A DNA stretch of 64,000 bases. It comes from Alteraurantiacibacter buctensis. GTDB taxonomy: Bacteria; Pseudomonadota; Alphaproteobacteria; Sphingomonadales; Sphingomonadaceae. A program made the translations under genes and the position numbers. Positions 1 through 64,000 of this stretch are shown here, piece after piece (position 1 is the first letter of the stretch; the number at the start of each line of letters is the position of its first letter). The stretch is taken from positions 372,657 through 436,656 of the forward strand of contig NZ_WTYV01000002.1 in the NCBI RefSeq assembly GCF_009827655.1, written 5' to 3'. Under the pieces are notes generated by a model. That model saw only the letters and a program-made list of their open reading frames with translations. It was not told the origin of the DNA and made no database searches.

Positions 1-1
1 C

Positions 2-1129
2 CATGACCTGTATCACCGGCAGGAAATCATCCGCTCGGGCCGACTGCCCTTGCGGGTGCTGCGCGACAACGCCGTGTGGCTGCCGCAGATGGTCGGCTTC
101 ACCCCGCCGGGCGGGGTCTATACCCACATCGTGGGCATCGACCTGGTGCGTACCGGTCCCAACGATTTCATGGTGCTGGAGGACAATGCCCGCACCCCCA
201 GCGGCGTCTCCTACATGCTGGAGAACCGCGAAACGATGATGGCCATGTTCCCGGAACTGTTCACCCGGGCCAAGGTGCGGCCGATCAGCGACTATCCGCG
301 CAACCTGGCGGCCAGCCTGGCGGCCTGCGCGCCGGAGTTTTCCGGATCACGCCCCACCATCGCCGTGCTGACACCGGGCATCTACAACTCCGCCTATTTC
401 GAGCATGCCTTCCTGGCCGACCAGATGGGCGCCGAACTGGTGGAAGGCAGCGACCTGAGGGTGGTGGATGGCCGGGTGCAAATGCGCACCACCGACGGGT
501 TCCGCCCGATCGACGTGCTTTATCGCCGGGTGGATGACGAGTATCTCGATCCGCTCACCTTCAACCCGTCTTCCGTGCTGGGCGTGCCGGGCATTTTCGA
601 CGTCTACCGCGCGGGCCGCATCACCATTGCCAATGCGCCGGGCACGGGGGTGGCGGACGACAAGGCGATCTATTCCTTCATGCCCGAGATCGTCCAGTTC
701 TATACCGGCGAGCAGCCGATCCTGCCCAACGTGCAGACCTGGCGCTGCGCCGAGAAGGAGAGCCTGGCCTATGTGCTGGCGAACCTGTCGGAACTGGTGG
801 TCAAGGAAGTCCACGGCTCCGGCGGCTATGGCATGCTGATCGGTCCCACCTCCTCGAAGAAGGAACTGGAGGCTTTCCGCGCCAAGCTGGTGGCCAAGCC
901 GGAAAACTACATCGCCCAGCCCACGCTGGCGCTCAGCACCTGCCCGATCTTCACCGCCAAGGGCCTGGCCCCGCGCCACGTGGACCTGCGCCCGTTCGTG
1001 CTGTGCAGCCCCAATGGGGTGGAGATCACCCCCGGCGGCCTGACGCGGGTGGCGCTGAAGAAGGGCAGCCTGGTGGTCAATTCCAGCCAGGGCGGCGGGA
1101 CCAAGGATAGCTGGGTGCTCGATGATTGA
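2..1129 (+). CDS. Circularly permuted ATP-grasp protein (partial, 5' end missing)
   Basis: The open frame runs in from the left edge and shows about 375 residues. It begins within a segment reading HDLYHRQEIIRSGRLP, typical of the circularly permuted ATP-grasp type 2 family (old DUF404/DUF407). Members are thought to form an amide or peptide bond using ATP; the substrate is not known. The segment VVKEVHGSGGYGMLIGP is a likely nucleotide-binding loop. The stop overlaps the start of the alpha-E gene (ATGATTGA), so the two are translationally coupled. It is the first visible gene of an operon that ends in an Anbu-type protease. The family is clear; the true start lies outside the window. Confidence 0.9.
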   Translation, partial: HDLYHRQEIIRSGRLPLRVLRDNAVWLPQMVGFTPPGGVYTHIVGIDLVRTGPNDFMVLEDNARTPSGVSYMLENRETMMAMFPELFTRAKVRPISDYPRNLAASLAACAPEFSGSRPTIAVLTPGIYNSAYFEHAFLADQMGAELVEGSDLRVVDGRVQMRTTDGFRPIDVLYRRVDDEYLDPLTFNPSSVLGVPGIFDVYRAGRITIANAPGTGVADDKAIYSFMPEIVQFYTGEQPILPNVQTWRCAEKESLAYVLANLSELVVKEVHGSGGYGMLIGPTSSKKELEAFRAKLVAKPENYIAQPTLALSTCPIFTAKGLAPRHVDLRPFVLCSPNGVEITPGGLTRVALKKGSLVVNSSQGGGTKDSWVLDD

Positions 1130-2087
1130 AGCCGAACGCCCTATGCTGGGCCGCGTGGCCCACGGCATCTTCTGGATGTACCGCTATCTGGAGCGGGCGG
1201 AGAACATCGCCCGCCTGCTGGCCGCCGCGCACCGCATGGCGCTGACCCGCGGGACGGACGAGGCGACTCAGGAGTGGCGGTCTGTCCTGACCACGCTGGG
1301 CCAGCTCCAGGCCTATGACAACCAGTACACCGTCTACGGCGGCGCGCAGGTGTGCGACTTCGTGCTGCGCGCGCGCGGCAACCCGCAAAGCGTGCTGTCG
1401 ATGTTCGAGCGTGCGCGGACCAATGCCCGCGCCTGCCGCAGCGCCATCACGCGCGAGGTGTGGGAAGCGATCAACGAAGGCTGGATGAACCTGAAGGAGC
1501 AGCTCAGCCGCCCGATCCGCGAGGGCAACCTGGAGACGGTTCTGGCCTCGATCCGCCGCGAATCGACGCTGGCGCGCGGGGCCACCCACGGATCGATGCT
1601 GCGCAACGAGATCTATGCTTTCGCGCGGCTGGGGACGTTCCTGGAACGGGCCGACAACACCGCCCGCATCCTCGATGTGAAGTATTTCCTGCTGCTGCCC
1701 AGCCTGTCCTACGTCGGCACCGCGCTTGATACCGGTCAGTGGGACAACGTGCTGCGCTCTCTATCTGGCGAGCGGGCCTATTCCTGGCTCAATGCCGGGC
1801 GCATGGATGCGCGGGGAATCGCCCAGTTCCTTATCCTGGACGAGCGCTTCCCGCGCAGCTTGGCATTCTGCCGCCTGGCCCTGCGCGAGAACCTGTCGGC
1901 GCTGGCCCGGTTGCGCGGACACGACGGGCTGCCGCACGCTGCGCTGGACCGGGTCGATGCCCTGATGGAAGGCCGCCGGGTGGAGGAGATCTTCGACAAC
2001 GGGCTGCACGAATTCATCGTCAAGTTCATCGGGCTCAACGCCGGCATTGCCGATGCCATCGCGCGCGAATACCGTTTCATTGCCTGA
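1122..2087 (+). CDS. Alpha-E domain protein (DUF403)
   Basis: The protein has 321 residues and begins MIEAERPMLGRVAHGIFWMYRYLERAENIARLL. The W-M-Y-R-Y-L-E-R-A-E-N motif marks the alpha-E family, an all-helical domain of unknown biochemical role. It is almost always encoded beside circularly permuted ATP-grasp and transglutaminase-like genes. Here it overlaps the ATP-grasp stop by 8 nt and is followed 20 nt later by the transglutaminase gene. The second half, with LGTFLERADNTARILDVKY, repeats the same helical signature. It probably acts with the ATP-grasp and transglutaminase partners; this is inferred from context only. Confidence 0.92.
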   Translation: MIEAERPMLGRVAHGIFWMYRYLERAENIARLLAAAHRMALTRGTDEATQEWRSVLTTLGQLQAYDNQYTVYGGAQVCDFVLRARGNPQSVLSMFERARTNARACRSAITREVWEAINEGWMNLKEQLSRPIREGNLETVLASIRRESTLARGATHGSMLRNEIYAFARLGTFLERADNTARILDVKYFLLLPSLSYVGTALDTGQWDNVLRSLSGERAYSWLNAGRMDARGIAQFLILDERFPRSLAFCRLALRENLSALARLRGHDGLPHAALDRVDALMEGRRVEEIFDNGLHEFIVKFIGLNAGIADAIAREYRFIA

Positions 2088-2107
2088 TTAGACCGGAAAG
2101 CCGATCC

Positions 2108-2923
2108 ATGCGCCTCGCCATCAGCCACACCACGCGTTATCGCTTCGAAGGGGCGGTGCTGCACGGTGTGCAGCGGCTGCGGCTGACGCCAAAGAGCACG
2201 CAGGGCCAGAAGATCATCGACTGGCGCATGGCCTATGACGGCGCGCACGAGGAACTGGCCTACGATGACCAGAACCACAATCACGTGACGCTGGTATCCG
2301 TGGTGCCGGGTGCGGCCGAAGTGGTGATTTCCTGCTCGGGCGTGGTGGAGACCGAGGACAAGGCGGGTGTCATCGGCCATCACGCCGGTCACCTGCCGCT
2401 GTGGTCGTTTCTCAGCCATACCCGCCTGACCCGGCCCGGTCCGCGCGTGCGCCAGGTACTGGCCCAGGTGGACCGACGCAGCGGGGACGTGCTGGCGGCG
2501 ATGCACCAGTTGTCCGCCGCGGTGCGCGGCCAGGTGGATTACATGGTGGGCGCAACCCAGGTCGAAACCACGGCCGAGGAGGCGCTGGCTGCCGGGGCGG
2601 GCGTGTGCCAGGACCATGCCCACGTGTTCATCGCCGCCGCCCGCGCGATGGACGTGCCGGCCCGCTATGTCAGCGGCTACCTGATGATGGATGACCGGGT
2701 GGACCAGGAAGCCACCCATGCCTGGGCCGAAGCCTGGGTTGAGGGGCTGGGCTGGGTCGGCTTCGATGTCGCCAACCAGATTTCACCCGATCCGCGCTAT
2801 GTGCGGGTTGCCACGGGCCGCGATTATCGCGATGCCGCCCCTGTCACCGGCGTCAGCTTCGGCGCGGCCATGGAAGACCTGCACGTGGCGCTGGCGGTGG
2901 AACAGCAATTCGTGGAACAATAG
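2108..2923 (+). CDS. Transglutaminase-like cysteine peptidase of the Anbu operon
   Basis: The protein has 271 residues and starts at ATG 2108, where the conserved N-terminus MRLAISHTTRYRFEG begins. It has the N-terminal beta domain of bacterial transglutaminase-like proteins, followed by the catalytic core. The triad is visible as Cys167 (GAGVCQDHAH), His204 (EATHAWAEAW) and Asp220 (GFDVANQ). The fold usually hydrolyses or forms amide bonds; no substrate is established for this subgroup. It lies between the alpha-E gene and the proteasome-like protease, the usual arrangement of Anbu loci. It lacks a signal peptide and is probably cytoplasmic. Confidence 0.92.
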   Translation: MRLAISHTTRYRFEGAVLHGVQRLRLTPKSTQGQKIIDWRMAYDGAHEELAYDDQNHNHVTLVSVVPGAAEVVISCSGVVETEDKAGVIGHHAGHLPLWSFLSHTRLTRPGPRVRQVLAQVDRRSGDVLAAMHQLSAAVRGQVDYMVGATQVETTAEEALAAGAGVCQDHAHVFIAAARAMDVPARYVSGYLMMDDRVDQEATHAWAEAWVEGLGWVGFDVANQISPDPRYVRVATGRDYRDAAPVTGVSFGAAMEDLHVALAVEQQFVEQ

Positions 2924-2971
2924 CCGCGCCGGCAAGCGAAGCGCGCGGCGAGGGGAGCGGAACGACAAGCG

Positions 2972-3721
2972 ATGACCTATTGCGTAGGCATGATCCTCGA
3001 CAAGGGGCTGGTGTTGATGAGCGACACCCGCACCAACTCGGGCGTCGACAACATCTCGGTGTTCCGCAAGATGTATCGCTGGAGCGTGCCGGGCGAGCGG
3101 GTGATCGCGCTGATGACGGCGGGCAACCTGGCCACCACCCAGGCCGTGGTCAGCAAGCTGCAGGAACGTACCAAGGCTCCCGCCGAGCGGCAGAACTCGC
3201 TGCTGGAACTGCCCACCATGTTCCAGGCCGCGACGGAAATCGGCAAGCTGCTGCGTGAGACGGTGCAGCAGACCCAGGCCGCCAACGGGCAGGAAGCCAG
3301 CGGGCGCTTTACGGCCAGCATGATCCTGGCCGGGCAGATCGCCGGCATGGAGCCGCGCCTGTTCATGATCTACCCGGAGGGCAACTTCATCGAGGCCAGC
3401 TTCGACACCCCGTTCTTCCAGATCGGCGAGACCAAGTACGGCCGCCCGATCCTGATCCGCGGCTATGACCGCGACATGAGCTTCGAGGATGCGGTGAAGC
3501 TGATGATGGTCAGCTTCGATTCCACGCTGAAGGCCAACCTCTCCGTCGGTCTGCCGCTGGATACCCTGGTGCTGGAACGCGATAATTTCGAGCCGGTGCA
3601 CGAGCGGCGGATCGAACATGACGATCCATACTTCGTTTCGATCTCCAACAGCTGGAGTAACGCGCTGCGCAATGCGTTTCATTCGCTGCCGGACTATAGC
3701 TTTTCGTCAACTAGGGATTAA
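2972..3721 (+). CDS. Anbu-type proteasome-like peptidase
   Basis: The protein has 249 residues with an Ntn-hydrolase fold. It begins MTYCVGMILDKGLVLMSDTRTNSGVDN, which places Thr2 at the N-terminus after Met removal, as in proteasome beta subunits, and shows the SDTRTN segment typical of Anbu. A GAGCGG-rich stretch precedes the ATG. Anbu is a proposed ancestral proteasome subunit that forms open helical rings. Its activity and substrates are poorly understood. Gene order ATP-grasp, alpha-E, transglutaminase, Anbu matches known Anbu operons, which suggests a shared peptide or amide-modifying function. There is no ClpX- or HslU-type ATPase nearby. Confidence 0.9.
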   Translation: MTYCVGMILDKGLVLMSDTRTNSGVDNISVFRKMYRWSVPGERVIALMTAGNLATTQAVVSKLQERTKAPAERQNSLLELPTMFQAATEIGKLLRETVQQTQAANGQEASGRFTASMILAGQIAGMEPRLFMIYPEGNFIEASFDTPFFQIGETKYGRPILIRGYDRDMSFEDAVKLMMVSFDSTLKANLSVGLPLDTLVLERDNFEPVHERRIEHDDPYFVSISNSWSNALRNAFHSLPDYSFSSTRD

Positions 3722-3750
3722 CCATTAAGGCGCCCTGAAAAGCTGGGGAT

Positions 3751-3771
3751 AATACCGTGATACTAGGTATT
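3751..3771. promoter_or_regulatory. Inverted repeat upstream of the LuxR-type regulator
   Basis: AATACC (3751-3756) and GGTATT (3766-3771) form a perfect 6-bp inverted repeat with a 9-bp spacer. It lies in the 226-nt gap between the Anbu gene and the LuxR-type regulator. The geometry would suit a dimeric HTH regulator, so autoregulation is possible, but the arms are short and AT-rich and chance is not excluded. Confidence 0.3.
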
Positions 3772-3947
3772 GCTACAGAGTTCCGGGAACATAAGTAATC
3801 TCGCCATGCGTGATATTGCGCAATTCCGATCCAATCTGGATGGAATTTCGCCATGGTTTTACGAGCGCTTTCCCCGTTTGAACCCCTGATTTCGCTTTAT
3901 AATGGCGGCATGTCCGCATGCATCGGGCGCTGTGATGAGGCAGTGTC

Positions 3948-4604
3948 ATGAGCATGGAACAGCGCCTCAAACTTCACATCACCGGTGGCGACAGCCGCCT
4001 TCGCGCAGAACAGTCCCGCCTCGCGTTCGAGATGGGGCACCACGCGGAAGTCTATTCCGACCTGGCGGAACTGATCGATGCTTCACCCCGGGAAGGGGTG
4101 ATCATCGCCTGCCAGAGCGTGCTGGTGGGCGGGGTTGACCGGCTGCTCGACCGGCTGGGGGAAGCGGGCATGTGGCTGCCGGTAATCGCCGCCAGCCAGG
4201 ACCCGGATGTTGACGACGTGGTCCAGGCGATCCGCGCCGGTGCGCTGGACTACCTGCGCCTGCCGCTGACGCGCGAGGAATTCGCCCGCATGGCCGCCCA
4301 CGTGATTGCCGATGGCGGCCGCCACGCCGAAGCCCGCCGCCGCCTGATCGAGGCGCGCCAGCGCATCGGCCTGCTGTCCCGCCGCGAGCGCGAGGTGCTC
4401 GACTGGCTGAGCGAGGGCTGCTCGAACAAGGCCATTGCCCGCGCGCTCGATATCAGCCCGCGCACGGTGGAAATCCACCGCGCCAACATGATGGACAAGC
4501 TGGGGGCGACCCACGCGGCAGACGCGGTGCGCCTGCGGATGGAAGCCGGCATCCTCTGCACCGTGGATACCGTTAACGCGCCTGTGCTCAGGGTAAGCAA
4601 CTAA
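3948..4604 (+). CDS. LuxR/FixJ-type transcriptional regulator with degenerate receiver
   Basis: The protein has 218 residues. Residues 1-120 look like a response-regulator receiver, but the phosphoacceptor strand reads GVIIACQSVL, with no Asp where one is expected. Phosphorylation is therefore unlikely. The C-terminal 60 residues are a clear LuxR helix-turn-helix (LSRREREVLDWLSEGCSNKAIARAL, then SPRTVEIHRANMMDKL), as in FixJ/NarL regulators. GAGG lies 8 nt before ATG 3948. No sensor kinase gene is adjacent. It probably responds to protein contacts or to its own level; targets are unknown. Confidence 0.85.
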   Translation: MSMEQRLKLHITGGDSRLRAEQSRLAFEMGHHAEVYSDLAELIDASPREGVIIACQSVLVGGVDRLLDRLGEAGMWLPVIAASQDPDVDDVVQAIRAGALDYLRLPLTREEFARMAAHVIADGGRHAEARRRLIEARQRIGLLSRREREVLDWLSEGCSNKAIARALDISPRTVEIHRANMMDKLGATHAADAVRLRMEAGILCTVDTVNAPVLRVSN

Positions 4605-4605
4605 G

Positions 4606-4632
4606 GTAAACGGCTGTTCCGCAGCCGTTTAC
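4606..4632. terminator. Bidirectional terminator-like hairpin
   Basis: A perfect 11-bp inverted repeat, GTAAACGGCTG (4606-4616) and CAGCCGTTTAC (4622-4632), closes a 5-nt loop. It starts 2 nt after the LuxR-type gene and lies just beyond the end of the convergent extensin-like gene. The AT-rich base of the stem could serve as U-tract in both directions. Confidence 0.6.
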
Positions 4633-4640
4633 ACCTGGCT

Positions 4641-5348
4641 TCACCGGCAGAACGAATTGCCTTCCAGCACCCCTTCCACATGGAAGTGGTCATGGTGGGC
4701 GGCGTTGTAGGCCGGGCCCAGCACCGTATCGAACCGGCGGCAGGCGCTCTGCTGAACGGTGCGCAGGAACTGCTTTTCCGCCGCCGTGCCATTGTTCCAG
4801 TCCTGCGAGATGACAATCCGGCGGCCGTCCTCCAGCACGAAGCCCGAGATATCGATCGCGCCTGCGGTGGCATGGGCCGACATGCGCTGCGATCCGGCCA
4901 CGGTGCGGCAGGAATAGGAACCGAAGGTCTCGATCCGCGCCAGCGGCGATCCCAGGATCTGGCGCGCCGCGCGGTCCACGCCATAGCGCGCCCAGGCGGC
5001 AAAGGCGGTGCCCACGCCGCACTGCACCGGGCCGATGTTGCTGACGCCGAGGCGCGCATTGTCGCCCGAGAGGGCCGCCAGTTGCACCGTGCCCACCGTG
5101 CTGCACCCGTTGCCGAAGTAGGCATCGTTAACCGGGGTGAATTGCGCGCCGGCCTGGTCGAGCTGGGTCAGGCATTGCGCGGCTTCCGGTCGCACGGCCA
5201 GCGGCCGCTGGGTCAGCGCCGGACCACGCGGGGCAGGGGCCGAAGCCACCTGCGCCGAGCCCGAGTCGCGCCGCGCGGTGGTTTCCGGCACCACGGTACA
5301 GGCGGAAAGCAGGCCGGTTGCAGCGAGCAGGAGGGCGAGGTTCTTCAT
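4641..5348 (-). CDS. Extensin-like family lipoprotein
   Basis: The protein has 235 residues. The first 17 form a lipoprotein signal with lipobox LSAC (MKNLALLLAATGLLSAC), so it is probably anchored in the outer or inner membrane facing the periplasm. The C-terminal part matches the bacterial extensin-like domain: CSTVGTVQLAAL, SAHATAGAIDISGF and the terminal HHDHFHVEG. The conserved His and Asp residues recall metal-dependent D-Ala-D-Ala peptidases of the VanY/MepA type. A cell-wall hydrolytic role is therefore plausible but unproven. It is a single gene, convergent with the LuxR-type regulator. Confidence 0.85.
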   Translation of the reverse strand: MKNLALLLAATGLLSACTVVPETTARRDSGSAQVASAPAPRGPALTQRPLAVRPEAAQCLTQLDQAGAQFTPVNDAYFGNGCSTVGTVQLAALSGDNARLGVSNIGPVQCGVGTAFAAWARYGVDRAARQILGSPLARIETFGSYSCRTVAGSQRMSAHATAGAIDISGFVLEDGRRIVISQDWNNGTAAEKQFLRTVQQSACRRFDTVLGPAYNAAHHDHFHVEGVLEGNSFCR

Positions 5349-5481
5349 GCCTGAAAGACTAAGTATTCAAGGTTAAACTTCGTCGAAGCGAAATGGTTAA
5401 CAGTGCGGCAACAATTTGCCGCAGCGGCAGAATTCTGCCGTGCCTGGTCCCCCGTTATGCTGCGGCCCACCTTAATCGCGC

Positions 5482-5509
5482 TTGACTAAGCCGTGGCTGC
5501 CACTAGAGC
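5482..5509 (+). promoter_or_regulatory. Candidate sigma70 promoter of serC-serA
   Basis: TTGACT (5482-5487) and TAGAGC (5504-5509) are separated by 16 nt. The -35 is good and the -10 weak. Transcription would begin near 5515, just before the leader hairpins of serC. Confidence 0.35.
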
Positions 5510-5514
5510 CGCCG

Positions 5515-5562
5515 CCGGGCCACGCGGTCCCAACGCCGCGCGTGCTCTCTGAAAGGAGAGAA
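5515..5562 (+). promoter_or_regulatory. Candidate serC leader RNA (two hairpins, sequestered SD)
   Basis: Directly before serC are two hairpins. The first pairs CACGCGG (5521-5527) with CCGCGCGTG (5536-5544), with a 2-nt bulge. The second pairs CTCTC (5545-5549) with GAGAG (5556-5560), which buries the GGAGAG ribosome-binding site of serC. The position, the alphaproteobacterial host and the SD-containing 3' hairpin fit the published serC RNA motif found before serC-serA operons. The ligand or signal is not known. The assignment is from recall of the motif and not from a covariance search. Confidence 0.55.
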
Positions 5563-5569
5563 TACAGTT

Positions 5570-6730
5570 ATGACTACCGAACCCACGCTCCGTCCGGAGC
5601 GCCCCTTCTTTTCCTCCGGCCCCACCGCCAAGTTTCCTGGCTGGTCGCTGGACAAGATCGACACCCGCAGCCTCGGCCGTTCGCACCGCGCGTCCTATCC
5701 CAAGGGTCGCCTGAAGTATGCGATCGACCTCAGCAAGGAATTGCTGGGTGTGCCGGATGACTATCTGGTGGGCATCATGCCGGGTTCGGATACCGGCGCG
5801 CTGGAATGCGCCATGTGGACCATGCTGGGCGCGCGCGGCGCGACCGTGGCCGCCTGGGAAAGCTTCGGCAACGTGTGGATCCAGGATGCGGCCAAGCAGC
5901 TGAAGCTGCCGAACCTGCAGATCCTCGATGCCGACTACGGCCAGATTCCCGACCTGTCGCAGGTGCCGCAGGACAACGACGTTGTCTTCACTTGGAACGG
6001 CACCACGTCCGGCGCCAAGATCCCCAACACCGACTGGCTGGCCCCCGGCCGCGCCGGCCTGGCGATCAACGATGCCACCAGCGCCGTTTTCGCGATGGAG
6101 ATGGACTGGGCCAAGCTGGATGCCACCACCTACTCGTGGCAGAAGGTGATGGGCAGCGAGGCGCAGCATGGCATGCTGATCCTCAGCCCCAAGGCGATCG
6201 AGCGGATCGAAAGCTACGACCCCGAGTGGCCGCTGCCCAAGCTGTTCCGCATCAAGAAGAAGGGCAAGCTGGACCGCGCCATCTTCGAAGGCAGCACCAT
6301 CAACACCCCGTCGATGCTGGCGACCGAGGACTACATCGCCGCGCTGGAATGGGCCCAGGCCCTCGGCGGCCGCCAGGCGCTGTTCGCCCGTTCCAACGCC
6401 AATGCCCAGGCCGTGTTCGATTTCATCGAGGAGAAGGACTACCTGCGCAACATGGTGGCGGACCCCGCGATGCGGACCAACACCGGCGTGTGCATGGTGT
6501 TCCAGGGTGACTGGTACGAGAGCCTCTCGGCCGAAGACCAGGCCAATGTGCCCAAGAAGATCGCCTCGACGCTCGAGAAGATGGGCATCGGCTATGACTT
6601 CAACGGCTACCGCGATGCCCCGCCGAGCCTGCGCATCTGGTGCGGCGCGACCGTGGAAGCCGAGGACGTGAAGCGCCTGCTGCCGTGGATCGACTGGGCC
6701 TATCACCAGCTGAAGGACGGCAAGCTCTAA
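5570..6730 (+). CDS. serC: Phosphoserine aminotransferase
   Basis: The protein has 386 residues and catalyses transamination of 3-phosphohydroxypyruvate with glutamate, the second step of serine synthesis. The PLP lysine is Lys192 in SWQKVMGSEAQHG. The N-terminus RPFFSSGPTAKFPGWS and the HR-S-Y-P-K segment match the alphaproteobacterial/archaeal SerC type, which is distinct from the E. coli type. ATG 5570 follows GGAGAG by 9 nt; that SD lies in a hairpin. serA follows on the same strand, so both steps of the pathway are together. Cytoplasmic. Confidence 0.96.
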   Translation: MTTEPTLRPERPFFSSGPTAKFPGWSLDKIDTRSLGRSHRASYPKGRLKYAIDLSKELLGVPDDYLVGIMPGSDTGALECAMWTMLGARGATVAAWESFGNVWIQDAAKQLKLPNLQILDADYGQIPDLSQVPQDNDVVFTWNGTTSGAKIPNTDWLAPGRAGLAINDATSAVFAMEMDWAKLDATTYSWQKVMGSEAQHGMLILSPKAIERIESYDPEWPLPKLFRIKKKGKLDRAIFEGSTINTPSMLATEDYIAALEWAQALGGRQALFARSNANAQAVFDFIEEKDYLRNMVADPAMRTNTGVCMVFQGDWYESLSAEDQANVPKKIASTLEKMGIGYDFNGYRDAPPSLRIWCGATVEAEDVKRLLPWIDWAYHQLKDGKL

Positions 6731-6749
6731 GCTTCGCCCGCAATTGTCA

Positions 6750-6767
6750 CCCCCGCTGCGGCGGGGG
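6750..6767 (+). terminator. GC-rich hairpin between serC and serA
   Basis: CCCCCGC (6750-6756) pairs with GCGGGGG (6761-6767) around a TGCG loop. A short T-tract (TTTTT) starts about 13 nt later, so it is not a classical terminator. It may partly attenuate read-through into serA or stabilise serC mRNA. Confidence 0.35.
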
Positions 6768-6848
6768 CGACGCTCTCCATTTTTCTTAATTCTTGCCGGT
6801 CGACGCCCGAAAACCGTTTCGCGCACCGGCAATCTAACGGAGGTCACC

Positions 6849-8435
6849 ATGACCAAGCCCAAGGTTCTTATTTCCGACAAGATGGATCCCAATGCCGCCC
6901 GCATCTTCCAGGAGCGCGGCTGCGACGTGGACGTGAAGCCCGGCATGACCAAGGACGAGCTGATCGCCTGCATCGGCCAGTACGATGGCCTGGCGATCCG
7001 TTCCGCCACCAAGGCCACTGCCGAGGTGCTGGACGCCGCCACCAACCTTAAGGTGATAGGCCGCGCCGGCATCGGCGTGGACAACGTCGACATTCCCCAC
7101 GCATCGTCCAAGGGCATCGTGGTGATGAACACGCCGTTCGGCAACTCGATCACCACGGCCGAACACGCCATTGCCATGATCATGGCGCTGGCCCGCCAGA
7201 TCCCCGCCGCCGACCGCCGCACCCAGGCGGGCGAATGGCCCAAGAACGATTTCATGGGCGTGGAAGTGACCAACAAGACGCTGGGCCTGATCGGTGCCGG
7301 CAACATCGGCTCGATCGTCGCCAGCCGGGCCATTGGCCTGCGCATGAAGGTGATCGCCTATGACCCGTTCCTGACGCACGAACGCGCCGTGGAAATGGGC
7401 GTGGACAAGGTGGACCTGGGCGCGCTGATCGAGCGGGCCGATTTCATCACCCTGCATACCCCGCTGACCGACGAGACGCGCAACATCCTCAGCCGCGAAC
7501 GGCTGGCCCAGTGCAAGAAGGGCGTGCGCATCGTCAACTGTGCGCGTGGTGGCCTGATTGACGAGGTGGCGCTGAAGGAAGCGCTCGATTCCGGCCAGGT
7601 GGCAGGTGCCGCGCTGGACGTGTTCGAGCAGGAGCCGCCGGCCAAGGATCACCCGCTGTTCGGCACCCCCAACTTCATCTGCACCCCGCACCTTGGTGCA
7701 TCGACCACCGAAGCCCAGGTCAACGTGGCCCTGCAGGTGGCCGAGCAGATGGCCGATTTCCTGGTCAACGGCGGCGTCACCAACGCGCTCAACATGCCCT
7801 CGCTCTCGGCCGAGGAAGCGCCCAAGCTGCGTCCCTACATGGCGCTGGCCGAACGGCTGGGCAGCCTGGTGGGCCAGCTGGCCCATGGCGACCTGCCCAA
7901 GATCAGCATCGAGACCGAAGGCGCAGCCGCCCAGCTCAACAACAAGCCCATCGTGGGCGCGGTGCTGGCGGGCCTGATGAAGCGCTATTCGGCCACGGTG
8001 AACATGGTCAACGCCCCGTTCCTGGCCAAGGAACGCGGCATGGAAGTGCGCGAGATCCGCAACGAGCGGGAAGGCGTGTATCACACGCTGGTGCGCGTGA
8101 CCGTGGAAACCAGCCAGGGCAGCCGCTCCGTCGCCGGCACGCTGTTCGCCAACGGTGCGCCGCGCCTGGTGGAAATGTTCGGCATCTCGATCGAGGCCGA
8201 CCTCGAAGGGCAGATGCTGTACATCTCCAACCTCGACATGCCCGGCTTCATCGGCTCGGTGGGCGCGATCCTGGGCGAGGCGAACATCAACATCGGCACC
8301 TTCCACCTGGGTCGCCGCGAAGCCGGTGGCGAGGCGATCCTGCTGCTGAGCGTTGACAGCAAGGTGCCGCAGGACCTGATCGACAAGATCTGCCAGGTCC
8401 GCAACGTCAAGCGGGTGCAGCCGCTCAGCTTCTGA
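6849..8435 (+). CDS. serA: D-3-phosphoglycerate dehydrogenase (long form, ACT domain)
   Basis: The protein has 528 residues and oxidises 3-phosphoglycerate to 3-phosphohydroxypyruvate with NAD, committing carbon to serine. It begins MTKPKVLISDKMDPNAARIF after an AGGAGGT-like site (ACGGAGGTCACC), which favours ATG 6849 over earlier ATGs. The NAD-binding motif is GLIGAGNIGSIVASRA; the catalytic His lies in CTPHLGAST and the substrate Arg in NCARGGLIDE. An intervening domain and a C-terminal ACT domain (ISNLDMPGFIGSVGAIL) make this the long type, with probable serine feedback. It is probably cotranscribed with serC. Confidence 0.96.
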   Translation: MTKPKVLISDKMDPNAARIFQERGCDVDVKPGMTKDELIACIGQYDGLAIRSATKATAEVLDAATNLKVIGRAGIGVDNVDIPHASSKGIVVMNTPFGNSITTAEHAIAMIMALARQIPAADRRTQAGEWPKNDFMGVEVTNKTLGLIGAGNIGSIVASRAIGLRMKVIAYDPFLTHERAVEMGVDKVDLGALIERADFITLHTPLTDETRNILSRERLAQCKKGVRIVNCARGGLIDEVALKEALDSGQVAGAALDVFEQEPPAKDHPLFGTPNFICTPHLGASTTEAQVNVALQVAEQMADFLVNGGVTNALNMPSLSAEEAPKLRPYMALAERLGSLVGQLAHGDLPKISIETEGAAAQLNNKPIVGAVLAGLMKRYSATVNMVNAPFLAKERGMEVREIRNEREGVYHTLVRVTVETSQGSRSVAGTLFANGAPRLVEMFGISIEADLEGQMLYISNLDMPGFIGSVGAILGEANINIGTFHLGRREAGGEAILLLSVDSKVPQDLIDKICQVRNVKRVQPLSF

Positions 8436-8474
8436 GCCCTTCCACCCCGCATTGTGACCCGCTAGGGGGCAGGG

Positions 8475-9587
8475 ATGAACGATCCGACGTCAGACCTGCT
8501 CCCCGAGGGGCTTGAGGACCGGCTGCCGCAAAGCGCGGCGGCCGCCGCCCGCATCGAACGCGCCGCTATGGCAGTGCTGCACGCCCACGGGTTCGACCGG
8601 GTGCGCCCGCCGCTGATCGAGTTCGAGAAGAGCATGGCCGCGCGGATGGACGGCCTGATGACGCGGGCGATGTTCCGCTTCGTCGATCCCAAGAGCCTGC
8701 GGACCCTGGCCCTGCGCAGTGACATGACTGCGCAGGTCAGCCGCATCGCCGCCACCGCGCTCAGCCAAGCGGCGCGCCCGCTGCGGCTGTGCTATTCGGG
8801 CCAGGTGGTGAAAATCGCGGGTGACCAGCTCGAGCCCCGGCGCGAGAACCTGCAGATCGGCGCGGAACTGATCGGCAATGACAGTGCGGCTGCTGCCGGC
8901 GAGATGGTGGAACTGGCCATCGCAGCGCTGGAAGCGGCGGGCGCGTGCAATATCTCGGTCGATTTTACCCTGCCGGACCTGGTCGATACGCTGGCGGCGG
9001 AGGAATTCCCGCTGGACGAAAGCCAGCGCGATGCCGTGCGGCGCGAGCTGGATGCCAAGGATGCCGGTGGGCTGAAGGAGGCAGGGGGCGAGGCGTACCT
9101 GCCGCTGCTCTATGCCACGGGCGAGTTCGAGATGGCGGCGGCCAAGCTGGCGGCGCTCGATACCAGCGGGGTGCTCGCCACCCGTATCGTCCGCCTGCGC
9201 GAAATCGCTGCCCGGGTGGGTGGCCGCGCCCGGCTGACGCTGGACCCCAGCGAGCGGCACGACATCACCTACCAGACCTGGTTTGCCTTCACCCTGTTTG
9301 CCGAAGGCGTGCGCGGCGCGCTGGGCCGCGGCGGCACCTACCGCATCGGCGGCTCTGGCGAAGTGGCGACGGGCTTCTCGCTCTATCCCGAGGAACTGGT
9401 GGAAGCGGTCAAGGCCGCTGAGGATCTGGGCCACAAGGTGTTTCTGCCGCTGGGCCATGACCGGCACCTGGCCGCCCTGGCCCGGGGCGAGGGCTGGCGC
9501 ACGGTGGAAGCGCTGGACGAGGCCGACGATGCGGCGGCGCTGGGCTGCACCCATGTGCTGCGCGATGGCGGGGTGCAGGCGCTTTAG
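8475..9587 (+). CDS. hisZ: ATP phosphoribosyltransferase regulatory subunit
   Basis: The protein has 370 residues and is a catalytically inactive paralogue of histidyl-tRNA synthetase. It partners the short HisG to make the first enzyme of histidine synthesis. HisRS-like motifs are visible: LRSDMTAQVSRIAAT and RRENLQIGAELIG, with a degenerate motif 3 (FTLFAEGVRGALGRGGTY). It lacks the anticodon-binding domain of true HisRS, consistent with its length. hisG is not in the window. It ends 8 nt from the stop of the convergent trhO gene. Confidence 0.92.
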   Translation: MNDPTSDLLPEGLEDRLPQSAAAAARIERAAMAVLHAHGFDRVRPPLIEFEKSMAARMDGLMTRAMFRFVDPKSLRTLALRSDMTAQVSRIAATALSQAARPLRLCYSGQVVKIAGDQLEPRRENLQIGAELIGNDSAAAAGEMVELAIAALEAAGACNISVDFTLPDLVDTLAAEEFPLDESQRDAVRRELDAKDAGGLKEAGGEAYLPLLYATGEFEMAAAKLAALDTSGVLATRIVRLREIAARVGGRARLTLDPSERHDITYQTWFAFTLFAEGVRGALGRGGTYRIGGSGEVATGFSLYPEELVEAVKAAEDLGHKVFLPLGHDRHLAALARGEGWRTVEALDEADDAAALGCTHVLRDGGVQAL

Positions 9588-9594
9588 CGCCGGA

Positions 9595-10371
9595 TCAGAA
9601 TTCGGCTGACGGAGGCGATTGGGCCTTGAACCCTTCCGGCACCGGCAGGGTTCTCAGCCCGTGCCCCAGGCTTACCCGCTCGTCGAACACGAAGCAGCCG
9701 CCGCGCCACAGGCTCTCTTCCTCTGGGATGTCTTCCAGGTACTTGAGGATGCCGCCAGCCAGGTGGAACACCTCCTCTACCCCTTCCGCCTTGAGGAAAG
9801 CGGTGCTCTTTTCGCACCGGATGCCGCCGGTGCAGTACATGGCTACCCTGGGGTTGGGACCAAGGGCATCGCGGTTGGCGCGGAACCAGGCGGGAAAATC
9901 GCGGAAGGTTGGCGTCTGCGGGTCCACCGCACCCTCAAACCGGCCCAGCACCACCTCGTAATCGTTGCGCGTGTCGATCAGCACCACGTCGGGCTGGCTG
10001 ATCAGGGCGTTCCATTCCGCCGGCGGGACATAGGTGCCGACCAGCGCGGTGGGGTCAACGTCCGGCACGCCCATGGTCACGATCTCGCGCTTCAGCTTCA
10101 CCAGCATCTTGCCGAAGGGCATGGCAGCGGCGGTGGACCACTTGACCGCGATGTCCGCGCAGCCGGGCAGGGCGCGGATATGGGCAATCACCGCGTCCAG
10201 CCCTTCCTTCGGCCCGGCGATGGTGCCGTTCAGCCCCTCGTGGGCCACCAGCAGCGTGCCCTTGATGCCCTGCGCCAGCGCCAGCGCCAGCAGCGGCCCG
10301 CGCACCGCCTCCCGATCAGGAAAGCGGGTGAACTGGTACAGCGCGGCAACGTGGATGGGGGCAGGGTCCAT
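9595..10371 (-). CDS. trhO: tRNA uridine(34) hydroxylase, rhodanese-related
   Basis: The protein has 258 residues. It has an N-terminal ferredoxin-like domain ([18 protein letters not shown]) and a C-terminal rhodanese domain with the catalytic Cys in [15 protein letters not shown]. TrhO proteins (old UPF0176) use oxygen to hydroxylate U34 in certain tRNAs, an early step to 5-methoxyuridine-type wobble bases. ATG 10371 gives the conserved start [14 protein letters not shown]. It lies 11 nt downstream of a small CxxC protein gene on the same strand and probably shares its transcript. Confidence 0.9.
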
Positions 10372-10382
10372 AGGCGGAGCCT

Positions 10383-10571
10383 TTAGGGCAGGGGCAGGCG
10401 TTCCCACAAGGGCACGCGGCGGCCCTTGGTGCGGCTGGTCAGGTGCCACTGGAGGCAGCGATCACATTTATAGGGGCGCAGGATCAGACCGCTCGCCTGG
10501 GCCACTGCCATTGCTTCCGCTGCCGAAGCGTAGGCGGCCTTTCTGCGGCAGATGCTGAGGCGGGTGCGCAT
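10383..10571 (-). CDS. Small conserved CxxC protein of unknown function
   Basis: The protein has 62 residues and is basic. It carries a possible metal site in its C-terminal half, [18 protein letters not shown], with Cys-x2-Cys followed by Trp-His and a Ser-Arg-Thr-Lys tail. Another Cys sits at residue 8 (SICRRKAAY). The layout suggests a tiny zinc-ribbon-like nucleic-acid-binding protein. I know of similar unnamed proteins in sphingomonads. It precedes trhO by 11 nt on the same strand, so a role connected with RNA is possible but only inferred. Confidence 0.7.
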
Positions 10572-10592
10572 GTTACCCGTCCTAGCACAGGT

Positions 10593-11642
10593 TCAGCGGC
10601 GCAGCACGCGCGCCAGGAAGGCATCCACCACGGGCGTTGCAGGATAGTCCGCCTCGCCCAGGTTGCGGTTGATCTGCATGTGGCCGCGCAGGCCCCGGCC
10701 ATCGAATCCTTGCACCATGGCGGGGGTGCCCGCACGCTCCAGCGCTGCGGCCAGTTCACGGCTCTGGCGTGCGCCGTCCGCGCGCTGAACGTGGAGAATC
10801 AGGAATTCCGGTGCATTCGGTCCGCCTGCGTGGAAGGTGGGGGAAAGCGCCCGCTGGCGCGCGGGATCGGTGCCGAAGGCTTGGGCATAGGTATCGCCCA
10901 TCAGGCGGGCGTTCTCGTCCATCTGGTCGGGCACGTTGTATGCTGCACCGTCCAGCGGCACGATCCCGCGCACGGCATCCATCGGCAGCCCGGCGGCGCG
11001 AAAGTATTGCGGGTCCGTCCCCACCAGGGCCACCAGGTGTGCGCCCGCGCTGTGGCCCACCAGCGCGATGCGATCCGCATCGAAGCCCAGCCGCGCGGCG
11101 TTGGCGCGCAGCCACGCCACGGCCCCAGCCACGTCCGCAGCCTGTTGCTCAACCGTGGCATCCGGGACCAGCCGGTAATTGATCGAGGCAACCGCATAGC
11201 CCGCCGCCTGCCAATGCTCCAGCTTGGCCGATCCGCGCATCATCTGCTTGTCGCCGCGCTTCCAGCCGCCGCCGTGAACGAAGACCACCAGCGGCGCACC
11301 GGCGCTGGCACCCGGCCAGTAGTCGAGCGCCTGCAGCGGATCGTTGCCATAGGCCATGGTCTGCATCGCCGGGTCCGGCGCGCTGCGTCCCGCGCGCCGC
11401 GCGCCATCGTTTCCTGCCCGCTGCTGGACCAGCGAGGCGATCTGCTGGCGGCACGGCTCGCTGAGGTTCTGCCGCTGCTCCACCAGGCAGGCGCGCACGG
11501 CGGCTCGATCGGTGCCGCACAGCGCGCGCACTTCCTGCCGGCAGGCGCGCGGCAGACGGTCCTGCGCCTGGGCGAAGGTGGCAAATCCGGTCGCGGTTAC
11601 GGCAAGGGCGATAAGCGGGATCAGGATGTGGCGACGGGGCAT
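10593..11642 (-). CDS. Secreted alpha/beta-hydrolase (esterase) with Cys-rich N-terminus
   Basis: The protein has 349 residues from ATG 11642. Residues 1-27 form a signal peptide ending near FAQAQ. Residues 30-85 are Cys-rich (RACRQEVRALCG, RACLVEQRQNLSEPCRQQI), resembling the GLG1/Cys-rich repeat also found in other bacterial secreted proteins. The hydrolase domain has the oxyanion motif HGGGW, the nucleophile elbow GHSAGAH and a late His (RGLRGHMQIN), as in the hormone-sensitive-lipase/BD-FAE group. It probably hydrolyses small esters in the periplasm; the substrate is unknown. An upstream ATG at 11678 would only add 12 residues before the signal. Confidence 0.85.
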   Translation of the reverse strand: MPRRHILIPLIALAVTATGFATFAQAQDRLPRACRQEVRALCGTDRAAVRACLVEQRQNLSEPCRQQIASLVQQRAGNDGARRAGRSAPDPAMQTMAYGNDPLQALDYWPGASAGAPLVVFVHGGGWKRGDKQMMRGSAKLEHWQAAGYAVASINYRLVPDATVEQQAADVAGAVAWLRANAARLGFDADRIALVGHSAGAHLVALVGTDPQYFRAAGLPMDAVRGIVPLDGAAYNVPDQMDENARLMGDTYAQAFGTDPARQRALSPTFHAGGPNAPEFLILHVQRADGARQSRELAAALERAGTPAMVQGFDGRGLRGHMQINRNLGEADYPATPVVDAFLARVLRR

Positions 11643-11720
11643 GGCACAAGGTCTCGGGCAAAGGACTGTTACCGGCATGACGCGGCACGCCGGAAAAGCC
11701 TTTGCGCGGGAATCAGAAAA

Positions 11721-11918
11721 TCACGAGATGTGCCAGACGTCCACGCCGCTGCGGGTGATGCAGCACAGCTTCTGGGTGCCCTCCCACACTGTCGCGCGGT
11801 CGTGCTGGGGGTGCTGCTCCAGGATGGTCAGCGCGGTGCGCGGATCGTGGGCCGTGAAGCGGATCGCGTTGTTGTCCTGCGGGGTGGTGGAACTGAAGGT
11901 GAGAGTGAAAGTGCGCAT
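11721..11918 (-). CDS. Small hypothetical protein (65 aa)
   Basis: The frame reads MRTFTLTFSSTTPQDNNAIRF and ends VDVWHIS. It has no signal peptide or membrane segment; one CC pair lies near residue 50. The alternating beta-like pattern and pair of Trp residues suggest a small globular protein. The start at 11918 follows AAGGCCCTGCTT, a weak ribosome-binding site. I do not recognise the family. It lies alone between the esterase gene and a long noncoding stretch. Confidence 0.5.
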   Translation of the reverse strand: MRTFTLTFSSTTPQDNNAIRFTAHDPRTALTILEQHPQHDRATVWEGTQKLCCITRSGVDVWHIS

Positions 11919-12534
11919 AAGCAGGGCCTTTGCAGGCGCCGGAGTCTTACCCTCCCCAAAGGGCGTGAGTGGCAACCGATTGTCAGCAAATCGCGAGAAG
12001 CGGACGGGTCGTGGGCAAAAACCGGGACCACGAAAAGCCGATATGTGGGAACATCCACAACCGGTCACCGTTGTAACAGGTTCTGCCGGAAACTTCAGGC
12101 ATTTTTTAAGAATTCTGGAACCTTTTCAAAAGGTCGCTTGATTCCAATGGGGAAATCTTGCCTTTCAGGTCAATATTCCCGCAGCGTGAATTTGCCGGGC
12201 GGGCGCAAAGCCGCGCTGTCCTACAGCGTAGCGAATCACCTTTAACCTGCCGGATGATGCAGGATTCGCCGGTACGGAAAACGCCGATACGGGGGCGGCA
12301 GGGATGGTGCCGGGAGCGTCTTGCCGGGCGTGGCGGCTTTGCCGTTCGGACCTTGTTCCAGGTGTTCCAGGTTAGTTGGATTTGCCCCGTGCCACCGACC
12401 TCGCCGGTTGACTCTGGGGGCCACGGCGTTAGGTGCGCCACCGCAAGGGCAAGCCTCCCTTGCATGACCAGTCCGCTTGCCGAGTCCTGTCGAAGGGCAA
12501 GCCGGATCCATCGGGCAGGTGAGGACACGCATCC
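11919..12534. other. Gene-poor interval upstream of purA
   Basis: No convincing gene lies here. The first 250 nt are AT-richer than the surroundings and contain a near-palindrome ACCTTTTCAAAAGGT (12120-12134). Short frames on both strands between 12158 and 12547 have unlikely composition (many Arg, Pro and Cys) and no good ribosome site. The purA promoter must lie here; the best -35-like element is TTGACT near 12408, but I see no strong -10. No tRNA or clear terminator is present. Confidence 0.5.
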
Positions 12535-13824
12535 ATGGCCAATGTGACCGTGATCGGCGCCCAGTGGGGCGATGAGGGCAAGGGCAAGATCGTCGACTGG
12601 CTGGCCTCGCGGGCCGACGTGGTGGTGCGCTTCCAGGGCGGCCACAACGCCGGCCACACGCTGGTGGTGGGCGAGACGACCTACAAGCTTTCGCTGCTGC
12701 CCAGCGGCATCGTCACCGGTACCCTGTCCCTGATCGGCAATGGCGTGGTGCTGGACCCGTGGGCGCTGAAGGCCGAGATCGAGCGGCTGGAAGGGCAAGG
12801 GGTGGCGATCACTCCCGAGAACTTCGGCATTGCCGACAACTGCCCGCTGATCCTGCCGGTCCACCGCGAGCTGGACGGCCTGCGCGAGGCGGCGGCCGGC
12901 TCCGGCAAGATCGGCACGACTGGCCGCGGCATCGGCCCGGCTTACGAGGACAAGGTGGGCCGCCGCGCTATCCGCGTGTGCGACCTGGCCCATCTGGATG
13001 ACCTGACCCCGCAGCTTGACCGGCTGTGCGCGCACCACGATGCGCTGCGCGCCGGGTTCGGCGAGCCGCCGGTGGACCGCGCCGCCCTGCTGGAGGAACT
13101 GCGCGCCATCGCCGGCTTCGTGCTGCAATACGCCCAGCCCGTGTGGCGCCGCCTCAACGCCGCCAAGAAGGCTGGCAACCGCATCCTGTTCGAAGGCGCG
13201 CAGGGCGTGTTGCTGGACGTGGACCACGGCACCTATCCGTTCGTCACCAGCTCCAACACGGTTAGCGGCACGGTGGCCAGCGGCAGCGGCATGGGGCCGG
13301 GCGCGGCGGGCTTCGTGCTGGGGATCGTCAAGGCCTACACCACCCGCGTGGGCAGCGGCCCGTTCCCGACCGAACTGGAGGACGAGACCGGCGAGACGCT
13401 GGGCCGGCGGGGCCACGAGTTCGGCACAGTCACCGCGCGCAAGCGCCGTTGCGGCTGGTTCGATGCCGTGCTGGTGCGCCAGACCTGCGCCCTCTCCGGC
13501 GTCACCGGCATTGCGCTTACCAAGATCGACGTGCTCGACGGGTTCGAGACGATCCGCATCTGCACCGGCTACCGCCTGCGCGGGGAAGTGATCGACTACC
13601 TGCCCGCCAATGCGCAGGACCAGGCCGCGTGCGAGCCGGTCTACGAGGAGATGGCCGGCTGGGAAGGCACCACCGTGGGCGCACGCTCATGGGCGGACCT
13701 GCCCGCCCAGGCGATCAAGTACATCCGCCGCATCGAGGAACTGATCGAATGCCCGGTGGCCAGCGTCTCCACCAGCCCGGAGCGGGATGACACCATCCTC
13801 GTGCGCGATCCCTTCGCGGACTAG
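12535..13824 (+). CDS. purA: Adenylosuccinate synthetase
   Basis: The protein has 429 residues and joins IMP and aspartate with GTP hydrolysis to form adenylosuccinate. The GTP loop is at the N-terminus ([18 protein letters not shown]), followed by [11 protein letters not shown]. The segments [14 protein letters not shown] and [24 protein letters not shown] are hallmark IMP and catalytic regions. The length is normal for the family. Its stop overlaps the stop of the convergent broken gene by 2 nt. Confidence 0.97.
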
Positions 13825-14351
13825 TGCCCGTTGAAGCCGACAATCCTGTTCCAGAGTTCGGGGACCTTGGCGGCATAGGGGGCGATCCGCAGTTCGGCCC
13901 CGTCGAAGAAACCGATGCGGACCGGGCCGAATCAGGGGCGGTGCATGCCGGCCACCTTGGCCAGGTCGCGGGCAAGGCGGGGGCCGCCTCCCACGGGCTG
14001 CCATCTCAGCCGCGTGCCGCACCAGCGGGCATCGGTGCGCACGATCTGGCGCATGTGCCACAGGCACACCCCGGCGCTCACCCAGAAGGCCGCTACCAGC
14101 AGCCATGGCATCCGCATCTGGAACACGGCATCGGCCCGTGACGAGCCGATGAACAGGCCGACATAGGCCATCAGGGAGACGATCGCTCCCGCTCCCACCA
14201 GGCCGATCCAGTGCATCTGGCCGGGGCGGATCACCGCCCAGCCGGCGGGGTGCTCCTGCTCGCCAAGCCAGCGCCTTGCGAAGGCACGCGTGGCCCACCC
14301 GCCCAGCGCGGCGGCGGCGAAGGGGCCCGGGAACTCCAGGTCGATTGCCAT
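13821..14351 (-). pseudogene. Membrane protein gene interrupted by an in-frame TGA
   Basis: The first 139 codons (14351 to the TGA at 13932-13934) encode a protein with two membrane segments (near residues 50-70 and 80-97) that ends abruptly after KVAGMHRP. The same frame continues past the TGA for 36 codons as FGPVRIGFFDGAELRIAPY... to TAG at 13821. This continuation looks like genuine protein, similar to a small PH-like or beta domain. Replacing the TGA by TGG would restore Trp-Phe-Gly and a 176-residue protein. It is therefore a recent nonsense mutation, a truncated functional form, or a base-calling error. The family is unnamed. Confidence 0.6.
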
Positions 14352-14401
14352 GGCTCGCCATCATGCCGGCTGCCGGTGAACAGAGCGCCACCACTCCATT
14401 C

Positions 14402-14430
14402 TTGACACGATCTCTATATGTTCTCATTCT
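14402..14430 (+). promoter_or_regulatory. Candidate promoter of the MarR-type regulator
   Basis: A perfect -35 TTGACA (14402-14407) is followed after 17 nt by CATTCT (14425-14430). A start of transcription near 14437 would exclude the ATG at 14418 and support translation from 14457. Confidence 0.4.
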
Positions 14431-14456
14431 GTTCAAGCGAATCAGCGGGGATGATT

Positions 14457-15431
14457 ATGGGCCAAGCACAGTTCCTGTACGACACGGCACCGGATGCCGC
14501 CTTTGGCCTTGCTGCCTCGATCTTCGCAGATCGGGACGATGTTCGTATCCAGATGCGTGACGATGCGTTCGATTCCGGACTGGTCCTGCGCGAATGCGCG
14601 TCATTGCACGCCGTGCTGGCTGACGATCCCCGCCCGTTGGGAGACGTGGTGCTGCTCGACTGTCCGGCGCCGGACGGATCGGGGCTGGCGGCGCTTGCGC
14701 GGCTGGACGAGCGGGCGGCCCGCTCCGGTGCGGCGCTGGTGGTTTCTACCACGGTCGGCGGGCTGGAGGACGTGTTCGGCTGCCTGTCGCAGTCGGGTGC
14801 GCAAATCCTGGTCAACGCGCGGCGGGCAGATCGGGTCATCGCCCTGGGACAGGCCCTGGCCGGTGGTCGGGGGCACAGGGTGCGCGAGCTGTCGGACGAG
14901 GACCGGTTGACCCTGCTGCGGTTGACCGAGCAGGTCCATGCCATTTCCGAAAAGCTGGAGCGGCTGTCAGAAGAGGTTGATGAGGCTGCCGTTCGCAGCC
15001 CTGCCACTGCGTTCCGCTTTGGTGATGGCGCAGCGACTGCGGCATCTCCGGGTGATCGGCTGGTGCGGGCAGCGCGGCCGGCCTTACCTGATGCACGGCT
15101 GGTGCGGCGGATCATCCACCAGCGCCAGTTGCGCGCCCGGTTCTTCGATGGCGAGCTGTTTGCCGATCCCGCCTGGGACATGTTGCTCGACCTGACCGCC
15201 GCCCGCGTGGAGCACGCCCGGGTTTCGGTCACCTCGCTGTGCATCGCCTCGTCCGTGCCGCCCACCACGGCGCTGCGCTGGATCAGCCAGTTGACCGAGG
15301 CCGGGCTGTTCGAGCGAGTCGAGGACGAGACTGATCGGCGGCGTGCCTTCATCCAGCTGACCGACAAGGCCTGTGACGGCATGGCTCGCTACTTTGCCGA
15401 ACTGGGCAAGAGTGCCGCCGCGCTGGTCTGA
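14457..15431 (+). CDS. MarR-type winged-helix regulator with N-terminal pseudo-receiver
   Basis: The protein has 324 residues. Residues 1-130 resemble a receiver domain (VVLLDCPAPDGSGLAALARL) without partner kinase nearby. A short coiled helix follows (TEQVHAISEKLERLSEEVDEA). The last 110 residues form a MarR-like winged helix: VTSLCIASSVPPTTALRWISQL is the recognition region and VEDETDRRRAFIQLTDKA the wing. GCGGGG at 14445-14450 gives 6-nt spacing to ATG 14457. Such proteins recur in sphingomonads. It lies next to the RiPP cluster but on the other side of the sulfotransferase, so a regulatory link is only possible. Confidence 0.8.
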   Translation: MGQAQFLYDTAPDAAFGLAASIFADRDDVRIQMRDDAFDSGLVLRECASLHAVLADDPRPLGDVVLLDCPAPDGSGLAALARLDERAARSGAALVVSTTVGGLEDVFGCLSQSGAQILVNARRADRVIALGQALAGGRGHRVRELSDEDRLTLLRLTEQVHAISEKLERLSEEVDEAAVRSPATAFRFGDGAATAASPGDRLVRAARPALPDARLVRRIIHQRQLRARFFDGELFADPAWDMLLDLTAARVEHARVSVTSLCIASSVPPTTALRWISQLTEAGLFERVEDETDRRRAFIQLTDKACDGMARYFAELGKSAAALV

Positions 15432-15564
15432 GAAGCGCGCGGTTCTTCCTGGTGGGTGGTTGAGACCTGCGCTGGCGCGATTGGCGATTCGCGTTGCCTG
15501 TTCGGTCGGTTGCGCAGTTACCTTGCGATCGGGGCCCTATGCGCCCGGCCGGCGGCAGGCCGGA

Positions 15565-16386
15565 TCAGGCGGGCTTGGCCTGCTCCATCAGGTAGCGCAG
15601 GACGAACTGTTCCGAATGCCCGTCTGCCTGCCGCTGCATCCTGGGCGGCGGCGGTTCTCCGCTGCTGCCGAGTTCGCGCAGTAAAGGCACCAGCGTGCCG
15701 CTGAAGTCGCGCACCAGGTCCTCATAAGCCAGCGCCCTGGATGATCCCGCATGTGCCAGCAGATTGCGCCAATGTGCGTTGCTCCAGTCGGCATAGGCGA
15801 TCTGGCGGCTGATCGCTTCGGCATCGTAGACGGGATCGGCGCGCCGCTGCATTTCAGCACCGGGAATTGAACGCCATTGTCCCGTCTGCTCCGCCACCAC
15901 CCCGGACACGGCCTGCCGCACCCGGTCGCGGCGGTAGAGATGGATAAAGGCGGGATTGGGCAGCAATTGCCCGATCAGCGCCAGCAGATCGCGGTAGGAT
16001 TCGGGCGACAGGGTTTGTGGGTCGGCCTGCCCGAGGTGACCAAATCGGCCAGGAGCAAGTTCGCAGGCAACGTCCACCACGTCGCGCCACATCAGTTTTA
16101 CCGAGAGAACCCCGGAAGGGTCGGTCCGGTTGCGCCACAGGGCTTCCACCAGACCCTCAAGCCCGGTGACATCCCAGATCTCCTCGAAGCGCGGCCGAAA
16201 GCCGGCATGGAGATATTCGAGCGGGCAGCCCAAGCCCCCAGCGAAGTACATGGCCTCGCCCAGCAGGGTGGAGCCGGATCGCGGTAGGGTGCAGATAACA
16301 AGACTGCGGCGCGGAGGACCCCTCCACGCCGCATAATCCCGTTCACGAGACGTCAGATCGTAATGTTTGCGCGCTTCAGCTGCCAA
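15565..16386 (-). CDS. Stf0-type sulfotransferase of the RiPP cluster
   Basis: The protein has 273 residues from a TTG start at 16386, preceded by GGAG at 7 nt; an in-frame stop upstream leaves no better start. The PAPS loop is residues 33-42 (CTLPRSGSTL), followed by PLEYLHAGF and a 3'-phosphate-binding segment YRRDRVRQAVSGVVAEQTGQW; YEDLV lies later. These match the Stf0 (trehalose 2-sulfotransferase) group. It lies 63 nt downstream of the precursor peptide on the same strand, so it probably sulfates the mature peptide. The core has Thr hydroxyls but no Tyr or Ser. Such sulfotransferases also act on sugars and lipids, so another acceptor is possible. Confidence 0.82.
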   Translation of the reverse strand: MAAEARKHYDLTSRERDYAAWRGPPRRSLVICTLPRSGSTLLGEAMYFAGGLGCPLEYLHAGFRPRFEEIWDVTGLEGLVEALWRNRTDPSGVLSVKLMWRDVVDVACELAPGRFGHLGQADPQTLSPESYRDLLALIGQLLPNPAFIHLYRRDRVRQAVSGVVAEQTGQWRSIPGAEMQRRADPVYDAEAISRQIAYADWSNAHWRNLLAHAGSSRALAYEDLVRDFSGTLVPLLRELGSSGEPPPPRMQRQADGHSEQFVLRYLMEQAKPA

Positions 16387-16449
16387 AGCCGGACTCCGAC
16401 AGCAATGATCACAAACTCAAACCAACGTATTCGCAACCTGATCCAAAAA

Positions 16450-16587
16450 TCAGGCGGTAAGGTTCACAGTGCCGTCGCCCACCTTGCCGGTGTTGTCGCC
16501 TTCAGCGGCTTCCACCGGCTTCAGCGAAACGATCTCGGGCTTCACCCACAGAGCCGAATCAGACTGTTGGTTGTTCTTGATCATCAT
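16450..16587 (-). CDS. Candidate lasso-type RiPP precursor peptide (45 aa)
   Basis: The small frame starts with ATG ATG (16587 and 16584) after GGGGAA; spacing favours the second ATG. The leader carries Trp14-x2-Pro17-x-Ile19-x2-Leu22 (LWVKPEIVSLKPVEAAE), the pattern bound by PqqD-like RRE proteins in lasso systems. The C-terminal part is GDNTGKVGDGTVNLTA. If Gly30 is core residue 1, Asp38 is residue 9 and a 9-residue macrolactam ring is possible; starting at Asp31 or Asn32 would give rings of 8 or 7. Unlike typical lasso precursors, position -2 is Ala28 instead of Thr, and the 7-residue tail has no aromatic plug. It is divergent from the cyclase operon and upstream of the sulfotransferase. 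Confidence 0.7.
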   Translation of the reverse strand: MMIKNNQQSDSALWVKPEIVSLKPVEAAEGDNTGKVGDGTVNLTA

Positions 16588-16655
16588 GGTTCCCCAATTA
16601 AACCTCATTATCGAACCGCACTCATGTCCGGCCGGAGTAGTTTGTCTCGGCTATC

Positions 16656-16684
16656 GCACTAGCATTGCTCCGATTTAGGGTCAA
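16656..16684 (-). promoter_or_regulatory. Weak candidate promoter of the RiPP precursor
   Basis: On the minus strand TTGACC (16684-16679) and TAGTGC (16661-16656) are separated by 17 nt. Transcription would begin near 16649, about 62 nt before the precursor. The -10 is poor. The 242-nt divergent gap 16588-16829 must also hold the promoter of the plus-strand operon. Confidence 0.3.
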
Positions 16685-16829
16685 TGCGCAGTGTGCCTAA
16701 GGGTTCCTGCCGAGGTAAGAAGGCAACTCTGTCACTAGATATTGGCAGGCTGGAAAATTGATCGCCTTGTCGTTGCGCGCGGCTGATTCGCCTTTATGCG
16801 GGCGGACTTGGCCGGAACGGGAGCAAACG

Positions 16830-17093
16830 GTGGAAACGATTCGCGTAGCACCCTGGATAAGCTGGGTACCGGACGCGGCCAGCCTTGTGCTGTTCGACGA
16901 GCGCGACTCAAGCTACCATGTGCTCAACGAGTCCGCTTCCCACATCTGGCGTTTGCTTGCCGCCGGGGAAGAGCAGGAGATGATCGTGGCTGCGCTTGGT
17001 GCCGATCACGGTTTGCCTGCCGATCAGGCTGCCGAAGCGATCGGGGACTTCGCAACCGCTGCGCTTGCCAAGGGGCTGCTCGTTGCCGAATAG
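16830..17093 (+). CDS. PqqD-like RRE protein, first copy (lasso B1-type)
   Basis: The protein has 87 residues from GTG 16830, which has GGGAG 6 nt upstream; a TTG at 16758 in frame lacks such a site and gives an unlikely Cys/Arg-rich extension. The sequence SLVLFDERDSSYHVLNESASHIWRLL is the PqqD winged-helix signature. In RiPP pathways such RRE proteins bind the leader peptide and bring it to the enzymes. It is the first gene of the plus-strand operon, 60 nt before the cyclase. A second, different PqqD-like gene follows the cyclase, so the two may serve different enzymes. Confidence 0.85.
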   Translation: METIRVAPWISWVPDAASLVLFDERDSSYHVLNESASHIWRLLAAGEEQEMIVAALGADHGLPADQAAEAIGDFATAALAKGLLVAE

Positions 17094-17153
17094 GTTACCG
17101 CTTCGCCCGGCAGGCCGGTGCGCCACAGCCAGACAAGGCCGGGTTTTGCCAGG

Positions 17154-19055
17154 ATGAGTGCGATCGCCGGGATCCTGGCACTGGATGAGCGGCCCATCGG
17201 CCAGGAGATGCTGGCGCGGATGCGCGCCGCAGCCCCGCCCCGGGGACTCGATGGCACGCAGGTGTGGCTGGAGGCCAATTTCGGCACGATCCGCCAGGCG
17301 AATGCCACCACGCCGCAAGCCGTTGGCGAACAGCAGCCCTTCACGGGTCCGTCGGGGGCCGTGGTCATGTTCGACGGGCGGCTGGACAACCGGTCCGATG
17401 TCCTTGCCCTGCTGGGACCGGCAGGTGGGCGGCTGGCGGAAGCACCCGACGGTGCGCTGGTTCTGGCGCTTTACGAGAAATTGGGCCGCGATTTTGTGCG
17501 GTCGCTGGTGGGCGATTTCGCCATCGCTATTTGCCATCCGCTCGAACGCCGCCTCGCCCTGTTCACATCCCCCCTCAACTGGCGACCGCTGCACTGGACC
17601 CGGCATGGCGCGCTGGTCGCCTTTGCCACCGACATGCGCACCCTGGTGCTTGGCCTGGGGCTTCAGCGGCAGGTGAACGAGGGGGCCTTTGCCGAGTTCA
17701 TGAGCGGCGTGATGATGTCGCCAACCGAGACCTTCCTCGCTGGCGTGGAGCGGGTGGAGCAGGGTTCGGCCGTGTTTTTTGAAGGCGAACGGACCGACGT
17801 GTGGCTGTGGCACGATGGCCCGTTCGAAGACTGGACCGGCCGGAGCATGGCGGACCACGTCGAGCATTTCAACGCGCTGTTCGATCAGGCCGTGGCGGCC
17901 GCATTTCGCAGCCATGGCGATGTTTCCGCGCAACTATCCGGCGGCCTCGATTCGTCCTCGGTCGTGTGCCGCGCCACCGAGCTTTACCGGGCAGGCCGGC
18001 TGGACCGGCAGGTGCGGGCAATCTCTGCCCGCTTCCCGGGTATGCCGCAGGACGAGACGCGCTGGTCGTCGGCGGTGGAGGACCATCTGGGGATAAGGGC
18101 CGAGGTCGCCACGGCCAAGCCATTCTCGCTGGAAGCGGCGCGGCAATGGACCGCCAGCACCTGGCACCTGCCGCTGCGGCCCAATGCCCTCGACACGATG
18201 GGTGGGGTCGTCGACATCATGCGCGCTGATGGCCGGCGGGTGCTGCTGGGAGGTGAGGGCGGGGATGACTGGCTGAACGGTTCGCTGGCGCACCTGCCCG
18301 ACCTGCTGCGTCGCGGCCGGCTTGGCGGGCTGGCTGAGTTCGGTCGCACCTATTTTCCGCGCGATTCGGTGCCCGTGCAATGGGCCAAGGCGCTGGTCCT
18401 GGCCGGGCGGCCCCTGGTAATCCCGGAATACCGGCGCGAGATCCTCTATCCCGCAATCGACTGGAACCGGGCCAGCGCACCCTGGCTACGGCCGGAATGG
18501 ACCCGCAACACGGACCTCGCCGACCGGCTGCAGGGCACCCCAACCCGCCCCGGGCTGCAGGGGTTTACCCAGCGCTCCCGCTATTCCACCTATGCCAATG
18601 GCGTTCGCCAGATGCTCGCCGCGCCGGTCGTGGCCTACATGGAGCAGTTCGGGATTGAGTGGCGCCACCCGCTGCACGATGCGCGCCTGACGGGCTTTTG
18701 CATGGGCGCATCGGGCAACCATCTGCGCAACCGGGAAACGCGCAAGATGATCCTGCGCGAAGCCATGCGCGGCACCTTGCCGGAAGTTGTCCGCATGCGC
18801 TCGGACAAGGCGGCCTTCTACGTCAACACGATAGCGGCCATGGAGGACATCCTGCGCGAACGGCCGTTCCGAGACACCCTGCCGGCCAGGATGGGCTGGG
18901 TCGATGCAAAGCAGTTGGAGGCGCTCTACGCACCTGTCCGGGCCTGGGATCCTGGCGGTGACCGGGCAAACTTGCCATCGGCGCCTTATGGGCCGATCTG
19001 GTTTGTGCTTGCGGCCGACATGTGGTTGGATCAGGCATTCGGTTCAACAATCTGA
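17154..19055 (+). CDS. Asparagine-synthetase-like lasso cyclase
   Basis: The protein has 633 residues from ATG 17154 (MSAIAGILALDERPIG). The N-terminal domain has the class II glutaminase fold but no Cys at position 2, so it should not hydrolyse glutamine, as is usual in lasso cyclases. The synthetase domain keeps the ATP motif SGGLDSSS at 262-269 and GEGGDDW near 367-373. Its expected reaction is to adenylate the side-chain carboxylate of an Asp or Glu in the core and let the N-terminal amine close the ring. Neighbouring RRE proteins and leader peptidase support this role over primary asparagine synthesis. Confidence 0.88.
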   Translation: MSAIAGILALDERPIGQEMLARMRAAAPPRGLDGTQVWLEANFGTIRQANATTPQAVGEQQPFTGPSGAVVMFDGRLDNRSDVLALLGPAGGRLAEAPDGALVLALYEKLGRDFVRSLVGDFAIAICHPLERRLALFTSPLNWRPLHWTRHGALVAFATDMRTLVLGLGLQRQVNEGAFAEFMSGVMMSPTETFLAGVERVEQGSAVFFEGERTDVWLWHDGPFEDWTGRSMADHVEHFNALFDQAVAAAFRSHGDVSAQLSGGLDSSSVVCRATELYRAGRLDRQVRAISARFPGMPQDETRWSSAVEDHLGIRAEVATAKPFSLEAARQWTASTWHLPLRPNALDTMGGVVDIMRADGRRVLLGGEGGDDWLNGSLAHLPDLLRRGRLGGLAEFGRTYFPRDSVPVQWAKALVLAGRPLVIPEYRREILYPAIDWNRASAPWLRPEWTRNTDLADRLQGTPTRPGLQGFTQRSRYSTYANGVRQMLAAPVVAYMEQFGIEWRHPLHDARLTGFCMGASGNHLRNRETRKMILREAMRGTLPEVVRMRSDKAAFYVNTIAAMEDILRERPFRDTLPARMGWVDAKQLEALYAPVRAWDPGGDRANLPSAPYGPIWFVLAADMWLDQAFGSTI

Positions 19056-19069
19056 TACTGCGGTAGATT

Positions 19070-19360
19070 ATGACAGATACCATTGACCTGAACCCGGGCA
19101 CCCAAATCAGCCGCAGCGACAATATCGCCGCCGTCGACGTGTCCGAGGAGGCGATCCTGCTCGACGTCGACAGCGGGTATTTCTTCCAGCTCAACCGGAC
19201 GGCGGCCAGCATCTGGCGGCTGGTCGAGGAGCCGCGCTCGTTTGCCGACCTGTGCGTCGCGCTGCAGCAGGAGTTTCCCGGTGCCGGTGATGCGCTGGCA
19301 GAGGATGTGCACGGCTTCGTGGTTGACTTGGCTCAGCGGCGTGTCCTGCACCTGGCGTGA
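19070..19360 (+). CDS. PqqD-like RRE protein, second copy (lasso B1-type)
   Basis: The protein has 96 residues. The core, AILLDVDSGYFFQLNRTAASIWRLVEE, is the PqqD signature, with the usual C-terminal helices (ALAEDVHGFVVDLAQRRVL). It is clearly distinct in sequence from the copy at 16830. It starts 14 nt after the cyclase and lies upstream of the leader peptidase, the normal place for the B1 protein of split lasso systems. It is the better candidate to pair with the peptidase; the other copy may serve the cyclase or a tailoring enzyme. Confidence 0.87.
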   Translation: MTDTIDLNPGTQISRSDNIAAVDVSEEAILLDVDSGYFFQLNRTAASIWRLVEEPRSFADLCVALQQEFPGAGDALAEDVHGFVVDLAQRRVLHLA

Positions 19361-19459
19361 CAACGGGACATTAGGGCTGCGCCGGATGCCCTCGCATTGA
19401 CACCGCCGGTCCAATGGTCGATCCGGCAGGCCTGCCCGATCGATTGGTTGTAGCCTTTC

Positions 19460-19933
19460 ATGAAGTTCCGTACCGGCCTGTTATCCCTCGTGATCGCGCA
19501 GCGGCGCCACCTGCCGCTGGTGGCGGAAGCTCTGGTTGCGGTGACGCTGGCGGGGCTGGCCATCCGGTTATGGTCCTTCAGCCGCATCCTTGAATCGATG
19601 GGCAGGGCCCCATCCGCTGCGGCGCTGTCAGCCGCAGAGCGCGCGGCGGTCGGCGCGCGGATCGGCTGGGCGGTGCCTGCTGCGGCGAAGCGCCTGCCCT
19701 GGCGGGCGACCTGCTTTCCGCAGGGCCTGGCCGCGCAGTGGATGCTGCAACGGCGGGGGATTGCAGGCACCTTCTATTATGGCGCCTCGATCACCGGAGC
19801 GAGCCTGGACGCGCACGTGTGGGTGATGGACGGCGAGCGCGCGATCGTGGGGTTTAGGGAGGCATCGGCCATGCGCACCCTGGTACAGGTGACAGCCGGT
19901 GAGCGCCCGGCACCGGAAGGCCGCGTGGCGTGA
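19460..19933 (+). CDS. Transglutaminase-fold leader peptidase (lasso B2-type)
   Basis: The protein has 157 residues. A hydrophobic stretch at about 18-40 precedes the catalytic core (transglut_core3 type). Cys85 lies in WRATCFPQGLAAQWMLQRRG, and His119 in DAHVWVMDG with an acidic residue just after; this is the usual Cys-His-Asp arrangement of lasso B2 peptidases, which cut the leader before cyclisation. The upstream ribosome site is weak and 99 nt separate it from the second RRE gene. Its stop overlaps the next start (GTGA), so the nucleotidyltransferase is coupled to it. Confidence 0.88.
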   Translation: MKFRTGLLSLVIAQRRHLPLVAEALVAVTLAGLAIRLWSFSRILESMGRAPSAAALSAAERAAVGARIGWAVPAAAKRLPWRATCFPQGLAAQWMLQRRGIAGTFYYGASITGASLDAHVWVMDGERAIVGFREASAMRTLVQVTAGERPAPEGRVA

Positions 19934-21177
19934 GCGTGCCAGTGGACGCAGGCCCGGTTGCGGTGGCCGATCCGGCGGCGCTGCTGCTGCTGGGCTGCTC
20001 GCTGCCGCAGGACCTGTTCGCGCCGGGCCGGTTGCGCGAACTGGCAGGGCAGGTGGACGACTGGGACAGCCTGCTTGTCCGGGCCGGCGGGCACCTTGCC
20101 ATTCCCTTCCTCCACGCCCGGCGTGGTGAACTGGCGGACCTTGCCCCGGAAGGCTGGAGCGAGCGGCTGGAGCGGGCCTTCCGCGTGGGCGCGGCACAGA
20201 ACCTGCGGATCGCGGCCCTGCTGGTCCGTCTGCACCGGACCCTCTTCGTACCGCAGGGTATTGCCTATGCCGCAGTCAAGGGGGTGACCCTGGCGCAGCG
20301 CTATTACGGCGGCCTGCCGGCCCGCGCCTGCCGCGATCTTGACCTGCTCGTCGATCCGCCGGCCTGCCCGGCCACCATCGGCTGGATGCTGGACAACGGC
20401 TTCCGCCTGGTCGGCTCGCTGGAGGTTACCGGCGAGGGGGCTGAGCGCGAGCGCCAGATTGTTGCCATGTGCGATCTCAACCGCGAGATTTCGCTGCGCT
20501 CGCCCGATGGCGACCTGGTGGATGTGCATTCCACGCTGGACCTCACCGGGGCTGACTTCCCGACCGCGCGCCTGCTGGCCGGTGCGGAGCAGATGACGCT
20601 GCTGGGCACCCCGGTCTTCACCCTGTCGGGGCCGGACCTGCTGGTTTACCTGTGCTATCACCACAGCCGCCACAACTGGACGCGGCTGCACTGGGTGTCG
20701 GACATGGGACAGGTTGCCCGATCGCCGGACATTGCGCCCGAGGCCCTGCGGGCGAGCGCCGCGCGCAGCGGGATGGAGGAGCTGGTCGAGGCCTGTCGGG
20801 CGATGATCCCGCTGCTGGCAGCGGTCGTCAACGGCCAGCAGCCGCAGCTGGCCGGCCTGGCCGGCACCATGGTGCAGGAATGCCTGACCTTCCTGGCGCC
20901 CGATGCCGTGGCCCCGCTGCTGGAATACAACCTGCGATTGCAGGACAAGGGTTTCCGCTGGCGCTACTGGTTTGCCCAGACTGCCACCGAATGGCGCCAG
21001 CGCAAGGGGCTGGTGCGCAAGGGGCGGGCGCTGGTGCGCAGCGCCACTCCGTCGTGGGACATGTACCAGGCCATGCCCCTGCCACGCGGATTGCGCTGGC
21101 TGTACCTGCCGCTGCGGGCAGGCGCACAACTGGTGCGGCATACACCCCTTGGGGCGTTATTCGGGCGGAAGAACTAG
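19930..21177 (+). CDS. Nucleotidyltransferase family protein (PF14907 type), RiPP tailoring
   Basis: The protein has 415 residues from GTG 19930. The segment AAVKGVTLAQRYYGGLPARACRDLDLLVD (about residues 115-142) carries Lys117 and the Asp136-x-Asp138 pair expected to bind metal and NTP in the minimal nucleotidyltransferase fold. The family is common in lasso and related RiPP clusters; one member is known to alter a lasso peptide in the pseudomycoidin system. Its precise chemistry here is inferred. It ends the plus-strand operon, and its stop overlaps that of the convergent kinase-like gene. Confidence 0.82.
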   Translation: MSVPVDAGPVAVADPAALLLLGCSLPQDLFAPGRLRELAGQVDDWDSLLVRAGGHLAIPFLHARRGELADLAPEGWSERLERAFRVGAAQNLRIAALLVRLHRTLFVPQGIAYAAVKGVTLAQRYYGGLPARACRDLDLLVDPPACPATIGWMLDNGFRLVGSLEVTGEGAERERQIVAMCDLNREISLRSPDGDLVDVHSTLDLTGADFPTARLLAGAEQMTLLGTPVFTLSGPDLLVYLCYHHSRHNWTRLHWVSDMGQVARSPDIAPEALRASAARSGMEELVEACRAMIPLLAAVVNGQQPQLAGLAGTMVQECLTFLAPDAVAPLLEYNLRLQDKGFRWRYWFAQTATEWRQRKGLVRKGRALVRSATPSWDMYQAMPLPRGLRWLYLPLRAGAQLVRHTPLGALFGRKN

Positions 21178-22112
21178 GCGTTCGCGTCCAGCGCTGCCTC
21201 GATTGCTTCGGACACCGCCCCGTACCCTGCAAAGCCCGGCGGATAGCGCAGGGTGAAGGCGGGCACCGCGCCCAGCATGCTGTTCAGTTCGGTAAGCGAG
21301 AAAACCCGCTCCGCGTTGCCCGATCCACTGGGATTGAACAGCACCAGTTGCTGCATCGCCTGGCGCATGGCTTCCCCCCGGCTGATGGGAATCGCCACCG
21401 GCGCGGGACAATCTGCCCGCTCCACGAAGAACACCCCCCGCACCGGAGCTTCCCCGTCACCGGGACGTGCCATGCAGTCGAGCCGCACTGCGTTTTTCCC
21501 GGCGTAGCCCTGCAGCGGGGTGAAGCTGGCGGGCGGCAGGGCAAAGTTGTCACTGCTTTGCGGCCAGACGGCCACGTCCGATCCGGCGGGCTCGATCAGC
21601 CAGCGCCCGTTGTCGGGCCAGACCAGCGCCATGTCGTCCCCCAGGATCCGCCAGCCTGCGGTAAGGCCCAGGCCCAGGGTCATGGTGGACTTGCCGGCAC
21701 CCGAATGCCCCATCAGCAGGATGCCGCGCCCGTTTCGGACCAGCGATCCCGCATGATAGGTGTGGCCGCCGTGCAGCTTGACCACGCGCGGAAGGACCCG
21801 GCGCGAGACGAGATCCTTGAAGAACACCTCGTCCTGCCCCTCGATGAACAGGTGCAGGCTGCGCCCGTCGCGCGAGATGCGCAAGGCGCCTTCAGGGATG
21901 TGCACGCGCCAGTCATTGCCGGTGGTGCCAAGGCGCATCCCGAAGCGGCCGATGAAGGCATAGACGCAGGTATCTTCGGGCGGAGCGGCTCCGTCAGCGC
22001 GCGTCATCGCCAGTTCGCTGCGGGTTACGGCCCCGGGAACAGTCTCGTGCAGGCGCGCAAAGGGCGTGTCGGAGGTGATGGCGATGCCGCCGAAGTGATA
22101 CCGGAATGTCAC
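21174..22112 (-). CDS. HPr-kinase-like protein, RiPP tailoring
   Basis: The protein has 312 residues from a GTG at 22112, with GGCGGAG upstream; a longer reading would run through the tRNA-Val gene and is rejected. It has the P-loop GHSGAGKS at 135-142 and the Asp pair DD at 159-160 of the HPr kinase C-terminal domain. Homologues in lasso clusters (PadeK type) phosphorylate the C-terminal Ser of the peptide. The core here ends in Thr44-Ala45, so Thr44 is a possible target. No HPr gene is near. It is convergent with the nucleotidyltransferase gene and starts 40 nt from tRNA-Val. Confidence 0.8.
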   Translation of the reverse strand: MTFRYHFGGIAITSDTPFARLHETVPGAVTRSELAMTRADGAAPPEDTCVYAFIGRFGMRLGTTGNDWRVHIPEGALRISRDGRSLHLFIEGQDEVFFKDLVSRRVLPRVVKLHGGHTYHAGSLVRNGRGILLMGHSGAGKSTMTLGLGLTAGWRILGDDMALVWPDNGRWLIEPAGSDVAVWPQSSDNFALPPASFTPLQGYAGKNAVRLDCMARPGDGEAPVRGVFFVERADCPAPVAIPISRGEAMRQAMQQLVLFNPSGSGNAERVFSLTELNSMLGAVPAFTLRYPPGFAGYGAVSEAIEAALDANA

Positions 22113-22152
22113 CCAAGGCTCCGCCGCAAATGCCCCCGGTGGGGGACCGGGG

Positions 22153-22228
22153 TGGTGGGCGGTAACGGGCTCGAACCGCTGACCCTCTCGGTGTAAACGA
22201 GATGCTCTACCAACTGAGCTAACCGCCC
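22153..22228 (-). tRNA. tRNA-Val (anticodon UAC)
   Basis: The minus strand folds as a complete 76-nt tRNA with encoded CCA. The acceptor arms are GGGCGGT and ACCGCCC with discriminator A; the D loop is TTAGCTCAGTTGGTAGAGC and the T arm GTTCGAACCC. The anticodon loop TTTACAC gives anticodon UAC, reading Val codons. It flanks the RiPP cluster. Confidence 0.96.
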
Positions 22229-22283
22229 GGACCCCAGACGCGGGCCATTTGTGCGCCTTTGGCAGCGCGGTCAAGGGGGGCTG

Positions 22284-24221
22284 TCATTGCGGCAGGGCGA
22301 AGGTCACCAGTTCCTCGCCGTTGAGGGGCCGCCCGTCCGCCCCGCGCGGAACGCCGCCCACCGGGGCGCTGGCGGCAACCACGGCCACATACTGCCGCCC
22401 GTCCCGCCCCTGGTAGGTAATGGGCACGGACTGCGCGGCATAGGCAAGCTGCTCGCTCCACAGCAGCCGCCCGTCACGGCTGTCGAAGGCGCGGAACATG
22501 GCATCGGTTGTGCCGCCGATGAACACCAGCCCGCTGGCGGTGACGATCGGGCCGCCGAAGGTGTTGTCCGATCCGGTATCACGACGGCCTTCGGGCAGGG
22601 CCTTGCTGGTGCCCAGCGGAACCGACCACAGCACCTCGCCCGTGCTGGCATCCACGGCGTTGAGGTTGCCCCAGGGCGGGCGGATGCAGGGCAGGGTGGC
22701 CTGGCTGCCATCGGGTGCGGTGAAGCTGGCCTGGAACGAGGTATAGGCACCGGGGCCTGCCAGGCTGCCTCGGTCATAGGGCTGGTTGGTGCCCACCGTC
22801 GCCCGGCCATAGTCGCCTCCGGCTACGCGGTCTTCCACCCAGCCGATCGCTCCGCTCTCGGTGGTGTTGACGTAGACGATGGCGTGCGCCGGGTCGGCCG
22901 CGCTGCCGCCCCAGTTGCTGCCGCCGTTATGCGGCATGTTGATCGAGGCGCGCGGCGGATCGCCCGCCCGCCGGTAGAAGAAGGGGGTGAACGGCCCGGC
23001 GTTGAAGAAGCTGCCGCCATAGCTGTCCAGCAGCGCGCGGCAGGCGACGGCATGTTCGGGCGTCGTGTCGTCCGCCGTCACCACGTCGCGCGGGTTCCAC
23101 CACATGCGGCTGAGCGGGCGCGGGGCCACGGGCATGGGTTGGGTGGGGGAGTACCATTCGCCCGGCACGTCACCCGGGCCGGCCAGAACCTCGTTGACGC
23201 CATGGATCGGCTCGCCGCTGCGGCGATCGAGAATGAACATCAGGCTGTTCTTCCCGGTCAAGGCCAGAGCAGGGACGGCCTGCCCGTCCTTTGTCACGTC
23301 AAGCAGCACGGGCGGGGCGGGCAGATCCCAGTCCCACAGGTCGTGATGGACGGTCTGGAAATGCCACTTGTAGGCCCCTGTCCGCAGGTCCAGCGCGACG
23401 AGGGAATTGCCGAACAGGTTGGCACCCGGCCGGTCACCGCCGTAATAGTTGGGGCTGGGGCTGCCCAGGGTGATGTAGACGATACCGGCGGGCACATCGG
23501 CGGTGGTGTACCAGATCCACATGTTGGTGCCGCTGCGGCCCTGCCAGCCATCGCCTTCCCATGTTTCGTGGCCCACTTCGCCCGGCTGGGGTACGGAATT
23601 GAACTCCCACAGCTTGGCCCCCGTCACGGCGTCGTAGGCGCGGGTGTTGCCGCTGGGCCCGCGCGGCGTTTCGGCCGTGCTGGCGCCGATCACCAGCACG
23701 TTGCCGAACACGCTGGGGGGATAGGCATAAGGCGTGCCCTCGATTGCCACGGTGCCGCCTTCCCCGAAGCCGGGATCGGGCTGGCCGGTGCGCGGGTCCA
23801 GCGCGTGGAGTGCGCCGCCGGTCGAATAGAACAGCCGCGGCCGGTGCCGCCGGTCGCCCGGCCACCATGACACCGCGCGGCGCGCCAGCCCGCCAGTCAC
23901 CTCGTGTCGCCAGAGTTCCCGCCCGGTATGCGCTTCCAGCGCCACCACGGCATTGCCCAGCGGCAGGTACATGGTGCCGTCGATTACGATGGGCACTGCG
24001 CCGCCCAGCAGCGCGGCCCCGCCTTCAGGGCGCAGGCGGAAGCTCCAGGCGCGCTGCAATTGGTCGACATTGCCGGGATCGATCTGGGCCAGCGGGGAGA
24101 AACGCGTGCCCGCCTCGTCGCGGGCATAGCGGGGCCAGTCGCCATCCGATTGAGCCTTTGCGGACAGCGGCAGCAAGGCGGCGAAGCCTGCCGTAAGCAT
24201 AAGGCCCAAACGCATGTTCAT
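22284..24221 (-). CDS. Periplasmic PQQ-dependent dehydrogenase (quinoprotein, beta-propeller)
   Basis: The protein has 645 residues. Residues 1-23 are a signal peptide (ending SAKA), without the membrane segments of GcdA. The rest is an eight-bladed propeller with repeated Trp-docking strands (VVALEAHTGRELWRHE, RAYDAVTGAKLWEF, NAVDASTGEVLWSV). HHDLWDWDLPAPP contains the catalytic Asp region of quinoprotein glucose or alcohol dehydrogenases. No PQQ synthesis genes are present. It follows a TlpA-like thioredoxin gene by 50 nt on the same strand. The substrate is unknown. A second ATG 6 nt inside could also be the start. Confidence 0.85.
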   Translation of the reverse strand: MNMRLGLMLTAGFAALLPLSAKAQSDGDWPRYARDEAGTRFSPLAQIDPGNVDQLQRAWSFRLRPEGGAALLGGAVPIVIDGTMYLPLGNAVVALEAHTGRELWRHEVTGGLARRAVSWWPGDRRHRPRLFYSTGGALHALDPRTGQPDPGFGEGGTVAIEGTPYAYPPSVFGNVLVIGASTAETPRGPSGNTRAYDAVTGAKLWEFNSVPQPGEVGHETWEGDGWQGRSGTNMWIWYTTADVPAGIVYITLGSPSPNYYGGDRPGANLFGNSLVALDLRTGAYKWHFQTVHHDLWDWDLPAPPVLLDVTKDGQAVPALALTGKNSLMFILDRRSGEPIHGVNEVLAGPGDVPGEWYSPTQPMPVAPRPLSRMWWNPRDVVTADDTTPEHAVACRALLDSYGGSFFNAGPFTPFFYRRAGDPPRASINMPHNGGSNWGGSAADPAHAIVYVNTTESGAIGWVEDRVAGGDYGRATVGTNQPYDRGSLAGPGAYTSFQASFTAPDGSQATLPCIRPPWGNLNAVDASTGEVLWSVPLGTSKALPEGRRDTGSDNTFGGPIVTASGLVFIGGTTDAMFRAFDSRDGRLLWSEQLAYAAQSVPITYQGRDGRQYVAVVAASAPVGGVPRGADGRPLNGEELVTFALPQ

Positions 24222-24271
24222 CCCGCTCCCATTATTTCCGGCAGCAGGTCTAGAATGCTTATCGGATCAAA

Positions 24272-24862
24272 TCAATTTACCGCCGTCACTTCGGCCAGCA
24301 GGGCGCGGGCTTCCTCGCTCTCCCAGTCGTAGGCGCCGATCACCCGCCACACTTCCTTGCCCTGCGCATCGTACAGTACGGTCAGCGGCAGGCTGCCGCC
24401 GCCGCCGAAAGCAAATGCCAGGTCATTGTTCTGGTCCAGCCATTGCGGCAGGTGCTCGAAGCCCTTCTCGGCGAAGAAGGCGGGAACGGCGGTGGTCCCC
24501 TCCAGATCCTCGCTGACGGTCAGCACGGTCAGCCGCTCTCCCATCTCGCCCGCGATCCGTTCGAGCATCGGCATCTCCGTCACGCAAGGCACGCACCATG
24601 TGGCCCACAGGTTGAGCAGCACCGGCTTGCCGGTCGGCTCGCCCAGCGCCAGCGTGGCACCCTGGGGATCGGTCACGGTCACATCGGGCATCTCGTCACC
24701 GGCGAACGTGCGGTCGACAAAGCCGGTAAGAGCCTCGTCCGTGGTTTCGGCAGTAACCGTTTCACCGCCTTGCGCCCCTTGGTCATCCTGCGTATCGCAA
24801 CCCGCGACAAGCGCCGCCAGCAGCATGGCCGGCAGCAGGATACGGAACTGGGTCTTGACCAA
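24272..24862 (-). CDS. TlpA-like thioredoxin-fold lipoprotein
   Basis: The protein has 196 residues from TTG 24862, preceded by GGAGG at 8 nt. The N-terminus is a lipoprotein signal ([15 protein letters not shown]). The thioredoxin-like domain has the redox motif in [19 protein letters not shown]. It is probably a periplasmic disulfide reductase of the TlpA/ResA type, used for cytochrome c or oxidase copper-site maturation, or for its neighbour, the quinoprotein dehydrogenase, downstream. Its start overlaps the divergent start of argH, so each promoter lies within the other gene. Confidence 0.85.
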
Positions 24863-26258
24863 GGGTAGTGCCTCCAACGCGATGTGGGGTGGACGTTTCG
24901 CCGAAGGGCCGTCCGCCATCATGCGCGAGATTAACGCGTCGATTCCGTTCGACAAGGCACTGTGGCGCCAGGACATCGCCGCCAGTCGTGCCCACGTGGC
25001 CATGCTGGCCGCCTGCGGGATCGTGGCCGATGCCGATGCGGAGACAATCCTGGCGGGGCTGGAGCAGGTCGCCGCCGAATACGAAGCAAACGGGGTACCG
25101 GAGAACTGGGATCTCGAAGACATCCACATGACCACCGAAAGCCGCCTGGCCGAGCTGATCGGTCCTGTGGCGGGGCGCCTGCACACCGCGCGCAGCCGCA
25201 ACGACCAGGTGGCGACCGACTTCCGCCTGTGGGTGCGCGATGCGATCGACCAGGTGGATGCAGGGCTTGCGGCGCTGCAACGCGCGCTGGTCATGCAGGC
25301 GCAGGCCCATGCGGACAGCATCATGCCCGGCTTCACCCACCTGCAGACCGCGCAGCCGGTGACGCTGGGCCATCACCTGCTGGCCTATTACGAGATGATC
25401 GCGCGCGACCGCAGCCGCTTTGCCGATGCGCGCACGCGGATGAACGTCAGCCCGCTGGGCAGCGCGGCGCTGGCCGGCACAGGCTTTCCGATCGACCGGC
25501 ACATGACCGCGCAGGCACTGGGCTTTGCCGCGCCGATGAGGAACAGCCTCGATGGCGTGTCGGACCGCGATTTTGCGCTCGATTACCTCCAGGCCGCCGC
25601 CCAGTGCAGCCTGCACCTGTCGCGTCTGGCCGAGGAATTCGTGATCTGGGCCAGCCAGCCTTTCGGCTTCGTGCGCATGGCCGACAGCCTTTCCACCGGT
25701 TCCAGCATCATGCCGCAGAAGAAGAACCCCGACGCCGCGGAACTGGTGCGCGGCCACGCCGGGCGCATCGTCGGCTGCCTCACCAGCCTGATGGTGACCA
25801 TGAAGGGCCTGCCGCTGGCCTATTCGAAGGACATGCAGGACGACAAGCCGCCGGTGTTCGAGGCGGCCAACCTGCTCGGCTTGTCCATCGCCGCGATGAC
25901 CGGGATGGTGGCTGACAGCACCTTTCGGACCGACCGGATGCGGCAAGCGGCCGAACTGGGCTATGCCACGGCCACCGACCTGGCCGACTGGCTGGTGCGG
26001 CAGGCCAATATCCCCTTCCGCGAGGCGCACCATATCACCGGCGCGGCCGTGAAGCTGGCTGAGAGCCGGGGCATTGCGCTGGATGAACTGTCGCTTGAGG
26101 ACCTCCAGGCCTTCGACACGCGGATCGACCAGCGTGTCTATGCGGCCCTTTCGGTGGAGGCATCGGTGGCCGCGCGGGCCAGCTATGGCGGCACCGCGCC
26201 CGATCAGGTGCGGGCCCGGGTTGCGGAAGCCATGCAGGAACTGGAGCAGGGCCGATGA
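24855..26258 (+). CDS. argH: Argininosuccinate lyase
   Basis: The protein has 467 residues and splits argininosuccinate into arginine and fumarate. The TTG at 24855 gives the N-terminus [20 protein letters not shown], which matches alphaproteobacterial ArgH better than a start at ATG 24882. Fumarase-superfamily signatures are visible: [21 protein letters not shown]-like [16 protein letters not shown], and the Ser loop [12 protein letters not shown]. The stop overlaps the next ATG (ATGA), linking argH to a small lipoprotein and lysA. Confidence 0.95.
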
Positions 26259-26494
26259 AACGACTGCTGGTCATCGGCCTGTTGCTGAGCCTTGCTGCCT
26301 GCGCGCGCACGGCAGACCTTGAGCCTGCTCCCGGCCGCACCCTGCCGCCCGCGCCTTATGGTGCCAGCGAGCCTCCCAGTGCCGAAACCCTGCTGGAAAG
26401 CGAACCGCAGGCCGTGCCCGAACGCAGCGTGGAACTGCGCTCAGGATCCGAAGAACGCGAGGACGATCCCTTCGATCTCCCGCCCGAAGGCTGA
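26255..26494 (+). CDS. Small lipoprotein between argH and lysA
   Basis: The protein has 79 residues. A lipoprotein signal with lipobox LAAC lies at residues 13-16 (LLLSLAAC). The mature part is short, Pro-rich and acidic, with no recognised domain ([13 protein letters not shown] then [12 protein letters not shown]). Small lipoproteins stand before lysA in many proteobacteria; LptM (YifL), an LPS-assembly helper, occupies this place in enterobacteria. Sequence similarity beyond the lipobox is too weak to use that name. It overlaps argH by 4 nt. Confidence 0.75.
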
Positions 26495-26497
26495 CCA

Positions 26498-27763
26498 ATG
26501 GACTATTTCCAGATCAAGAACGGCGAACTCCACGCCGAAGACGTGCCCCTGTCGCGCATTGCCGAGGAATTCGGCACGCCGGTCTACATCTACTCGCGCG
26601 CCACGCTGGAACGCCACACACGCGTGTTCCGCGAAGGGCTGGCGGGCCTGGAGAAGAAACCGCACCTGGCCTTTGCGGTCAAATCCAATCCCAACCTGGC
26701 CGTGTTGCGGGTGATGGCGCGCGAAGGCTTCGGTGCCGACGTGGTCTCGGGCGGCGAGCTGGCGCGGGCCCTGGCTGCGGGCATGAAGCCGGAGGACATC
26801 GTCTTTTCCGGCGTCGGCAAGACCTGGGCAGAGCTGGAGCTGGGCCTGGAAAAGGGCATCGGCCAGTTCAACATCGAGAGCGAGGAAGAAGGCCTCGAAC
26901 TGGCCGAACTGGCGGCAGAACGCGGCCAGACGGCTCGCTGCGCGCTGCGGGTGAACCCCGACATCGACGCCGGGACGCACGAGAAGATCAGCACCGGCAA
27001 GGCCGACAACAAGTTCGGCGTACCGATCGACATGGCCGTGGCCATGTACCTGCGGCTGGCCAAGCTGCCCGGGCTGGAGATGCGCGGCCTAGCCGTTCAT
27101 ATCGGCAGCCAGCTTTCCGACCTGCGCCCGCTGGAGCTGGCCTTCGAGAAGATCGGCGCGCTGGTGCAGCAGATTCGCGGCGCTGGCGGTTCGGTCACCC
27201 ACGTCGACCTCGGCGGCGGCCTGGGCGTGCCCTACCGCGCGGGCGAGGTAATGCCCAGCCCGGCGGACTATGGTTCCATGGTCGCCCGCGTCACCCGCGG
27301 CTGGGACGTGACCCTGATGTTCGAGCCGGGCCGCGTGATCGCGGGCAATGCCGGCGTCCTGCTGACCCGCGTGGTGCGGGTGAAGCGTAACGGCAACCGC
27401 GTGCCATTCGTGATCGTCGATGCGGCGATGAATGACCTGGCGCGTCCGGCGCTCTACGGTTCGTGGCACGATTTCGATGCCGTGCGGCCCAGTGGCCAGC
27501 GCATGGTGGCCAACATCGTCGGGCCGATCTGCGAAACGGGTGATACCTTCGCCATGGACCGGGCCACCGATGCCCTGGAACGGGGTGACCTGGCGGTCTT
27601 CCGTACCGCCGGGGCCTATGGCGCGACCATGGCCAGCAGCTACAACTCGCGCGGTTTTGTGGCCGAGGTGATGGTGGACGGGGACAAGGTGGCCAGCGTG
27701 GCCGACCGCATCCTGCCGGCCGAGATCACCGCTGCCGAGCGGGTCCCTGACTGGCTGGACTGA
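26498..27763 (+). CDS. lysA: Diaminopimelate decarboxylase
   Basis: The protein has 421 residues and decarboxylates meso-diaminopimelate to lysine with PLP. The PLP lysine is in HLAFAVKSNPNLAVLRV. HIGSQLSDLRPLE and HVDLGGGLGVPY are family signatures, and GPICETGDTFA carries the active-site Cys of the partner subunit. It starts 3 nt after the small lipoprotein gene and ends 2 nt before the CysG-N gene, so it lies within a tight operon from argH. Confidence 0.96.
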   Translation: MDYFQIKNGELHAEDVPLSRIAEEFGTPVYIYSRATLERHTRVFREGLAGLEKKPHLAFAVKSNPNLAVLRVMAREGFGADVVSGGELARALAAGMKPEDIVFSGVGKTWAELELGLEKGIGQFNIESEEEGLELAELAAERGQTARCALRVNPDIDAGTHEKISTGKADNKFGVPIDMAVAMYLRLAKLPGLEMRGLAVHIGSQLSDLRPLELAFEKIGALVQQIRGAGGSVTHVDLGGGLGVPYRAGEVMPSPADYGSMVARVTRGWDVTLMFEPGRVIAGNAGVLLTRVVRVKRNGNRVPFVIVDAAMNDLARPALYGSWHDFDAVRPSGQRMVANIVGPICETGDTFAMDRATDALERGDLAVFRTAGAYGATMASSYNSRGFVAEVMVDGDKVASVADRILPAEITAAERVPDWLD

Positions 27764-27765
27764 CC

Positions 27766-28551
27766 ATGCGCAGCCTCCCCCTGTTTCACCGCATTGCCGG
27801 CCAGCCGGTGGTGGTGCTGGGCGAAGGGGACATGGCCGAGCCCAAGCGGCGGCTGGTCGAGCGGGCTGGCGGCGAGGTCATCGCAGACCTGGCCGAAGGC
27901 ATTGATCGCGGTGCACGGCTGGCCTTCATCGCCCACAACGACCCCGCAATGTGCGAGGCGGATGCGATCCGCGCACGCTGCGCCGGGTTGCTGGTCAACG
28001 TCGTCGATCAGCCCGCGCTGTGCGATTTCACTACGCCCAGCATCCTGGATCGCGATCCGGTGCTGTTGGCAATCGGCACTTCGGGTGCCTCGGCAGGCCT
28101 CGCCAAGCAGCTGCGCCTTCGCCTGGAGGCGCTGCTGCCTGCGGACCTGGGGCTGCTGGCCAGCAAGCTGGAGGCGCTGCGGGTGCGGCTGCGGCAAGTC
28201 TACCCGACCGGCGCAGAGCGACGGCAGGCGCTTGATGCGGCGCTCACCGCCGGCGGCCCGCTCGATCCGCTGGCCAGCGGCGCGCATGAGAGGGCCGAGG
28301 CCTGGCTCGATGGCGCGTTCCGGCAGGATGCCGGACAACGCGTGGAAATACGCCTGGCGAGCAACGATCCGGAGGATCTGACACTGCGCACTGCGCGGCT
28401 GCTGGGCAGTGCCGATGTGGTCCTGCACGATGCAGCGGTACCTCTTGCGATCCTGGCCCGGGCACGGGCCGATGCGAAGCGGTTGGTCTTGCCGGCCGAA
28501 GTGCCCGAAGGAGCTGGCCTAGTGGTTGTCCTTCTGTCCGCAATTCCTTGA
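27766..28551 (+). CDS. Siroheme synthase N-terminal domain protein (precorrin-2 dehydrogenase) with vestigial methyltransferase start
   Basis: The protein has 261 residues. Residues 1-150 match the CysG-N domain: an NAD-binding region VVVLGEGDMAEPKRRLVERAG and NVVDQPALCDFTTPSILDRDPV with the conserved Asp and Ser area, for oxidation of precorrin-2 and iron insertion. The last 70 residues (VEIRLASNDPEDLTLRTARLL then ADVVLHDAAV) look like the first part of a SUMT methyltransferase, but the glycine-rich SAM loop is lost and the domain is cut short. It is probably a bifunctional dehydrogenase/ferrochelatase; methylation would need a separate CobA. Confidence 0.8.
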   Translation: MRSLPLFHRIAGQPVVVLGEGDMAEPKRRLVERAGGEVIADLAEGIDRGARLAFIAHNDPAMCEADAIRARCAGLLVNVVDQPALCDFTTPSILDRDPVLLAIGTSGASAGLAKQLRLRLEALLPADLGLLASKLEALRVRLRQVYPTGAERRQALDAALTAGGPLDPLASGAHERAEAWLDGAFRQDAGQRVEIRLASNDPEDLTLRTARLLGSADVVLHDAAVPLAILARARADAKRLVLPAEVPEGAGLVVVLLSAIP

Positions 28552-28655
28552 TCTAAAACACATTACAGTCTTTTAACTTCAATCCTGTCTGCCCGCTCGG
28601 CACTTCTATGCCGGCGAGGCGATCCCCGTTTCGCGGACAACAGGAGACTGATGGG

Positions 28656-28817
28656 ATGAAGTTGCCCAAGATCGATCTGGCGAGCCTGCCCGATCTCCAC
28701 ACCCTTACCGGCATGTTCGGCTCTCTGGCGGAGCGCCGGCCGGGCCACGACGATACCCTCATCGTGCTGATGACCATCGTCTACGAATCGCAGCCCCCGG
28801 GCGGCGGGATCATCTGA
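28656..28817 (+). CDS. Small hypothetical protein (53 aa)
   Basis: The frame reads MKLPKIDLASLPDLHTLTGM and ends in a Gly-Ile tail (QPPGGGII). ACAGGAGACTG places a good ribosome site 8 nt before ATG 28656. It has no membrane segment or Cys. I recall similar unnamed peptides from sphingomonads, but cannot give a function. It precedes two proteins of unknown function on the same strand. Confidence 0.6.
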   Translation: MKLPKIDLASLPDLHTLTGMFGSLAERRPGHDDTLIVLMTIVYESQPPGGGII

Positions 28818-28832
28818 GCCGGGGCGCGGACC

Positions 28833-29798
28833 TTGCGTGTTCACCCCCAGATAGCGATGCTGCGGGGCGACAGGGCTCCGCAGCGTCACGCCCAGACGGC
28901 CATGCACGCTGCCATCGAGGCCTGGCGGGCGGAAGAGGGCGTGGCGGCCATGCTGGCCGACTTCCGCCGTTTCGGCGAAGGGGCGGCGCTCGAAGCCTGC
29001 CCGGCGCTGGAGGCCATCTTCACCCGTGCCGATACGGCCGAGGCCCTGGCGGCTTCGCTGACAGGCCACTTCTGCCGCGCCATCGCCGCCAATCCGCTGG
29101 GCCATCCGCCGTTCCGCAACGCCTTCAACGAAGGTTCCTCTACCATGCTGCTGGGCAAGGCAGGCCGCGCGCAACTGGTTCTCCAGGCGCGCGAGCCGGG
29201 AGCCTACACCGATTCGGCGGTCACTTTTGCCGACCTGCTGCGCTATGATGCGGTGCTGGCCGGCCGGTCACAGGCGCGGATCGTGCGCATCCACGGGCCC
29301 GATGACCAGGTGGGCATGAGCGAGGAGCCGATTGTCCTGCAGCGCGGAGTGAGGCTGGGCTTCGACTGCAACCGCGAGACGCTGATGACCGAGGTGGTGG
29401 AGACCCGCCTGGTCACCCTGCGCCTGCTGCAAAGCGCGGAGCATCCCATGCCGAGCCGCGAATACAGCCGTCAGACCGGCAGGCTGCTGCACCAGGCCGC
29501 CGGTTCGCTCGCCAGCAGCAGGCGCGAGATGATGGCGGCGCTGCTCGGTCGCATGGGCCGGGTGGAGGCTGCCCCGGCTCTGGCCGACATGGCGCTGGCC
29601 GAGCACGAACAGTCGCTGCGCTGGCAGGCCCTGCGCGAGTGCCTGGCGCTGGATGCCGCAACGGGCTTCGCGGCCCTGTGCGCCATCGCCCGCAATCCGG
29701 CCGACCCGCTGGGGCACCCCGCTGGTGCCCTGCGCAGCCAGTTGCTGGAAACCTACCCCGAACTCGCCAGCCTGGAGGATGACCGATGCCCCGCGTGA
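28833..29798 (+). CDS. Conserved hypothetical protein (helical, about 320 aa)
   Basis: The protein has 321 residues if it starts at TTG 28833; an ATG at 28857 would remove 8. It appears all-helical and Ala-rich, with no signal peptide. HPPFRNAFNEGSSTMLLGKAGRAQL and a middle part with HGPDDQVGMSEEPIVLQRG suggest beta strands in the centre. The C-terminal third resembles HEAT-like helical pairs (ALADMALAEHEQSLRWQALRE). I do not recognise the family. It overlaps the next gene by 13 nt, which suggests a functional pair. Confidence 0.7.
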   Translation: MRVHPQIAMLRGDRAPQRHAQTAMHAAIEAWRAEEGVAAMLADFRRFGEGAALEACPALEAIFTRADTAEALAASLTGHFCRAIAANPLGHPPFRNAFNEGSSTMLLGKAGRAQLVLQAREPGAYTDSAVTFADLLRYDAVLAGRSQARIVRIHGPDDQVGMSEEPIVLQRGVRLGFDCNRETLMTEVVETRLVTLRLLQSAEHPMPSREYSRQTGRLLHQAAGSLASSRREMMAALLGRMGRVEAAPALADMALAEHEQSLRWQALRECLALDAATGFAALCAIARNPADPLGHPAGALRSQLLETYPELASLEDDRCPA

Positions 29799-30682
29799 TT
29801 TCCCCTGCCGACTATCACGCCTGCACCCTGGGCGATTGCCTGGCGGCGCTGGACGCCAGCGGCTTCGATCCGCGCGACGAGGAAAGCCTGCTCCACGCCG
29901 CCGGCTGGCTGGGGCGGCTGAACGCCAACCGCGACTTCCTGGCCGAGGCCATGCTGGCCGAACTCAAGGATTCCAGCGGCAGCCAGGAGGAAGCCAGCGC
30001 CTATGGCGCGCAGGTGGTGATGCTGAGCCCGCTGGGCGGCGAATACTTCATGCGGGCCAATTTCTGGCCCAGCCGCGACGAGCACAGCTTCCGCGCATCG
30101 GGCCAGAACGCCTTCAGCTACGAACTGCCGCACGACCACAACTTCGACTTCCTCACCGTGGGCTATTTCGGGCCGGGCTATGCGTCGGACTACTACGAGT
30201 TCGACTATGACAGCGTCGAAGGGATAGTGGGCGAGAAGGCCAACCTGCGCTTCGTCGAACGCTCCACGCTGGAGCCTGGCAAGCTGATGCATTACCGCGC
30301 GCACCGCGATGTCCACTCGCAACTGCCGCCCGAAAGCCTGTCGGTCAGCGTCAACATCATGCACGCAGGTGGGGCCCAGGGCTGGCTGGACCAGTACCGG
30401 TTCGACGTGGAACGTGACACGATCAGCGGCGTGATCAGCGCCGGGGGCAGCGAGATCTTCCTGCGCGTGGCCGTGGGGCTGGACCACCCCGAAGCGCACG
30501 ACCTGGCTGACCATTTCGCCCGCCACCACGTGAGCGACCGGATGCGGCTGGTGGCGCTGGAGGCGCAGGCCGGGGTGCTGGACCTGGCGGCGCGGGACGA
30601 CTTGTGGCGGCGCGCGGAGGGCAACGGCAGCCGGCTGATCGCGGGCGAGGCCACGCGGCGGCGGGCGCAACTGGCGGCCTGA
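29786..30682 (+). CDS. Conserved hypothetical protein, possibly cupin-like
   Basis: The protein has 298 residues. The central part is rich in His and aromatic residues: ELPHDHNFDFLTVGYFGPGY, then KLMHYRAHRDVHSQLPPESL and VNIMHAGG. The spacing of the His residues and the beta pattern recall a double-stranded beta-helix metal enzyme, but no standard cupin motif is complete, so this is only a suggestion. The C-terminus is helical and Arg-rich. It is translationally coupled to the upstream unknown gene. No known pathway genes lie nearby. Confidence 0.7.
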   Translation: MPRVISPADYHACTLGDCLAALDASGFDPRDEESLLHAAGWLGRLNANRDFLAEAMLAELKDSSGSQEEASAYGAQVVMLSPLGGEYFMRANFWPSRDEHSFRASGQNAFSYELPHDHNFDFLTVGYFGPGYASDYYEFDYDSVEGIVGEKANLRFVERSTLEPGKLMHYRAHRDVHSQLPPESLSVSVNIMHAGGAQGWLDQYRFDVERDTISGVISAGGSEIFLRVAVGLDHPEAHDLADHFARHHVSDRMRLVALEAQAGVLDLAARDDLWRRAEGNGSRLIAGEATRRRAQLAA

Positions 30683-30719
30683 TCGTCCGCGCTAGTTGAT
30701 GAAGTACATACCGGGACAG

Positions 30720-30733
30720 GGCTTGTACAAGCC
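30720..30733. repeat. Perfect 14-bp palindrome between convergent genes
   Basis: GGCTTGTACAAGCC reads the same on both strands. It lies in the 150-nt gap between the unknown gene at 29786 and ruvX. It could fold as a tight hairpin or serve as a protein site; the rest of the gap shows nothing else. Confidence 0.4.
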
Positions 30734-30832
30734 AAAGGGCGCGCGGGCGGCGCGAGGCATCGGGGGAAGGCTGGACGGGTCAAAGAGCCGGAAGGTGCTG
30801 GCACGTTCCGGCCGCTGTAGGAAAGCCCCGAA

Positions 30833-31300
30833 TTACAGGATGCCACCCGCCAGACGGTCGATCGCGCCCTGCAGGATCACGGCGGCGGCGTGGCTGTCGA
30901 TCTTCTCGGCCCGCTTGGCCCGGCTCATGTCCTGGTCGATCATCGCCCGCTCGGCGCTGGTAGTGGACCAGCGCTCGTCCCACAGCAGCACGGGCAGGCC
31001 CAGCACCCCCAGGTTGCGGGCAAAGGCGCGGCTGGCCTGGGCGCGCGGGCCGGAACTGCCATCCATGTTGAGCGGCAGCCCGATCACCAGCCCCTTCACC
31101 TGGCGGGCCGCGACCAGTTCCTCGATCAGGGCCTTGTCGCGGGTGAACTTGCCGCGCGAGAGGGTCTTGCCGGGCGTGGCGAAGGACCAGCGCGCATCGC
31201 AGGTGGCGATGCCGATGGTCTTGGTGCCCAGGTCCATGCCCAGCAGCGCCCCGCCATCGGGCAGGGCGGCGCGGAATTCGCCCGCGTTCTCGGTAATCAT
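30833..31300 (-). CDS. ruvX: Holliday-junction resolvase-like nuclease / pre-16S rRNA nuclease
   Basis: The protein has 155 residues with the RNase H-like YqgF fold: LLGMDLGTKTIGIATCD gives the first acidic site, GLVIGLPLNMDGSSGPRAQ the central motif, and LLWDERWSTTSAERA plus KIDSHAAAVILQ the later acidic residues. YqgF trims the 5' end of 16S rRNA in E. coli and is also called RuvX. ATG 31300 overlaps the DUF3089 stop (ATGA). It is the last gene of the pyrE operon. Confidence 0.92.
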   Translation of the reverse strand: MITENAGEFRAALPDGGALLGMDLGTKTIGIATCDARWSFATPGKTLSRGKFTRDKALIEELVAARQVKGLVIGLPLNMDGSSGPRAQASRAFARNLGVLGLPVLLWDERWSTTSAERAMIDQDMSRAKRAEKIDSHAAAVILQGAIDRLAGGIL

Positions 31301-32433
31301 GGGCGGGCGGCCTGCCAGGCGTTCACCCGCCGCGCCACGTCGGCCCGCAGGTTGGCCCAGAACAGCGGGATATCGTACACGTGATAGTTGTTGCCCGGCA
31401 GCACATAGCTGCCCATTTCGGGCGGGTCGCCGATCAGCAGCAGGCCCTGGCGGTCGCAGACGGCAGGAACCGCACCCGGCACCAGGTCGCCCGAGGTCAG
31501 CTCGGCATTGGGCACCAGCGTGCCCAGGTTTGCCGCCATGTCCGCCTGCCCGTTGGCCGATCCGGTGAGCGGGTTGACGCACAGGATCGGGCTGTCACCC
31601 CGCAGCACGCCATCAAGCCCGGGCGAGGCGCGGTACTGTTCCAACATCATGCCGGGTTCGGCTTCCTTGGCGAAGCTGGCCCAGGAGACGAGGCAGGCGG
31701 GCTGGTCAGGCGCGGCGCAGGCGGGCAGTGGCAGGCGCGGCAGGTCATGCTCCACGCTGATCGGCCAACCGACGGGATAGACGGCGGCGAGGCGGCCCTG
31801 CAGCGGGGTGCCGGCCACCTTCTCGCGCAGCAGGCGCAGCACGTGGGCCGCCCCCTGGCTGTGCCCGGCCAGCACGATCGGCCGGTCCTGCGCCACGGTG
31901 GCCACGAAGTAGTCGAAGGCCAGCGCCACATCGGCATAAGCCGCATCGAGCGACTGGCCCGCAGCCGGTTCCTCGGCCAGGAACGAGCCGAAGGTTGCCT
32001 GCCGGTAGCGCGGCGCCCAGATTTCCGCCGCCCGGTTGAACGGGCTGGCCATGCCGGCCACGAATGTCTCGGCAATCCGGCGGCTGTCCGCATCGTCCAG
32101 CGGCGCGTTCCACGCGGCGCGCGAATAGAAGCTGGTGGGGTGGACGAAGAACACCGCGAAGGGAGGGGTTACCGGCGGCTGGGGCGGGGCGGTGAAGCCT
32201 TCGCGCACCTGCGGTTCCCACAGGGCGGGATCGTTGCCAGCGCCCATGCCGGGGCGGCTGATCCACATGGCGGGATCGGCATAGGCGTTGTGGGCCAGAG
32301 CCTGCGGTCCGGTAAACTCGGCCGAGGGGACCATGGCCAGCCGGGTCAGCTCCTCGCCGTAAAGCCGCAAGGCCAGCAGCACGCCCAGCGCCAGCAGGAT
32401 GCCGAAGACGATGAAATAGAGAAACTTACGCAT
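31297..32433 (-). CDS. DUF3089 alpha/beta-hydrolase
   Basis: The protein has 378 residues with a signal anchor at 1-24 (FLYFIVFGILLALGVLLAL). DUF3089 marks are AVFFVHPTSFYSRAAWNAPL, the nucleophile elbow VLAGHSQGAAHVLRLL and YHVYDIPLFWANLR with the late His. The usual catalytic Ser is in GHSQG. Its substrate is unknown; the active site should face the periplasm. The gene overlaps the ends of both neighbours, so it is cotranscribed. Confidence 0.85.
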   Translation of the reverse strand: MRKFLYFIVFGILLALGVLLALRLYGEELTRLAMVPSAEFTGPQALAHNAYADPAMWISRPGMGAGNDPALWEPQVREGFTAPPQPPVTPPFAVFFVHPTSFYSRAAWNAPLDDADSRRIAETFVAGMASPFNRAAEIWAPRYRQATFGSFLAEEPAAGQSLDAAYADVALAFDYFVATVAQDRPIVLAGHSQGAAHVLRLLREKVAGTPLQGRLAAVYPVGWPISVEHDLPRLPLPACAAPDQPACLVSWASFAKEAEPGMMLEQYRASPGLDGVLRGDSPILCVNPLTGSANGQADMAANLGTLVPNAELTSGDLVPGAVPAVCDRQGLLLIGDPPEMGSYVLPGNNYHVYDIPLFWANLRADVARRVNAWQAARP

Positions 32434-33565
32434 GGACCTGCCCCGGCGGCGGGTCCACCCGGTCCGGCGCGCGGCCCTCGTGCGGCGGGTGCCCGCCCTG
32501 TCCGGCGGTGCGCGCGGCGCGGTGTTCCAGCGCCACCTTGATCATTGCCAGCAGCGGATCTGCCAGGAACAGGCCGATGATGCCGAACAGGATGCCCATG
32601 ATGAGCTGGAAGGCCAGCACCAGCGCGGGGGCCAGGTCCACCGTCTTCTTGGCGATCAGCGGGATGATCACATAGCCGTCGAAGGTCTGCACCACGAAGT
32701 AGACGAGGATGGTGTAAAGCCCCATCTCGTAGCCGCCGGAAAAGCCCACCAGCACCATCAGGATGCCGGAGATGAAGGCCCCGATATTGGGGATGAAGGC
32801 GAGCAGGCCGGTCAGGATCGAAAGCAGCGCCGCCATCGGCACGCCGTAGATGGCCAGCATGGCATAGGTCAGGATGCCTTCGAAGACCATGCCCACCAGG
32901 CGGCCGAACATCAGGCGACGCATGGTGAAGGCCATGTCGCTCATCAGATCGTGGAATTCGGCGCGCTTCTTCTGCGGCAGCATCCAGGCCATGCCGCGTT
33001 CGTAGAGGCGCGGCTCCATAGCCACGTAGAGGCCCATGATAAGCACCAGCACAACGGTGGTCAGCGCCCCCAGGATGCCACCAAGCGCACGCGTAACCGT
33101 GCCGACTCCGCTGGCTGCCTGGCCCAGGAAACCCTGCAGGTCGGCAATTTCCATCGCGAAGCCCTGCGACGATGCCCAGTCAGCCGCGCGGCGGGCCTGT
33201 GCCTCGATCAACATGGGCAGTTGCGCGGCTTCGCGGCTGATCTGGTTGCCGGCAAACATCGTCAGCCAGACCATGAAGGCGATCGAGGCCAGCACCACGA
33301 TGGCGATGCGCCAGCCGCGTCCGACCGGCAGCACGCGGCCCAGCAGGCGCGCGCCGCCGTCAATCATTGCGGCGAAAACCATGGCGCCGAAGATCACCAG
33401 CAGGCTTTGCGAGATGTAGACCGCCAGCACGGCCAGCCCCACCATGGCGATCCACACCCCGGCGCGGGTGATTTCGTGCCGCACGGCGGGGTTGGTGAAG
33501 GTGGCGGGGCTGGCGCCCAGCGGCTTGGCCTCGTCCTGCGGGCGGCTGCCAGTCTCGTCACTCAT
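32426..33565 (-). CDS. AI-2E family transporter (membrane)
   Basis: The protein has 379 residues from ATG 33565, which overlaps the lepB stop. It has seven to eight membrane segments, with the family signatures LLAFIPNIGAFISGILMVLVG, FDGYVIIPLIAKKTVDLAP and LFGIIGLFLADPLLAMIKV. The family exports varied small molecules and includes Na+/H+ exchangers; the quorum-signal name is not a reliable guide. A charged C-terminal tail (PPHEGRAPDRVDPP) overlaps the start of the DUF3089 gene. Confidence 0.9.
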   Translation of the reverse strand: MSDETGSRPQDEAKPLGASPATFTNPAVRHEITRAGVWIAMVGLAVLAVYISQSLLVIFGAMVFAAMIDGGARLLGRVLPVGRGWRIAIVVLASIAFMVWLTMFAGNQISREAAQLPMLIEAQARRAADWASSQGFAMEIADLQGFLGQAASGVGTVTRALGGILGALTTVVLVLIMGLYVAMEPRLYERGMAWMLPQKKRAEFHDLMSDMAFTMRRLMFGRLVGMVFEGILTYAMLAIYGVPMAALLSILTGLLAFIPNIGAFISGILMVLVGFSGGYEMGLYTILVYFVVQTFDGYVIIPLIAKKTVDLAPALVLAFQLIMGILFGIIGLFLADPLLAMIKVALEHRAARTAGQGGHPPHEGRAPDRVDPPPGQVHA

Positions 33566-34499
33566 TCCCGGCACTCCCTTGCGTTAGCGGATTCGGCCCT
33601 TGCACAGAAGGATTCAGGGGTGGTCGCAGGCTGGTCCAGGCGCGATCCGGGCGCAAGGCCGGCAACCAGGTAAGCGGGTTATAGCTGGACTGGCCGTCAA
33701 GGCTGAAGGTGATGAACTCGGCCCGCCCGCCGATGTCGCTGATCGGCACTGCGCCGCCCAGGCCGTTGCCGAATGGCGGGCCGGGGGCGCGGCTGTCGGC
33801 CGAATGGTCGCGGTTGTCGCCCATCAGGAACACGTAGCCTTCGGGAATGGTCATCTCGCCAAAGGTGTCGAGCGGCTGGTTGACGTGGTCGATCACCAGG
33901 TAGGTCGCCCCGTTGGGCAGGGTTTCCTGCCAGGTCTGCGGCTCATAGACCTGCTCGCCGCTTTCCAGCCGGCGCAGGCTGCCGGCGAACACGTCAAGGC
34001 ACGGGCGGCCGTCGCACTGGTTCTGGTTGGCGGCAGGCAGGCGCACCGGGGGCACCAGCTCGCGCTTGATTGGCTGGCCGTTGAGCACGATGCGCCCTTC
34101 CACCACGGCGATCCGGTCTCCCGGCAGGGCCACCACGCGCTTGATGTATTCGGTGAGGGGGTAGGAACCCTCGGGCGGCATGGTGACCACGATATCACCG
34201 TATTCGGGCATGGCCGGGGCAATCCGCCAGGTATCGCGGCGCATGGGGTGGAAGGACAGCGACGACCAGTTCCAGCCATAGGGATACTTGCTCACCACCA
34301 GCCGGTCGCCCACCAGCAGGGTGGGGATCATGCTGCCGCTGGGGATGTAGAACGGCTTGGCCACGAAGCTGTGGAAGGCAAGCACGCCCAGCAGCATCAG
34401 CACCAGGCCGCGCAGTTCGGCCAGCCAGTTGACCTTGGCCCGGGGCTTGTCGGCGGGGACCGCAGCAGGGGCGGGAGTGGCGATATCGGCCTCGCTCAT
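33558..34499 (-). CDS. lepB: Signal peptidase I
   Basis: The protein has 313 residues. One membrane segment ([18 protein letters not shown]) anchors it. The catalytic Ser is in [22 protein letters not shown] and the Lys base in [26 protein letters not shown] is box E. It removes signal peptides on the periplasmic face of the inner membrane. An insertion rich in Pro and Asn ([20 protein letters not shown]) carries two Cys residues. It overlaps acpS and the transporter gene. Confidence 0.95.
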
Positions 34500-34912
34500 T
34501 GCGGCCCCGACGATTTTGGCAGGGCCTCGATGATGACGAAGGCCTGGGCCCAGGGATGATCGTCGGTCATGGTAAGGTGAACGGCCACGTCATGCCCCGG
34601 CGGTGTCAGTTCGGCCAGCCGCGCTGCCGCGCCGCCAGTGAGGTGGAGGGTGGGCGCGCCCGAGGGGGCATTGACCACGCCGATGTCCTTCATGAACACG
34701 CCGCGCTTGAACCCGGTTCCCACCGCCTTGGAATAGGCCTCCTTGGCGGCGAAGCGCTTGGCGTAGGTGCCCGCCCGCGTGTGCGGCCGGCGCGCGGCCT
34801 TGGCGTTCTCCACATCGGTGAACACGCGCTGGGTGAACCGCTCGCCATAACGGTCGAGCGAGTTCTGGATCCGCTCGATATTGCACAGGTCGGAGCCGAG
34901 GCCGATGATCAT
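34496..34912 (-). CDS. acpS: Holo-[acyl-carrier-protein] synthase
   Basis: The protein has 138 residues and transfers 4'-phosphopantetheine from CoA to ACP. The N-terminus [21 protein letters not shown] has the metal Asp, and [19 protein letters not shown] has the second motif with Glu and Lys. The length is normal. It overlaps lepB by 4 nt and follows pdxJ by 10 nt. Confidence 0.95.
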
Positions 34913-34922
34913 GGCTTGGCGG

Positions 34923-35678
34923 TCACCGCGCCGCGTCCATCATTTCGCGCATCCGGCGGACGGCGCTCTCCAGCCCCACGAACACCGCCTCGCCAACCAG
35001 GTAGTGGCCGATGTTCAGTTCGGCCAGCTGCGGGATGGCGGCGATCGGCTGGACGTTGTCATAGGTGAGGCCATGCCCCGCGTGCGGCTCGATGCCGTTG
35101 CGGGCGGCCAGCGCGGCCATGTCGGACACGCGCTTCAGTTCGCGGGCGACCTTCTCGCGGTCGCCATCCAGCCAGGCGTGGGCATATTCGCCGGTGTGGA
35201 ATTCCACCACCGGGGCCTGCAACCGCATGGCCGCCTCAAGCTGGCGCTCCGAAGCTTCGATGAACAGCGAAACGCGAATCCCCGCATCGGCCAGCCGGGC
35301 GCAGATCGGGGCAAGCTGGTTGTGCAGGCCCGCCGCGTCCAGCCCGCCCTCGGTGGTCCGCTCCTCGCGCTTTTCGGGCACGATGCAGGCGGCGTGGGGC
35401 TTGTGGGCCAGCGCAATGGCCAGCATTTCCTCGGTCGCGGCCATTTCCAGGTTCAGCGGCAGGTCGGTCGCCGCCTGGATGCGCTTCAGGTCATCATCGC
35501 GGATATGGCGGCGGTCTTCGCGCAGGTGCGCGGTAATGCCATCGCCGCCCACCGCCGCGACGATTTCCGCCGCACGCACCGGATCGGGATGGTCCCCGCC
35601 GCGCGCGTTGCGGATCGTGGCCACGTGGTCGATATTGACGCCCAGGCGCAGGCGGCCGGGGGTGAGGACGCTGTTCAT
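34923..35678 (-). CDS. pdxJ: Pyridoxine 5'-phosphate synthase
   Basis: The protein has 251 residues with a TIM-barrel fold and condenses 1-deoxyxylulose 5-phosphate with 3-amino-2-oxopropyl phosphate in PLP synthesis. [23 protein letters not shown] holds the N-terminal site, [15 protein letters not shown] the Glu, and [11 protein letters not shown] the phosphate loop. The PLP route also uses SerC, encoded elsewhere in this window. It starts 1 nt from the pyrE stop. Confidence 0.95.
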
Positions 35679-35679
35679 G

Positions 35680-36267
35680 TCACTTCTTCTCGGCGCGGCT
35701 GCCCGGCTTGGTTACCGGCACGGCGGCCAGTTCGGCGGGAATCTCGGCCTCGGCATAAGTCGGGAAGTTGAGCGCCACCAGCGGGTAGAAGGGCACCCCC
35801 AGGTCCACCGTGCCGGCGCTGCGGTCGACCAGCGCGGCCTCGGCCACGATCTCGCCGCCCAGCGCGCGCACACAGTCCATCGCCTCGCGACTCGACAGGC
35901 CGGTGGTGACCACGTCCTCCACCATCAGCACCTGGGCGCCGGGCTGGATCTCGAAGCCGCGCCGCAGCTCGAACGTGCCGGTGGGCCGTTCCACGAAGAT
36001 CGCATCCTTGCCCAGCGCGCGGCCCATCTCGTGGCCGATGATCAGGCCGCCCATCGCGGGGCTGACCACCAGGTCAATCTTGCCCCGCAGGTCACGCGGC
36101 AACTTGTGCGCCATCGCCAGCGCCAGGCGGCTGGCGCGTTCGGGATTCATCAGCACCCGGGCGCATTGCAGGTAATGGGCCGAATGGCGGCCGGAGGAGA
36201 GCTTGAAATGCCCTTCCAGCAGGGCGTGGCAGGAACGGAATTCGGCCAGAACCTCGTCGTCGGTCAT
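35680..36267 (-). CDS. pyrE: Orotate phosphoribosyltransferase
   Basis: The protein has 195 residues from ATG 36267 ([20 protein letters not shown]). It makes OMP from orotate and [19 protein letters not shown] is the orotate loop and [19 protein letters not shown] the PRPP motif. It is the first gene of a seven-gene minus-strand operon extending to ruvX. The 190-nt gap to ctaC on the other strand must hold the promoter. Confidence 0.95.
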
Positions 36268-36353
36268 GGGTGCGCAACAAGCCTTTCGGTGGATTGCGGC
36301 GGGGCCGGACCAAAGCCCGCCTCGCCAATCTGTAAAAATCTCCCTAGAAGCGC

Positions 36354-36382
36354 TTGAGGCACGGGGCAAGCGGGCGTATAGG
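36354..36382 (+). promoter_or_regulatory. Candidate sigma70 promoter of the cta operon
   Basis: TTGAGG (36354-36359) and TATAGG (36377-36382) are spaced by 17 nt. Transcription would start near 36389 and leave a leader of about 69 nt before ctaC. Confidence 0.5.
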
Positions 36383-36457
36383 CGCGCCCGAAATGCCCTG
36401 ATAAAGGGTCAATGGGGCCGTTCGAGCGCCCGTAACAAAACGGAAAGCGTTGCACAG

Positions 36458-37522
36458 ATGATCTTCGGCGAATTCGCCCGCAAGCGGCTGCAAATCCTCA
36501 CTCTCGTTGCTGCTGCTCTGACCATGTTCGCCGCTCCGGCCGCTTCGCTGGCGCAGGAATCGGCTGCCGCACCGCAACCGAGCGCGCAGGCCGAGGCACC
36601 CGTTGCCGCTACCGATGCCGCCCCCGCCACGGAAGCTCCCGCGGCCGAGGCTCCCGCTTTCCAGCACTATGGTGCTGACATGATCAAGGGCCAGCCGACC
36701 GATGGCGCGCTGGGCTTCCAGGACCAGTACTCGCCGATCGGTGAGGAAGGCCTGTGGATGCACGATGCCATCCTGATGCCGATCATCACCGTCATCAGCC
36801 TGTTCGTCCTGGCCCTGCTGCTGTGGGTGATCGTGCGCTTCAACAAGCGCGCCAACCCGGTGGCTTCGAAGACCAGCCACAACACCGTGATCGAGGTGAT
36901 CTGGACGGTTATCCCCGTGCTGATCCTGCTGGTGATCGCGGTTCCGTCGATCCGCCTGCTGGCCGCCCAGTATGAAGCGCCGCCGGAAGATGCCATCACC
37001 ATCAAGGCCACCGGGTACCAGTGGTACTGGGGTTACACCTACGTCGACAACGGCGGGTTCGAGGTGATCTCGAACATGATGAGCGAGGCCGATGCCGCTG
37101 CCGGTGGCTTCCCGCACCAGCTTGAGGTGGACAACCGCATGGTCGTGCCCGTGGGCGTGCCGCTGCGCATCCAGACCTTTGGCGCGGACGTGATCCACTC
37201 GTTCGGCATTCCCAGCCTGTGGTTCAAGATCGACGCCGTTCCCGGCCGCATCAACGAGCGCATGCTGACCATCACCGAGCCGGGCATCTACTACGGCCAG
37301 TGCATGGAACTGTGCGGTGCGCGCCACGGCTATATGCCGATCGCCATCGAGGCGCGCCCGCTGGACGAATACAACGCCTGGGTGCTGTCGAAGGGCGGCT
37401 CCATCGCCGGGGCCGAGGAAGCCGCGCCGGCTGCTGCGGCTCCCGCCGCTGCGGCGCCCGCTGCCGAAGCCTCCGCCGCGCCCGCGCCGGAAGCTTCCGC
37501 CAGCGCCGCCCCCGCCGCCTGA
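36458..37522 (+). CDS. ctaC: Cytochrome c oxidase subunit II
   Basis: The protein has 354 residues. A signal peptide (to SLAQ) is followed by a low-complexity Ala/Pro/Glu stretch, two membrane helices (about 100-185) and a cupredoxin domain. CuA ligands are in ADVIHSFGIPSLW and GQCMELCGARHGYMPIAI (Cys-x3-Cys-x3-His and Met). GYQWYWGYTY is the aromatic electron-entry patch. A second Ala/Pro-rich tail of about 40 residues follows the domain. It is the first gene of the aa3 oxidase locus. Confidence 0.95.
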   Translation: MIFGEFARKRLQILTLVAAALTMFAAPAASLAQESAAAPQPSAQAEAPVAATDAAPATEAPAAEAPAFQHYGADMIKGQPTDGALGFQDQYSPIGEEGLWMHDAILMPIITVISLFVLALLLWVIVRFNKRANPVASKTSHNTVIEVIWTVIPVLILLVIAVPSIRLLAAQYEAPPEDAITIKATGYQWYWGYTYVDNGGFEVISNMMSEADAAAGGFPHQLEVDNRMVVPVGVPLRIQTFGADVIHSFGIPSLWFKIDAVPGRINERMLTITEPGIYYGQCMELCGARHGYMPIAIEARPLDEYNAWVLSKGGSIAGAEEAAPAAAAPAAAAPAAEASAAPAPEASASAAPAA

Positions 37523-37559
37523 TTGATACAGAATAGCTAGAGCAAGGTCCGCAAACACC

Positions 37560-39248
37560 ATGGCTACCACCACCGCCGAAGGGTTCGATGCCCACCACGA
37601 CGATCACGCGCATGACGCGGATCACAAGCCGGGCTTCTTCGCCCGCTGGTTCATGTCGACCAACCACAAGGACATCGGCACCCTCTACCTGATCTTCTCG
37701 ATCATCGCGGGGATCGTGGGCGGTGCCCTTTCGGGCGGCATGCGCCTGGAACTGGCCGAGCCGGGCCTGCAGTGGCTGGGCATGTTCGTGGACATGATGG
37801 GCGGTGACGGCACCAGCTTTGACCAGCAGGGCCACATGTGGAACGTGATGATCACGGCTCACGGCCTGATCATGGTGTTCTTCATGGTCATGCCGGCCAT
37901 GATCGGCGGCTTCGGCAACTGGTTCGTGCCGCTGATGATCGGCGCGCCGGACATGGCTTTCCCGCGCATGAACAACATCAGCTTCTGGCTGACCGTGGCA
38001 GGCTTCCTGTCGCTGTGCTTCAGCCTGTTCGTGCCCGGCGGCACGGGCATGGGTGCGGGCGTGGGCTGGACGGTCTATGCCCCGCTGTCGACCAGCGGCT
38101 CGGTCGGTCCGGCGGTGGACTTCGCGATCTTCTCGCTGCACCTTGCCGGTGCCGGCTCGATCCTGGGCGCGACCAACTTCATCACCACCATCTTCAACAT
38201 GCGCGCGCCGGGCATGACCCTGCACAAGATGCCGCTGTTCGTGTGGTCGGTGCTGGTCACCGCCTTCCTGCTGCTGCTGGCGCTGCCAGTGCTGGCCGCG
38301 GCCATCACCATGCTGATCACCGACCGCAACTTCGGCACGACCTTCTTCGATCCGGCCGGCGGTGGCGACCCGATCCTGTACCAGCACCTGTTCTGGTTCT
38401 TCGGCCACCCCGAGGTGTACATCATGATCCTGCCGGGCTTCGGCATGATCAGCCAGATCATCTCCACCTTCTCCAAGAAGCCGGTGTTCGGTTACCTGGG
38501 CATGGCCTACGCGATGGTCGCCATCGGCGTGGTCGGGTTCATCGTGTGGGCGCACCACATGTATACCGTGGGCCTGGACGTGAACACCAAGATGTACTTC
38601 ACCGCCGCCACCATGGTCATCGCGGTGCCCACCGGCATCAAGATCTTCAGCTGGATCGCCACGATGTGGGGCGGCAGCCTGGAGTTCAAGAGCCCGATGG
38701 TGTGGGCGATGGGCTTCATCTTCCTGTTCACCGTCGGCGGCGTGACCGGCGTGGTGCTGGCCAACGGCGGCATCGACGACAACATGCACGACACCTACTA
38801 TGTGGTGGCCCACTTCCACTACGTGCTGTCGCTGGGTGCGGTCACCTCGATGTTCGCGGGCTGGTACTACTGGTTCCCGAAGATGAGCGGCCGCATGCAC
38901 AGCGAGTTCCTAGCCCACGTCCACTTCTGGATCTTCTTCGTCGGCGTGAACGTGATCTTCTTCCCGATGCACTTCCTGGGCCTACAGGGCATGGCCCGCC
39001 GCTATCCTGACTACACCCCGGCCTTCTCTTACTGGAACGAGGTTGCCTCGATCGGCTACCTGATCATGGCGGCATCGCTGGTGGTGTTCTTCCTGAACAT
39101 CCTCTATGCCTTCACCGTGGGCAAGAAGGCCGCCGCCAACTACTGGGGCGAAGGTGCGACCACGCTGGAATGGACTCTGTCCAGCCCGCCGCCGTTCCAC
39201 CAGTTCGAGACGCTGCCGGTGATCGACGACGCCAAGACGGCGCATTGA
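37560..39248 (+). CDS. ctaD: Cytochrome c oxidase subunit I (aa3 type)
   Basis: The protein has 562 residues with twelve membrane helices. Heme and CuB ligands are visible in [27 protein letters not shown] (His-Tyr pair), [12 protein letters not shown] and [13 protein letters not shown]. The N-terminus is His/Asp-rich ([12 protein letters not shown]). It reduces oxygen to water and pumps protons in the inner membrane. ctaC is 37 nt upstream. A hairpin follows the stop. Confidence 0.97.
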
Positions 39249-39252
39249 TTGC

Positions 39253-39272
39253 CGGTCCGTCCCGACGGACCG
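39253..39272 (+). terminator. Hairpin after ctaD
   Basis: CGGTCCGTC (39253-39261) and GACGGACCG (39264-39272) form a perfect 9-bp inverted repeat 4 nt after the ctaD stop. There is no T-tract, so it more likely stabilises the ctaC-ctaD mRNA or gives partial termination before ctaB. Confidence 0.45.
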
Positions 39273-39347
39273 CAGTAACAGGAGTGGGGGGCGCGCCGGG
39301 CACCGGTTGCGCCCCCGCTTGCAAGAGGGATCGATAAAGTCGCTGTC

Positions 39348-40256
39348 ATGGATGCCCCCGCCGCCCCCGCTGTAAGAATGCCTGCCGAGTGGCGCGATTT
39401 CTTCGCGCTCACCAAGCCGCGGGTCATCAGCCTGGTGGTCTTCACCGGGCTGTGCGGCCTGCTGGCAGCGCCGGGTTCGATCAACCCGGTTCTCGGCTTC
39501 ACCGCCATCCTGTGCATCGCGCTGGGCGCGGGCGGGGCAGCGGCGCTCAACCAGTGGTGGGAGGCCGACCTCGACAAGGGCATGAAGCGCACCGCCAGGC
39601 GCCCGCTGCCGATGGGCCGGCTGGGCAAGGACGATGCGCGCGATTTCGGCGTGCTGCTGTCCGCAGTGTCCGTCGGCATCATGGGCCTGGCCGTGGGCTG
39701 GTTGGCGGCGGCCATCCTGGCGCTGTCGATTTTCTACTACGCGGTGATCTACACCATCTGGCTGAAGCCGCGCACACCGCAGAACATCGTGATCGGCGGC
39801 GGGGCAGGGGCCTTTCCGCCGCTGATCGGCTGGGTGGCGGTGACGGGCGATGTCACGCTTATGCCGGTGCTGCTGTTCGCCATCATCTTCATCTGGACCC
39901 CGCCGCATTTCTGGGCCCTGGCGCTGTTCGTGCAGACCGATTACGCCAAGGTGGGCATCCCGATGATGCCGGTGGTGGCGGGCGAGAAGAGCACGCGGCG
40001 GCAGATCTTCGGCTACTCGATAGCGCTGCTGCTGGTCAGCCTGCTGCCCTGGGCAATCGGCGGCACCGGGACGATCTACGGTATTGCCGCGCTGGCGCTG
40101 TCGGGCACATTCGTGGCGCTGGCCGTGCCGGTCGCCACCCGCATGGCGGCAGCCGAGGATGCGATGAAGCCGGAAAAGCGGCTGTTCGCCTATTCGGTAT
40201 TCTATCTTTTCGCGCTGTTCGCGGCGCTGGTTGCAGATCGGTTGATATTGGCATGA
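39348..40256 (+). CDS. ctaB: Protoheme IX farnesyltransferase (heme O synthase)
   Basis: The protein has 302 residues with about nine membrane helices. The prenyltransferase motif is [23 protein letters not shown] and a second acidic loop lies near [15 protein letters not shown]. It attaches a farnesyl group to heme b to make heme o, the precursor of heme a used by CtaD. Its stop overlaps the next small gene (ATGA). Confidence 0.95.
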
Positions 40257-40375
40257 CCCCCGAAGAAGAGGCGGAATTCGTCCGCCGCCGCAAGAGCCGC
40301 AACGTCGTCCTTGGCCTGGTGCTGGGGGGCTTCGTCGTCCTGTTCTACTTCATTACCATTGCGAAGATGCTGTGA
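40253..40375 (+). CDS. Small single-helix protein of the cta operon (CoxF-like)
   Basis: The protein has 40 residues: a charged N-terminus ([17 protein letters not shown]) and one membrane helix ([19 protein letters not shown]). It sits between ctaB and ctaG, where alphaproteobacteria often encode a tiny CoxF-type protein. It may help assembly or be a small subunit of the oxidase. It overlaps ctaB by 4 nt and touches ctaG by 1 nt. Confidence 0.8.
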
Positions 40376-40944
40376 TGAACACGATAACCCTGCAAAAGCG
40401 CAACCGCCGGACCATGCTGTGGGCCTTTGCCGCAGCCGCCGGGATGCTCGGTCTCGGCTTTGCGGCCGTGCCACTCTATCGTCTGTTCTGCCAGGTGGCC
40501 GGCTTTGGCGGCACCACCCAGGTCGCCACCGAGCAGGAGGCTGACCTGGCCGCCCAGATGGCCAACAGCGGCGGCGTGCGCGACATTTCCATCCGTTTCG
40601 ATGCCAACACCGGCATGGACATGCCGTGGCGGTTCGAGCCGGTGAACGCGACCGACCGCATCGCCATCGGCCAGCGCGACATGGCGATCTACACCGCGCG
40701 CAACACCTCCACCGAAACCATCACCGGCACTGCCACCTTCAACGTGGAGCCGGAACAGGCCGGGCGCTACTTCAACAAGATCCAGTGCTTCTGCTTCACC
40801 GAGCAGACCCTGCGGCCGGGTCAGGAAGTGCGCATGCCGGTGATCTATTTCGTCGATCCGGCGATGCTGGACGATCCCAACATGGCGGGCGTGCAGCAGA
40901 TCACGCTGTCCTACACATTCCACCGTGCAAAACAGCCTTCATAG
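40375..40944 (+). CDS. ctaG: Cytochrome c oxidase copper chaperone Cox11
   Basis: The protein has 189 residues from ATG 40375; a GTG just before it is also possible. One N-terminal membrane helix (MLWAFAAAAGMLGLGFAAVPLY) precedes a periplasmic domain with the copper motif KIQCFCFTEQTL. It delivers copper to CuB of CtaD. It is coupled to the small CoxF-like gene and followed by ctaE. Confidence 0.95.
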   Translation: MNTITLQKRNRRTMLWAFAAAAGMLGLGFAAVPLYRLFCQVAGFGGTTQVATEQEADLAAQMANSGGVRDISIRFDANTGMDMPWRFEPVNATDRIAIGQRDMAIYTARNTSTETITGTATFNVEPEQAGRYFNKIQCFCFTEQTLRPGQEVRMPVIYFVDPAMLDDPNMAGVQQITLSYTFHRAKQPS

Positions 40945-41009
40945 GCTCTGGACCCTCGGCAATTCGCCCTCTAAGGGCATCAGCAAAGCTCTAACCAGGA
41001 CTTGAGATC

Positions 41010-41876
41010 ATGGCCGGCGCCAAGAACCACGATTATCACATTCTTCCCCCCGATATCTGGCCGCTCGTCGGTGCCATGTCGGGCCTCGTCTTTACCAGCG
41101 GCATGGTGCTGCTCATGCACGAGATGGCCAATGCCCACCTGGTGCTGGGCCTGGGCATCGCCGGCCTGATCGCCACTTTCTTCGCCTGGTTCTCGAACAT
41201 CGTGAAGGAAGCCGAAGCGGGCGATCACACCCCGGTCGTGCAGCTGCACCTGCGCTACGGCATGATCCTGTTCATCGCTTCGGAAGTGATGTTCTTCGTC
41301 GGCTGGTTCTGGTCGTGGTTCGATTTCTCGCTGTTCCCTGCCCCGCTGACCTATGACGAGGCGGCCGGCCTGTGGACCAACATTGTGGGCCAGGAAGGGG
41401 AGGCCGCCGCGCGCGTGTTTCCCAACGCCGGCATCCACGTGCTCGACCCGTTCGACCTGCCGCTGCTCAACACGCTGATCCTGCTCACCTCGGGCACCAC
41501 GGTCACCTGGGCGCACCACAGCCTGATCCACGGCGATCGCGATGGCCTGAAGAAGGGCCTGTGGCTGACGGTTGCCCTGGGCGTGCTGTTCACCGCCATC
41601 CAGGCCTACGAATACGGCCATGCGCCGTTCGCTTTCGGCGGCGTGGCCTATTCCAGCGCCTTCTACATGGCGACCGGGTTCCACGGCTTCCACGTGCTGG
41701 TGGGCACCATCTTCCTGGCGGTGTGCCTGTTCCGCACCTACAAGGGCCACTTCACCCCCAAGCAGCACTTCGGCTTCGAAGCGGCTGCCTGGTACTGGCA
41801 CTTCGTGGACGTGGTGTGGCTGTTCCTGTTCGTCGCCGTCTACGTGTGGGGCGGCTGGGGCGCTCCGATCCATTAA
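41010..41876 (+). CDS. ctaE: Cytochrome c oxidase subunit III
   Basis: The protein has 288 residues with seven membrane helices. Signatures are ILFIASEVMFFVGWFWSWF, TTVTWAHHSLIHGDRDG, and the terminal WYWHFVDVVWLFLFVAVYVWGG. It stabilises the aa3 core and supports proton uptake. It ends 9 nt before the DUF983 gene. Confidence 0.96.
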   Translation: MAGAKNHDYHILPPDIWPLVGAMSGLVFTSGMVLLMHEMANAHLVLGLGIAGLIATFFAWFSNIVKEAEAGDHTPVVQLHLRYGMILFIASEVMFFVGWFWSWFDFSLFPAPLTYDEAAGLWTNIVGQEGEAAARVFPNAGIHVLDPFDLPLLNTLILLTSGTTVTWAHHSLIHGDRDGLKKGLWLTVALGVLFTAIQAYEYGHAPFAFGGVAYSSAFYMATGFHGFHVLVGTIFLAVCLFRTYKGHFTPKQHFGFEAAAWYWHFVDVVWLFLFVAVYVWGGWGAPIH

Positions 41877-41885
41877 GGACGGCGG

Positions 41886-42281
41886 GTGACTGACGCACCT
41901 GATACATCGAAGGGGCAGCCCACCACTGGTGCGGCTGCCCTTTTCGGTTGCTGCCCGCGCTGCGGCGCGCGCACCCTGTTTTCCGGGCTGGCGTCGTTTG
42001 CCCCGCGCTGCACGGCCTGCGGGCTCGACTTCAGCCGATTCAACGTGGGTGACGGGCCAGCGGCATTCCTGACGCTGGGCGTGGGCGGGCTGGTCACGAT
42101 CCTGGCGCTGTGGCTGGAGCTGGCGTTGGAGCCGGCGTGGTGGGTCCATGTGATCCTGTGGCTGCCGTTGACTACCGCCCTGGTGCTGGGCGGCCTGCGC
42201 GTCAGCAAGGCGGCGCTGCTGATCCGCGAATACCGGGCCGATGCGCGCGAAGTGATCAACAGCGACTTTCGGCAAGACTGA
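41886..42281 (+). CDS. DUF983 membrane protein
   Basis: The protein has 131 residues from a GTG start. An N-terminal zinc-ribbon-like part (GCCPRCGARTLF and PRCTACGLDFS) is followed by two membrane helices (ILALWLELALEPAWWVHVIL and LTTALVLGG). DUF983 genes commonly lie between ctaE and surf1, so a role in oxidase assembly is likely but unproven. The stop overlaps the surf1 ATG (TGATG). Confidence 0.88.
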   Translation: MTDAPDTSKGQPTTGAAALFGCCPRCGARTLFSGLASFAPRCTACGLDFSRFNVGDGPAAFLTLGVGGLVTILALWLELALEPAWWVHVILWLPLTTALVLGGLRVSKAALLIREYRADAREVINSDFRQD

Positions 42282-42886
42282 TGGGCAAGCAGCGTATTCC
42301 GGTTGTTGCCACGCTGGTGGTGCTGGCGGCGGTGGCGGTGATGATCCGCCTTGGTTTCTGGCAGCTCGACCGCATGGCCGAGGAGGAGCGCAAGCTGGCG
42401 CAACACGCCGCAGCGGCGGCCGATCCGCAGCCGATCGCCTTTCCCGCGGGTGTCGTTCCCGACAGCGCGCATTACCGGCGCAGCATGATCGCCTGCCAAT
42501 CCCCCGGCAACTGGCGCGGCACGGCCGGGTCCAGCGCCAGCGGCGAGGCGGGTTATGTCCAGATCGTCGAATGCCGCACGGCCGATGGCGGGACCGTGCA
42601 GGTCCAGGCCGGCTGGTCGCGCCGTCTCGATCCGCCACCATGGGCTGGCGGTGACGTGACCGGCATCATCGCCCCGAACCGTGATGGCTCCTCGGTTCTG
42701 GTGGCCGATCCGCCGCTTGCCGGGATGGAGGCGAACGCCTTGCCGGCTCCCGACAGCGACCAGCCGGGCAAGAACCTGGCCTACGCCGGCCAGTGGTTCT
42801 TCTTCGCCCTTACCGCGCTGCTGATCTACGGGCTGGCCCTGCGCCGCCGGTGGAAGGCGGGGGAAGCTGCGCTGCAGGGCGAATAG
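42281..42886 (+). CDS. SURF1 family oxidase assembly protein
   Basis: The protein has 201 residues. It has the two-helix SURF1 layout: an N-terminal helix ending in IRLGFWQLDRMAEEE and a C-terminal helix (LAYAGQWFFFALTALLIYGLAL), with a periplasmic domain between them (VQVQAGWSRRLDPP). SURF1 helps insert heme a into CtaD. It is a little shorter than many homologues. It is the last clear gene of the oxidase operon; thrC follows after 47 nt. Confidence 0.9.
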   Translation: MGKQRIPVVATLVVLAAVAVMIRLGFWQLDRMAEEERKLAQHAAAAADPQPIAFPAGVVPDSAHYRRSMIACQSPGNWRGTAGSSASGEAGYVQIVECRTADGGTVQVQAGWSRRLDPPPWAGGDVTGIIAPNRDGSSVLVADPPLAGMEANALPAPDSDQPGKNLAYAGQWFFFALTALLIYGLALRRRWKAGEAALQGE

Positions 42887-42933
42887 CCCGCCATCCTTGC
42901 CCTACGCCGCCGCTGGCGCTAGGCGCACGCCTC

Positions 42934-44334
42934 ATGGAATACATCTCCACCAGGGGGAACGCCCCCGCGCTCGATTTTGCCGGGGTTACGCTGGCGGGCC
43001 TCGCCAGCGACGGCGGCCTCTATGTGCCGCGCGAGTGGCCGCGCTTCACCACGGACGAGATCCGCGCCATGCGGGGTCTTTCCTATGTGGAATTGGCGGT
43101 GAAGGTGATGCTGCCGTTCGTGCAGCCGAGCCTGACCGAGGATGAGCTGCGCGAGCTTTGCAGCGGCGCCTATGGCCGCTTTGCCCACGCCGCCGTTACT
43201 CCGCTCAAGCAGTTCGACCAGCAGCAGTGGCTGCTGGAGCTGTTCCACGGCCCCACGCTGGCGTTCAAGGATGTCGCGCTGCAACTGCTGGGCCGCCTGT
43301 TCGAGCACTTCCTGGCGCAGAGCGATGCCCACCTCACCATCGTGGGGGCCACCAGCGGCGACACCGGCAGCGCGGCGATCGATGCCGTGGCCGGGCGTGA
43401 CCGGATCGACATCTTCATGCTGCACCCCAACGGCCGCGTGTCCGATGTGCAGCGCCGGCAGATGACCACGGTGCTCAGCCCCAACGTCCACAACATTGCC
43501 ATCGAAGGCACCTTCGATGATGCCCAGGCGATGGTGAAGCGCATGTTCAACGATGCGGCGATGACCGATCGCTTCCGCATCACCGCGGTCAACTCGATCA
43601 ACTGGGCGCGGCTGATGGCGCAGGTGGTCTATTACTTCGCCGCCGCGCTGCAACTGGGCGGGCCTGACCGCAAGGTGGCCTTCAGCGTGCCCACCGGCAA
43701 TTTCGGCGATGTGTTTGCCGGCTATGTGGCCGCTCAGATGGGCCTGCCGATCGAGCGGCTGATCGTGGCCACCAACGTCAACGATATCCTCCACCGCGCG
43801 CTGTCCACGGGTGACTATTCGGCAGGCACCGTAACCCCCACCGCCGCCCCCAGCATGGACATCCAGGTGTCCAGCAACTTTGAGCGCCTGCTGTTCGATG
43901 TGGGCGGTCGCGATGGCAAGGCGCTTGCCGAGCAGATGGCCGGGTTCGAAGGCAGCAAGGCCATGCAGCTGACCAACGCCCAGCGCGAAGGCGCGGCGGC
44001 GCTGTTCACATCGGTGCGCTGCGATGGCGAGCAGATGAACCGGGCGATGGCCTGGGCCGAGGAGCATTGCGGCGAGATCATCGATCCGCACACCGCCATC
44101 GGCCTGCACGCCGCGCAGGTGGCCGGGATCGATCCCGCCGTGCCCGTGGTCACGCTGGCGACGGCGCACCCCGCCAAGTTCCGCGATGCGGTGGAGCGGG
44201 CCACCGGCCACCGCCCCGCGCTGCCCGCGCGCATGGGTGACCTGTTCGAGCGGCAGGAAAGCTATGCCGAATTGCCGGGTGACTATGCCGCTGTGGCCGC
44301 CTTCGTGGAAAGCCACGGCACGCAGAGCCGCTGA
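42934..44334 (+). CDS. thrC: Threonine synthase
   Basis: The protein has 466 residues and converts O-phosphohomoserine to threonine with PLP. The N-terminus MEYISTRGNAPALDFAGVTL, the PLP lysine in FHGPTLAFKDVALQLLG and SGDTGSAAIDAVAG are typical of the longer proteobacterial/fungal type. VPTGNFGDVFAGY binds the cofactor phosphate. It follows surf1 on the same strand, a common sphingomonad order, and is coupled to the methyltransferase gene by TGATG. Confidence 0.96.
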   Translation: MEYISTRGNAPALDFAGVTLAGLASDGGLYVPREWPRFTTDEIRAMRGLSYVELAVKVMLPFVQPSLTEDELRELCSGAYGRFAHAAVTPLKQFDQQQWLLELFHGPTLAFKDVALQLLGRLFEHFLAQSDAHLTIVGATSGDTGSAAIDAVAGRDRIDIFMLHPNGRVSDVQRRQMTTVLSPNVHNIAIEGTFDDAQAMVKRMFNDAAMTDRFRITAVNSINWARLMAQVVYYFAAALQLGGPDRKVAFSVPTGNFGDVFAGYVAAQMGLPIERLIVATNVNDILHRALSTGDYSAGTVTPTAAPSMDIQVSSNFERLLFDVGGRDGKALAEQMAGFEGSKAMQLTNAQREGAAALFTSVRCDGEQMNRAMAWAEEHCGEIIDPHTAIGLHAAQVAGIDPAVPVVTLATAHPAKFRDAVERATGHRPALPARMGDLFERQESYAELPGDYAAVAAFVESHGTQSR

Positions 44335-45236
44335 TGGTTACGCTTGCCCTGCAACCGCTGGTCATGGCGGGCGAGGGCTGGGCCGACTATGGCCTGGTGG
44401 ACAGCGGTCATGGCCGCAAGCTGGAACGCTATGGCCCCTACCGGTTCATCCGCCCCGAACCGCAGGCGATGTGGATGCCCCGAATGAACTCAGGGGGGCA
44501 GGTTGACTGGCAGGCGCATGGCGAGTTCGTCCCCGGCAGCGACGAGGACGGCGGCGGCAGGTGGCAGTTCGCCAAGCCGGTCCCGCGCGAAGGCTGGCCG
44601 CTGGCCTGGAACGAGGCGAAGTTCACTGCCCAGTGCACCCCCTTCCGCCACCTCGGTTTTTTCCCGGACATGGCCCCGGTGTGGGACTGGATGCGCGGGC
44701 AACTGGCCGGCAAGCCCGATGCAACCAGCCTCAACCTGTTCGGCTATACCGGCGTCGGCAGCCTGGCGCTCAGCCAGTGCGGCCCGGTCACGCACGTCGA
44801 TGCCAGCAAGAAATCGGTCGCCCAGGCGCGCGAGAATGCTGCCCTTTCCGGCATGGCCGACCGGCCGATCCGCTGGCTGGTGGACGATGCCGCGAAGTTC
44901 ACCGCGCGCGAGGTGCGCCGTGGCAGGCGGTATGACGGGATCATCCTCGATCCGCCCAAGTTCGGCCGCGGGCCGGAGGGCGAGATGTGGCGGCTGGAAG
45001 AAAGCCTGCCCGGCCTGGTGGCTGACTGCGCGAAACTGCTCGATGGCGACAGCCGCTTCCTGTTCCTGACGGTCTATGCCGTGCGGATGAGCTCGCTGGC
45101 GATCGGCGGCCTGCTGGCCGAGGCGCTGGCGGGACTGCCCGGCACAGTCGAACACGGGGATCTTGCCGTGCGCGAGGACGGGCCGGACGGCCGCCTGCTG
45201 CCCACCGCCATCTTCGCCCGCTGGCGGCAAGACTGA
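44334..45236 (+). CDS. Class I SAM-dependent methyltransferase (RlmI/RlmK-like)
   Basis: The protein has 300 residues. The Rossmann SAM site is SLNLFGYTGVGSLALSQ, followed by HVDASKKSVAQARENAALSG and the catalytic region ILDPPKFGRGPEGE. This matches the C-terminal domain of the rRNA cytosine-C5 methyltransferases (RlmI group), but the N-terminal PUA domain is replaced by another small domain. It may modify rRNA. It overlaps thrC by 1 nt. Confidence 0.85.
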   Translation: MVTLALQPLVMAGEGWADYGLVDSGHGRKLERYGPYRFIRPEPQAMWMPRMNSGGQVDWQAHGEFVPGSDEDGGGRWQFAKPVPREGWPLAWNEAKFTAQCTPFRHLGFFPDMAPVWDWMRGQLAGKPDATSLNLFGYTGVGSLALSQCGPVTHVDASKKSVAQARENAALSGMADRPIRWLVDDAAKFTAREVRRGRRYDGIILDPPKFGRGPEGEMWRLEESLPGLVADCAKLLDGDSRFLFLTVYAVRMSSLAIGGLLAEALAGLPGTVEHGDLAVREDGPDGRLLPTAIFARWRQD

Positions 45237-45362
45237 GGCGCGGCTTGATCGCGGACAATTGCCGCTTCCGGGCGCGCGTCCACAAGCATATGCTGTTAGC
45301 ACTGGCCGGTTTTCGCTGCCGCTGAGTCGGCACAGGCGTCCGGCACCTTGGGGGACCGACCG

Positions 45363-46598
45363 ATGCTGAAACGCCGCCTTCTTGCAGTCACCGCCCTTGC
45401 TGCCGCCGCTACCGTGGCGCTGGTTCCGGCCCTTTCGCAGAACAACAGCCAGACCGTGGCCCGCTATACCATGGATGCCGGGACCCTGTCGGGCATGGCG
45501 GCGATGACGGCGGGCGGGGGCGGCGGCCTTGGCGGTATCATGAACATGATGCGCGGCGGTGACCAGGTGGCGCACGAACTGGTGCTGCGCCTGGGTTCCA
45601 GCCGCTCGCCCACGGGTAATCCCGCTGCCGATCACTTCATGCCGCAAGGGGCGGGGCTGGGCGCATCGGTGCCGCTGGTTACGCCCACGCCCAGCCCGCG
45701 CGGCACGCCGGAACCCGGCACGCCCGGCCAGCAGGAAATGCCGCGCGGCCGGCTGCTGCTGTTCTGGGGCTGTGGCGAACACGCTCCGGCGGGCCAGCCG
45801 GTGATCATCGATTTCAGCCGCCTGGCGCGGGGCGAAGTGCCGGCCGGGCTTTATGCCAGCGGGCTGGACCTGCCGGACGACTGGGAGGTGCTGGTCAGCA
45901 ACAGCACCACTTATGGCGACTGGCCGAACGCCCGCGAATCACGCAGCCTCACATCCTCCAGCTCGCTGCTCGGCGCGCACCGTGTGGCGGGCAACTATTC
46001 GCCGGAGATCAGCTTCACCCTGGCGGAAGACTTCATGCCCGCGCTCAACCCCTCGGGCGCGGCCATGCCCAGCGGGGCCGTGCGCCTAACCTGGGCCAAC
46101 CTGACCAAGGCCACCGGCTATTACGCCTGGGCCGTGGGCGCAGGGGCTAACGGGAATGATCGTGACATGGTGTGGTGGGCCAGCAGCCGCACGCAGGCCT
46201 TTGGCGGGCCGATGGCAAGCTGGATCTCGCCCTCTGCCGCCGCGCAATATGTCCGCGCCGGCACGCTGATGGCACCCGGCACCACCGAATGCGTGATCCC
46301 GGCAGAGGTGAAGCAGGCCGGGGGCGAGGCGCTGATGACCAGCCTCTATGCCTATGGCCCGCAGCAGGATTTCTCGTATCCGGAGCGCCCGCGCAACGCG
46401 CCCGCAAGCTGGCGGCCCGAATGGATCGCCCGCGTCCGCTTCCGCTCGATGGCCATGGTCATCCCCGGAATGGACATGGGGCTGGGTAGCGGTCGGGGAG
46501 AGCAGGCCGAGAGTGCCCCCGAGCAGCCGCCCGCCAAGCCGCGCTGCCGAGGTGGCTTGCGCGGGATGGCAGAACGGGCAGCGGGGCTCTGCGAGTAA
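45363..46598 (+). CDS. Secreted hypothetical protein
   Basis: The protein has 411 residues. A signal peptide (LLAVTALAAAATVALVPALS) is followed by a Gly/Met-rich stretch (MTAGGGGGLGGIMNMMRGG) and then a beta-rich body with LLLFWGCGEHAPAGQPVIIDF and TYGDWPNARESR. AVRLTWANLTKATGYYAWAVGA resembles a fibronectin-like strand. The last 35 residues are unusual (KPRCRGGLRGMAERAAGLCE), which may reflect a late frameshift. The family is known to me only as conserved hypothetical in sphingomonads. It is followed by a very long inverted repeat. Confidence 0.75.
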   Translation: MLKRRLLAVTALAAAATVALVPALSQNNSQTVARYTMDAGTLSGMAAMTAGGGGGLGGIMNMMRGGDQVAHELVLRLGSSRSPTGNPAADHFMPQGAGLGASVPLVTPTPSPRGTPEPGTPGQQEMPRGRLLLFWGCGEHAPAGQPVIIDFSRLARGEVPAGLYASGLDLPDDWEVLVSNSTTYGDWPNARESRSLTSSSSLLGAHRVAGNYSPEISFTLAEDFMPALNPSGAAMPSGAVRLTWANLTKATGYYAWAVGAGANGNDRDMVWWASSRTQAFGGPMASWISPSAAAQYVRAGTLMAPGTTECVIPAEVKQAGGEALMTSLYAYGPQQDFSYPERPRNAPASWRPEWIARVRFRSMAMVIPGMDMGLGSGRGEQAESAPEQPPAKPRCRGGLRGMAERAAGLCE

Positions 46599-46616
46599 GG
46601 CTCATCCTCCGAGGTG

Positions 46617-46693
46617 CAGACCACCCGCCGCCCCGCCCGGCCACCAATGATCCCATTAGGCTATGGTGGCCGGGCGGGGCGGCGGGTGGTCTG
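46617..46693. terminator. Perfect 30-bp inverted repeat between convergent genes
   Basis: The left arm is 46617-46646 and the right arm 46664-46693; they are exact reverse complements over 30 bp with a 17-nt loop. The arms start CAGACCACCCGCC and end CCGGCCACCA. The element lies between two convergent genes, 18 nt from each stop, so it can serve as bidirectional terminator, although there is no T-tract. Its length and perfection are unusual. Confidence 0.6.
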
Positions 46694-46711
46694 ATAGCCC
46701 GAACTGGCTTC

Positions 46712-47521
46712 CTACTGCGCCTGCAGTTCGCCGAGGAATTCGCGGATGCGCGCGGCGTTATAGCCCAGGTCCGACAGGCCCACGCGGCTGACGCTGCGCA
46801 TGTCCACCCGGCTTGACCCGTCGACCACGGGCGAGACCTTGATGATCACGTCATCGCGGAAGCGCAGGTAGCCGGCATAGGCGGTCGCCTCGATCTGCAG
46901 GTTCTGCTGGTCGACATTGGCGATTTCCCAACCCTTGCTTTCGGCCAGGGCGCGGGCATCGGCCAGCACCTGGCTCGCATTCTTGTTGATCAGCACCGGC
47001 TGGATGTCCGGATAACCCTGGCGGTGCGCGGCGCGCCATTCCTCGATGCTGTTGAACGGGATCAGGTTGTCCTCGCGCAACGGCAGGGTGGCGAACTGCG
47101 GCGGATTGTCGACATTGGTGGTGATGTCATGCAGCGCCGGGGCGGCCCCTGCCGGGCGGATCACCGCGAAATACATGGCCCCCAGCAAGACCAGCGCCAC
47201 CAGCAGGCCAAGGCCGGACGTGATGCCGGAAACCTGCTTCCTGCGGGCCACGATCAGCCCCACCAGGGCAATCACCGCGATCACGCCCGCAGGCACCATC
47301 ATCGACATGAAGGTGATGAAGCCGGTCAGCTTGTCGATCAGGTCGTACCGGGCCAGCGTTAGCGCGCCCACGCCGATCACCACGGCCAGGATTGCCCCGC
47401 CCAGCGCGAAGTTGCCGATCCAGCCGGGCCAGCGCGGGGCGGGCCTGGCGGGCTCGGGCGCCAGTTCGGTCATCGGCTCTGCCGGAGCGACCGGCGGCAG
47501 GTCTTCGGGGGTGGTGGCCAT
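46712..47521 (-). CDS. DUF1499 membrane protein
   Basis: The protein has 269 residues from ATG 47521 (MATTPEDLPPVAPAEP). Three to four membrane helices lie at about 40-145 (FALGGAILAVVIGVGALTL and ALVLLGAMYFAVI). The C-terminal domain is DUF1499: NVDNPPQFATLPLREDN and SSRVDMRSVSRVGLSDLGYN. The function is unknown. It stands alone on the minus strand, with folB divergent 117 nt away. Confidence 0.85.
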   Translation of the reverse strand: MATTPEDLPPVAPAEPMTELAPEPARPAPRWPGWIGNFALGGAILAVVIGVGALTLARYDLIDKLTGFITFMSMMVPAGVIAVIALVGLIVARRKQVSGITSGLGLLVALVLLGAMYFAVIRPAGAAPALHDITTNVDNPPQFATLPLREDNLIPFNSIEEWRAAHRQGYPDIQPVLINKNASQVLADARALAESKGWEIANVDQQNLQIEATAYAGYLRFRDDVIIKVSPVVDGSSRVDMRSVSRVGLSDLGYNAARIREFLGELQAQ

Positions 47522-47638
47522 CAGTGGTGATCCTTCCCTGTTTTCGAGCGTCAAGAAGGTCACAAACGCCGGACAAGGTCAACCGGGTCCTGAGGGCAGG
47601 TGCTTGCCAAGCGCCATTCATGCTGCCATCGGGCGCGC

Positions 47639-48007
47639 ATGGCCGACAGCCTCATCCTCGAACTGGCAGATTTCGTGCACCAGGTGCATACCGGCATCTA
47701 TTCCGAAGAGACCGGCCAGCCGCAGCCCTTGCAGTTCACCGTGCAAGTGCGCCTGGCGGTGGAGGATCATTATGATCCCGACACGCCGCTGGAAGCGTCC
47801 AAGAACTACATGGACCTGAAGTTTGCCTGTTCGGATGCGCTGGGCACCACGCACTACAAGCTGATCGAGGCCGTGGCCGATCACGTGGCCGAAACGCTGT
47901 TCCTGCAGGATGCCCGGGTTGAGCAGGTCAGCGTGAAGATCGTCAAGCTGGCGCTTAGCGAGGCGGACGAGAAGATCGGCATCACCCTCACACGGAATCG
48001 CCGCTGA
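47639..48007 (+). CDS. folB: Dihydroneopterin aldolase
   Basis: The protein has 122 residues and belongs to the tunnelling-fold DHNA aldolase family of folate synthesis. DFVHQVHTGIYSEETGQPQPL holds the substrate Glu area, MDLKFACSDALGTTHYKLIEAVADHVAETL the central helix, and VSVKIVKL the catalytic Lys strand. ATG 47639 gives MADSLILELADF. Its stop overlaps the next ATG (TGATG). Confidence 0.85.
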   Translation: MADSLILELADFVHQVHTGIYSEETGQPQPLQFTVQVRLAVEDHYDPDTPLEASKNYMDLKFACSDALGTTHYKLIEAVADHVAETLFLQDARVEQVSVKIVKLALSEADEKIGITLTRNRR

Positions 48008-48333
48008 TGGGGCAGGCGGTAGTGAGGGTGGAAAGCCTTCCGGCCGATCCGCAAGCCGCCGCCGCGGCCTTTTACGCCAATCCGCCAACCACGCCGGATG
48101 CGGGTGATCTCGTGCTGGTGTTCCCGCCCGCCGGCACTGCGCACAAGGACTGGCGCCTTGCCGCCGTGCGCGACCTGGCCCGCGACGCTGCTCCCGCCGC
48201 GCGGGTCAATGCCGTGATCGACGGGGATGCGGCGGCGCTGGCAACCGTGCTTGCCTATCTGGCCGATGCGCCGGGCGTGACCGGGCAGATCTTCGAACTT
48301 GATGGCAATAGCGCGCAAGCGTCCCTAGATTAG
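48007..48333 (+). CDS. Small Rossmann-like protein (vestigial SDR)
   Basis: The protein has 108 residues. It resembles pieces of a short-chain dehydrogenase: LVLVFPPAGTAHKDWRLAAVRDLARD and a C-terminal TGQIFELDGNSAQASLD, which looks like the end of the SDR fold. The Gly-rich NAD loop and catalytic Tyr-Lys are absent, so redox activity is unlikely. It lies tightly between folB and moaA, as also seen in other sphingomonads, and may assist pterin metabolism. Confidence 0.65.
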   Translation: MGQAVVRVESLPADPQAAAAAFYANPPTTPDAGDLVLVFPPAGTAHKDWRLAAVRDLARDAAPAARVNAVIDGDAAALATVLAYLADAPGVTGQIFELDGNSAQASLD

Positions 48334-48337
48334 GCCC

Positions 48338-49339
48338 ATGTCCTGCTCCAAGCCCTTGGTCGATGCCTTCAACCGCCGGGTAACCTACCTGCGCCTGTCG
48401 GTGACCGACCGGTGTGACCTGCGCTGCACCTATTGCATGCCTGAGCGGATGGAGTTCCTGCCCAAGAAGGACGTGCTCAGCCTGGAAGAACTGCACAAGC
48501 TGGCGCTGGGCATGATCGATCGCGGCATCAGCAAGATCCGTCTGACCGGCGGCGAGCCGCTGGTGCGGCGCGACATGGTGGACCTGATCGCCGCGCTGGG
48601 CCGCAAGCTGGGCGACGGGCTGGACGAGTTGACGCTGACCACCAACGGCACCCGGCTGGCTGAATTCGCCGGGCAGATCGCCGCTGCGGGGGTGAAGCGG
48701 ATCAACGTCAGCCTGGATACGCTGGATGCCGGCCTGTTCCGCGAACTCTCCCGCCGCGACAAGCTGGGCGCTGTGCTGCAGGGCATTGCCGCCGCGAAGG
48801 ATGCGGGCCTGAAGGTCAAGATCAACACCGTGGCGCTGAAGGGGCTGAACGAGGCGGAAATCCCCTTCCTGGTCGAATGGGCGCATGCCCAGGGCCATGA
48901 CATGACGCTGATCGAGGTGATGCCGCTGGGCGAGGTGGAGGGGGACCGGGTGGACCACTACCTGCCGCTGCCCGCAGTGCGCGATGTGCTGGAACAGCGC
49001 TTTACGCTGGAAGACAGCGACCACCGCACCGGCGGCCCGTCACGCTATGTCCGCGTGGCCGAGACCGGCGGCCTGCTGGGCTTCATCACCCCGCTCACCA
49101 GCAATTTCTGCGCCAGTTGCAACCGCGTGCGGGTGACCGCCACGGGCGAGCTCTACGCCTGCCTGGGCGGGGCGGAAAAGGTGGACCTGCGCGCCGCGCT
49201 CCGCTCTGATGACCCGGACGGCAACCTGTCCGCCGCGCTCGACGAGGCAATGCGGATCAAGCCGGAACGCCACCATTTCCGCATCGGCGCGGGGGAGGGG
49301 CCTGCCCAGCCGCGCCATATGTCGATGACGGGCGGCTGA
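48338..49339 (+). CDS. moaA: GTP 3',8-cyclase
   Basis: The protein has 333 residues. The radical-SAM cluster is in TDRCDLRCTYCMPE (Cys-x3-Cys-x2-Cys), and the second 4Fe-4S site near the C-terminus is FCASCNRVRVTATGELYACLG. It starts molybdenum cofactor synthesis from GTP. The C-terminal Gly-Gly (MSMTGG), needed for function, is present. moaD follows after 1 nt. Confidence 0.96.
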   Translation: MSCSKPLVDAFNRRVTYLRLSVTDRCDLRCTYCMPERMEFLPKKDVLSLEELHKLALGMIDRGISKIRLTGGEPLVRRDMVDLIAALGRKLGDGLDELTLTTNGTRLAEFAGQIAAAGVKRINVSLDTLDAGLFRELSRRDKLGAVLQGIAAAKDAGLKVKINTVALKGLNEAEIPFLVEWAHAQGHDMTLIEVMPLGEVEGDRVDHYLPLPAVRDVLEQRFTLEDSDHRTGGPSRYVRVAETGGLLGFITPLTSNFCASCNRVRVTATGELYACLGGAEKVDLRAALRSDDPDGNLSAALDEAMRIKPERHHFRIGAGEGPAQPRHMSMTGG

Positions 49340-49340
49340 C

Positions 49341-49583
49341 ATGGCGGTCAGGCTGGTCTTCCTCGGCAAGCTGGCCGACCTGGCCGGCGTGGGCGAGCGC
49401 GAGGTTTCCGCACCACTTGACTGGGCCGGCCTGCTGGCCGCGCTGCCCGGACCGCTGGGCGAGGCAGCCCGGCAGGATCGCACCCGGATTGCCGTCAACG
49501 GCGCGCTGCTGGCTGACAAGACCACGCTGCAGGCAGGCGAGGGTGACGAGGTGGCGCTGTTGCCGCCCGTTTCCGGCGGCTGA
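49341..49583 (+). CDS. moaD: Molybdopterin synthase small subunit
   Basis: The protein has 80 residues with a ubiquitin-like fold and ends in PPVSGG; the C-terminal Gly is the thiocarboxylate carrier of sulfur for molybdopterin. It lies between moaA and moaE, with 1 nt on each side. Confidence 0.94.
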   Translation: MAVRLVFLGKLADLAGVGEREVSAPLDWAGLLAALPGPLGEAARQDRTRIAVNGALLADKTTLQAGEGDEVALLPPVSGG

Positions 49584-49584
49584 C

Positions 49585-50031
49585 ATGTCCCGCGATGTGC
49601 GCCTGTTGACCACGCCTTTCGATCCGGCAACCGAGATCGCCGCCTTCGGCGCTGCCCATCGCGGGTTCGGCGGCCTGTGCTCGTTCATCGGCGCCGTGCG
49701 GCTGGACGGCGACGTGGAGGCGCTGGAGCTGCTCCACTATGAAGCCATGACCCTGCCCGGCATGGAGGCCCTCGCCGACGAGGCGCTGGCACGCTTCGGG
49801 GTGGCGGGCCTGCTGATCATCCACCGCGCGGGGATCATGCACCCCGGCGATCCCATCGTTCTGGTCGCCGCCGCTGGCCGGCACCGACGTGAAGCGATCG
49901 AGGCGGTCGATTTCGCGATGGATCACCTGAAGTCCGATTCGTGGTTCTGGAAGCGCGAGCTGCGCGGCGTGCACTGGACCTGGATCGAACCGCGCGCACA
50001 GGACCATTCCGACCTGTCCCGCTGGGGCTGA
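49585..50031 (+). CDS. moaE: Molybdopterin synthase catalytic subunit
   Basis: The protein has 148 residues. FGGLCSFIGAVRLDGDVEALELLHYEAM is the N-terminal signature, HRAGIMHPGDPIVLVAAAGRHR the centre, and DHLKSDSWFWKRELRG holds the catalytic Lys residues. With MoaD it converts cPMP to molybdopterin. It ends the mo-cofactor operon. Confidence 0.95.
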   Translation: MSRDVRLLTTPFDPATEIAAFGAAHRGFGGLCSFIGAVRLDGDVEALELLHYEAMTLPGMEALADEALARFGVAGLLIIHRAGIMHPGDPIVLVAAAGRHRREAIEAVDFAMDHLKSDSWFWKRELRGVHWTWIEPRAQDHSDLSRWG

Positions 50032-50047
50032 AATTCCCCGTCAGCCT

Positions 50048-50061
50048 TTGATCCAAATCAA
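50048..50061 (+). promoter_or_regulatory. Perfect FNR/FixK-type binding site
   Basis: TTGATCCAAATCAA matches the palindrome TTGAT-N4-ATCAA bound by FNR, FixK and Anr proteins. It lies 62 nt before the ATG of the small membrane protein at 50124. If the box is centred near -41.5, transcription would start near 50096. It suggests control by low oxygen. Confidence 0.65.
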
Positions 50062-50123
50062 GGCGGCTACGCCCGATTCGCCGCATTTCTTCCTTCACGA
50101 GTTGGATCGGAAGGAATTGGATC

Positions 50124-50558
50124 ATGGCCCAGAAACTGAACCGCGAAGCCATCGCCGCCCAGGCCGATGTGCATGCGCAGATGCCCGCCACTGCGGCGGC
50201 GCACCAGGTTGACCGCACGTTCGAGCTGCCGCCTGCGCTCTATGCCGGCACGGTTGCCTGCTACCTCGCGTTCCTGGGCATCACGGCGGCAGCGTTCGGC
50301 AATCCCGGCCTGATCCTGCCGATGGCGATCTTCACCTTCTTCATAATCGCCGGTTTCGGCGTGCCGACGATCTGGGTCAGCATGGACCCGGCAAAGACGG
50401 CCAAGGCCAAGAGCAACAGCCGTTTCCAGCGGGACGGCATCAACACCCTTACGGGGCACAACACCGCAGGCGAAGCCACAGTGCAGGTACTGATCCTCCC
50501 GGCACTGATCGTCGTCTGGGGTCTGGCGGTTGTGACCATTGCCGCCTTCGTGCGGTAA
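50124..50558 (+). CDS. Small membrane protein, probably oxygen-regulated
   Basis: The protein has 144 residues. A polar N-terminus (about 35 residues) is followed by helices at about 40-60 (ALYAGTVACYLAFLGITAAAF) and 62-85 (LILPMAIFTFFIIAGFGVPTI), a polar loop with SRFQRDGINTLTGHNTAGEA, and a last helix (LILPALIVVWGLAVVTIAAF). GGAAGG precedes the ATG. It has no Cys or His cluster for a cofactor. I do not know the family. The FNR-type box upstream points to a role in low-oxygen physiology. Confidence 0.7.
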   Translation: MAQKLNREAIAAQADVHAQMPATAAAHQVDRTFELPPALYAGTVACYLAFLGITAAAFGNPGLILPMAIFTFFIIAGFGVPTIWVSMDPAKTAKAKSNSRFQRDGINTLTGHNTAGEATVQVLILPALIVVWGLAVVTIAAFVR

Positions 50559-50656
50559 ACCCACGGCACGCGAAGCGGGTTTACCCACATCGTGCCCCGT
50601 AAATGCGCGGGATCGGTTTCGGCCGGTCCCGCGCAACACGTTTCCGGAGCCGGGAT

Positions 50657-51163
50657 CTAGTTGGCGAGCGCGCCCAGCAGGCGGTCAATCTCGGCGTTTT
50701 CCTGTTCCACCAGCGCGTTGGCCTGCGCCAGTGCCGCTGCGGTGGCGGTAACGTCGGCCCCTTCGATTGCGGCCGAGGCATAGATCCGGTCAAGGTCCGC
50801 CAGCGCGATCATCACCTGGCTGCGCTGGGCCTCCAGATTGGCGACGGCAACCTGCGCCACAGACCACGCATCCGTTCCCACGCCAGCGCCCCGCGCGGCG
50901 GAGACAGCACGGTTGGCAGCAGGAGCTTGTCCAGTGAAGCGATCATGCCCTTCACGGATGGTGGCCAGCAGGGCTGCCAGATCGGCGGCTGCCGGGGCCG
51001 GGGGCGGGGGTGCTGCGGGCGTGGCCGGGGCGGCGATGGTGCCCGACACCCGTTCGGCATCGCGAATCGCCAGGCTGGGATAGTCGCCCGAACTGGAGGC
51101 GCAGCCGCCCAGGGCCAGCGCGGCAGGAACAAGGGCGAGGACGGTGGCGAAAAGGCGATTCAT
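50657..51163 (-). CDS. Hypothetical lipoprotein
   Basis: The protein has 168 residues. The lipobox is ALGGC at residue 21. An Ala/Pro linker (APATPAAPPPPAPAAADL) is followed by a helical domain rich in Ala, Gln and Glu (VAVANLEAQRSQVMIALADL, then EQENAEIDRLLGAL), probably coiled coil. The function is not known. It is divergent from rplU, 247 nt away. Confidence 0.7.
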   Translation of the reverse strand: MNRLFATVLALVPAALALGGCASSSGDYPSLAIRDAERVSGTIAAPATPAAPPPPAPAAADLAALLATIREGHDRFTGQAPAANRAVSAARGAGVGTDAWSVAQVAVANLEAQRSQVMIALADLDRIYASAAIEGADVTATAAALAQANALVEQENAEIDRLLGALAN

Positions 51164-51284
51164 CGCCCAGGGCCTTAGCCCTGCGGCAACCGTCTGGCCA
51201 GCTTGGCTGCGCCGGAGAGGGCCAGGGCACTGGATTTGGGGCTGGTAATCGGCGGAATGCGGCACAAATTGCCCCTCTCGCCGG

Positions 51285-51313
51285 TTGACAGGAGGGGCCA
51301 CCTCACGTATCGG
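51285..51313 (+). promoter_or_regulatory. Candidate rplU promoter
   Basis: TTGACA (51285-51290) and TATCGG (51308-51313) are spaced by 17 nt. A 7-bp inverted repeat, GCCCCTC (51271-51277) and GAGGGGC (51292-51298), brackets the -35. The -10 runs into the left arm of the following terminator hairpin. Confidence 0.5.
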
Positions 51314-51350
51314 CGCCCCACTTGGCGGTGCCCTTGTGGGCGCCTTTTTT
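51312..51350 (+). terminator. Intrinsic terminator in the rplU leader
   Basis: GGCGCCCCAC (51312-51321) pairs with GTGGGCGCC (51336-51344), with one bulged C, and is followed at once by six T residues. It has the form of a complete rho-independent terminator and lies 61 nt before rplU with no plus-strand gene just upstream. It may be an attenuator of ribosomal protein expression. Confidence 0.65.
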
Positions 51351-51410
51351 GTCATTGTTGCGGGGTCCGCCCCAAGGCCGTGACACCAGACGAAACGAAA
51401 AGAGAGCACC

Positions 51411-51830
51411 ATGTTCGCAGTCGTGCGCACGGGCGGCAAGCAGTATCGCGTTGCCGAAGGAGACAAGATCGCGGTCGAGAAGCTGGCGGGTGAAGCCGGC
51501 GATTCGATCACCCTGGGCGATGTCCTGCTGGCCGGCGAAGGCGGCGATCTGGCTGACGTGTCGAAGGTGACCGTCTCGGCCGAGATCATTGCCCAGGCGA
51601 AGACCGAGAAGGTCATCGTGTTCAAGAAGCGCCGCCGGCACAACTATCGCCGCAAGAACGGCCACCGCCAGCAGATGACCCTGTTGCGCATCACCGGCGT
51701 GGGCGAGGCCAAGAAGGCTGCGCCGAAGAAGGCTGCTGCCGAGGTTGAGGCTGCTCCGGCTGCCGAGAAGGCCCCGGCCAAGAAGCCCGCCGCCAAGAAG
51801 CCGGCAGCCAAGAAGGCCGCTGCAGAGTAA
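51411..51830 (+). CDS. rplU: Ribosomal protein bL21 with Lys/Ala-rich tail
   Basis: The protein has 139 residues. Residues 1-100 are normal bL21 ([37 protein letters not shown]). About 40 further residues are Lys/Ala/Pro repeats ([16 protein letters not shown]), a tail seen in several alphaproteobacteria and probably disordered on the 50S surface. AGAGAG precedes the ATG. rpmA follows after 56 nt. Confidence 0.96.
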
Positions 51831-51886
51831 CAGTTTACCCCGGTGCGCGGCTGATGCCCGCCGGTCAGAATACGGAGTAGTACGTC

Positions 51887-52156
51887 ATGGCACACAAGAA
51901 AGCAGGCGGTTCTTCGCGTAACGGTCGTGATTCGGCCGGCCGTCGTCTTGGCGTGAAGAAGTTCGGCGGCCAGGAAGTGATCGGCGGCAACATCCTCGTG
52001 CGTCAGCGCGGCACCAAGTTCTACCCGGGCGCCAACGTGGGCATCGGCAAGGATCACACCCTGTTTGCCCTGGTGGCCGGTCGTGTGCGCTTCCACATTG
52101 GCAAGCTGGGCCGCCAGTACGTCGCCGTGGACATGCCGGCCGAGGCTGCTGAATAA
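51887..52156 (+). CDS. rpmA: Ribosomal protein bL27
   Basis: The protein has 89 residues and starts [20 protein letters not shown], the short form whose N-terminus reaches the peptidyl-transferase centre, without the cleaved extension of Firmicutes. [21 protein letters not shown] is conserved. It forms an operon with rplU and is closed by a strong terminator. Confidence 0.97.
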
Positions 52157-52229
52157 CCGGATGACTCGATGATGGGGTCATCCACCGGGATGGCCCTTTC
52201 CGGCTTCGCAAGACCGGAAGCTTTCAGAA

Positions 52230-52259
52230 GGAGATGGGGCCAGCCCCGTCTCCTTTTTT
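52230..52259 (+). terminator. Intrinsic terminator of rplU-rpmA
   Basis: GGAGATGGGG (52230-52239) pairs with CCCCGTCTCC (52244-52253) through ten pairs, one of them G-U, and is followed by six T residues. It is a textbook rho-independent terminator 74 nt after rpmA. Confidence 0.88.
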
Positions 52260-52334
52260 GATTCTCCTTCGCAACATCAATGTCATCCGGGGTGAGTAGG
52301 AGCCGCGCCGGGGGCCTGAGCCAGGAGAAGACCC

Positions 52335-52904
52335 ATGTTCCACCGCACGCAGAGACTGTTCCTGCGCCCCCCGTTCCCGGAGGACTGGCGCGAGGTTTAC
52401 CGTGGCATCAACGATGCCGGCGTGGTGCGGATGCTGGCCCGTGCTCCGTGGCCCTACATGCCGGAAGACGCGCAGGACTATTGCTCCGCCGCGCGCGATC
52501 CGCAGGACCTGCGGCTGGCAATAGCCCTGCCGGGGCATGACGGCGCACCGCTGATCGGGCAGATCGGACTGGACTGCGGGGCGGAGGTGCCGGAAGTCGG
52601 CTATTGGATCGCGCGTGGCTATCGCGGGCAGGGCTATGCTACCGAGGCCTTGCACGGGGTGCTGCAGATGGCACGGGCGCTGGGCGTGCGGCGGGTGGAA
52701 GCCGGGCATTACCTGGACAATCCCGCCAGCGGCGCGGTGCTGCGCAAGGCCGGTTTCGTGGAGACGGGCGAGGTTCGCCCCACCCATGCCCTGGGCCGGG
52801 GCGGGCAACTGGTGCTCGCGCGGCGCTATGCGATCGACCTTGGTGGCGGAGAGCCGGAAGGCGACATGGACGGTTGCCGCGAAGACGTGCGCAAACCGGC
52901 GTGA
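52335..52904 (+). CDS. GNAT family N-acetyltransferase
   Basis: The protein has 189 residues of the RimJ/RimL-like group: QRLFLRPPFPEDWREVYRGI at the start, YWIARGYRGQGYATEALHGVLQ as acetyl-CoA loop, and NPASGAVLRKAGFVETG. The substrate is not known; relatives acetylate protein N-termini or small amines. It lies after rpmA, in many sphingomonads just before obgE. Its end is convergent with the hydrolase gene. Confidence 0.9.
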   Translation: MFHRTQRLFLRPPFPEDWREVYRGINDAGVVRMLARAPWPYMPEDAQDYCSAARDPQDLRLAIALPGHDGAPLIGQIGLDCGAEVPEVGYWIARGYRGQGYATEALHGVLQMARALGVRRVEAGHYLDNPASGAVLRKAGFVETGEVRPTHALGRGGQLVLARRYAIDLGGGEPEGDMDGCREDVRKPA

Positions 52905-52910
52905 ACGGCC

Positions 52911-53750
52911 CTAGCGCGCCGACTGGATCAGCGCCCGGTCATCCACCTGCCATGGGTGGAACCCGGGCCTGAACCAGGTCGCCCACGCGGGGAAGGTGCG
53001 GCGCAGGATGCCGGGCCTGCCCCACAGGTAGGCCGCCAGCCGCCAGCGGGCGCGCCAGCCGGTGATGCCATCCTGCGCCAGCAGTTCCAGCGCGTCGATC
53101 CAGCGGTTGCGCAGGAAGCGGCAGGTCACATCGCCCATTACCACCGCGCGCATCAGCCAGCGGCGGAAGGGTGGCAGGCTGCGGGTGGCGTGGACCCAGG
53201 TATCGAAGGCCACCGCCTTGTGCTCGATCTCCTCCACCGCATGCCATTGCCACAGGGCCACCGTCTCCTCGTCTGCCGTGCCGAAATGGTCGGGGTGGGC
53301 CAGGAACTGGTGCGCGAAGATCGCCGTGAAATGCTCCAGCGCGCAAGTGATGGTCAGTTGTACCAGCGGCGGCAGGCTTTGCGTCATCGCCACCAGCGCG
53401 GCCACGCGGGCATCGATGGCGGCCAGGGCATAGCCGGCCTCCACCGCCGCGCGGTTGAAGGCCAGGTGCTCGCGGCTGTGGTTCACTTCCTGGCGGATAA
53501 AATCGCGAATCTCCTCCGCCAGCACAGGCGGCACGCCATCACGATGGGCTTTCACCGCATCGATGAACATCGCCTCGCCGCGCGGGAAGCTGGCGGAAAG
53601 GGCGGTGAACCAGGCGGTGGCAACAGGATCGCCGTCCAGCCAGTGGCGCTCGGCCCCCTCCCGTCGGAAGCGCCGGTCGCGCACGGTCAGGCCAGATGGC
53701 TTGCGGGGACTGGCGGCTGCCCGTAGGTCGGCATGGATGGCTGCTGTCAT
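52911..53750 (-). CDS. Metal-dependent hydrolase-like protein (PF10118 type)
   Basis: The protein has 279 residues, mostly helical. Potential di-metal ligands are in IRQEVNHSREHLAFNRA, CALEHFTAIFAHQFL and WQWHAVEEIEHKAVAFDTW, a ferritin-like spacing of Glu and His residues. The family is annotated as predicted metal-dependent hydrolase; related proteins may be di-iron oxygenases. It is divergent from a TetR regulator with a palindrome between them, so it is a probable target of that regulator. Confidence 0.83.
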   Translation of the reverse strand: MTAAIHADLRAAASPRKPSGLTVRDRRFRREGAERHWLDGDPVATAWFTALSASFPRGEAMFIDAVKAHRDGVPPVLAEEIRDFIRQEVNHSREHLAFNRAAVEAGYALAAIDARVAALVAMTQSLPPLVQLTITCALEHFTAIFAHQFLAHPDHFGTADEETVALWQWHAVEEIEHKAVAFDTWVHATRSLPPFRRWLMRAVVMGDVTCRFLRNRWIDALELLAQDGITGWRARWRLAAYLWGRPGILRRTFPAWATWFRPGFHPWQVDDRALIQSAR

Positions 53751-53770
53751 GTGGTCGATATGGATTTAAC

Positions 53771-53784
53771 TGACATAGATGTCA
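53771..53784. promoter_or_regulatory. Probable TetR operator overlapping the tetR start codon
   Basis: TGACATAGATGTCA has perfect 6-bp arms around AG. It covers the ATG (53779-53781) of the TetR gene and lies 21 nt from the start of the divergent hydrolase gene. Binding there could block both genes. Confidence 0.55.
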
Positions 53785-54375
53785 ATAAGGCGCAGACTTA
53801 GCCCCGAGGAAAGCCGCGCGGCCGCGCTGGAGGCAGCGCGCCAATTGCTGATGGAGGCGGGGCCGCAGGCGGTTACGCTGAAGGCCGTGGCGGCGCGGAT
53901 CGGGCGCACCCACGCCAACCTGCTGCACCACTTCGGCTCGGCATCGGGCCTGCAGAAAGCGCTGGCCGCCCACATCGCCGGTACGGTGTGCGATGCCATC
54001 GGCGAGGCGGTGCGCGGCGAGCGGACCGGCAAGAGTACCCAGCGCCAGGCGGTGGACCTGGCCTTCGATGCCTTCGACAAGGAAGGTGGCGGCGCGCTGG
54101 CAAGCTGGATGCTGCTGTCCGGCAACGAGGACGCGCTGGACCCGATCGTGGAGACGATCCATCAACTGGTGGATGAACTGCACCCGGCCGAAGGCGGCCA
54201 CAGCGCCGACCGCACGATGCATGAGGCGACCTATACGCTGGTGCTGCTGGCGCTGGGCGATGCCTTGATGGGCGAGCGGCTGGCCGAATCACTAAAGGTG
54301 GATCGGGCCACAGGCCGCGAGCGGGCGACCGCGATGGTGCTGGCCTCGCTGGCGAAGATGCAGGGGCGGGGTTAG
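53779..54375 (+). CDS. TetR family transcriptional regulator
   Basis: The protein has 198 residues. The N-terminal HTH is ALEAARQLLMEAGPQAVTLKAVAARIGRTHANLLHHFGS. The ligand domain is helical with no close relative known to me. The start codon lies inside a palindrome, and the AT-rich start region gives a poor ribosome site, which would suit a tightly autoregulated or leaderless gene. Its stop overlaps that of the convergent ygfZ. Confidence 0.9.
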   Translation: MSIRRRLSPEESRAAALEAARQLLMEAGPQAVTLKAVAARIGRTHANLLHHFGSASGLQKALAAHIAGTVCDAIGEAVRGERTGKSTQRQAVDLAFDAFDKEGGGALASWMLLSGNEDALDPIVETIHQLVDELHPAEGGHSADRTMHEATYTLVLLALGDALMGERLAESLKVDRATGRERATAMVLASLAKMQGRG

Positions 54376-55139
54376 GCGCTCTCGCCCTCCGCCCCCCGCG
54401 TCACCCAGTGCGGCAGCACCCCGGCGGGAATATCCTCCACCCGCAGGTGATCCACCGCCAGCTCGAGGTCGCGATAGATCGCCTTGTTGCGCTCAGGGTT
54501 GGAGAACGCCAGCGGCACCACCACCAGCCGCCGGTTCACCTTGCTGCGCCAGTTCATCCGCGCGGTGTTTTCCTGCCCGATATAGCAGCCCTTGGTGAAG
54601 CTGACGCCGTTCAGTTCGCCCGCGTTGGTTTCCAGCCACAGCAGGTCACCCATTTCGGCGCGGCCTTCGGGCACGCCCAGCGCCAGCCGGTGGGCGAGGT
54701 ATTCGTCATCGATGCCTTCGCCGGTTGGGGGCAGGTGCAACAGCGAGCGGAAGCCAAGCTCAGGCAGGCGCGGATCGGTGCCCTTGGCCTCTTCCTCCTC
54801 GGTTTCCGGCCGCGCCCAGGAAACGTGGGCATTGGGCTCCACCGCGATCTCCAGCTTGCGGCGCAAGCGATATTTGCTGAGCGTGGCTACCAGTTCATCG
54901 GCCAGCTGCGCCTCGCAATCCAGCAGCAGGCCGGGGCCATTGGGCGTTTCCAGCGGCCACACGAACAGGTCGAACAGCGTTTTGCCCTGCGCCGTCAGCA
55001 GCCCGGCATAGACGCAGTAACCCGGCTTCAGCGCGGCAACATCGTTGGTTACCAGGCCCTGCAGGAAGGCCACGGCATCTTCGGACGGATCAAGCGGGAC
55101 GATGCGCACCAGGGCGCGCTTCAGGAGGGGGCGGCTCAT
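54372..55139 (-). CDS. ygfZ: YgfZ/GcvT-like folate-binding protein
   Basis: The protein has 255 residues from ATG 55139 (MSRPLLKRALVRI). The signature KGCYIGQENTARMNWRSKVNRRL includes the conserved Cys. The fold is that of GcvT. YgfZ helps repair or assemble some 4Fe-4S enzymes with tetrahydrofolate, for instance radical-SAM enzymes such as MoaA. ygfZ and pyrC diverge from a 97-nt gap, a common alphaproteobacterial arrangement. Confidence 0.9.
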   Translation of the reverse strand: MSRPLLKRALVRIVPLDPSEDAVAFLQGLVTNDVAALKPGYCVYAGLLTAQGKTLFDLFVWPLETPNGPGLLLDCEAQLADELVATLSKYRLRRKLEIAVEPNAHVSWARPETEEEEAKGTDPRLPELGFRSLLHLPPTGEGIDDEYLAHRLALGVPEGRAEMGDLLWLETNAGELNGVSFTKGCYIGQENTARMNWRSKVNRRLVVVPLAFSNPERNKAIYRDLELAVDHLRVEDIPAGVLPHWVTRGAEGESA

Positions 55140-55236
55140 GCCTGCCAAGGTGGCAGGTGCGCCCGCCAAATCAAGCGCGGCAAGGCCTTAAATCGGGGAC
55201 TGTCCCCGACTCGCGGGCTATGCCATGGGAACGCGC

Positions 55237-56271
55237 ATGACGACGAGCATCACCATCCGCCGCCCCGATGACTGGCACGTGCACCTGCGCGATGGCGCCA
55301 TGCTTGCAGGCGTGGTGGGCCACACGGCGCGCCAGTTTGCCCGCGCCATCGTGATGCCCAACCTGACCCCGCCGGTGACCGATGTGGCCAGCGCGGTCGC
55401 CTATCGGGATCGCATCCTCGCCGCCGTGCCTGCGGGCATGACCTTCACCCCGCTGCTGACCGCCTACCTGACCGACCGCAGCGATCCGGCGGAGCTGGTG
55501 CGCGGGCACGCGGAAGGCGTGTTCACCGCCGCCAAGCTCTATCCCGCCGGGGCCACGACCAATTCCGACAAGGGCGTGACCGATATCCGCAATATCGATA
55601 GCGTGCTGGAAGCGATGGCCGCAGCCGGGATGCCGCTGTGCGTCCACGGCGAGGTGACCCATGCCGATGTCGACGTGTTCGACCGCGAGGCGGTGTTTAT
55701 CGAGCAGGTGCTGGAGCCGCTGCTGGCGCGCATCCCCGGCCTGAGGGTGATTTTCGAGCATATCACCACGGCCGAAGCGGTGCAGTTCGTGGAAAGCGCC
55801 GGGGCCAACGTGGCCGCCACGATCACCCCGCAGCACCTGCACATCAACCGCAATGCGATGCTGGTGGGCGGCATCCGCCCGCACGCCTATTGCCTGCCCG
55901 TCGCCAAGCGCGAGACACACCGGCTGGCGCTGAGGAAGGCGGCCGTCAGCGGCAATCCCAAGTTCTTCCTGGGCACCGACAGCGCCCCGCACGCCCGCGA
56001 AACCAAGGAAAGCGCCTGCGGCTGCGCGGGCATTTTCAACGCCCCCTATGCGCTGGAAAGCTACCTGGTGGTGTTCGAACAGGAAGGCGCGATCGGCCGC
56101 TTCGAGGACTTCGCTTCGCGCTTCGGCCCGGCGTTCTACGGCTTAGCCGTCAACGAGGACACGGTGACGCTGGAGCGGGTGGAGCATGTGGTGCCGGCCT
56201 GCATCAGCGCGGGCGGGGCGGAACTGGTGCCGTTCCATGCGGGAGAGACGCTGGGGTGGCGGCTGGTTTGA
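55237..56271 (+). CDS. pyrC: Dihydroorotase (class II)
   Basis: The protein has 344 residues from ATG 55237, preceded by GGGA; an ATG at 55225 adds four residues. [16 protein letters not shown] has the first metal-binding His pair, [19 protein letters not shown] the carboxylated Lys, HGEV and FEHITT the later His residues, and [13 protein letters not shown] the Asp. It closes carbamoyl aspartate to dihydroorotate. It is the short E. coli-type enzyme. Confidence 0.95.
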
Positions 56272-56281
56272 AGAGCCAGCG

Positions 56282-56530
56282 CTAGGGAATTTCGATGTTT
56301 TGCTCGGTGCCTGGTGGATGCTCTGTCAAGTCCATCGTCCACCCGTCATCGTTCGAAATGAGCTGAATATGAAAGCTAGGGCCCTTTCCGCCGCTATTCA
56401 TATACCAACAGTGGATGCGATTCCCCTCGACCGCTACAAACTCCACGAAGCTCATATCGACGTATGAGCCGATGTGCTCACTTATAGCTCCAGCTATGTC
56501 GAGTGAACTGATGCGTGCCGCAGGGGTCAT
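56282..56530 (-). CDS. Hypothetical protein with atypical base composition (82 aa)
   Basis: The frame reads MTPAARISSLDIAGAISEHI and ends EQNIEIP. It looks like a small alpha/beta protein with YVDMSFVEFVAVEGNRIHCWYM and FHIQLISNDDGWTMDLTEH strands. Codons such as ATA, AGT, TTT and GAC/GAT mixtures make it visibly less GC-rich than all neighbours. It lies 10 nt after pyrC, convergent. I do not recognise it; immunity-type or antitoxin-like small proteins often have this size, but nothing here shows such a role. Confidence 0.5.
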   Translation of the reverse strand: MTPAARISSLDIAGAISEHIGSYVDMSFVEFVAVEGNRIHCWYMNSGGKGPSFHIQLISNDDGWTMDLTEHPPGTEQNIEIP

Positions 56531-56553
56531 GCCGCATCCTCACACGCCCAGCT

Positions 56554-57489
56554 TCAATCGGCAATTGGATTGTCAGGAGTGGGCTGATTGGCCCTCCGCC
56601 CCCGCAGCATCGCCCAGGTAAACAGCCCCGCCGCCAGCCAGATCATCACGTAACACGCTGCCTGTGCGGGTTTTAGCGGTTCGCCGAACACGGTCAGGCC
56701 CAGAATGAACACCAGCGTGGGACTGAGGAACTGGAGGAAGCCGATCACGGTATAGGGCAGGGCGCGGGCGGCGGTGGCGAACATGATCAGCGGGACGGCA
56801 GTCATGATCCCGCTGCCTGCCACGGCCGTAGCCACCAGCGGGCCTTGCTCCAGCGCGCTGCCTTGGGGGCCAGCGGCGTACCAGCCGACCACGGCCAGCG
56901 ACAGCGGCATCAGGATCAGCGTCTCCAGCGTCAGGCCCACCACCGGGCCGGCCTGCACGGTCTTGCGCAACAGGCCATAGGTGCCGAAAGTCAGCGCCAT
57001 CGCCAGGCTCAGCCACAGCGTCGTCAGCGCGCCCAGCGCCAGCGCGCCCACGCCCACCCCGGCCAGCAGGACCGCGCCCCATTGCAGGCGGTTCAGCCGC
57101 TCACCCAGGAACACCATGCCCAGCAGCATCATCACCAGCGGCAGGATGTAATAGCCCAGGCTGGCGGCATAGACGTGGCCGGTCTGGATCGCCTGCACAT
57201 AGAGGAACCAGTTGACCCCGATCAGCGCCGCCGTGCCCAGCAAGGTCAGCATCGCCCGCCGGTCGCGCACCACGGCGCGCAGTTCCGCGAAAGTGCCGGT
57301 CCACCACAGCGCGATCAGGCACAGCGGCAGGGTGAAGACCAGCCGCCATGCGACGAATTCCAGCGCCGGCACATCGTGCACCAGCAGCAGGTACAGCGGC
57401 ATCAGCCCCCAGAAGCCGTGGGCGATCAGCGAGTAAACGAGTCCACGTTGCTGCGAGACGGGCGGGGCGGGGGCGGCGGTGCTGCTCAT
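56554..57489 (-). CDS. RarD-type EamA family transporter
   Basis: The protein has 311 residues from ATG 57489, with ten membrane helices in two EamA repeats. GLVYSLIAHGFWGLMPLYLLLV and WRLVFTLPLCLIAL are RarD marks, and YTVIGFLQFLSPTLVFILGL lies in the second repeat. RarD proteins are probable drug/metabolite exporters; the first member was linked to chloramphenicol sensitivity. It is divergent from a lipoprotein gene. Confidence 0.9.
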   Translation of the reverse strand: MSSTAAPAPPVSQQRGLVYSLIAHGFWGLMPLYLLLVHDVPALEFVAWRLVFTLPLCLIALWWTGTFAELRAVVRDRRAMLTLLGTAALIGVNWFLYVQAIQTGHVYAASLGYYILPLVMMLLGMVFLGERLNRLQWGAVLLAGVGVGALALGALTTLWLSLAMALTFGTYGLLRKTVQAGPVVGLTLETLILMPLSLAVVGWYAAGPQGSALEQGPLVATAVAGSGIMTAVPLIMFATAARALPYTVIGFLQFLSPTLVFILGLTVFGEPLKPAQAACYVMIWLAAGLFTWAMLRGRRANQPTPDNPIAD

Positions 57490-57548
57490 CACACCCCTGC
57501 TAGGCGCGTTAAGCGGGCCTTGGCAATTGCCTGCTAGGGCGATGGGCC

Positions 57549-58238
57549 ATGAACCCGCGCCGCGCCTTTCCTTGCTGCCTGATGCCTGCGCTTGCCCTGG
57601 TGCTTGCCGGGTGCAGCGGCGGGGCGGAGGAGACGGGCGCGGTGGCAGACCACTCCGATCCCCTGATGGCCGCTGCGCTGGCCGGTCCGATCATGATCGA
57701 TGCCGACATGGTCGATCGTAACGGCGCCAACCAGCTCGCCAGCTTTGCCGATGCCGACGGCTCGATGCCGCGCCCTGACGTTGGGCCGGAAGCGGCGGCA
57801 CGGGCGCGGGCTCAGGCGCTGGAACTGGTCGGCGGCAGCGTGGCCTTGCGCCCTGTGCCGGAACCGGCCGATGGTGCCCCTGCTGCCGATCCCGCGCTGG
57901 CCCGCTGCGCCGGACAGGCGCGCCCCGGCTTCCGCTGGGCGGCGGTGATGCCGCAGGCCTTCCCCGTCTATCCGCAAGGCGCGGTGCTGGAAGCGGCAGG
58001 CAGCGATGCCCCCGGCTGTCGCTTCCGCGCGGTCAGCTTTGCCACGGCTGTTGCAGTGGAGGACGTGCTGGCCTTCTATGCCACCCGAGCCTCGGCTTCG
58101 GGATATGGCGTGCAGCACACCAGCCATGACGGGGAAAACGTGCTGGCAGGCGGCGGCTCCGATGGGCGGCTGCAGGTGCGGGTGCGCGCGGGCGAGGGCG
58201 GCCTGACCGAGGTGGACCTGGTCACGCTGGAGAGCTGA
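57549..58238 (+). CDS. Hypothetical lipoprotein
   Basis: The protein has 229 residues. The lipobox VLAGC is at residue 22. The mature part begins Ala/Glu-rich and has ARCAGQARPGFRWAAVMPQAFPVYP and CRFRAVSFATAVAVEDVLAFY, with a repeated pair of Cys residues that could form a disulfide. The second half is beta-rich and is known to me only from unnamed sphingomonad proteins. It ends 3 nt before the convergent astD. Confidence 0.75.
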   Translation: MNPRRAFPCCLMPALALVLAGCSGGAEETGAVADHSDPLMAAALAGPIMIDADMVDRNGANQLASFADADGSMPRPDVGPEAAARARAQALELVGGSVALRPVPEPADGAPAADPALARCAGQARPGFRWAAVMPQAFPVYPQGAVLEAAGSDAPGCRFRAVSFATAVAVEDVLAFYATRASASGYGVQHTSHDGENVLAGGGSDGRLQVRVRAGEGGLTEVDLVTLES

Positions 58239-58241
58239 GAC

Positions 58242-59708
58242 CTATTCCCTGAAGCCCACGCCAACCATGGCGCGCGGCTGCTCCATCTCGCTGCTGGCCA
58301 CCGGATAGGCGCAATAGTCTGCCGCATAGAAGGCCGCCGGGCGGTGGTTGCCCGAAAAGCCTACCCCGCCGAAGGGGGCATTGCTGCTGGCCCCGTTGGT
58401 GGGCCGGTTCCAGTTGACGATCCCGGCGCGGATATTGGCCCAGAAGCGGTTGTACTGGTCCGGCGTGCCGCCCACCAGGCTGGCGGACAGGCCGAAGCGG
58501 GTGCGGTTGGCCTCGGCAATCGCCTGGTCGAAATCGTCCACCCTGATCACCTGCAACAGCGGGCCGAACAGTTCAACGTCGGGCCGCTCGGCCATGCCGG
58601 TAATATCGACGATGCCGGGGGTCAGGAACGGCAGGCTGTCATGCGGGCGGCGCAGGTGGGTGATCGGACGGCCGCCGTTGGACAGGAAGTAGAGGAAGCT
58701 CTCGGTCAACTGGTCGGCGGCCTGGTTGTCGATCACCGGACCCATGAAGGGCTGCGGATCATCGAACGGGCCGCCGATGATCATGCGATCGACCAGCGTT
58801 TTCACCTCGCCCATCACGGCATCGTACATGTCTGCCTTGATGACCAGGCGGCGCGCGGCGGTGCAGCGCTGGCCGGCACTGGTAAAGGCGCTCTGCATCA
58901 CCAAGGCGGCGGCATCCTTGACCAGCGGCGTGTCCCACACCACCAGCGGGTTGTTGCCGCCCATTTCCAGCGCCAGGATCTTGCCCGGATCGGTGGCCAG
59001 CCGCTTGTTGATGGCGATGCCGACCTGGGCCGAGCCGGTGAACAGCACCCCGTCCACGTCGGGATGGGCGACCAGCGCCTTGCCTTCCTCCGGCCCGCCA
59101 ATCAGCAGTTGCACGCAGGCTGCGGGAATGCCGGCGCGATTGAAATACAGCATCAGCCGCTCGCCCACGGCAGGTGTCTTCTCGGATGGCTTCAGGATCA
59201 CCACGTTGCCGGCGATCAGTGCGGGTACGATGTGGCCGTTGGGCAGGTGCGCGGGGAAGTTGTACGGCCCCAGCACGGCCATCACCCCGTGCGGCTTGTG
59301 GCGCACGGCAGCGCTGCCCTGCAGCCCTGCATCCAGCCGCTTCTGTCCGGTCCGCTCGACATAGGCGGAAACGGAGATTTCCACCTTGTTGATCACCGAT
59401 TCCACCTCGGTGCGGGCTTCCCACAGGGGCTTGCCGGTTTCCCGCGCGATCAGCTGGGCAAAGTCTTCCTGCTCCTTGCGCACTTCGTTGGCGAAGCGGC
59501 GGACCAGTTCGATGCGGTTGGCCAGCGGCTTGGCCGCCCATTGCGGCCAGGCGCGGCGCGCGCGGCCCACGGTGGCATCGACATCGCCATACTTGCCGCG
59601 CCACAGTTCATCCCCGTTGGCGGGTTCGTAGGACACCAGCTCTGGAGTGGACAAGGGGCGGAGACCTTTACTGGATGTGGCGGAAGTTACAGCGGTAACG
59701 GTTTGCAT
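58242..59708 (-). CDS. astD: N-succinylglutamate 5-semialdehyde dehydrogenase
   Basis: The protein has 488 residues and oxidises succinylglutamate semialdehyde with NAD in the AST arginine-degradation pathway. VLGPYNFPAHLPNGHIVPAL and ALEMGGNNPLVVWDTP are AstD signatures; the catalytic Cys is in SAGQRCTAARRLV. Other ast genes are not in the window, so they lie elsewhere or the enzyme serves another aldehyde. Confidence 0.92.
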   Translation of the reverse strand: MQTVTAVTSATSSKGLRPLSTPELVSYEPANGDELWRGKYGDVDATVGRARRAWPQWAAKPLANRIELVRRFANEVRKEQEDFAQLIARETGKPLWEARTEVESVINKVEISVSAYVERTGQKRLDAGLQGSAAVRHKPHGVMAVLGPYNFPAHLPNGHIVPALIAGNVVILKPSEKTPAVGERLMLYFNRAGIPAACVQLLIGGPEEGKALVAHPDVDGVLFTGSAQVGIAINKRLATDPGKILALEMGGNNPLVVWDTPLVKDAAALVMQSAFTSAGQRCTAARRLVIKADMYDAVMGEVKTLVDRMIIGGPFDDPQPFMGPVIDNQAADQLTESFLYFLSNGGRPITHLRRPHDSLPFLTPGIVDITGMAERPDVELFGPLLQVIRVDDFDQAIAEANRTRFGLSASLVGGTPDQYNRFWANIRAGIVNWNRPTNGASSNAPFGGVGFSGNHRPAAFYAADYCAYPVASSEMEQPRAMVGVGFRE

Positions 59709-59758
59709 GGCCAGACACCACTAGTTGGCGCTTGCGTCAATATGGTGTGAAAGCTGGG

Positions 59759-61108
59759 TTAAGAGATACTTTCCATCTGCTGTGGCCACAGGTGGCCTGC
59801 CGGGACGGGCGGTTCGCCCAGGTCGCGGCCCAGCGCGTGCAGGCGGGCGACCTTGGCGTGCAGGGGCTCCCAGTCGTCCTGTTCGGCGATGGCGGCCCAG
59901 ATGGTTTCCACTTCGTCGATCAGCATGGCTTCGGGTTCGCCCGACATGCCCCGCTGGCGGTGGAACCACAGGTCCGGCCCGATGCCCTGTTCGCGCATTT
60001 CTACCTCGGCGCTGGCAACCAGGGCGGCGTCAGCCTCCGGCCCCTGGCTGGCGCGGCCCAGCCGCCACAGGAAGCGGCGCATCATGGCTGCCTCGTACAG
60101 TGGGCCGAAGCGGTCGAGCGCGGCAATCAGCCCTTCGGCCTCCACCAGCGGGCGCAGGGCAATGGCCAGTTGCCTCAGGTTCCAGCGGATCGCGCCCGGC
60201 TGCCGGCCAAAGGCATAGAGGCCGTGATCGTCGAAATAGGCGGCGGTAAACTCCGGCTCCCACCGGGGCAGCCAGCGCCACGGGCCATAGTCGAAACTCT
60301 CGCCCGAAATGTTCATGTTGTCGGTGTTGAGCACGCCGTGGACGAAGCCTGCCACCATGTAGCTGGCGGCAAGGTCGGCCATCCGCTCCACCGCCAGGTG
60401 CATCAGGCGCACCGCCGGCTGGTCACCATCGGGCGCATCGGCGGGCGGGGGCGGGCCGGGGTATTGCTGCAGGGCATAGTCCACCAGCAGGGCCAGGTGC
60501 TCGTTCTGGCCCAGTGCGGCCAGTCGCTGGAAGCTGCCGATGCGGATATGGCCGTGCGACAGGCGGGTGAGCACGGCGGAGCGGGTGGGGCTGGGCTCGT
60601 CCCCGCGCACCAGCTCCTCGCCCGTTTCGATCACGGCAAAGGTCTTGCTGGTATAGACGCCCAGCGCTTCGAGCATCTCGGTGGCCAGAATTTCGCGCAC
60701 TGCGCCCTTCAGCGTCAGCCGCCCGTCCGCCGTGCGGCTGTAAGGGGTGCGGCCCGAACCTTTGGTGCCGAGGTCCAGCAACCGACCGTCACCATCACGC
60801 ATCTGGGCATAGAGGAACCCGCGTCCGTCCCCCAGATCGGGGTTGTACACGCGGAACTGATGCCCGTGATAGCGCAGCGCCAGCGGCTGCGGCAGGTTGT
60901 CGGGAAGCGGATCGAAGGCGCTGAAATGGCGGGTGAAATCGGCATCGGGCAGGCCCGCCAGGCCCACCGCCTTGTCCCACCGGGCATTGCGGAAGCGCAG
61001 CGTGGCCTGCGGAAACCGGGCCGGTGGCACGGCATCGCCCAGCCATGGCGCGACAGCCAGAATTTGCGGATCGGGCGCGTAGGGGGCGGCTTGCGGTTCG
61101 GCGCGCAT
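59759..61108 (-). CDS. selO: Protein adenylyltransferase SelO (YdiU family)
   Basis: The protein has 449 residues with the pseudokinase-like SelO fold. YHGHQFRVYNPDLGDGR and DLGTKGSGRTPYSRTADGR form the nucleotide region, with HGVLNTDNMNISGESFDYGP the metal and catalytic loop. SelO attaches AMP to Ser, Thr or Tyr of proteins, with a role in redox stress. The C-terminus ends QMESIS, without the Cys or Sec found near the end of many homologues. Confidence 0.94.
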   Translation of the reverse strand: MRAEPQAAPYAPDPQILAVAPWLGDAVPPARFPQATLRFRNARWDKAVGLAGLPDADFTRHFSAFDPLPDNLPQPLALRYHGHQFRVYNPDLGDGRGFLYAQMRDGDGRLLDLGTKGSGRTPYSRTADGRLTLKGAVREILATEMLEALGVYTSKTFAVIETGEELVRGDEPSPTRSAVLTRLSHGHIRIGSFQRLAALGQNEHLALLVDYALQQYPGPPPPADAPDGDQPAVRLMHLAVERMADLAASYMVAGFVHGVLNTDNMNISGESFDYGPWRWLPRWEPEFTAAYFDDHGLYAFGRQPGAIRWNLRQLAIALRPLVEAEGLIAALDRFGPLYEAAMMRRFLWRLGRASQGPEADAALVASAEVEMREQGIGPDLWFHRQRGMSGEPEAMLIDEVETIWAAIAEQDDWEPLHAKVARLHALGRDLGEPPVPAGHLWPQQMESIS

Positions 61109-61177
61109 CTGGCATTAGTGGGGGCGCAAGCGGCGCGGCGCAAGGCTGGCCGTCAGGAAGGGCGCAAGATTACCCGC

Positions 61178-62050
61178 ATGACCGACCAGCCCTGGCAAGA
61201 CGGCCACTGGACCAGTGCCGACGGCCTCAAGCTGCATTACCGTGACTATGCCGGCCCGGCAGACCGGCCCGCACTGCTGTGCCTGCCGGGACTGACCCGC
61301 AATGCCCGCGATTTCGAGCCGCTGGCGGAACGCTTCGCGGGCGAATGGCGGATCATCGCGGTGGACTTTCGCGGGCGGGGTGACAGTGACTATGCCAAGG
61401 ACACCGCCACCTATGTCCCGGCAACCTATGTAGCCGACATGCTGGCCTTCATGGAGCAGGTGCAGCCCGGCCCGGTGGTGACGGTGGGGACATCGCTGGG
61501 CGGGATCGTCTCTGTGCTGCTGGCCAATGTCGCCCCGCAGCACTTTGCCGGCATGATCATCAACGACATCGGCCCGGTGATCGAACCGGCGGGACTGGAC
61601 CGGATCCGCGATCACGTGGGGCAGGGGCGCAGCTATCCCACCTGGATGCACGCCGCCCGCGCGCTGAAGGAGATGAGCGGCGAGATCTACCCCGACTATG
61701 GCGTGGCCGACTGGCTGCGCTTCGCCAAGCGGCTGATGGTGATCACCAATGGCGGGCGCATCGGCCTGGATTACGACATGCGCATTGCCGAGCCGTTCGC
61801 GGCGGCGGCGGACCAGCCGCCGGTGGATCTGTGGCCGATGTTCGGCAACCTGCCGCCCGTGCCCAAGCTTGTGCTGCGTGGTGCCCTGTCCGACCTGCTC
61901 TCTGCCGAGACGCTGAAGGCCATGCCCAAGGCGATGGGGCAGACGCAGGTGCTTACGGTGAAGCGCGTGGGCCACGTGCCCACACTGGAAGAACCCGAAG
62001 TGCAGGCCGCCATCGCCGACCTGCTCGAAAAGGTGCTGGTCGCACAATGA
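61178..62050 (+). CDS. Alpha/beta-fold hydrolase
   Basis: The protein has 290 residues from ATG 61178 (MTDQPWQDGHWTSADGLKLH). ALLCLPGLTRNARDFEPLAERF and VDFRGRGDSDYAKD are fold marks; the nucleophile is in VGTSLGGIVSVLLAN and the late His in VGHVPTLEEPE. It probably hydrolyses a small ester. Its stop overlaps the glycosyltransferase start (ATGA). Confidence 0.9.
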   Translation: MTDQPWQDGHWTSADGLKLHYRDYAGPADRPALLCLPGLTRNARDFEPLAERFAGEWRIIAVDFRGRGDSDYAKDTATYVPATYVADMLAFMEQVQPGPVVTVGTSLGGIVSVLLANVAPQHFAGMIINDIGPVIEPAGLDRIRDHVGQGRSYPTWMHAARALKEMSGEIYPDYGVADWLRFAKRLMVITNGGRIGLDYDMRIAEPFAAAADQPPVDLWPMFGNLPPVPKLVLRGALSDLLSAETLKAMPKAMGQTQVLTVKRVGHVPTLEEPEVQAAIADLLEKVLVAQ

Positions 62051-63198
62051 GCGAGCAGACCCCGCGCATCCTGCACATCCATTCCACCTTCGATCCCGGG
62101 GGCAAGGAAGTGCGCACCGTGCGCCTGATCAACATGTGGGGGAAGGCGGCCGAGCACGCCATCGTCTCGGGCGATCTTGACCGGCGCGGCGCGGCGGCGC
62201 TGCTCAGCCCTAAGATCAAGGTCCGCTGGCCCAAGTTTCCGCCGTTGAGCGGGGGCCTGTCGCTGGGCCGGCTGAAGGCGATCGGGCAGGCGATGGCCGG
62301 GTATGACCTGATCTGCACCTACAACTGGGGCGCGATGGACGCGGTGATGGCCCACACGCTGTTTGCCGACATGTTCAAGCTGCCCCCGCTGGTCCACCAC
62401 GAGGACGGCTTCAACGAGGACGAGGCGGGCGGCCTCAAGCGGCGGCGCAACTGGTATCGCCGCATCGCCCTGGGCCGCAGCGGGGCGCTGGTGGTGCCAA
62501 GCAAGACGCTGGAGCGGATCGCGCTGGAAACCTGGGTGCAGCCGCGCGCCCGTGTGCGCCGCATCGCCAACGGCATCGACACCCGCGCCTTTGCCGCCCC
62601 AGTGGCGCGGGACGTGCTGCCGGGCCTCATCAAGCGCAAGGACGAATTCTGGATTGGTTCGCTGGCGGGCCTGCGGGCAGTCAAGAACCTCGATGCCCTG
62701 ATCCGCGTGATGCCCCGGCTGGAGCCGGACTGGCATCTGGTGATCGCCGGGGAAGGGCCGGAGCGCGCGCACCTGGAACAGCTCGCCATCGAGATGAAGG
62801 TGGAGGACCGCGTCCACCTGCCCGGCTTCGTCAGGGATCCGGCCAAGCTGGTGGGCCTGTTCGACCTGTTCGCGCTGTCATCCCACTCCGAACAGTTCCC
62901 GATCAGCGTGGTGGAGGCGATGGCCGCGGGCCTGCCGGTGGTGGCCCCCCGCGTGGGTGACATTGCCGACATGGTTGCCAGCGACAACGGCCCGCTGCTC
63001 TATACCCCGGGCGACGAGGAGGAGCTGTTCCAGGTGTTGTGGAAGGTCACCGGCCTGCCCAGGGAGATGAAGCGCATCGGCCAGGCCAACCGCGCCAAGG
63101 CCCGTGCCGAATTCGACCAGCAGGGGATGAGCGACCGCTATCGGGCACTCTACTGGGGCCTGATGGGCCGCAACCGGCCGGCCACCCCCGGGGCCTGA
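62047..63198 (+). CDS. Glycosyltransferase family 4
   Basis: The protein has 383 residues with a GT-B fold. HIHSTFDPGGKEVRTVRLIN at the start is the acceptor side; IGSLAGLRAVKNLDALIRV, VIAGEGPERAHLEQLA and SSHSEQFPISVVEAMAAGLPVV form the nucleotide-sugar site with the conserved Glu. The sugar and acceptor are unknown, probably in lipid or exopolysaccharide metabolism. It is coupled to the upstream hydrolase. Confidence 0.9.
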   Translation: MSEQTPRILHIHSTFDPGGKEVRTVRLINMWGKAAEHAIVSGDLDRRGAAALLSPKIKVRWPKFPPLSGGLSLGRLKAIGQAMAGYDLICTYNWGAMDAVMAHTLFADMFKLPPLVHHEDGFNEDEAGGLKRRRNWYRRIALGRSGALVVPSKTLERIALETWVQPRARVRRIANGIDTRAFAAPVARDVLPGLIKRKDEFWIGSLAGLRAVKNLDALIRVMPRLEPDWHLVIAGEGPERAHLEQLAIEMKVEDRVHLPGFVRDPAKLVGLFDLFALSSHSEQFPISVVEAMAAGLPVVAPRVGDIADMVASDNGPLLYTPGDEEELFQVLWKVTGLPREMKRIGQANRAKARAEFDQQGMSDRYRALYWGLMGRNRPATPGA

Positions 63199-63253
63199 GG
63201 CCACTTCATCGGCGGTTCACCCTTTCGGGGACAGGTTCGATTCATCAATTGAA

Positions 63254-63281
63254 TAACAGCGCGCCAACCCGTAACAGCGCG
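63254..63281 (+). repeat. Direct repeat upstream of the TPR gene
   Basis: TAACAGCGCG occurs at 63254-63263 and again at 63272-63281, an 18-bp period, within the 115-nt gap before the YfgM-like gene. It may be a regulator site or chance. Confidence 0.3.
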
Positions 63282-63313
63282 ACGAACCGATTTTCCCTAT
63301 TTTGCAGACGAAC

Positions 63314-64000
63314 GTGGCAACAACACCCAACGATCCCGCCCAGCCAAGCAAGGCCGAAGAGCAGCGCCTGCGCGAACAGCAGGTGCTGATGCGCGAGGTG
63401 GACGAAGCCGTCCGCAACGACGAGGTGGCCAACGCCTGGAAGCAGTACGGCAAGCCGCTGATCGCCGGCGTGGTCCTGGGGCTGGCGGCCTTCGGTGGCT
63501 ACCTGTTCTGGCAGGGCCGGCAGGAAGCGGCGAAGGAAGAACAGTCCGAAGCGCTGGTCCAGGCGATGGACGAGCTGACTGCCGGCAACTTCGACGTGGC
63601 CGATCGCGAGCTGGCCGTGGTGGGTGACGATGACGGCAGCGCGCCCGGCACCCGCGCCTCCGCCCTGATGCTGCGTGCGGCCATCGCGCTGGAGCAGGAC
63701 CGGGTGAACGATGCCGTCGCCCTCTATGACCGCGTGGTCAACGACGAGGACGCGCCCGCCCCGCTGCGCGATGCCAGCCTGGTGCGGCTGGTTTCGGCCA
63801 ATTTCGACAACATGGACAAGCAGCAGGTGATCGACCGCCTGCGCCCGCTGGCCACCCCGGGTAACCCCTGGTTCGGCAGCGCGGGCGAACTGGTGGCCCA
63901 CGCCTACCTCGAGCAGAACAAGCCCGACCAGGCCGGTCCGCTGCTGGTGCAGATTGCCAAGGACGAAGACGTGCCCGAAACCGTGCGTGCCCGGGTTCGC
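63314..64000 (+). CDS. YfgM-like tetratricopeptide membrane protein (partial, 3' end missing)
   Basis: The frame is open from GTG 63314 to the window end, 229 residues. It begins MATTPNDPAQPSKAEEQRLR, has a cytoplasmic NDEVANAWKQYGKPLIAG segment and one membrane helix (IAGVVLGLAAFGGYLFW), then TPR-like helices (ALMLRAAIALEQDRVNDAVA, SAGELVAHAYLEQNKPDQAG). This is the TPR_21/YfgM layout, a periplasmic chaperone linked to SecYEG. In related genomes bamB and der follow it. The start codon is GTG, with no ATG nearby. Confidence 0.85.
   Translation, partial: MATTPNDPAQPSKAEEQRLREQQVLMREVDEAVRNDEVANAWKQYGKPLIAGVVLGLAAFGGYLFWQGRQEAAKEEQSEALVQAMDELTAGNFDVADRELAVVGDDDGSAPGTRASALMLRAAIALEQDRVNDAVALYDRVVNDEDAPAPLRDASLVRLVSANFDNMDKQQVIDRLRPLATPGNPWFGSAGELVAHAYLEQNKPDQAGPLLVQIAKDEDVPETVRARVR

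What the first reader, a model, noticed from the sequence alone, without database searches (positions are those of the whole stretch)
15565..22112. Lasso-type RiPP cluster with an unusual set of tailoring enzymes
One compact locus holds a candidate precursor, Stf0-type sulfotransferase, two PqqD-like RREs, a Cys-less asparagine-synthetase-like cyclase, a transglutaminase-fold leader peptidase, a nucleotidyltransferase and an HPr-kinase-like protein. Each family is known from lasso systems (for example PadeK-type kinases and the pseudomycoidin nucleotidyltransferase). Three group-transfer enzymes together, and no transporter or isopeptidase in sight, make the product hard to predict. Sphingomonad lasso clusters described so far usually carry an isopeptidase and a TonB receptor instead.
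Basis: partly seen in the sequence, partly recalled or inferred. Interest (0 to 1): 0.85.

Follow-up and report, generated by a model that had tools for sequence, protein, structure and literature searches.

The report
Heavily decorated sphingomonad lasso peptide cluster
This is a gene cluster that very probably makes a small knotted (lasso) peptide and decorates it with phosphate, sugar or nucleotide, and sulfate; it belongs to a scattered family in sphingomonad bacteria whose optional decorating enzymes come and go together with matching amino acids in the peptide.

Summary
In detail: eight compact genes at 15565-22112 (precursor A, Stf0 sulfotransferase, HprK-like kinase K on the minus strand; two PqqD/RRE proteins, Cys-less AsnB-like cyclase C, B2 peptidase, nucleotidyltransferase N on the plus strand). 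I compared 24 further loci from 17 genomes; 23 have a matching short precursor, and 5 of 24 precursor loci (window included) carry all eight families. In all 26 precursors the core starts 16 residues after W of a WxxP[EQ] motif, position -2 is Ala or Thr, +1 is Gly/Ala/Ser/Asn, and an Asp stands at 8 or 9. The window core is GDNTGKVGDGTVNLTA, ring Gly1-Asp9.

The enzyme set is not unique: kinase, nucleotidyltransferase and sulfotransferase genes were already noted in Gram-positive lasso clusters. New here is the sphingomonad family and its enzyme-residue match: a PRMT7-like methyltransferase gene lies beside exactly those 11 of 24 precursors with Arg in the core, and a 2OG oxygenase gene beside exactly those 10 of 24 with [RK]P at 5-6. 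The window has neither gene beside it and neither residue. What it shares with its kin suggests K/N act on the C-terminal Thr and, less surely, Stf0 on a ring hydroxyl. No chemistry has been shown.

The parts
15565..16386 (-). Stf0-type PAPS-dependent sulfotransferase (273 aa, TTG start)
   Evidence: PF09037 E 8.5e-28; AF2 model pLDDT 93.2, best PDB match 1tex Stf0, next tyrosylprotein sulfotransferases; 19 of 24 precursor loci have it
16450..16584 (-). lasso precursor A, 44 aa: leader ...WVKPEIVSLKPVEAAE, core GDNTGKVGDGTVNLTA (ring G1-D9, tail GTVNLTA)
   Evidence: register shared by all 26 precursors
16830..17093 (+). PqqD-like RRE1 (ORF open from TTG 16758; likely GTG start 16830)
   Evidence: PF05402 E 3.3e-11; start candidates; 14 of 24 precursor loci
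17154..19055 (+). lasso cyclase C, AsnB-like, starts MSAIAG, no Cys2 (633 aa)
   Evidence: PF00733 E 4.1e-33; best NCBIfam model is lasso cyclase but below its cut-off; separate clade
19070..19360 (+). PqqD-like RRE2 (B1-type)
   Evidence: PF05402 E 2.9e-15; 21 of 24 precursor loci
19460..19933 (+). B2 leader peptidase (transglutaminase fold), C85/H119/D124
   Evidence: NF033537 63.2 bits, cut-off 33; motifs; beside A in only 7 of 24 loci
19930..21177 (+). NTP_transf_5 nucleotidyltransferase N (PsmN/BsfN-like role presumed)
   Evidence: PF14907 E 1.9e-33; RDLDL motif; 14 of 24 loci
21174..22112 (-). HprK-like peptide kinase K (PadeK/BsfK-like), GTG start
   Evidence: PF07475 E 1.4e-4, below cut-off; HprK_rel_A 42.9 bits, cut-off 200; H, GxxGxGKS and DD motif as listed for lasso kinases in PMC10368454; 21 of 24 loci
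22153..22228 (-). tRNA-Val(TAC), edge of the locus, not part of the pathway

Best explanation
The locus makes a short lasso peptide. An RRE (RRE2, perhaps RRE1) binds the leader at the W-x-x-P motif; K phosphorylates the linear precursor at the C-terminal Thr (NLT, Thr15), helped by an RRE; B2 cuts after ...AAE; C activates Asp9 and joins it to the Gly1 amine, closing a 9-residue ring around the tail GTVNLTA; N adds a hexose or nucleotidyl group to the phosphate; Stf0 adds sulfate from PAPS, most likely to a ring hydroxyl (Thr4). Shown here: the genes, their motifs, the conserved register, and the enzyme-residue match across relatives. Inferred from characterised relatives: all activities and their order. 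Inferred from correlation only: the sulfation site. Not shown: threading, export, biological role. Predicted neutral masses: 1499.72 bare lactam, 1579.68 with SO3, 1579.69 with HPO3, 1741.74 with HPO3+hexose, 1821.70 with all three.
For: Register: 26 of 26 precursors have the core 16 residues after W in WxxP[EQ], -2 Ala (20) or Thr (6), +1 G/A/S/N (20/4/1/1), and the only acid of positions 7-9 at 8 (23) or 9 (3). Cyclase: no Cys2, clade apart. B2 over its curated cut-off. Kinase motif of proven lasso kinases. Linkage of Stf0 to A and C: 19 of 24 loci; in database lists (120 shown of 598 cyclase and of 674 Stf0 hits) 29 contig lengths are shared, against a mean of 0.54 (at most 4) when lengths are shifted by 1-60. 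Kept against lost: the window is sister to L027 (95/89), which has MT and 2OG genes plus Arg5 and Pro6; the window has neither gene beside it and neither residue but keeps Stf0, K, N and the NLTA end. Stf0 against a ring hydroxyl at position 2 or later: 18 with/with, 1 with/without, 1 without/with, 4 without/without. The four loci with K but neither Stf0 nor N (L029, L030, L068, L069) have tail Ser but no ring hydroxyl.
Against: The cyclase scores 224.8 bits against the lasso model, below its cut-off of 525, and a Cys-bearing amidotransferase of the same genome scores 260 on that model, so the score does not discriminate. The tail has no W/F/Y/H/R/K in 20 of 26 precursors, so a stably threaded lasso is not assured. 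The Stf0-hydroxyl test rests on two gene changes on the tree; L066 keeps Stf0 with no ring hydroxyl but Ser1, and 6 of 19 Stf0 loci have no hydroxyl at position 4, so Thr4 in particular is weakly supported. BsfK acts on Ser3 of its core, so K need not act at the C-terminus. In the window the last Thr is penultimate, not terminal. No exporter was found. For MT, presence was scored beside the precursor only: paralogues lie elsewhere in the window genome and in others that lack Arg cores.
Confidence: 0.62

Rival explanations
1. Same lasso cluster, but Stf0 sulfates the sugar that N puts on the phosphate, giving one chain phosphate-hexose-sulfate at the C-terminal Thr; the ring is untouched.
For: The characterised Stf0 is a trehalose sulfotransferase and the best structural match. 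PsmN attaches hexoses to phosphorylated pseudomycoidin (review passage; one search adds that a host glycosyltransferase is not excluded). All 19 Stf0 loci have a Ser/Thr at or next to the C-terminus (cores).
Against: Stf0 occurs where N was not found in the fetched stretch: 5 of 19 Stf0 loci (L060, L063-L066). But N-family genes exist elsewhere in all five of these genomes (G785, G665, G623, G629, G836), so this is weak. Stf0 is missing from the four loci without a ring hydroxyl although they keep K and tail Ser; they also lack N, so this does not decide.
Confidence: 0.22
2. The ATP-dependent cyclase makes an unthreaded macrolactam (or another lactam/ester), so the product is a branched cyclic peptide, not a lasso.
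For: Short tails without bulky residues in 20 of 26 precursors; the cyclase is below all model cut-offs.
Against: Position 1 and Asp8/9 follow the lasso rule in all 26 precursors, and RRE/B2/C are the lasso triad. K, N or sulfate could supply the bulk.
Confidence: 0.12
3. Not a peptide pathway: an AsnB-like amidotransferase with PqqD, HprK-like and nucleotidyltransferase genes serving exopolysaccharide or an HPr-rel-A type system.
For: Weak hits to HPr-rel-A families TIGR04352/TIGR04353 and to the XrtA amidotransferase model.
Against: All those hits are below cut-off; the B2 peptidase is above its cut-off; a conserved precursor is present in 24 of 25 loci; none of the eight genes is a glycan synthesis gene.
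Confidence: 0.03

Closest known systems
Bacillota K/N/sulfotransferase lasso clusters (paeninodin, pseudomycoidin and relatives; Zhu 2016, Zyubko 2019 not held, seen only through passages of PMC8498205 and PMC9266682)
   Same: split B1/B2, cyclase, HprK-like kinase, nucleotidyltransferase, and a sulfotransferase gene in some clusters
   Different: no ABC transporter seen here; two RREs; Ala instead of Thr at -2; ends in Thr-Ala instead of Ser; other phylum
bsf cluster of Bradymonas sediminis (PMC10368454: abstract, passages and Discussion seen)
   Same: A, B1, B2, C, K, N; kinase motif; a non-Thr -2 residue (Ile there); the paper notes Ile/Val -2 in Sphingomonadales and cites predicted Ile/Val/Ala -2 by others
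   Different: BsfK acts on Ser3 of the core; bsf has a transporter and no sulfotransferase is listed
SyanA/SyanK cluster of Sphingobium yanoikuyae (passages of PMC9266682)
   Same: sphingomonad lasso precursor polyphosphorylated by an HprK-like kinase at the C-terminal Ser
Isopeptidase-type proteobacterial lasso clusters (astexin, sphingopyxin; recalled)
   Same: lasso logic in the same bacterial group
   Different: no isopeptidase or TonB receptor among 20 flanking ORFs scanned
Stf0 trehalose 2-sulfotransferase (PDB 1tex)
   Same: fold (Foldseek E 1.1e-10, 23% identity) and PRSGST motif (its role recalled)
   Different: NCBIfam trehalose sulfotransferase model 79.6 bits, cut-off 400; linked to peptide genes

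Membership tests
Lasso peptide biosynthetic cluster | precursor with RRE-binding leader motif and core with residue 1 free amine and Asp/Glu at 7-9 | tested here: met
   26 of 26 precursors, fixed spacing
Lasso peptide biosynthetic cluster | Thr at leader position -2 | tested here: not met
   Ala in the window; 20 Ala, 6 Thr of 26. Known not to be strict: Ile(-2) shown for BsfA (PMC10368454)
Lasso peptide biosynthetic cluster | AsnB-like cyclase without the glutaminase Cys, apart from primary amidotransferases | tested here: met
   MSAIAG start; 100/100 clade of 25 apart from L002 MCGIAG. NCBIfam lasso cyclase cut-off not reached
Lasso peptide biosynthetic cluster | B1 (RRE) and B2 (Cys-His-Asp) leader peptidase | tested here: met
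   two PqqD hits and B2 above curated cut-off
Lasso peptide biosynthetic cluster | threaded lariat product | not testable with these tools
   needs MS, NMR
PadeK/BsfK-type lasso kinases | H...GxxGxGKS...DD motif | tested here: met
   against the motif given in PMC10368454
PadeK/BsfK-type lasso kinases | phosphorylates core Ser/Thr | not testable with these tools
   acceptor candidates Thr4, Thr11, Thr15
Stf0 sulfotransferases | Stf0 domain, PAPS-binding motifs, Stf0 fold | tested here: met
Trehalose 2-sulfotransferase (equivalog) | score above NF047724 cut-off | tested here: not met
   79.6 bits, cut-off 400
Isopeptidase/TonB lasso clusters | linked isopeptidase and TonB receptor | tested here: not met
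   none among 20 flanking ORFs scanned with Pfam between 50 and 34499
Primary AsnB / XrtA amidotransferase | Cys2 and score above model cut-off | tested here: not met
   no Cys; 166.6 of 267.1 and 107.6 of 816.9 bits
HPr-rel-A system | HprK_rel_A / PqqD_rel_X above cut-off | tested here: not met
   42.9 of 200 and 22.1 of 35 bits

The most novel reading that the evidence does not exclude
The product is a sulfated lasso peptide, to my knowledge not described before, bearing a ring sulfate and a phospho-hexose (or phospho-nucleotidyl) group at the C-terminal Thr. Because the tail has no bulky residue, the group added by K/N is itself the stopper that keeps the tail threaded: a lasso locked by tailoring rather than by side chains. 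The wider sphingomonad family would be a modular lasso system in which arginine methyltransferase, 2OG oxygenase, sulfotransferase and kinase modules are gained and lost together with their acceptor residues, and in which half of the pathway (N-B2-K with RRE1) can sit elsewhere in the genome.
Probability: 0.2. Interest if true: 0.8.

Novelty: new variant of a known kind. Interest (0 to 1): 0.57.

Why it matters
Sulfotransferase genes have been seen in lasso clusters since at least a 2014 survey (PMC4289311, passage) with no target named there; a 2026 review of interlocked peptides (PMC13352647), searched for sulfat- and sulfotransf-, mentions no sulfated lasso peptide. This family gives a short, defined substrate and close relatives that differ by few residues and one enzyme, so acceptor sites can be tested directly. 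The PRMT7-like/Arg match predicts arginine-methylated lasso peptides, and the split pathways offer a way to ask what each of two RREs is for.

Tried and rejected
NCBIfam lasso-cyclase score as proof: dropped, since a Cys-bearing amidotransferase of the same genome scores higher on that model. Precursor search in the 5.8-billion-protein set: only the window's own protein, as short words limit it. Plasmids: 194 records, all under 60% identity and at most 27% in the 20 rows shown. Genome contigs: one relative, L001, which is the same contig as L059 (G842) and was counted once. A strict division of labour, RRE1 with K/N/B2 and RRE2 with C/A/Stf0, suggested by L066+L082 and L059+L081, was rejected as a rule: L029, L030, L057, L058, L068 and L069 have K without RRE1, and L062-L064 have C, A and Stf0 without RRE2. 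Tyr4 as the general sulfate site: rejected, because window, L062-L067 and L070 have Stf0 and no Tyr. Reading the loci without K/N as proof that Stf0 needs neither: weakened, since K-like and N-family genes lie elsewhere in the genomes checked. MT absent from the window genome: not so. A 39% identical paralogue lies at G000:C10:350163, beside rpoC- and rplJ-like genes named by eye. Of 25 MT-like places in 18 genomes, 11 are the cis genes (49-100% identical to the L054 query) and 14 lie elsewhere (37-47%); 3 genomes have none, among them G842, whose L059 has Lys for Arg. So the MT/Arg match holds for genes beside the precursor, not for whole genomes. In the MT tree row L085 is a wrong short ORF, so that tree was not used. 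In one search one precursor per locus was counted; the second ones of L051 and L052 were left out (both keep Arg), and L061 (no precursor found) was left out. Absence of a gene means no hit over 60 bits in the fetched stretch, and some stretches are cut by contig ends (L056, L064, L066). The P values treat related loci as independent; the parsimony counts, on a FastTree tree of the cyclases, are the better guide. The [RK]P rule for 2OG was chosen after seeing that plain Pro in the ring fits less well (10/0/4/10).
Full report
What is there. The finding names eight genes and all eight are real. On the plus strand: RRE1 (ending 17093), cyclase C 17154-19055, RRE2 19070-19360, B2 19460-19933, N 19930-21177. 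Adenylosuccinate synthetase lies upstream and a PQQ dehydrogenase downstream, and a tRNA-Val sits next to K. Twenty flanking ORFs between 50 and 34499 gave no ABC transporter, TonB receptor or isopeptidase-type peptidase in Pfam; four of the twenty had no Pfam match at the limit used (E 1e-5), and 34.5-64 kb was not scanned.

Relatives. The cyclase is rare and scattered. At E<=1e-90 it is in 15 of 295 genomes of one related genus (g91); at E<=1e-60 in 1 of 195 of another (g96) and 1 of 40 of its own genus, the window genome itself; at E<=1e-90 in 1 of 385 drawn across the class, again the window genome, and in 6 of 396 across the order. In the family draw 20 of 397 matched at E<=1e-30, and four of these at 1e-90 or better: G000, G172, G155 and G011. 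I compared 25 loci from 18 genomes: the window, L027-L030, and L051-L070. Twenty-four have a precursor; L061 has none that I could find.

Precursor logic. With W in WxxP[EQ] taken as anchor, all 26 precursors put the core 16 residues later. Position -2 is Ala (20) or Thr (6), -1 is E/Q/R/K, +1 is G (20), A (4), S or N, and the only acid among positions 7-9 is Asp at 8 (23) or 9 (3). The anchor and offset were read off the sequences themselves; that Thr(-2), Ala1 or Ser1 and Asp8/9 fall into one register in distant members is what makes it convincing. The window core is GDNTGKVGD-GTVNLTA.

Cyclase. It lacks the glutaminase Cys, as do several other paralogues in the tree. The 25 cluster cyclases form one 100/100 branch; the window is sister to L027 (95/89) and then L051 (100/100). 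The own genome's MCGIAG amidotransferase L002 lies outside, on a long branch. No experimentally proven lasso cyclase could be added, and PDB has only two distant matches. NCBIfam's lasso model is the best hit but below its cut-off, and L002 scores higher on it.

Tailoring genes and residues. Stf0 is in 19 of 24 precursor loci, K in 21, N in 14, all three in 14, B2 in 7; all eight families of the window in 5 of 24 (window, L027, L028, L067, L070). Relatives add a methyltransferase whose best PDB match is PRMT7 (4c4a, E 2.1e-34; L054 tested), a 2OG-Fe(II) oxygenase (PF13640; L054 and L059 tested) and a B12 radical SAM enzyme over the NCBIfam cut-off for RiPP C-methyltransferases (L057 tested). 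The methyltransferase is beside 11 precursors, all with Arg in the core, and absent beside 13, none with Arg; on the cyclase tree gene and residue each need four changes and so does the pair. L059 is telling: GISFKPND has Lys for Arg and no methyltransferase beside it, nor any in its genome G842 at E<=1e-15. Against this, paralogues exist elsewhere in the window genome and in others without Arg cores; of four such places read, three lie beside ribosomal or RNA polymerase genes (named by eye). The oxygenase is beside 10 precursors, all with [RK]P at 5-6, and absent beside 14, none with it; again four joint changes. That rule was chosen after seeing the data. The window has neither gene and neither residue, while L027, with otherwise the same gene order, has both. 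This is the strongest new result and implies that the enzymes act on those core residues.

Which residues the window's own enzymes use. The features it shares with L027 are a hydroxyl at position 4 (Tyr or Thr) and the end NLTA. The four loci with K but neither Stf0 nor N (L029, L030, L068, L069) have Ser in the tail and no ring hydroxyl, in line with C-terminal phosphorylation as in paeninodin and SyanA (PMC9266682 passages). Stf0 goes with a ring hydroxyl in 18 of 19 loci; of five without Stf0, four lack one and L059 has Ser3 only. A hydroxyl at position 4 is present in 13 of 19 Stf0 loci and 0 of 5 others. I therefore assign K and N to Thr15 and Stf0, less surely, to the ring. BsfK shows that another position is possible for the kinase: Ser3 (PMC10368454).

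Stf0. The AF2 model from 46 proteins (pLDDT 93.2) matches Stf0 1tex first (E 1.1e-10, TM 0.59-0.61 by query length) and human tyrosylprotein sulfotransferases next (5.3e-5). It is a member of the fold but not of the trehalose equivalog (79.6 bits, cut-off 400). Contig lengths shared by the cyclase and Stf0 hit lists (29 among 120 and 120 shown; mean 0.54, at most 4, with lengths shifted by 1-60) point to tight linkage in metagenomes.

Split pathways. Every one of 18 genomes has a B2-type gene, but only 7 of 24 loci have it beside the precursor. Of ten other B2 stretches read, seven hold no precursor, cyclase or kinase beside it and three (L074, L076, L077) lie with other RRE, kinase-like or cyclase-like genes. 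In G842 and G836 an N-B2-K cassette with RRE1 stands without C or A in the stretch read (L081, which starts at a contig end, and L082), while A, RRE2 and C (plus Stf0 in G836) are elsewhere (L059, L066). On one side the cassettes have the same patatin-like neighbour (by eye) as the full cluster L067 of G785, so they look like remnants of a fuller cluster that may now serve in trans. That is inference.

Known or new. HprK-like kinase and sulfotransferase genes in Gram-positive lasso clusters were noted in 2014 (PMC4289311, one passage); a review says Firmicutes clusters have putative sulfotransferase and nucleotidyltransferase genes (PMC8498205, passages). A table in PMC10040529 (passages) lists lasso B2, nucleotidyltransferase, sulfotransferase, Asp beta-hydroxylase, PqqD and an asparagine synthase-related protein at near-consecutive gene-cluster numbers in Pontixanthobacter/Allopontixanthobacter; the passages shown do not discuss a lasso peptide. 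Full-text searches for lasso peptide with sulfotransferase and Sphingomonas, and with tailoring and Novosphingobium, found nothing; with arginine methyltransferase, one unrelated preprint. The listings for lasso peptide with sulfotransferase (14 listed of 15) and for any two of lasso peptide, sulfated, sulfation, sulfotransferase (20 listed of 3,915, so a weak test) show no title on a sulfated lasso peptide. The library holds only open-licence papers, so absence there is weak. I call it a new variant of a known kind.

Noticed in passing
L027 11067-12161, L028 2929-3990, L051-L058, L060: PRMT7-like methyltransferase gene beside exactly those precursors with Arg in the core (11 of 24; absent beside the 13 others).
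   Followed up: yes
L027, L052-L060: 2OG-Fe(II) oxygenase next to Stf0 or A, beside exactly those precursors with [RK]P at core positions 5-6 (10 of 24).
   Followed up: yes
L052, L053, L055, L057-L060: B12 radical SAM enzyme (TIGR03975 RiPP C-methyltransferase, tested on L057) beside the lasso genes; target residue not found.
   Followed up: partly
L081 17-3171, L082 7083-10119: N-B2-K plus RRE1 cassette without cyclase or precursor in the stretch read (L081 starts at a contig end), with a neighbour shared with the full cluster L067: split or decaying lasso pathway.
   Followed up: partly
L071-L073, L075, L078-L080: Orphan B2 peptidase genes with no precursor, cyclase or kinase beside them, in genomes where at least one cyclase locus lacks B2: possibly serving in trans.
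   Followed up: partly
L084 8631-9668 (own genome), L085 8597-9643, L086 3665-5047: PRMT-like methyltransferase paralogue beside ribosomal protein or RNA polymerase genes (neighbours named by eye); substrate unknown.
   Followed up: partly
window 14418-15431: 337-aa protein with a MarR-like C-terminal winged helix, convergent with Stf0; weak relatives lie beside the lasso genes in L028 (about 40 bits) and beside the orphan B2 in L075 (72 bits).
   Followed up: no
L010-L025 (family paralogues): Other Cys-less AsnB-like proteins (for example MSGIAAIF...) in the window's own genus and relatives, perhaps other lasso cyclases; not examined.
   Followed up: no
L051 5972-6713, L052 5837-6200: Two tandem precursors differing at core position 3 (Phe/Ser; Ala/Ser).
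   Followed up: no
window 50-3721: Circularly permuted ATP-grasp, Alpha-E and proteasome-fold genes side by side.
   Followed up: no
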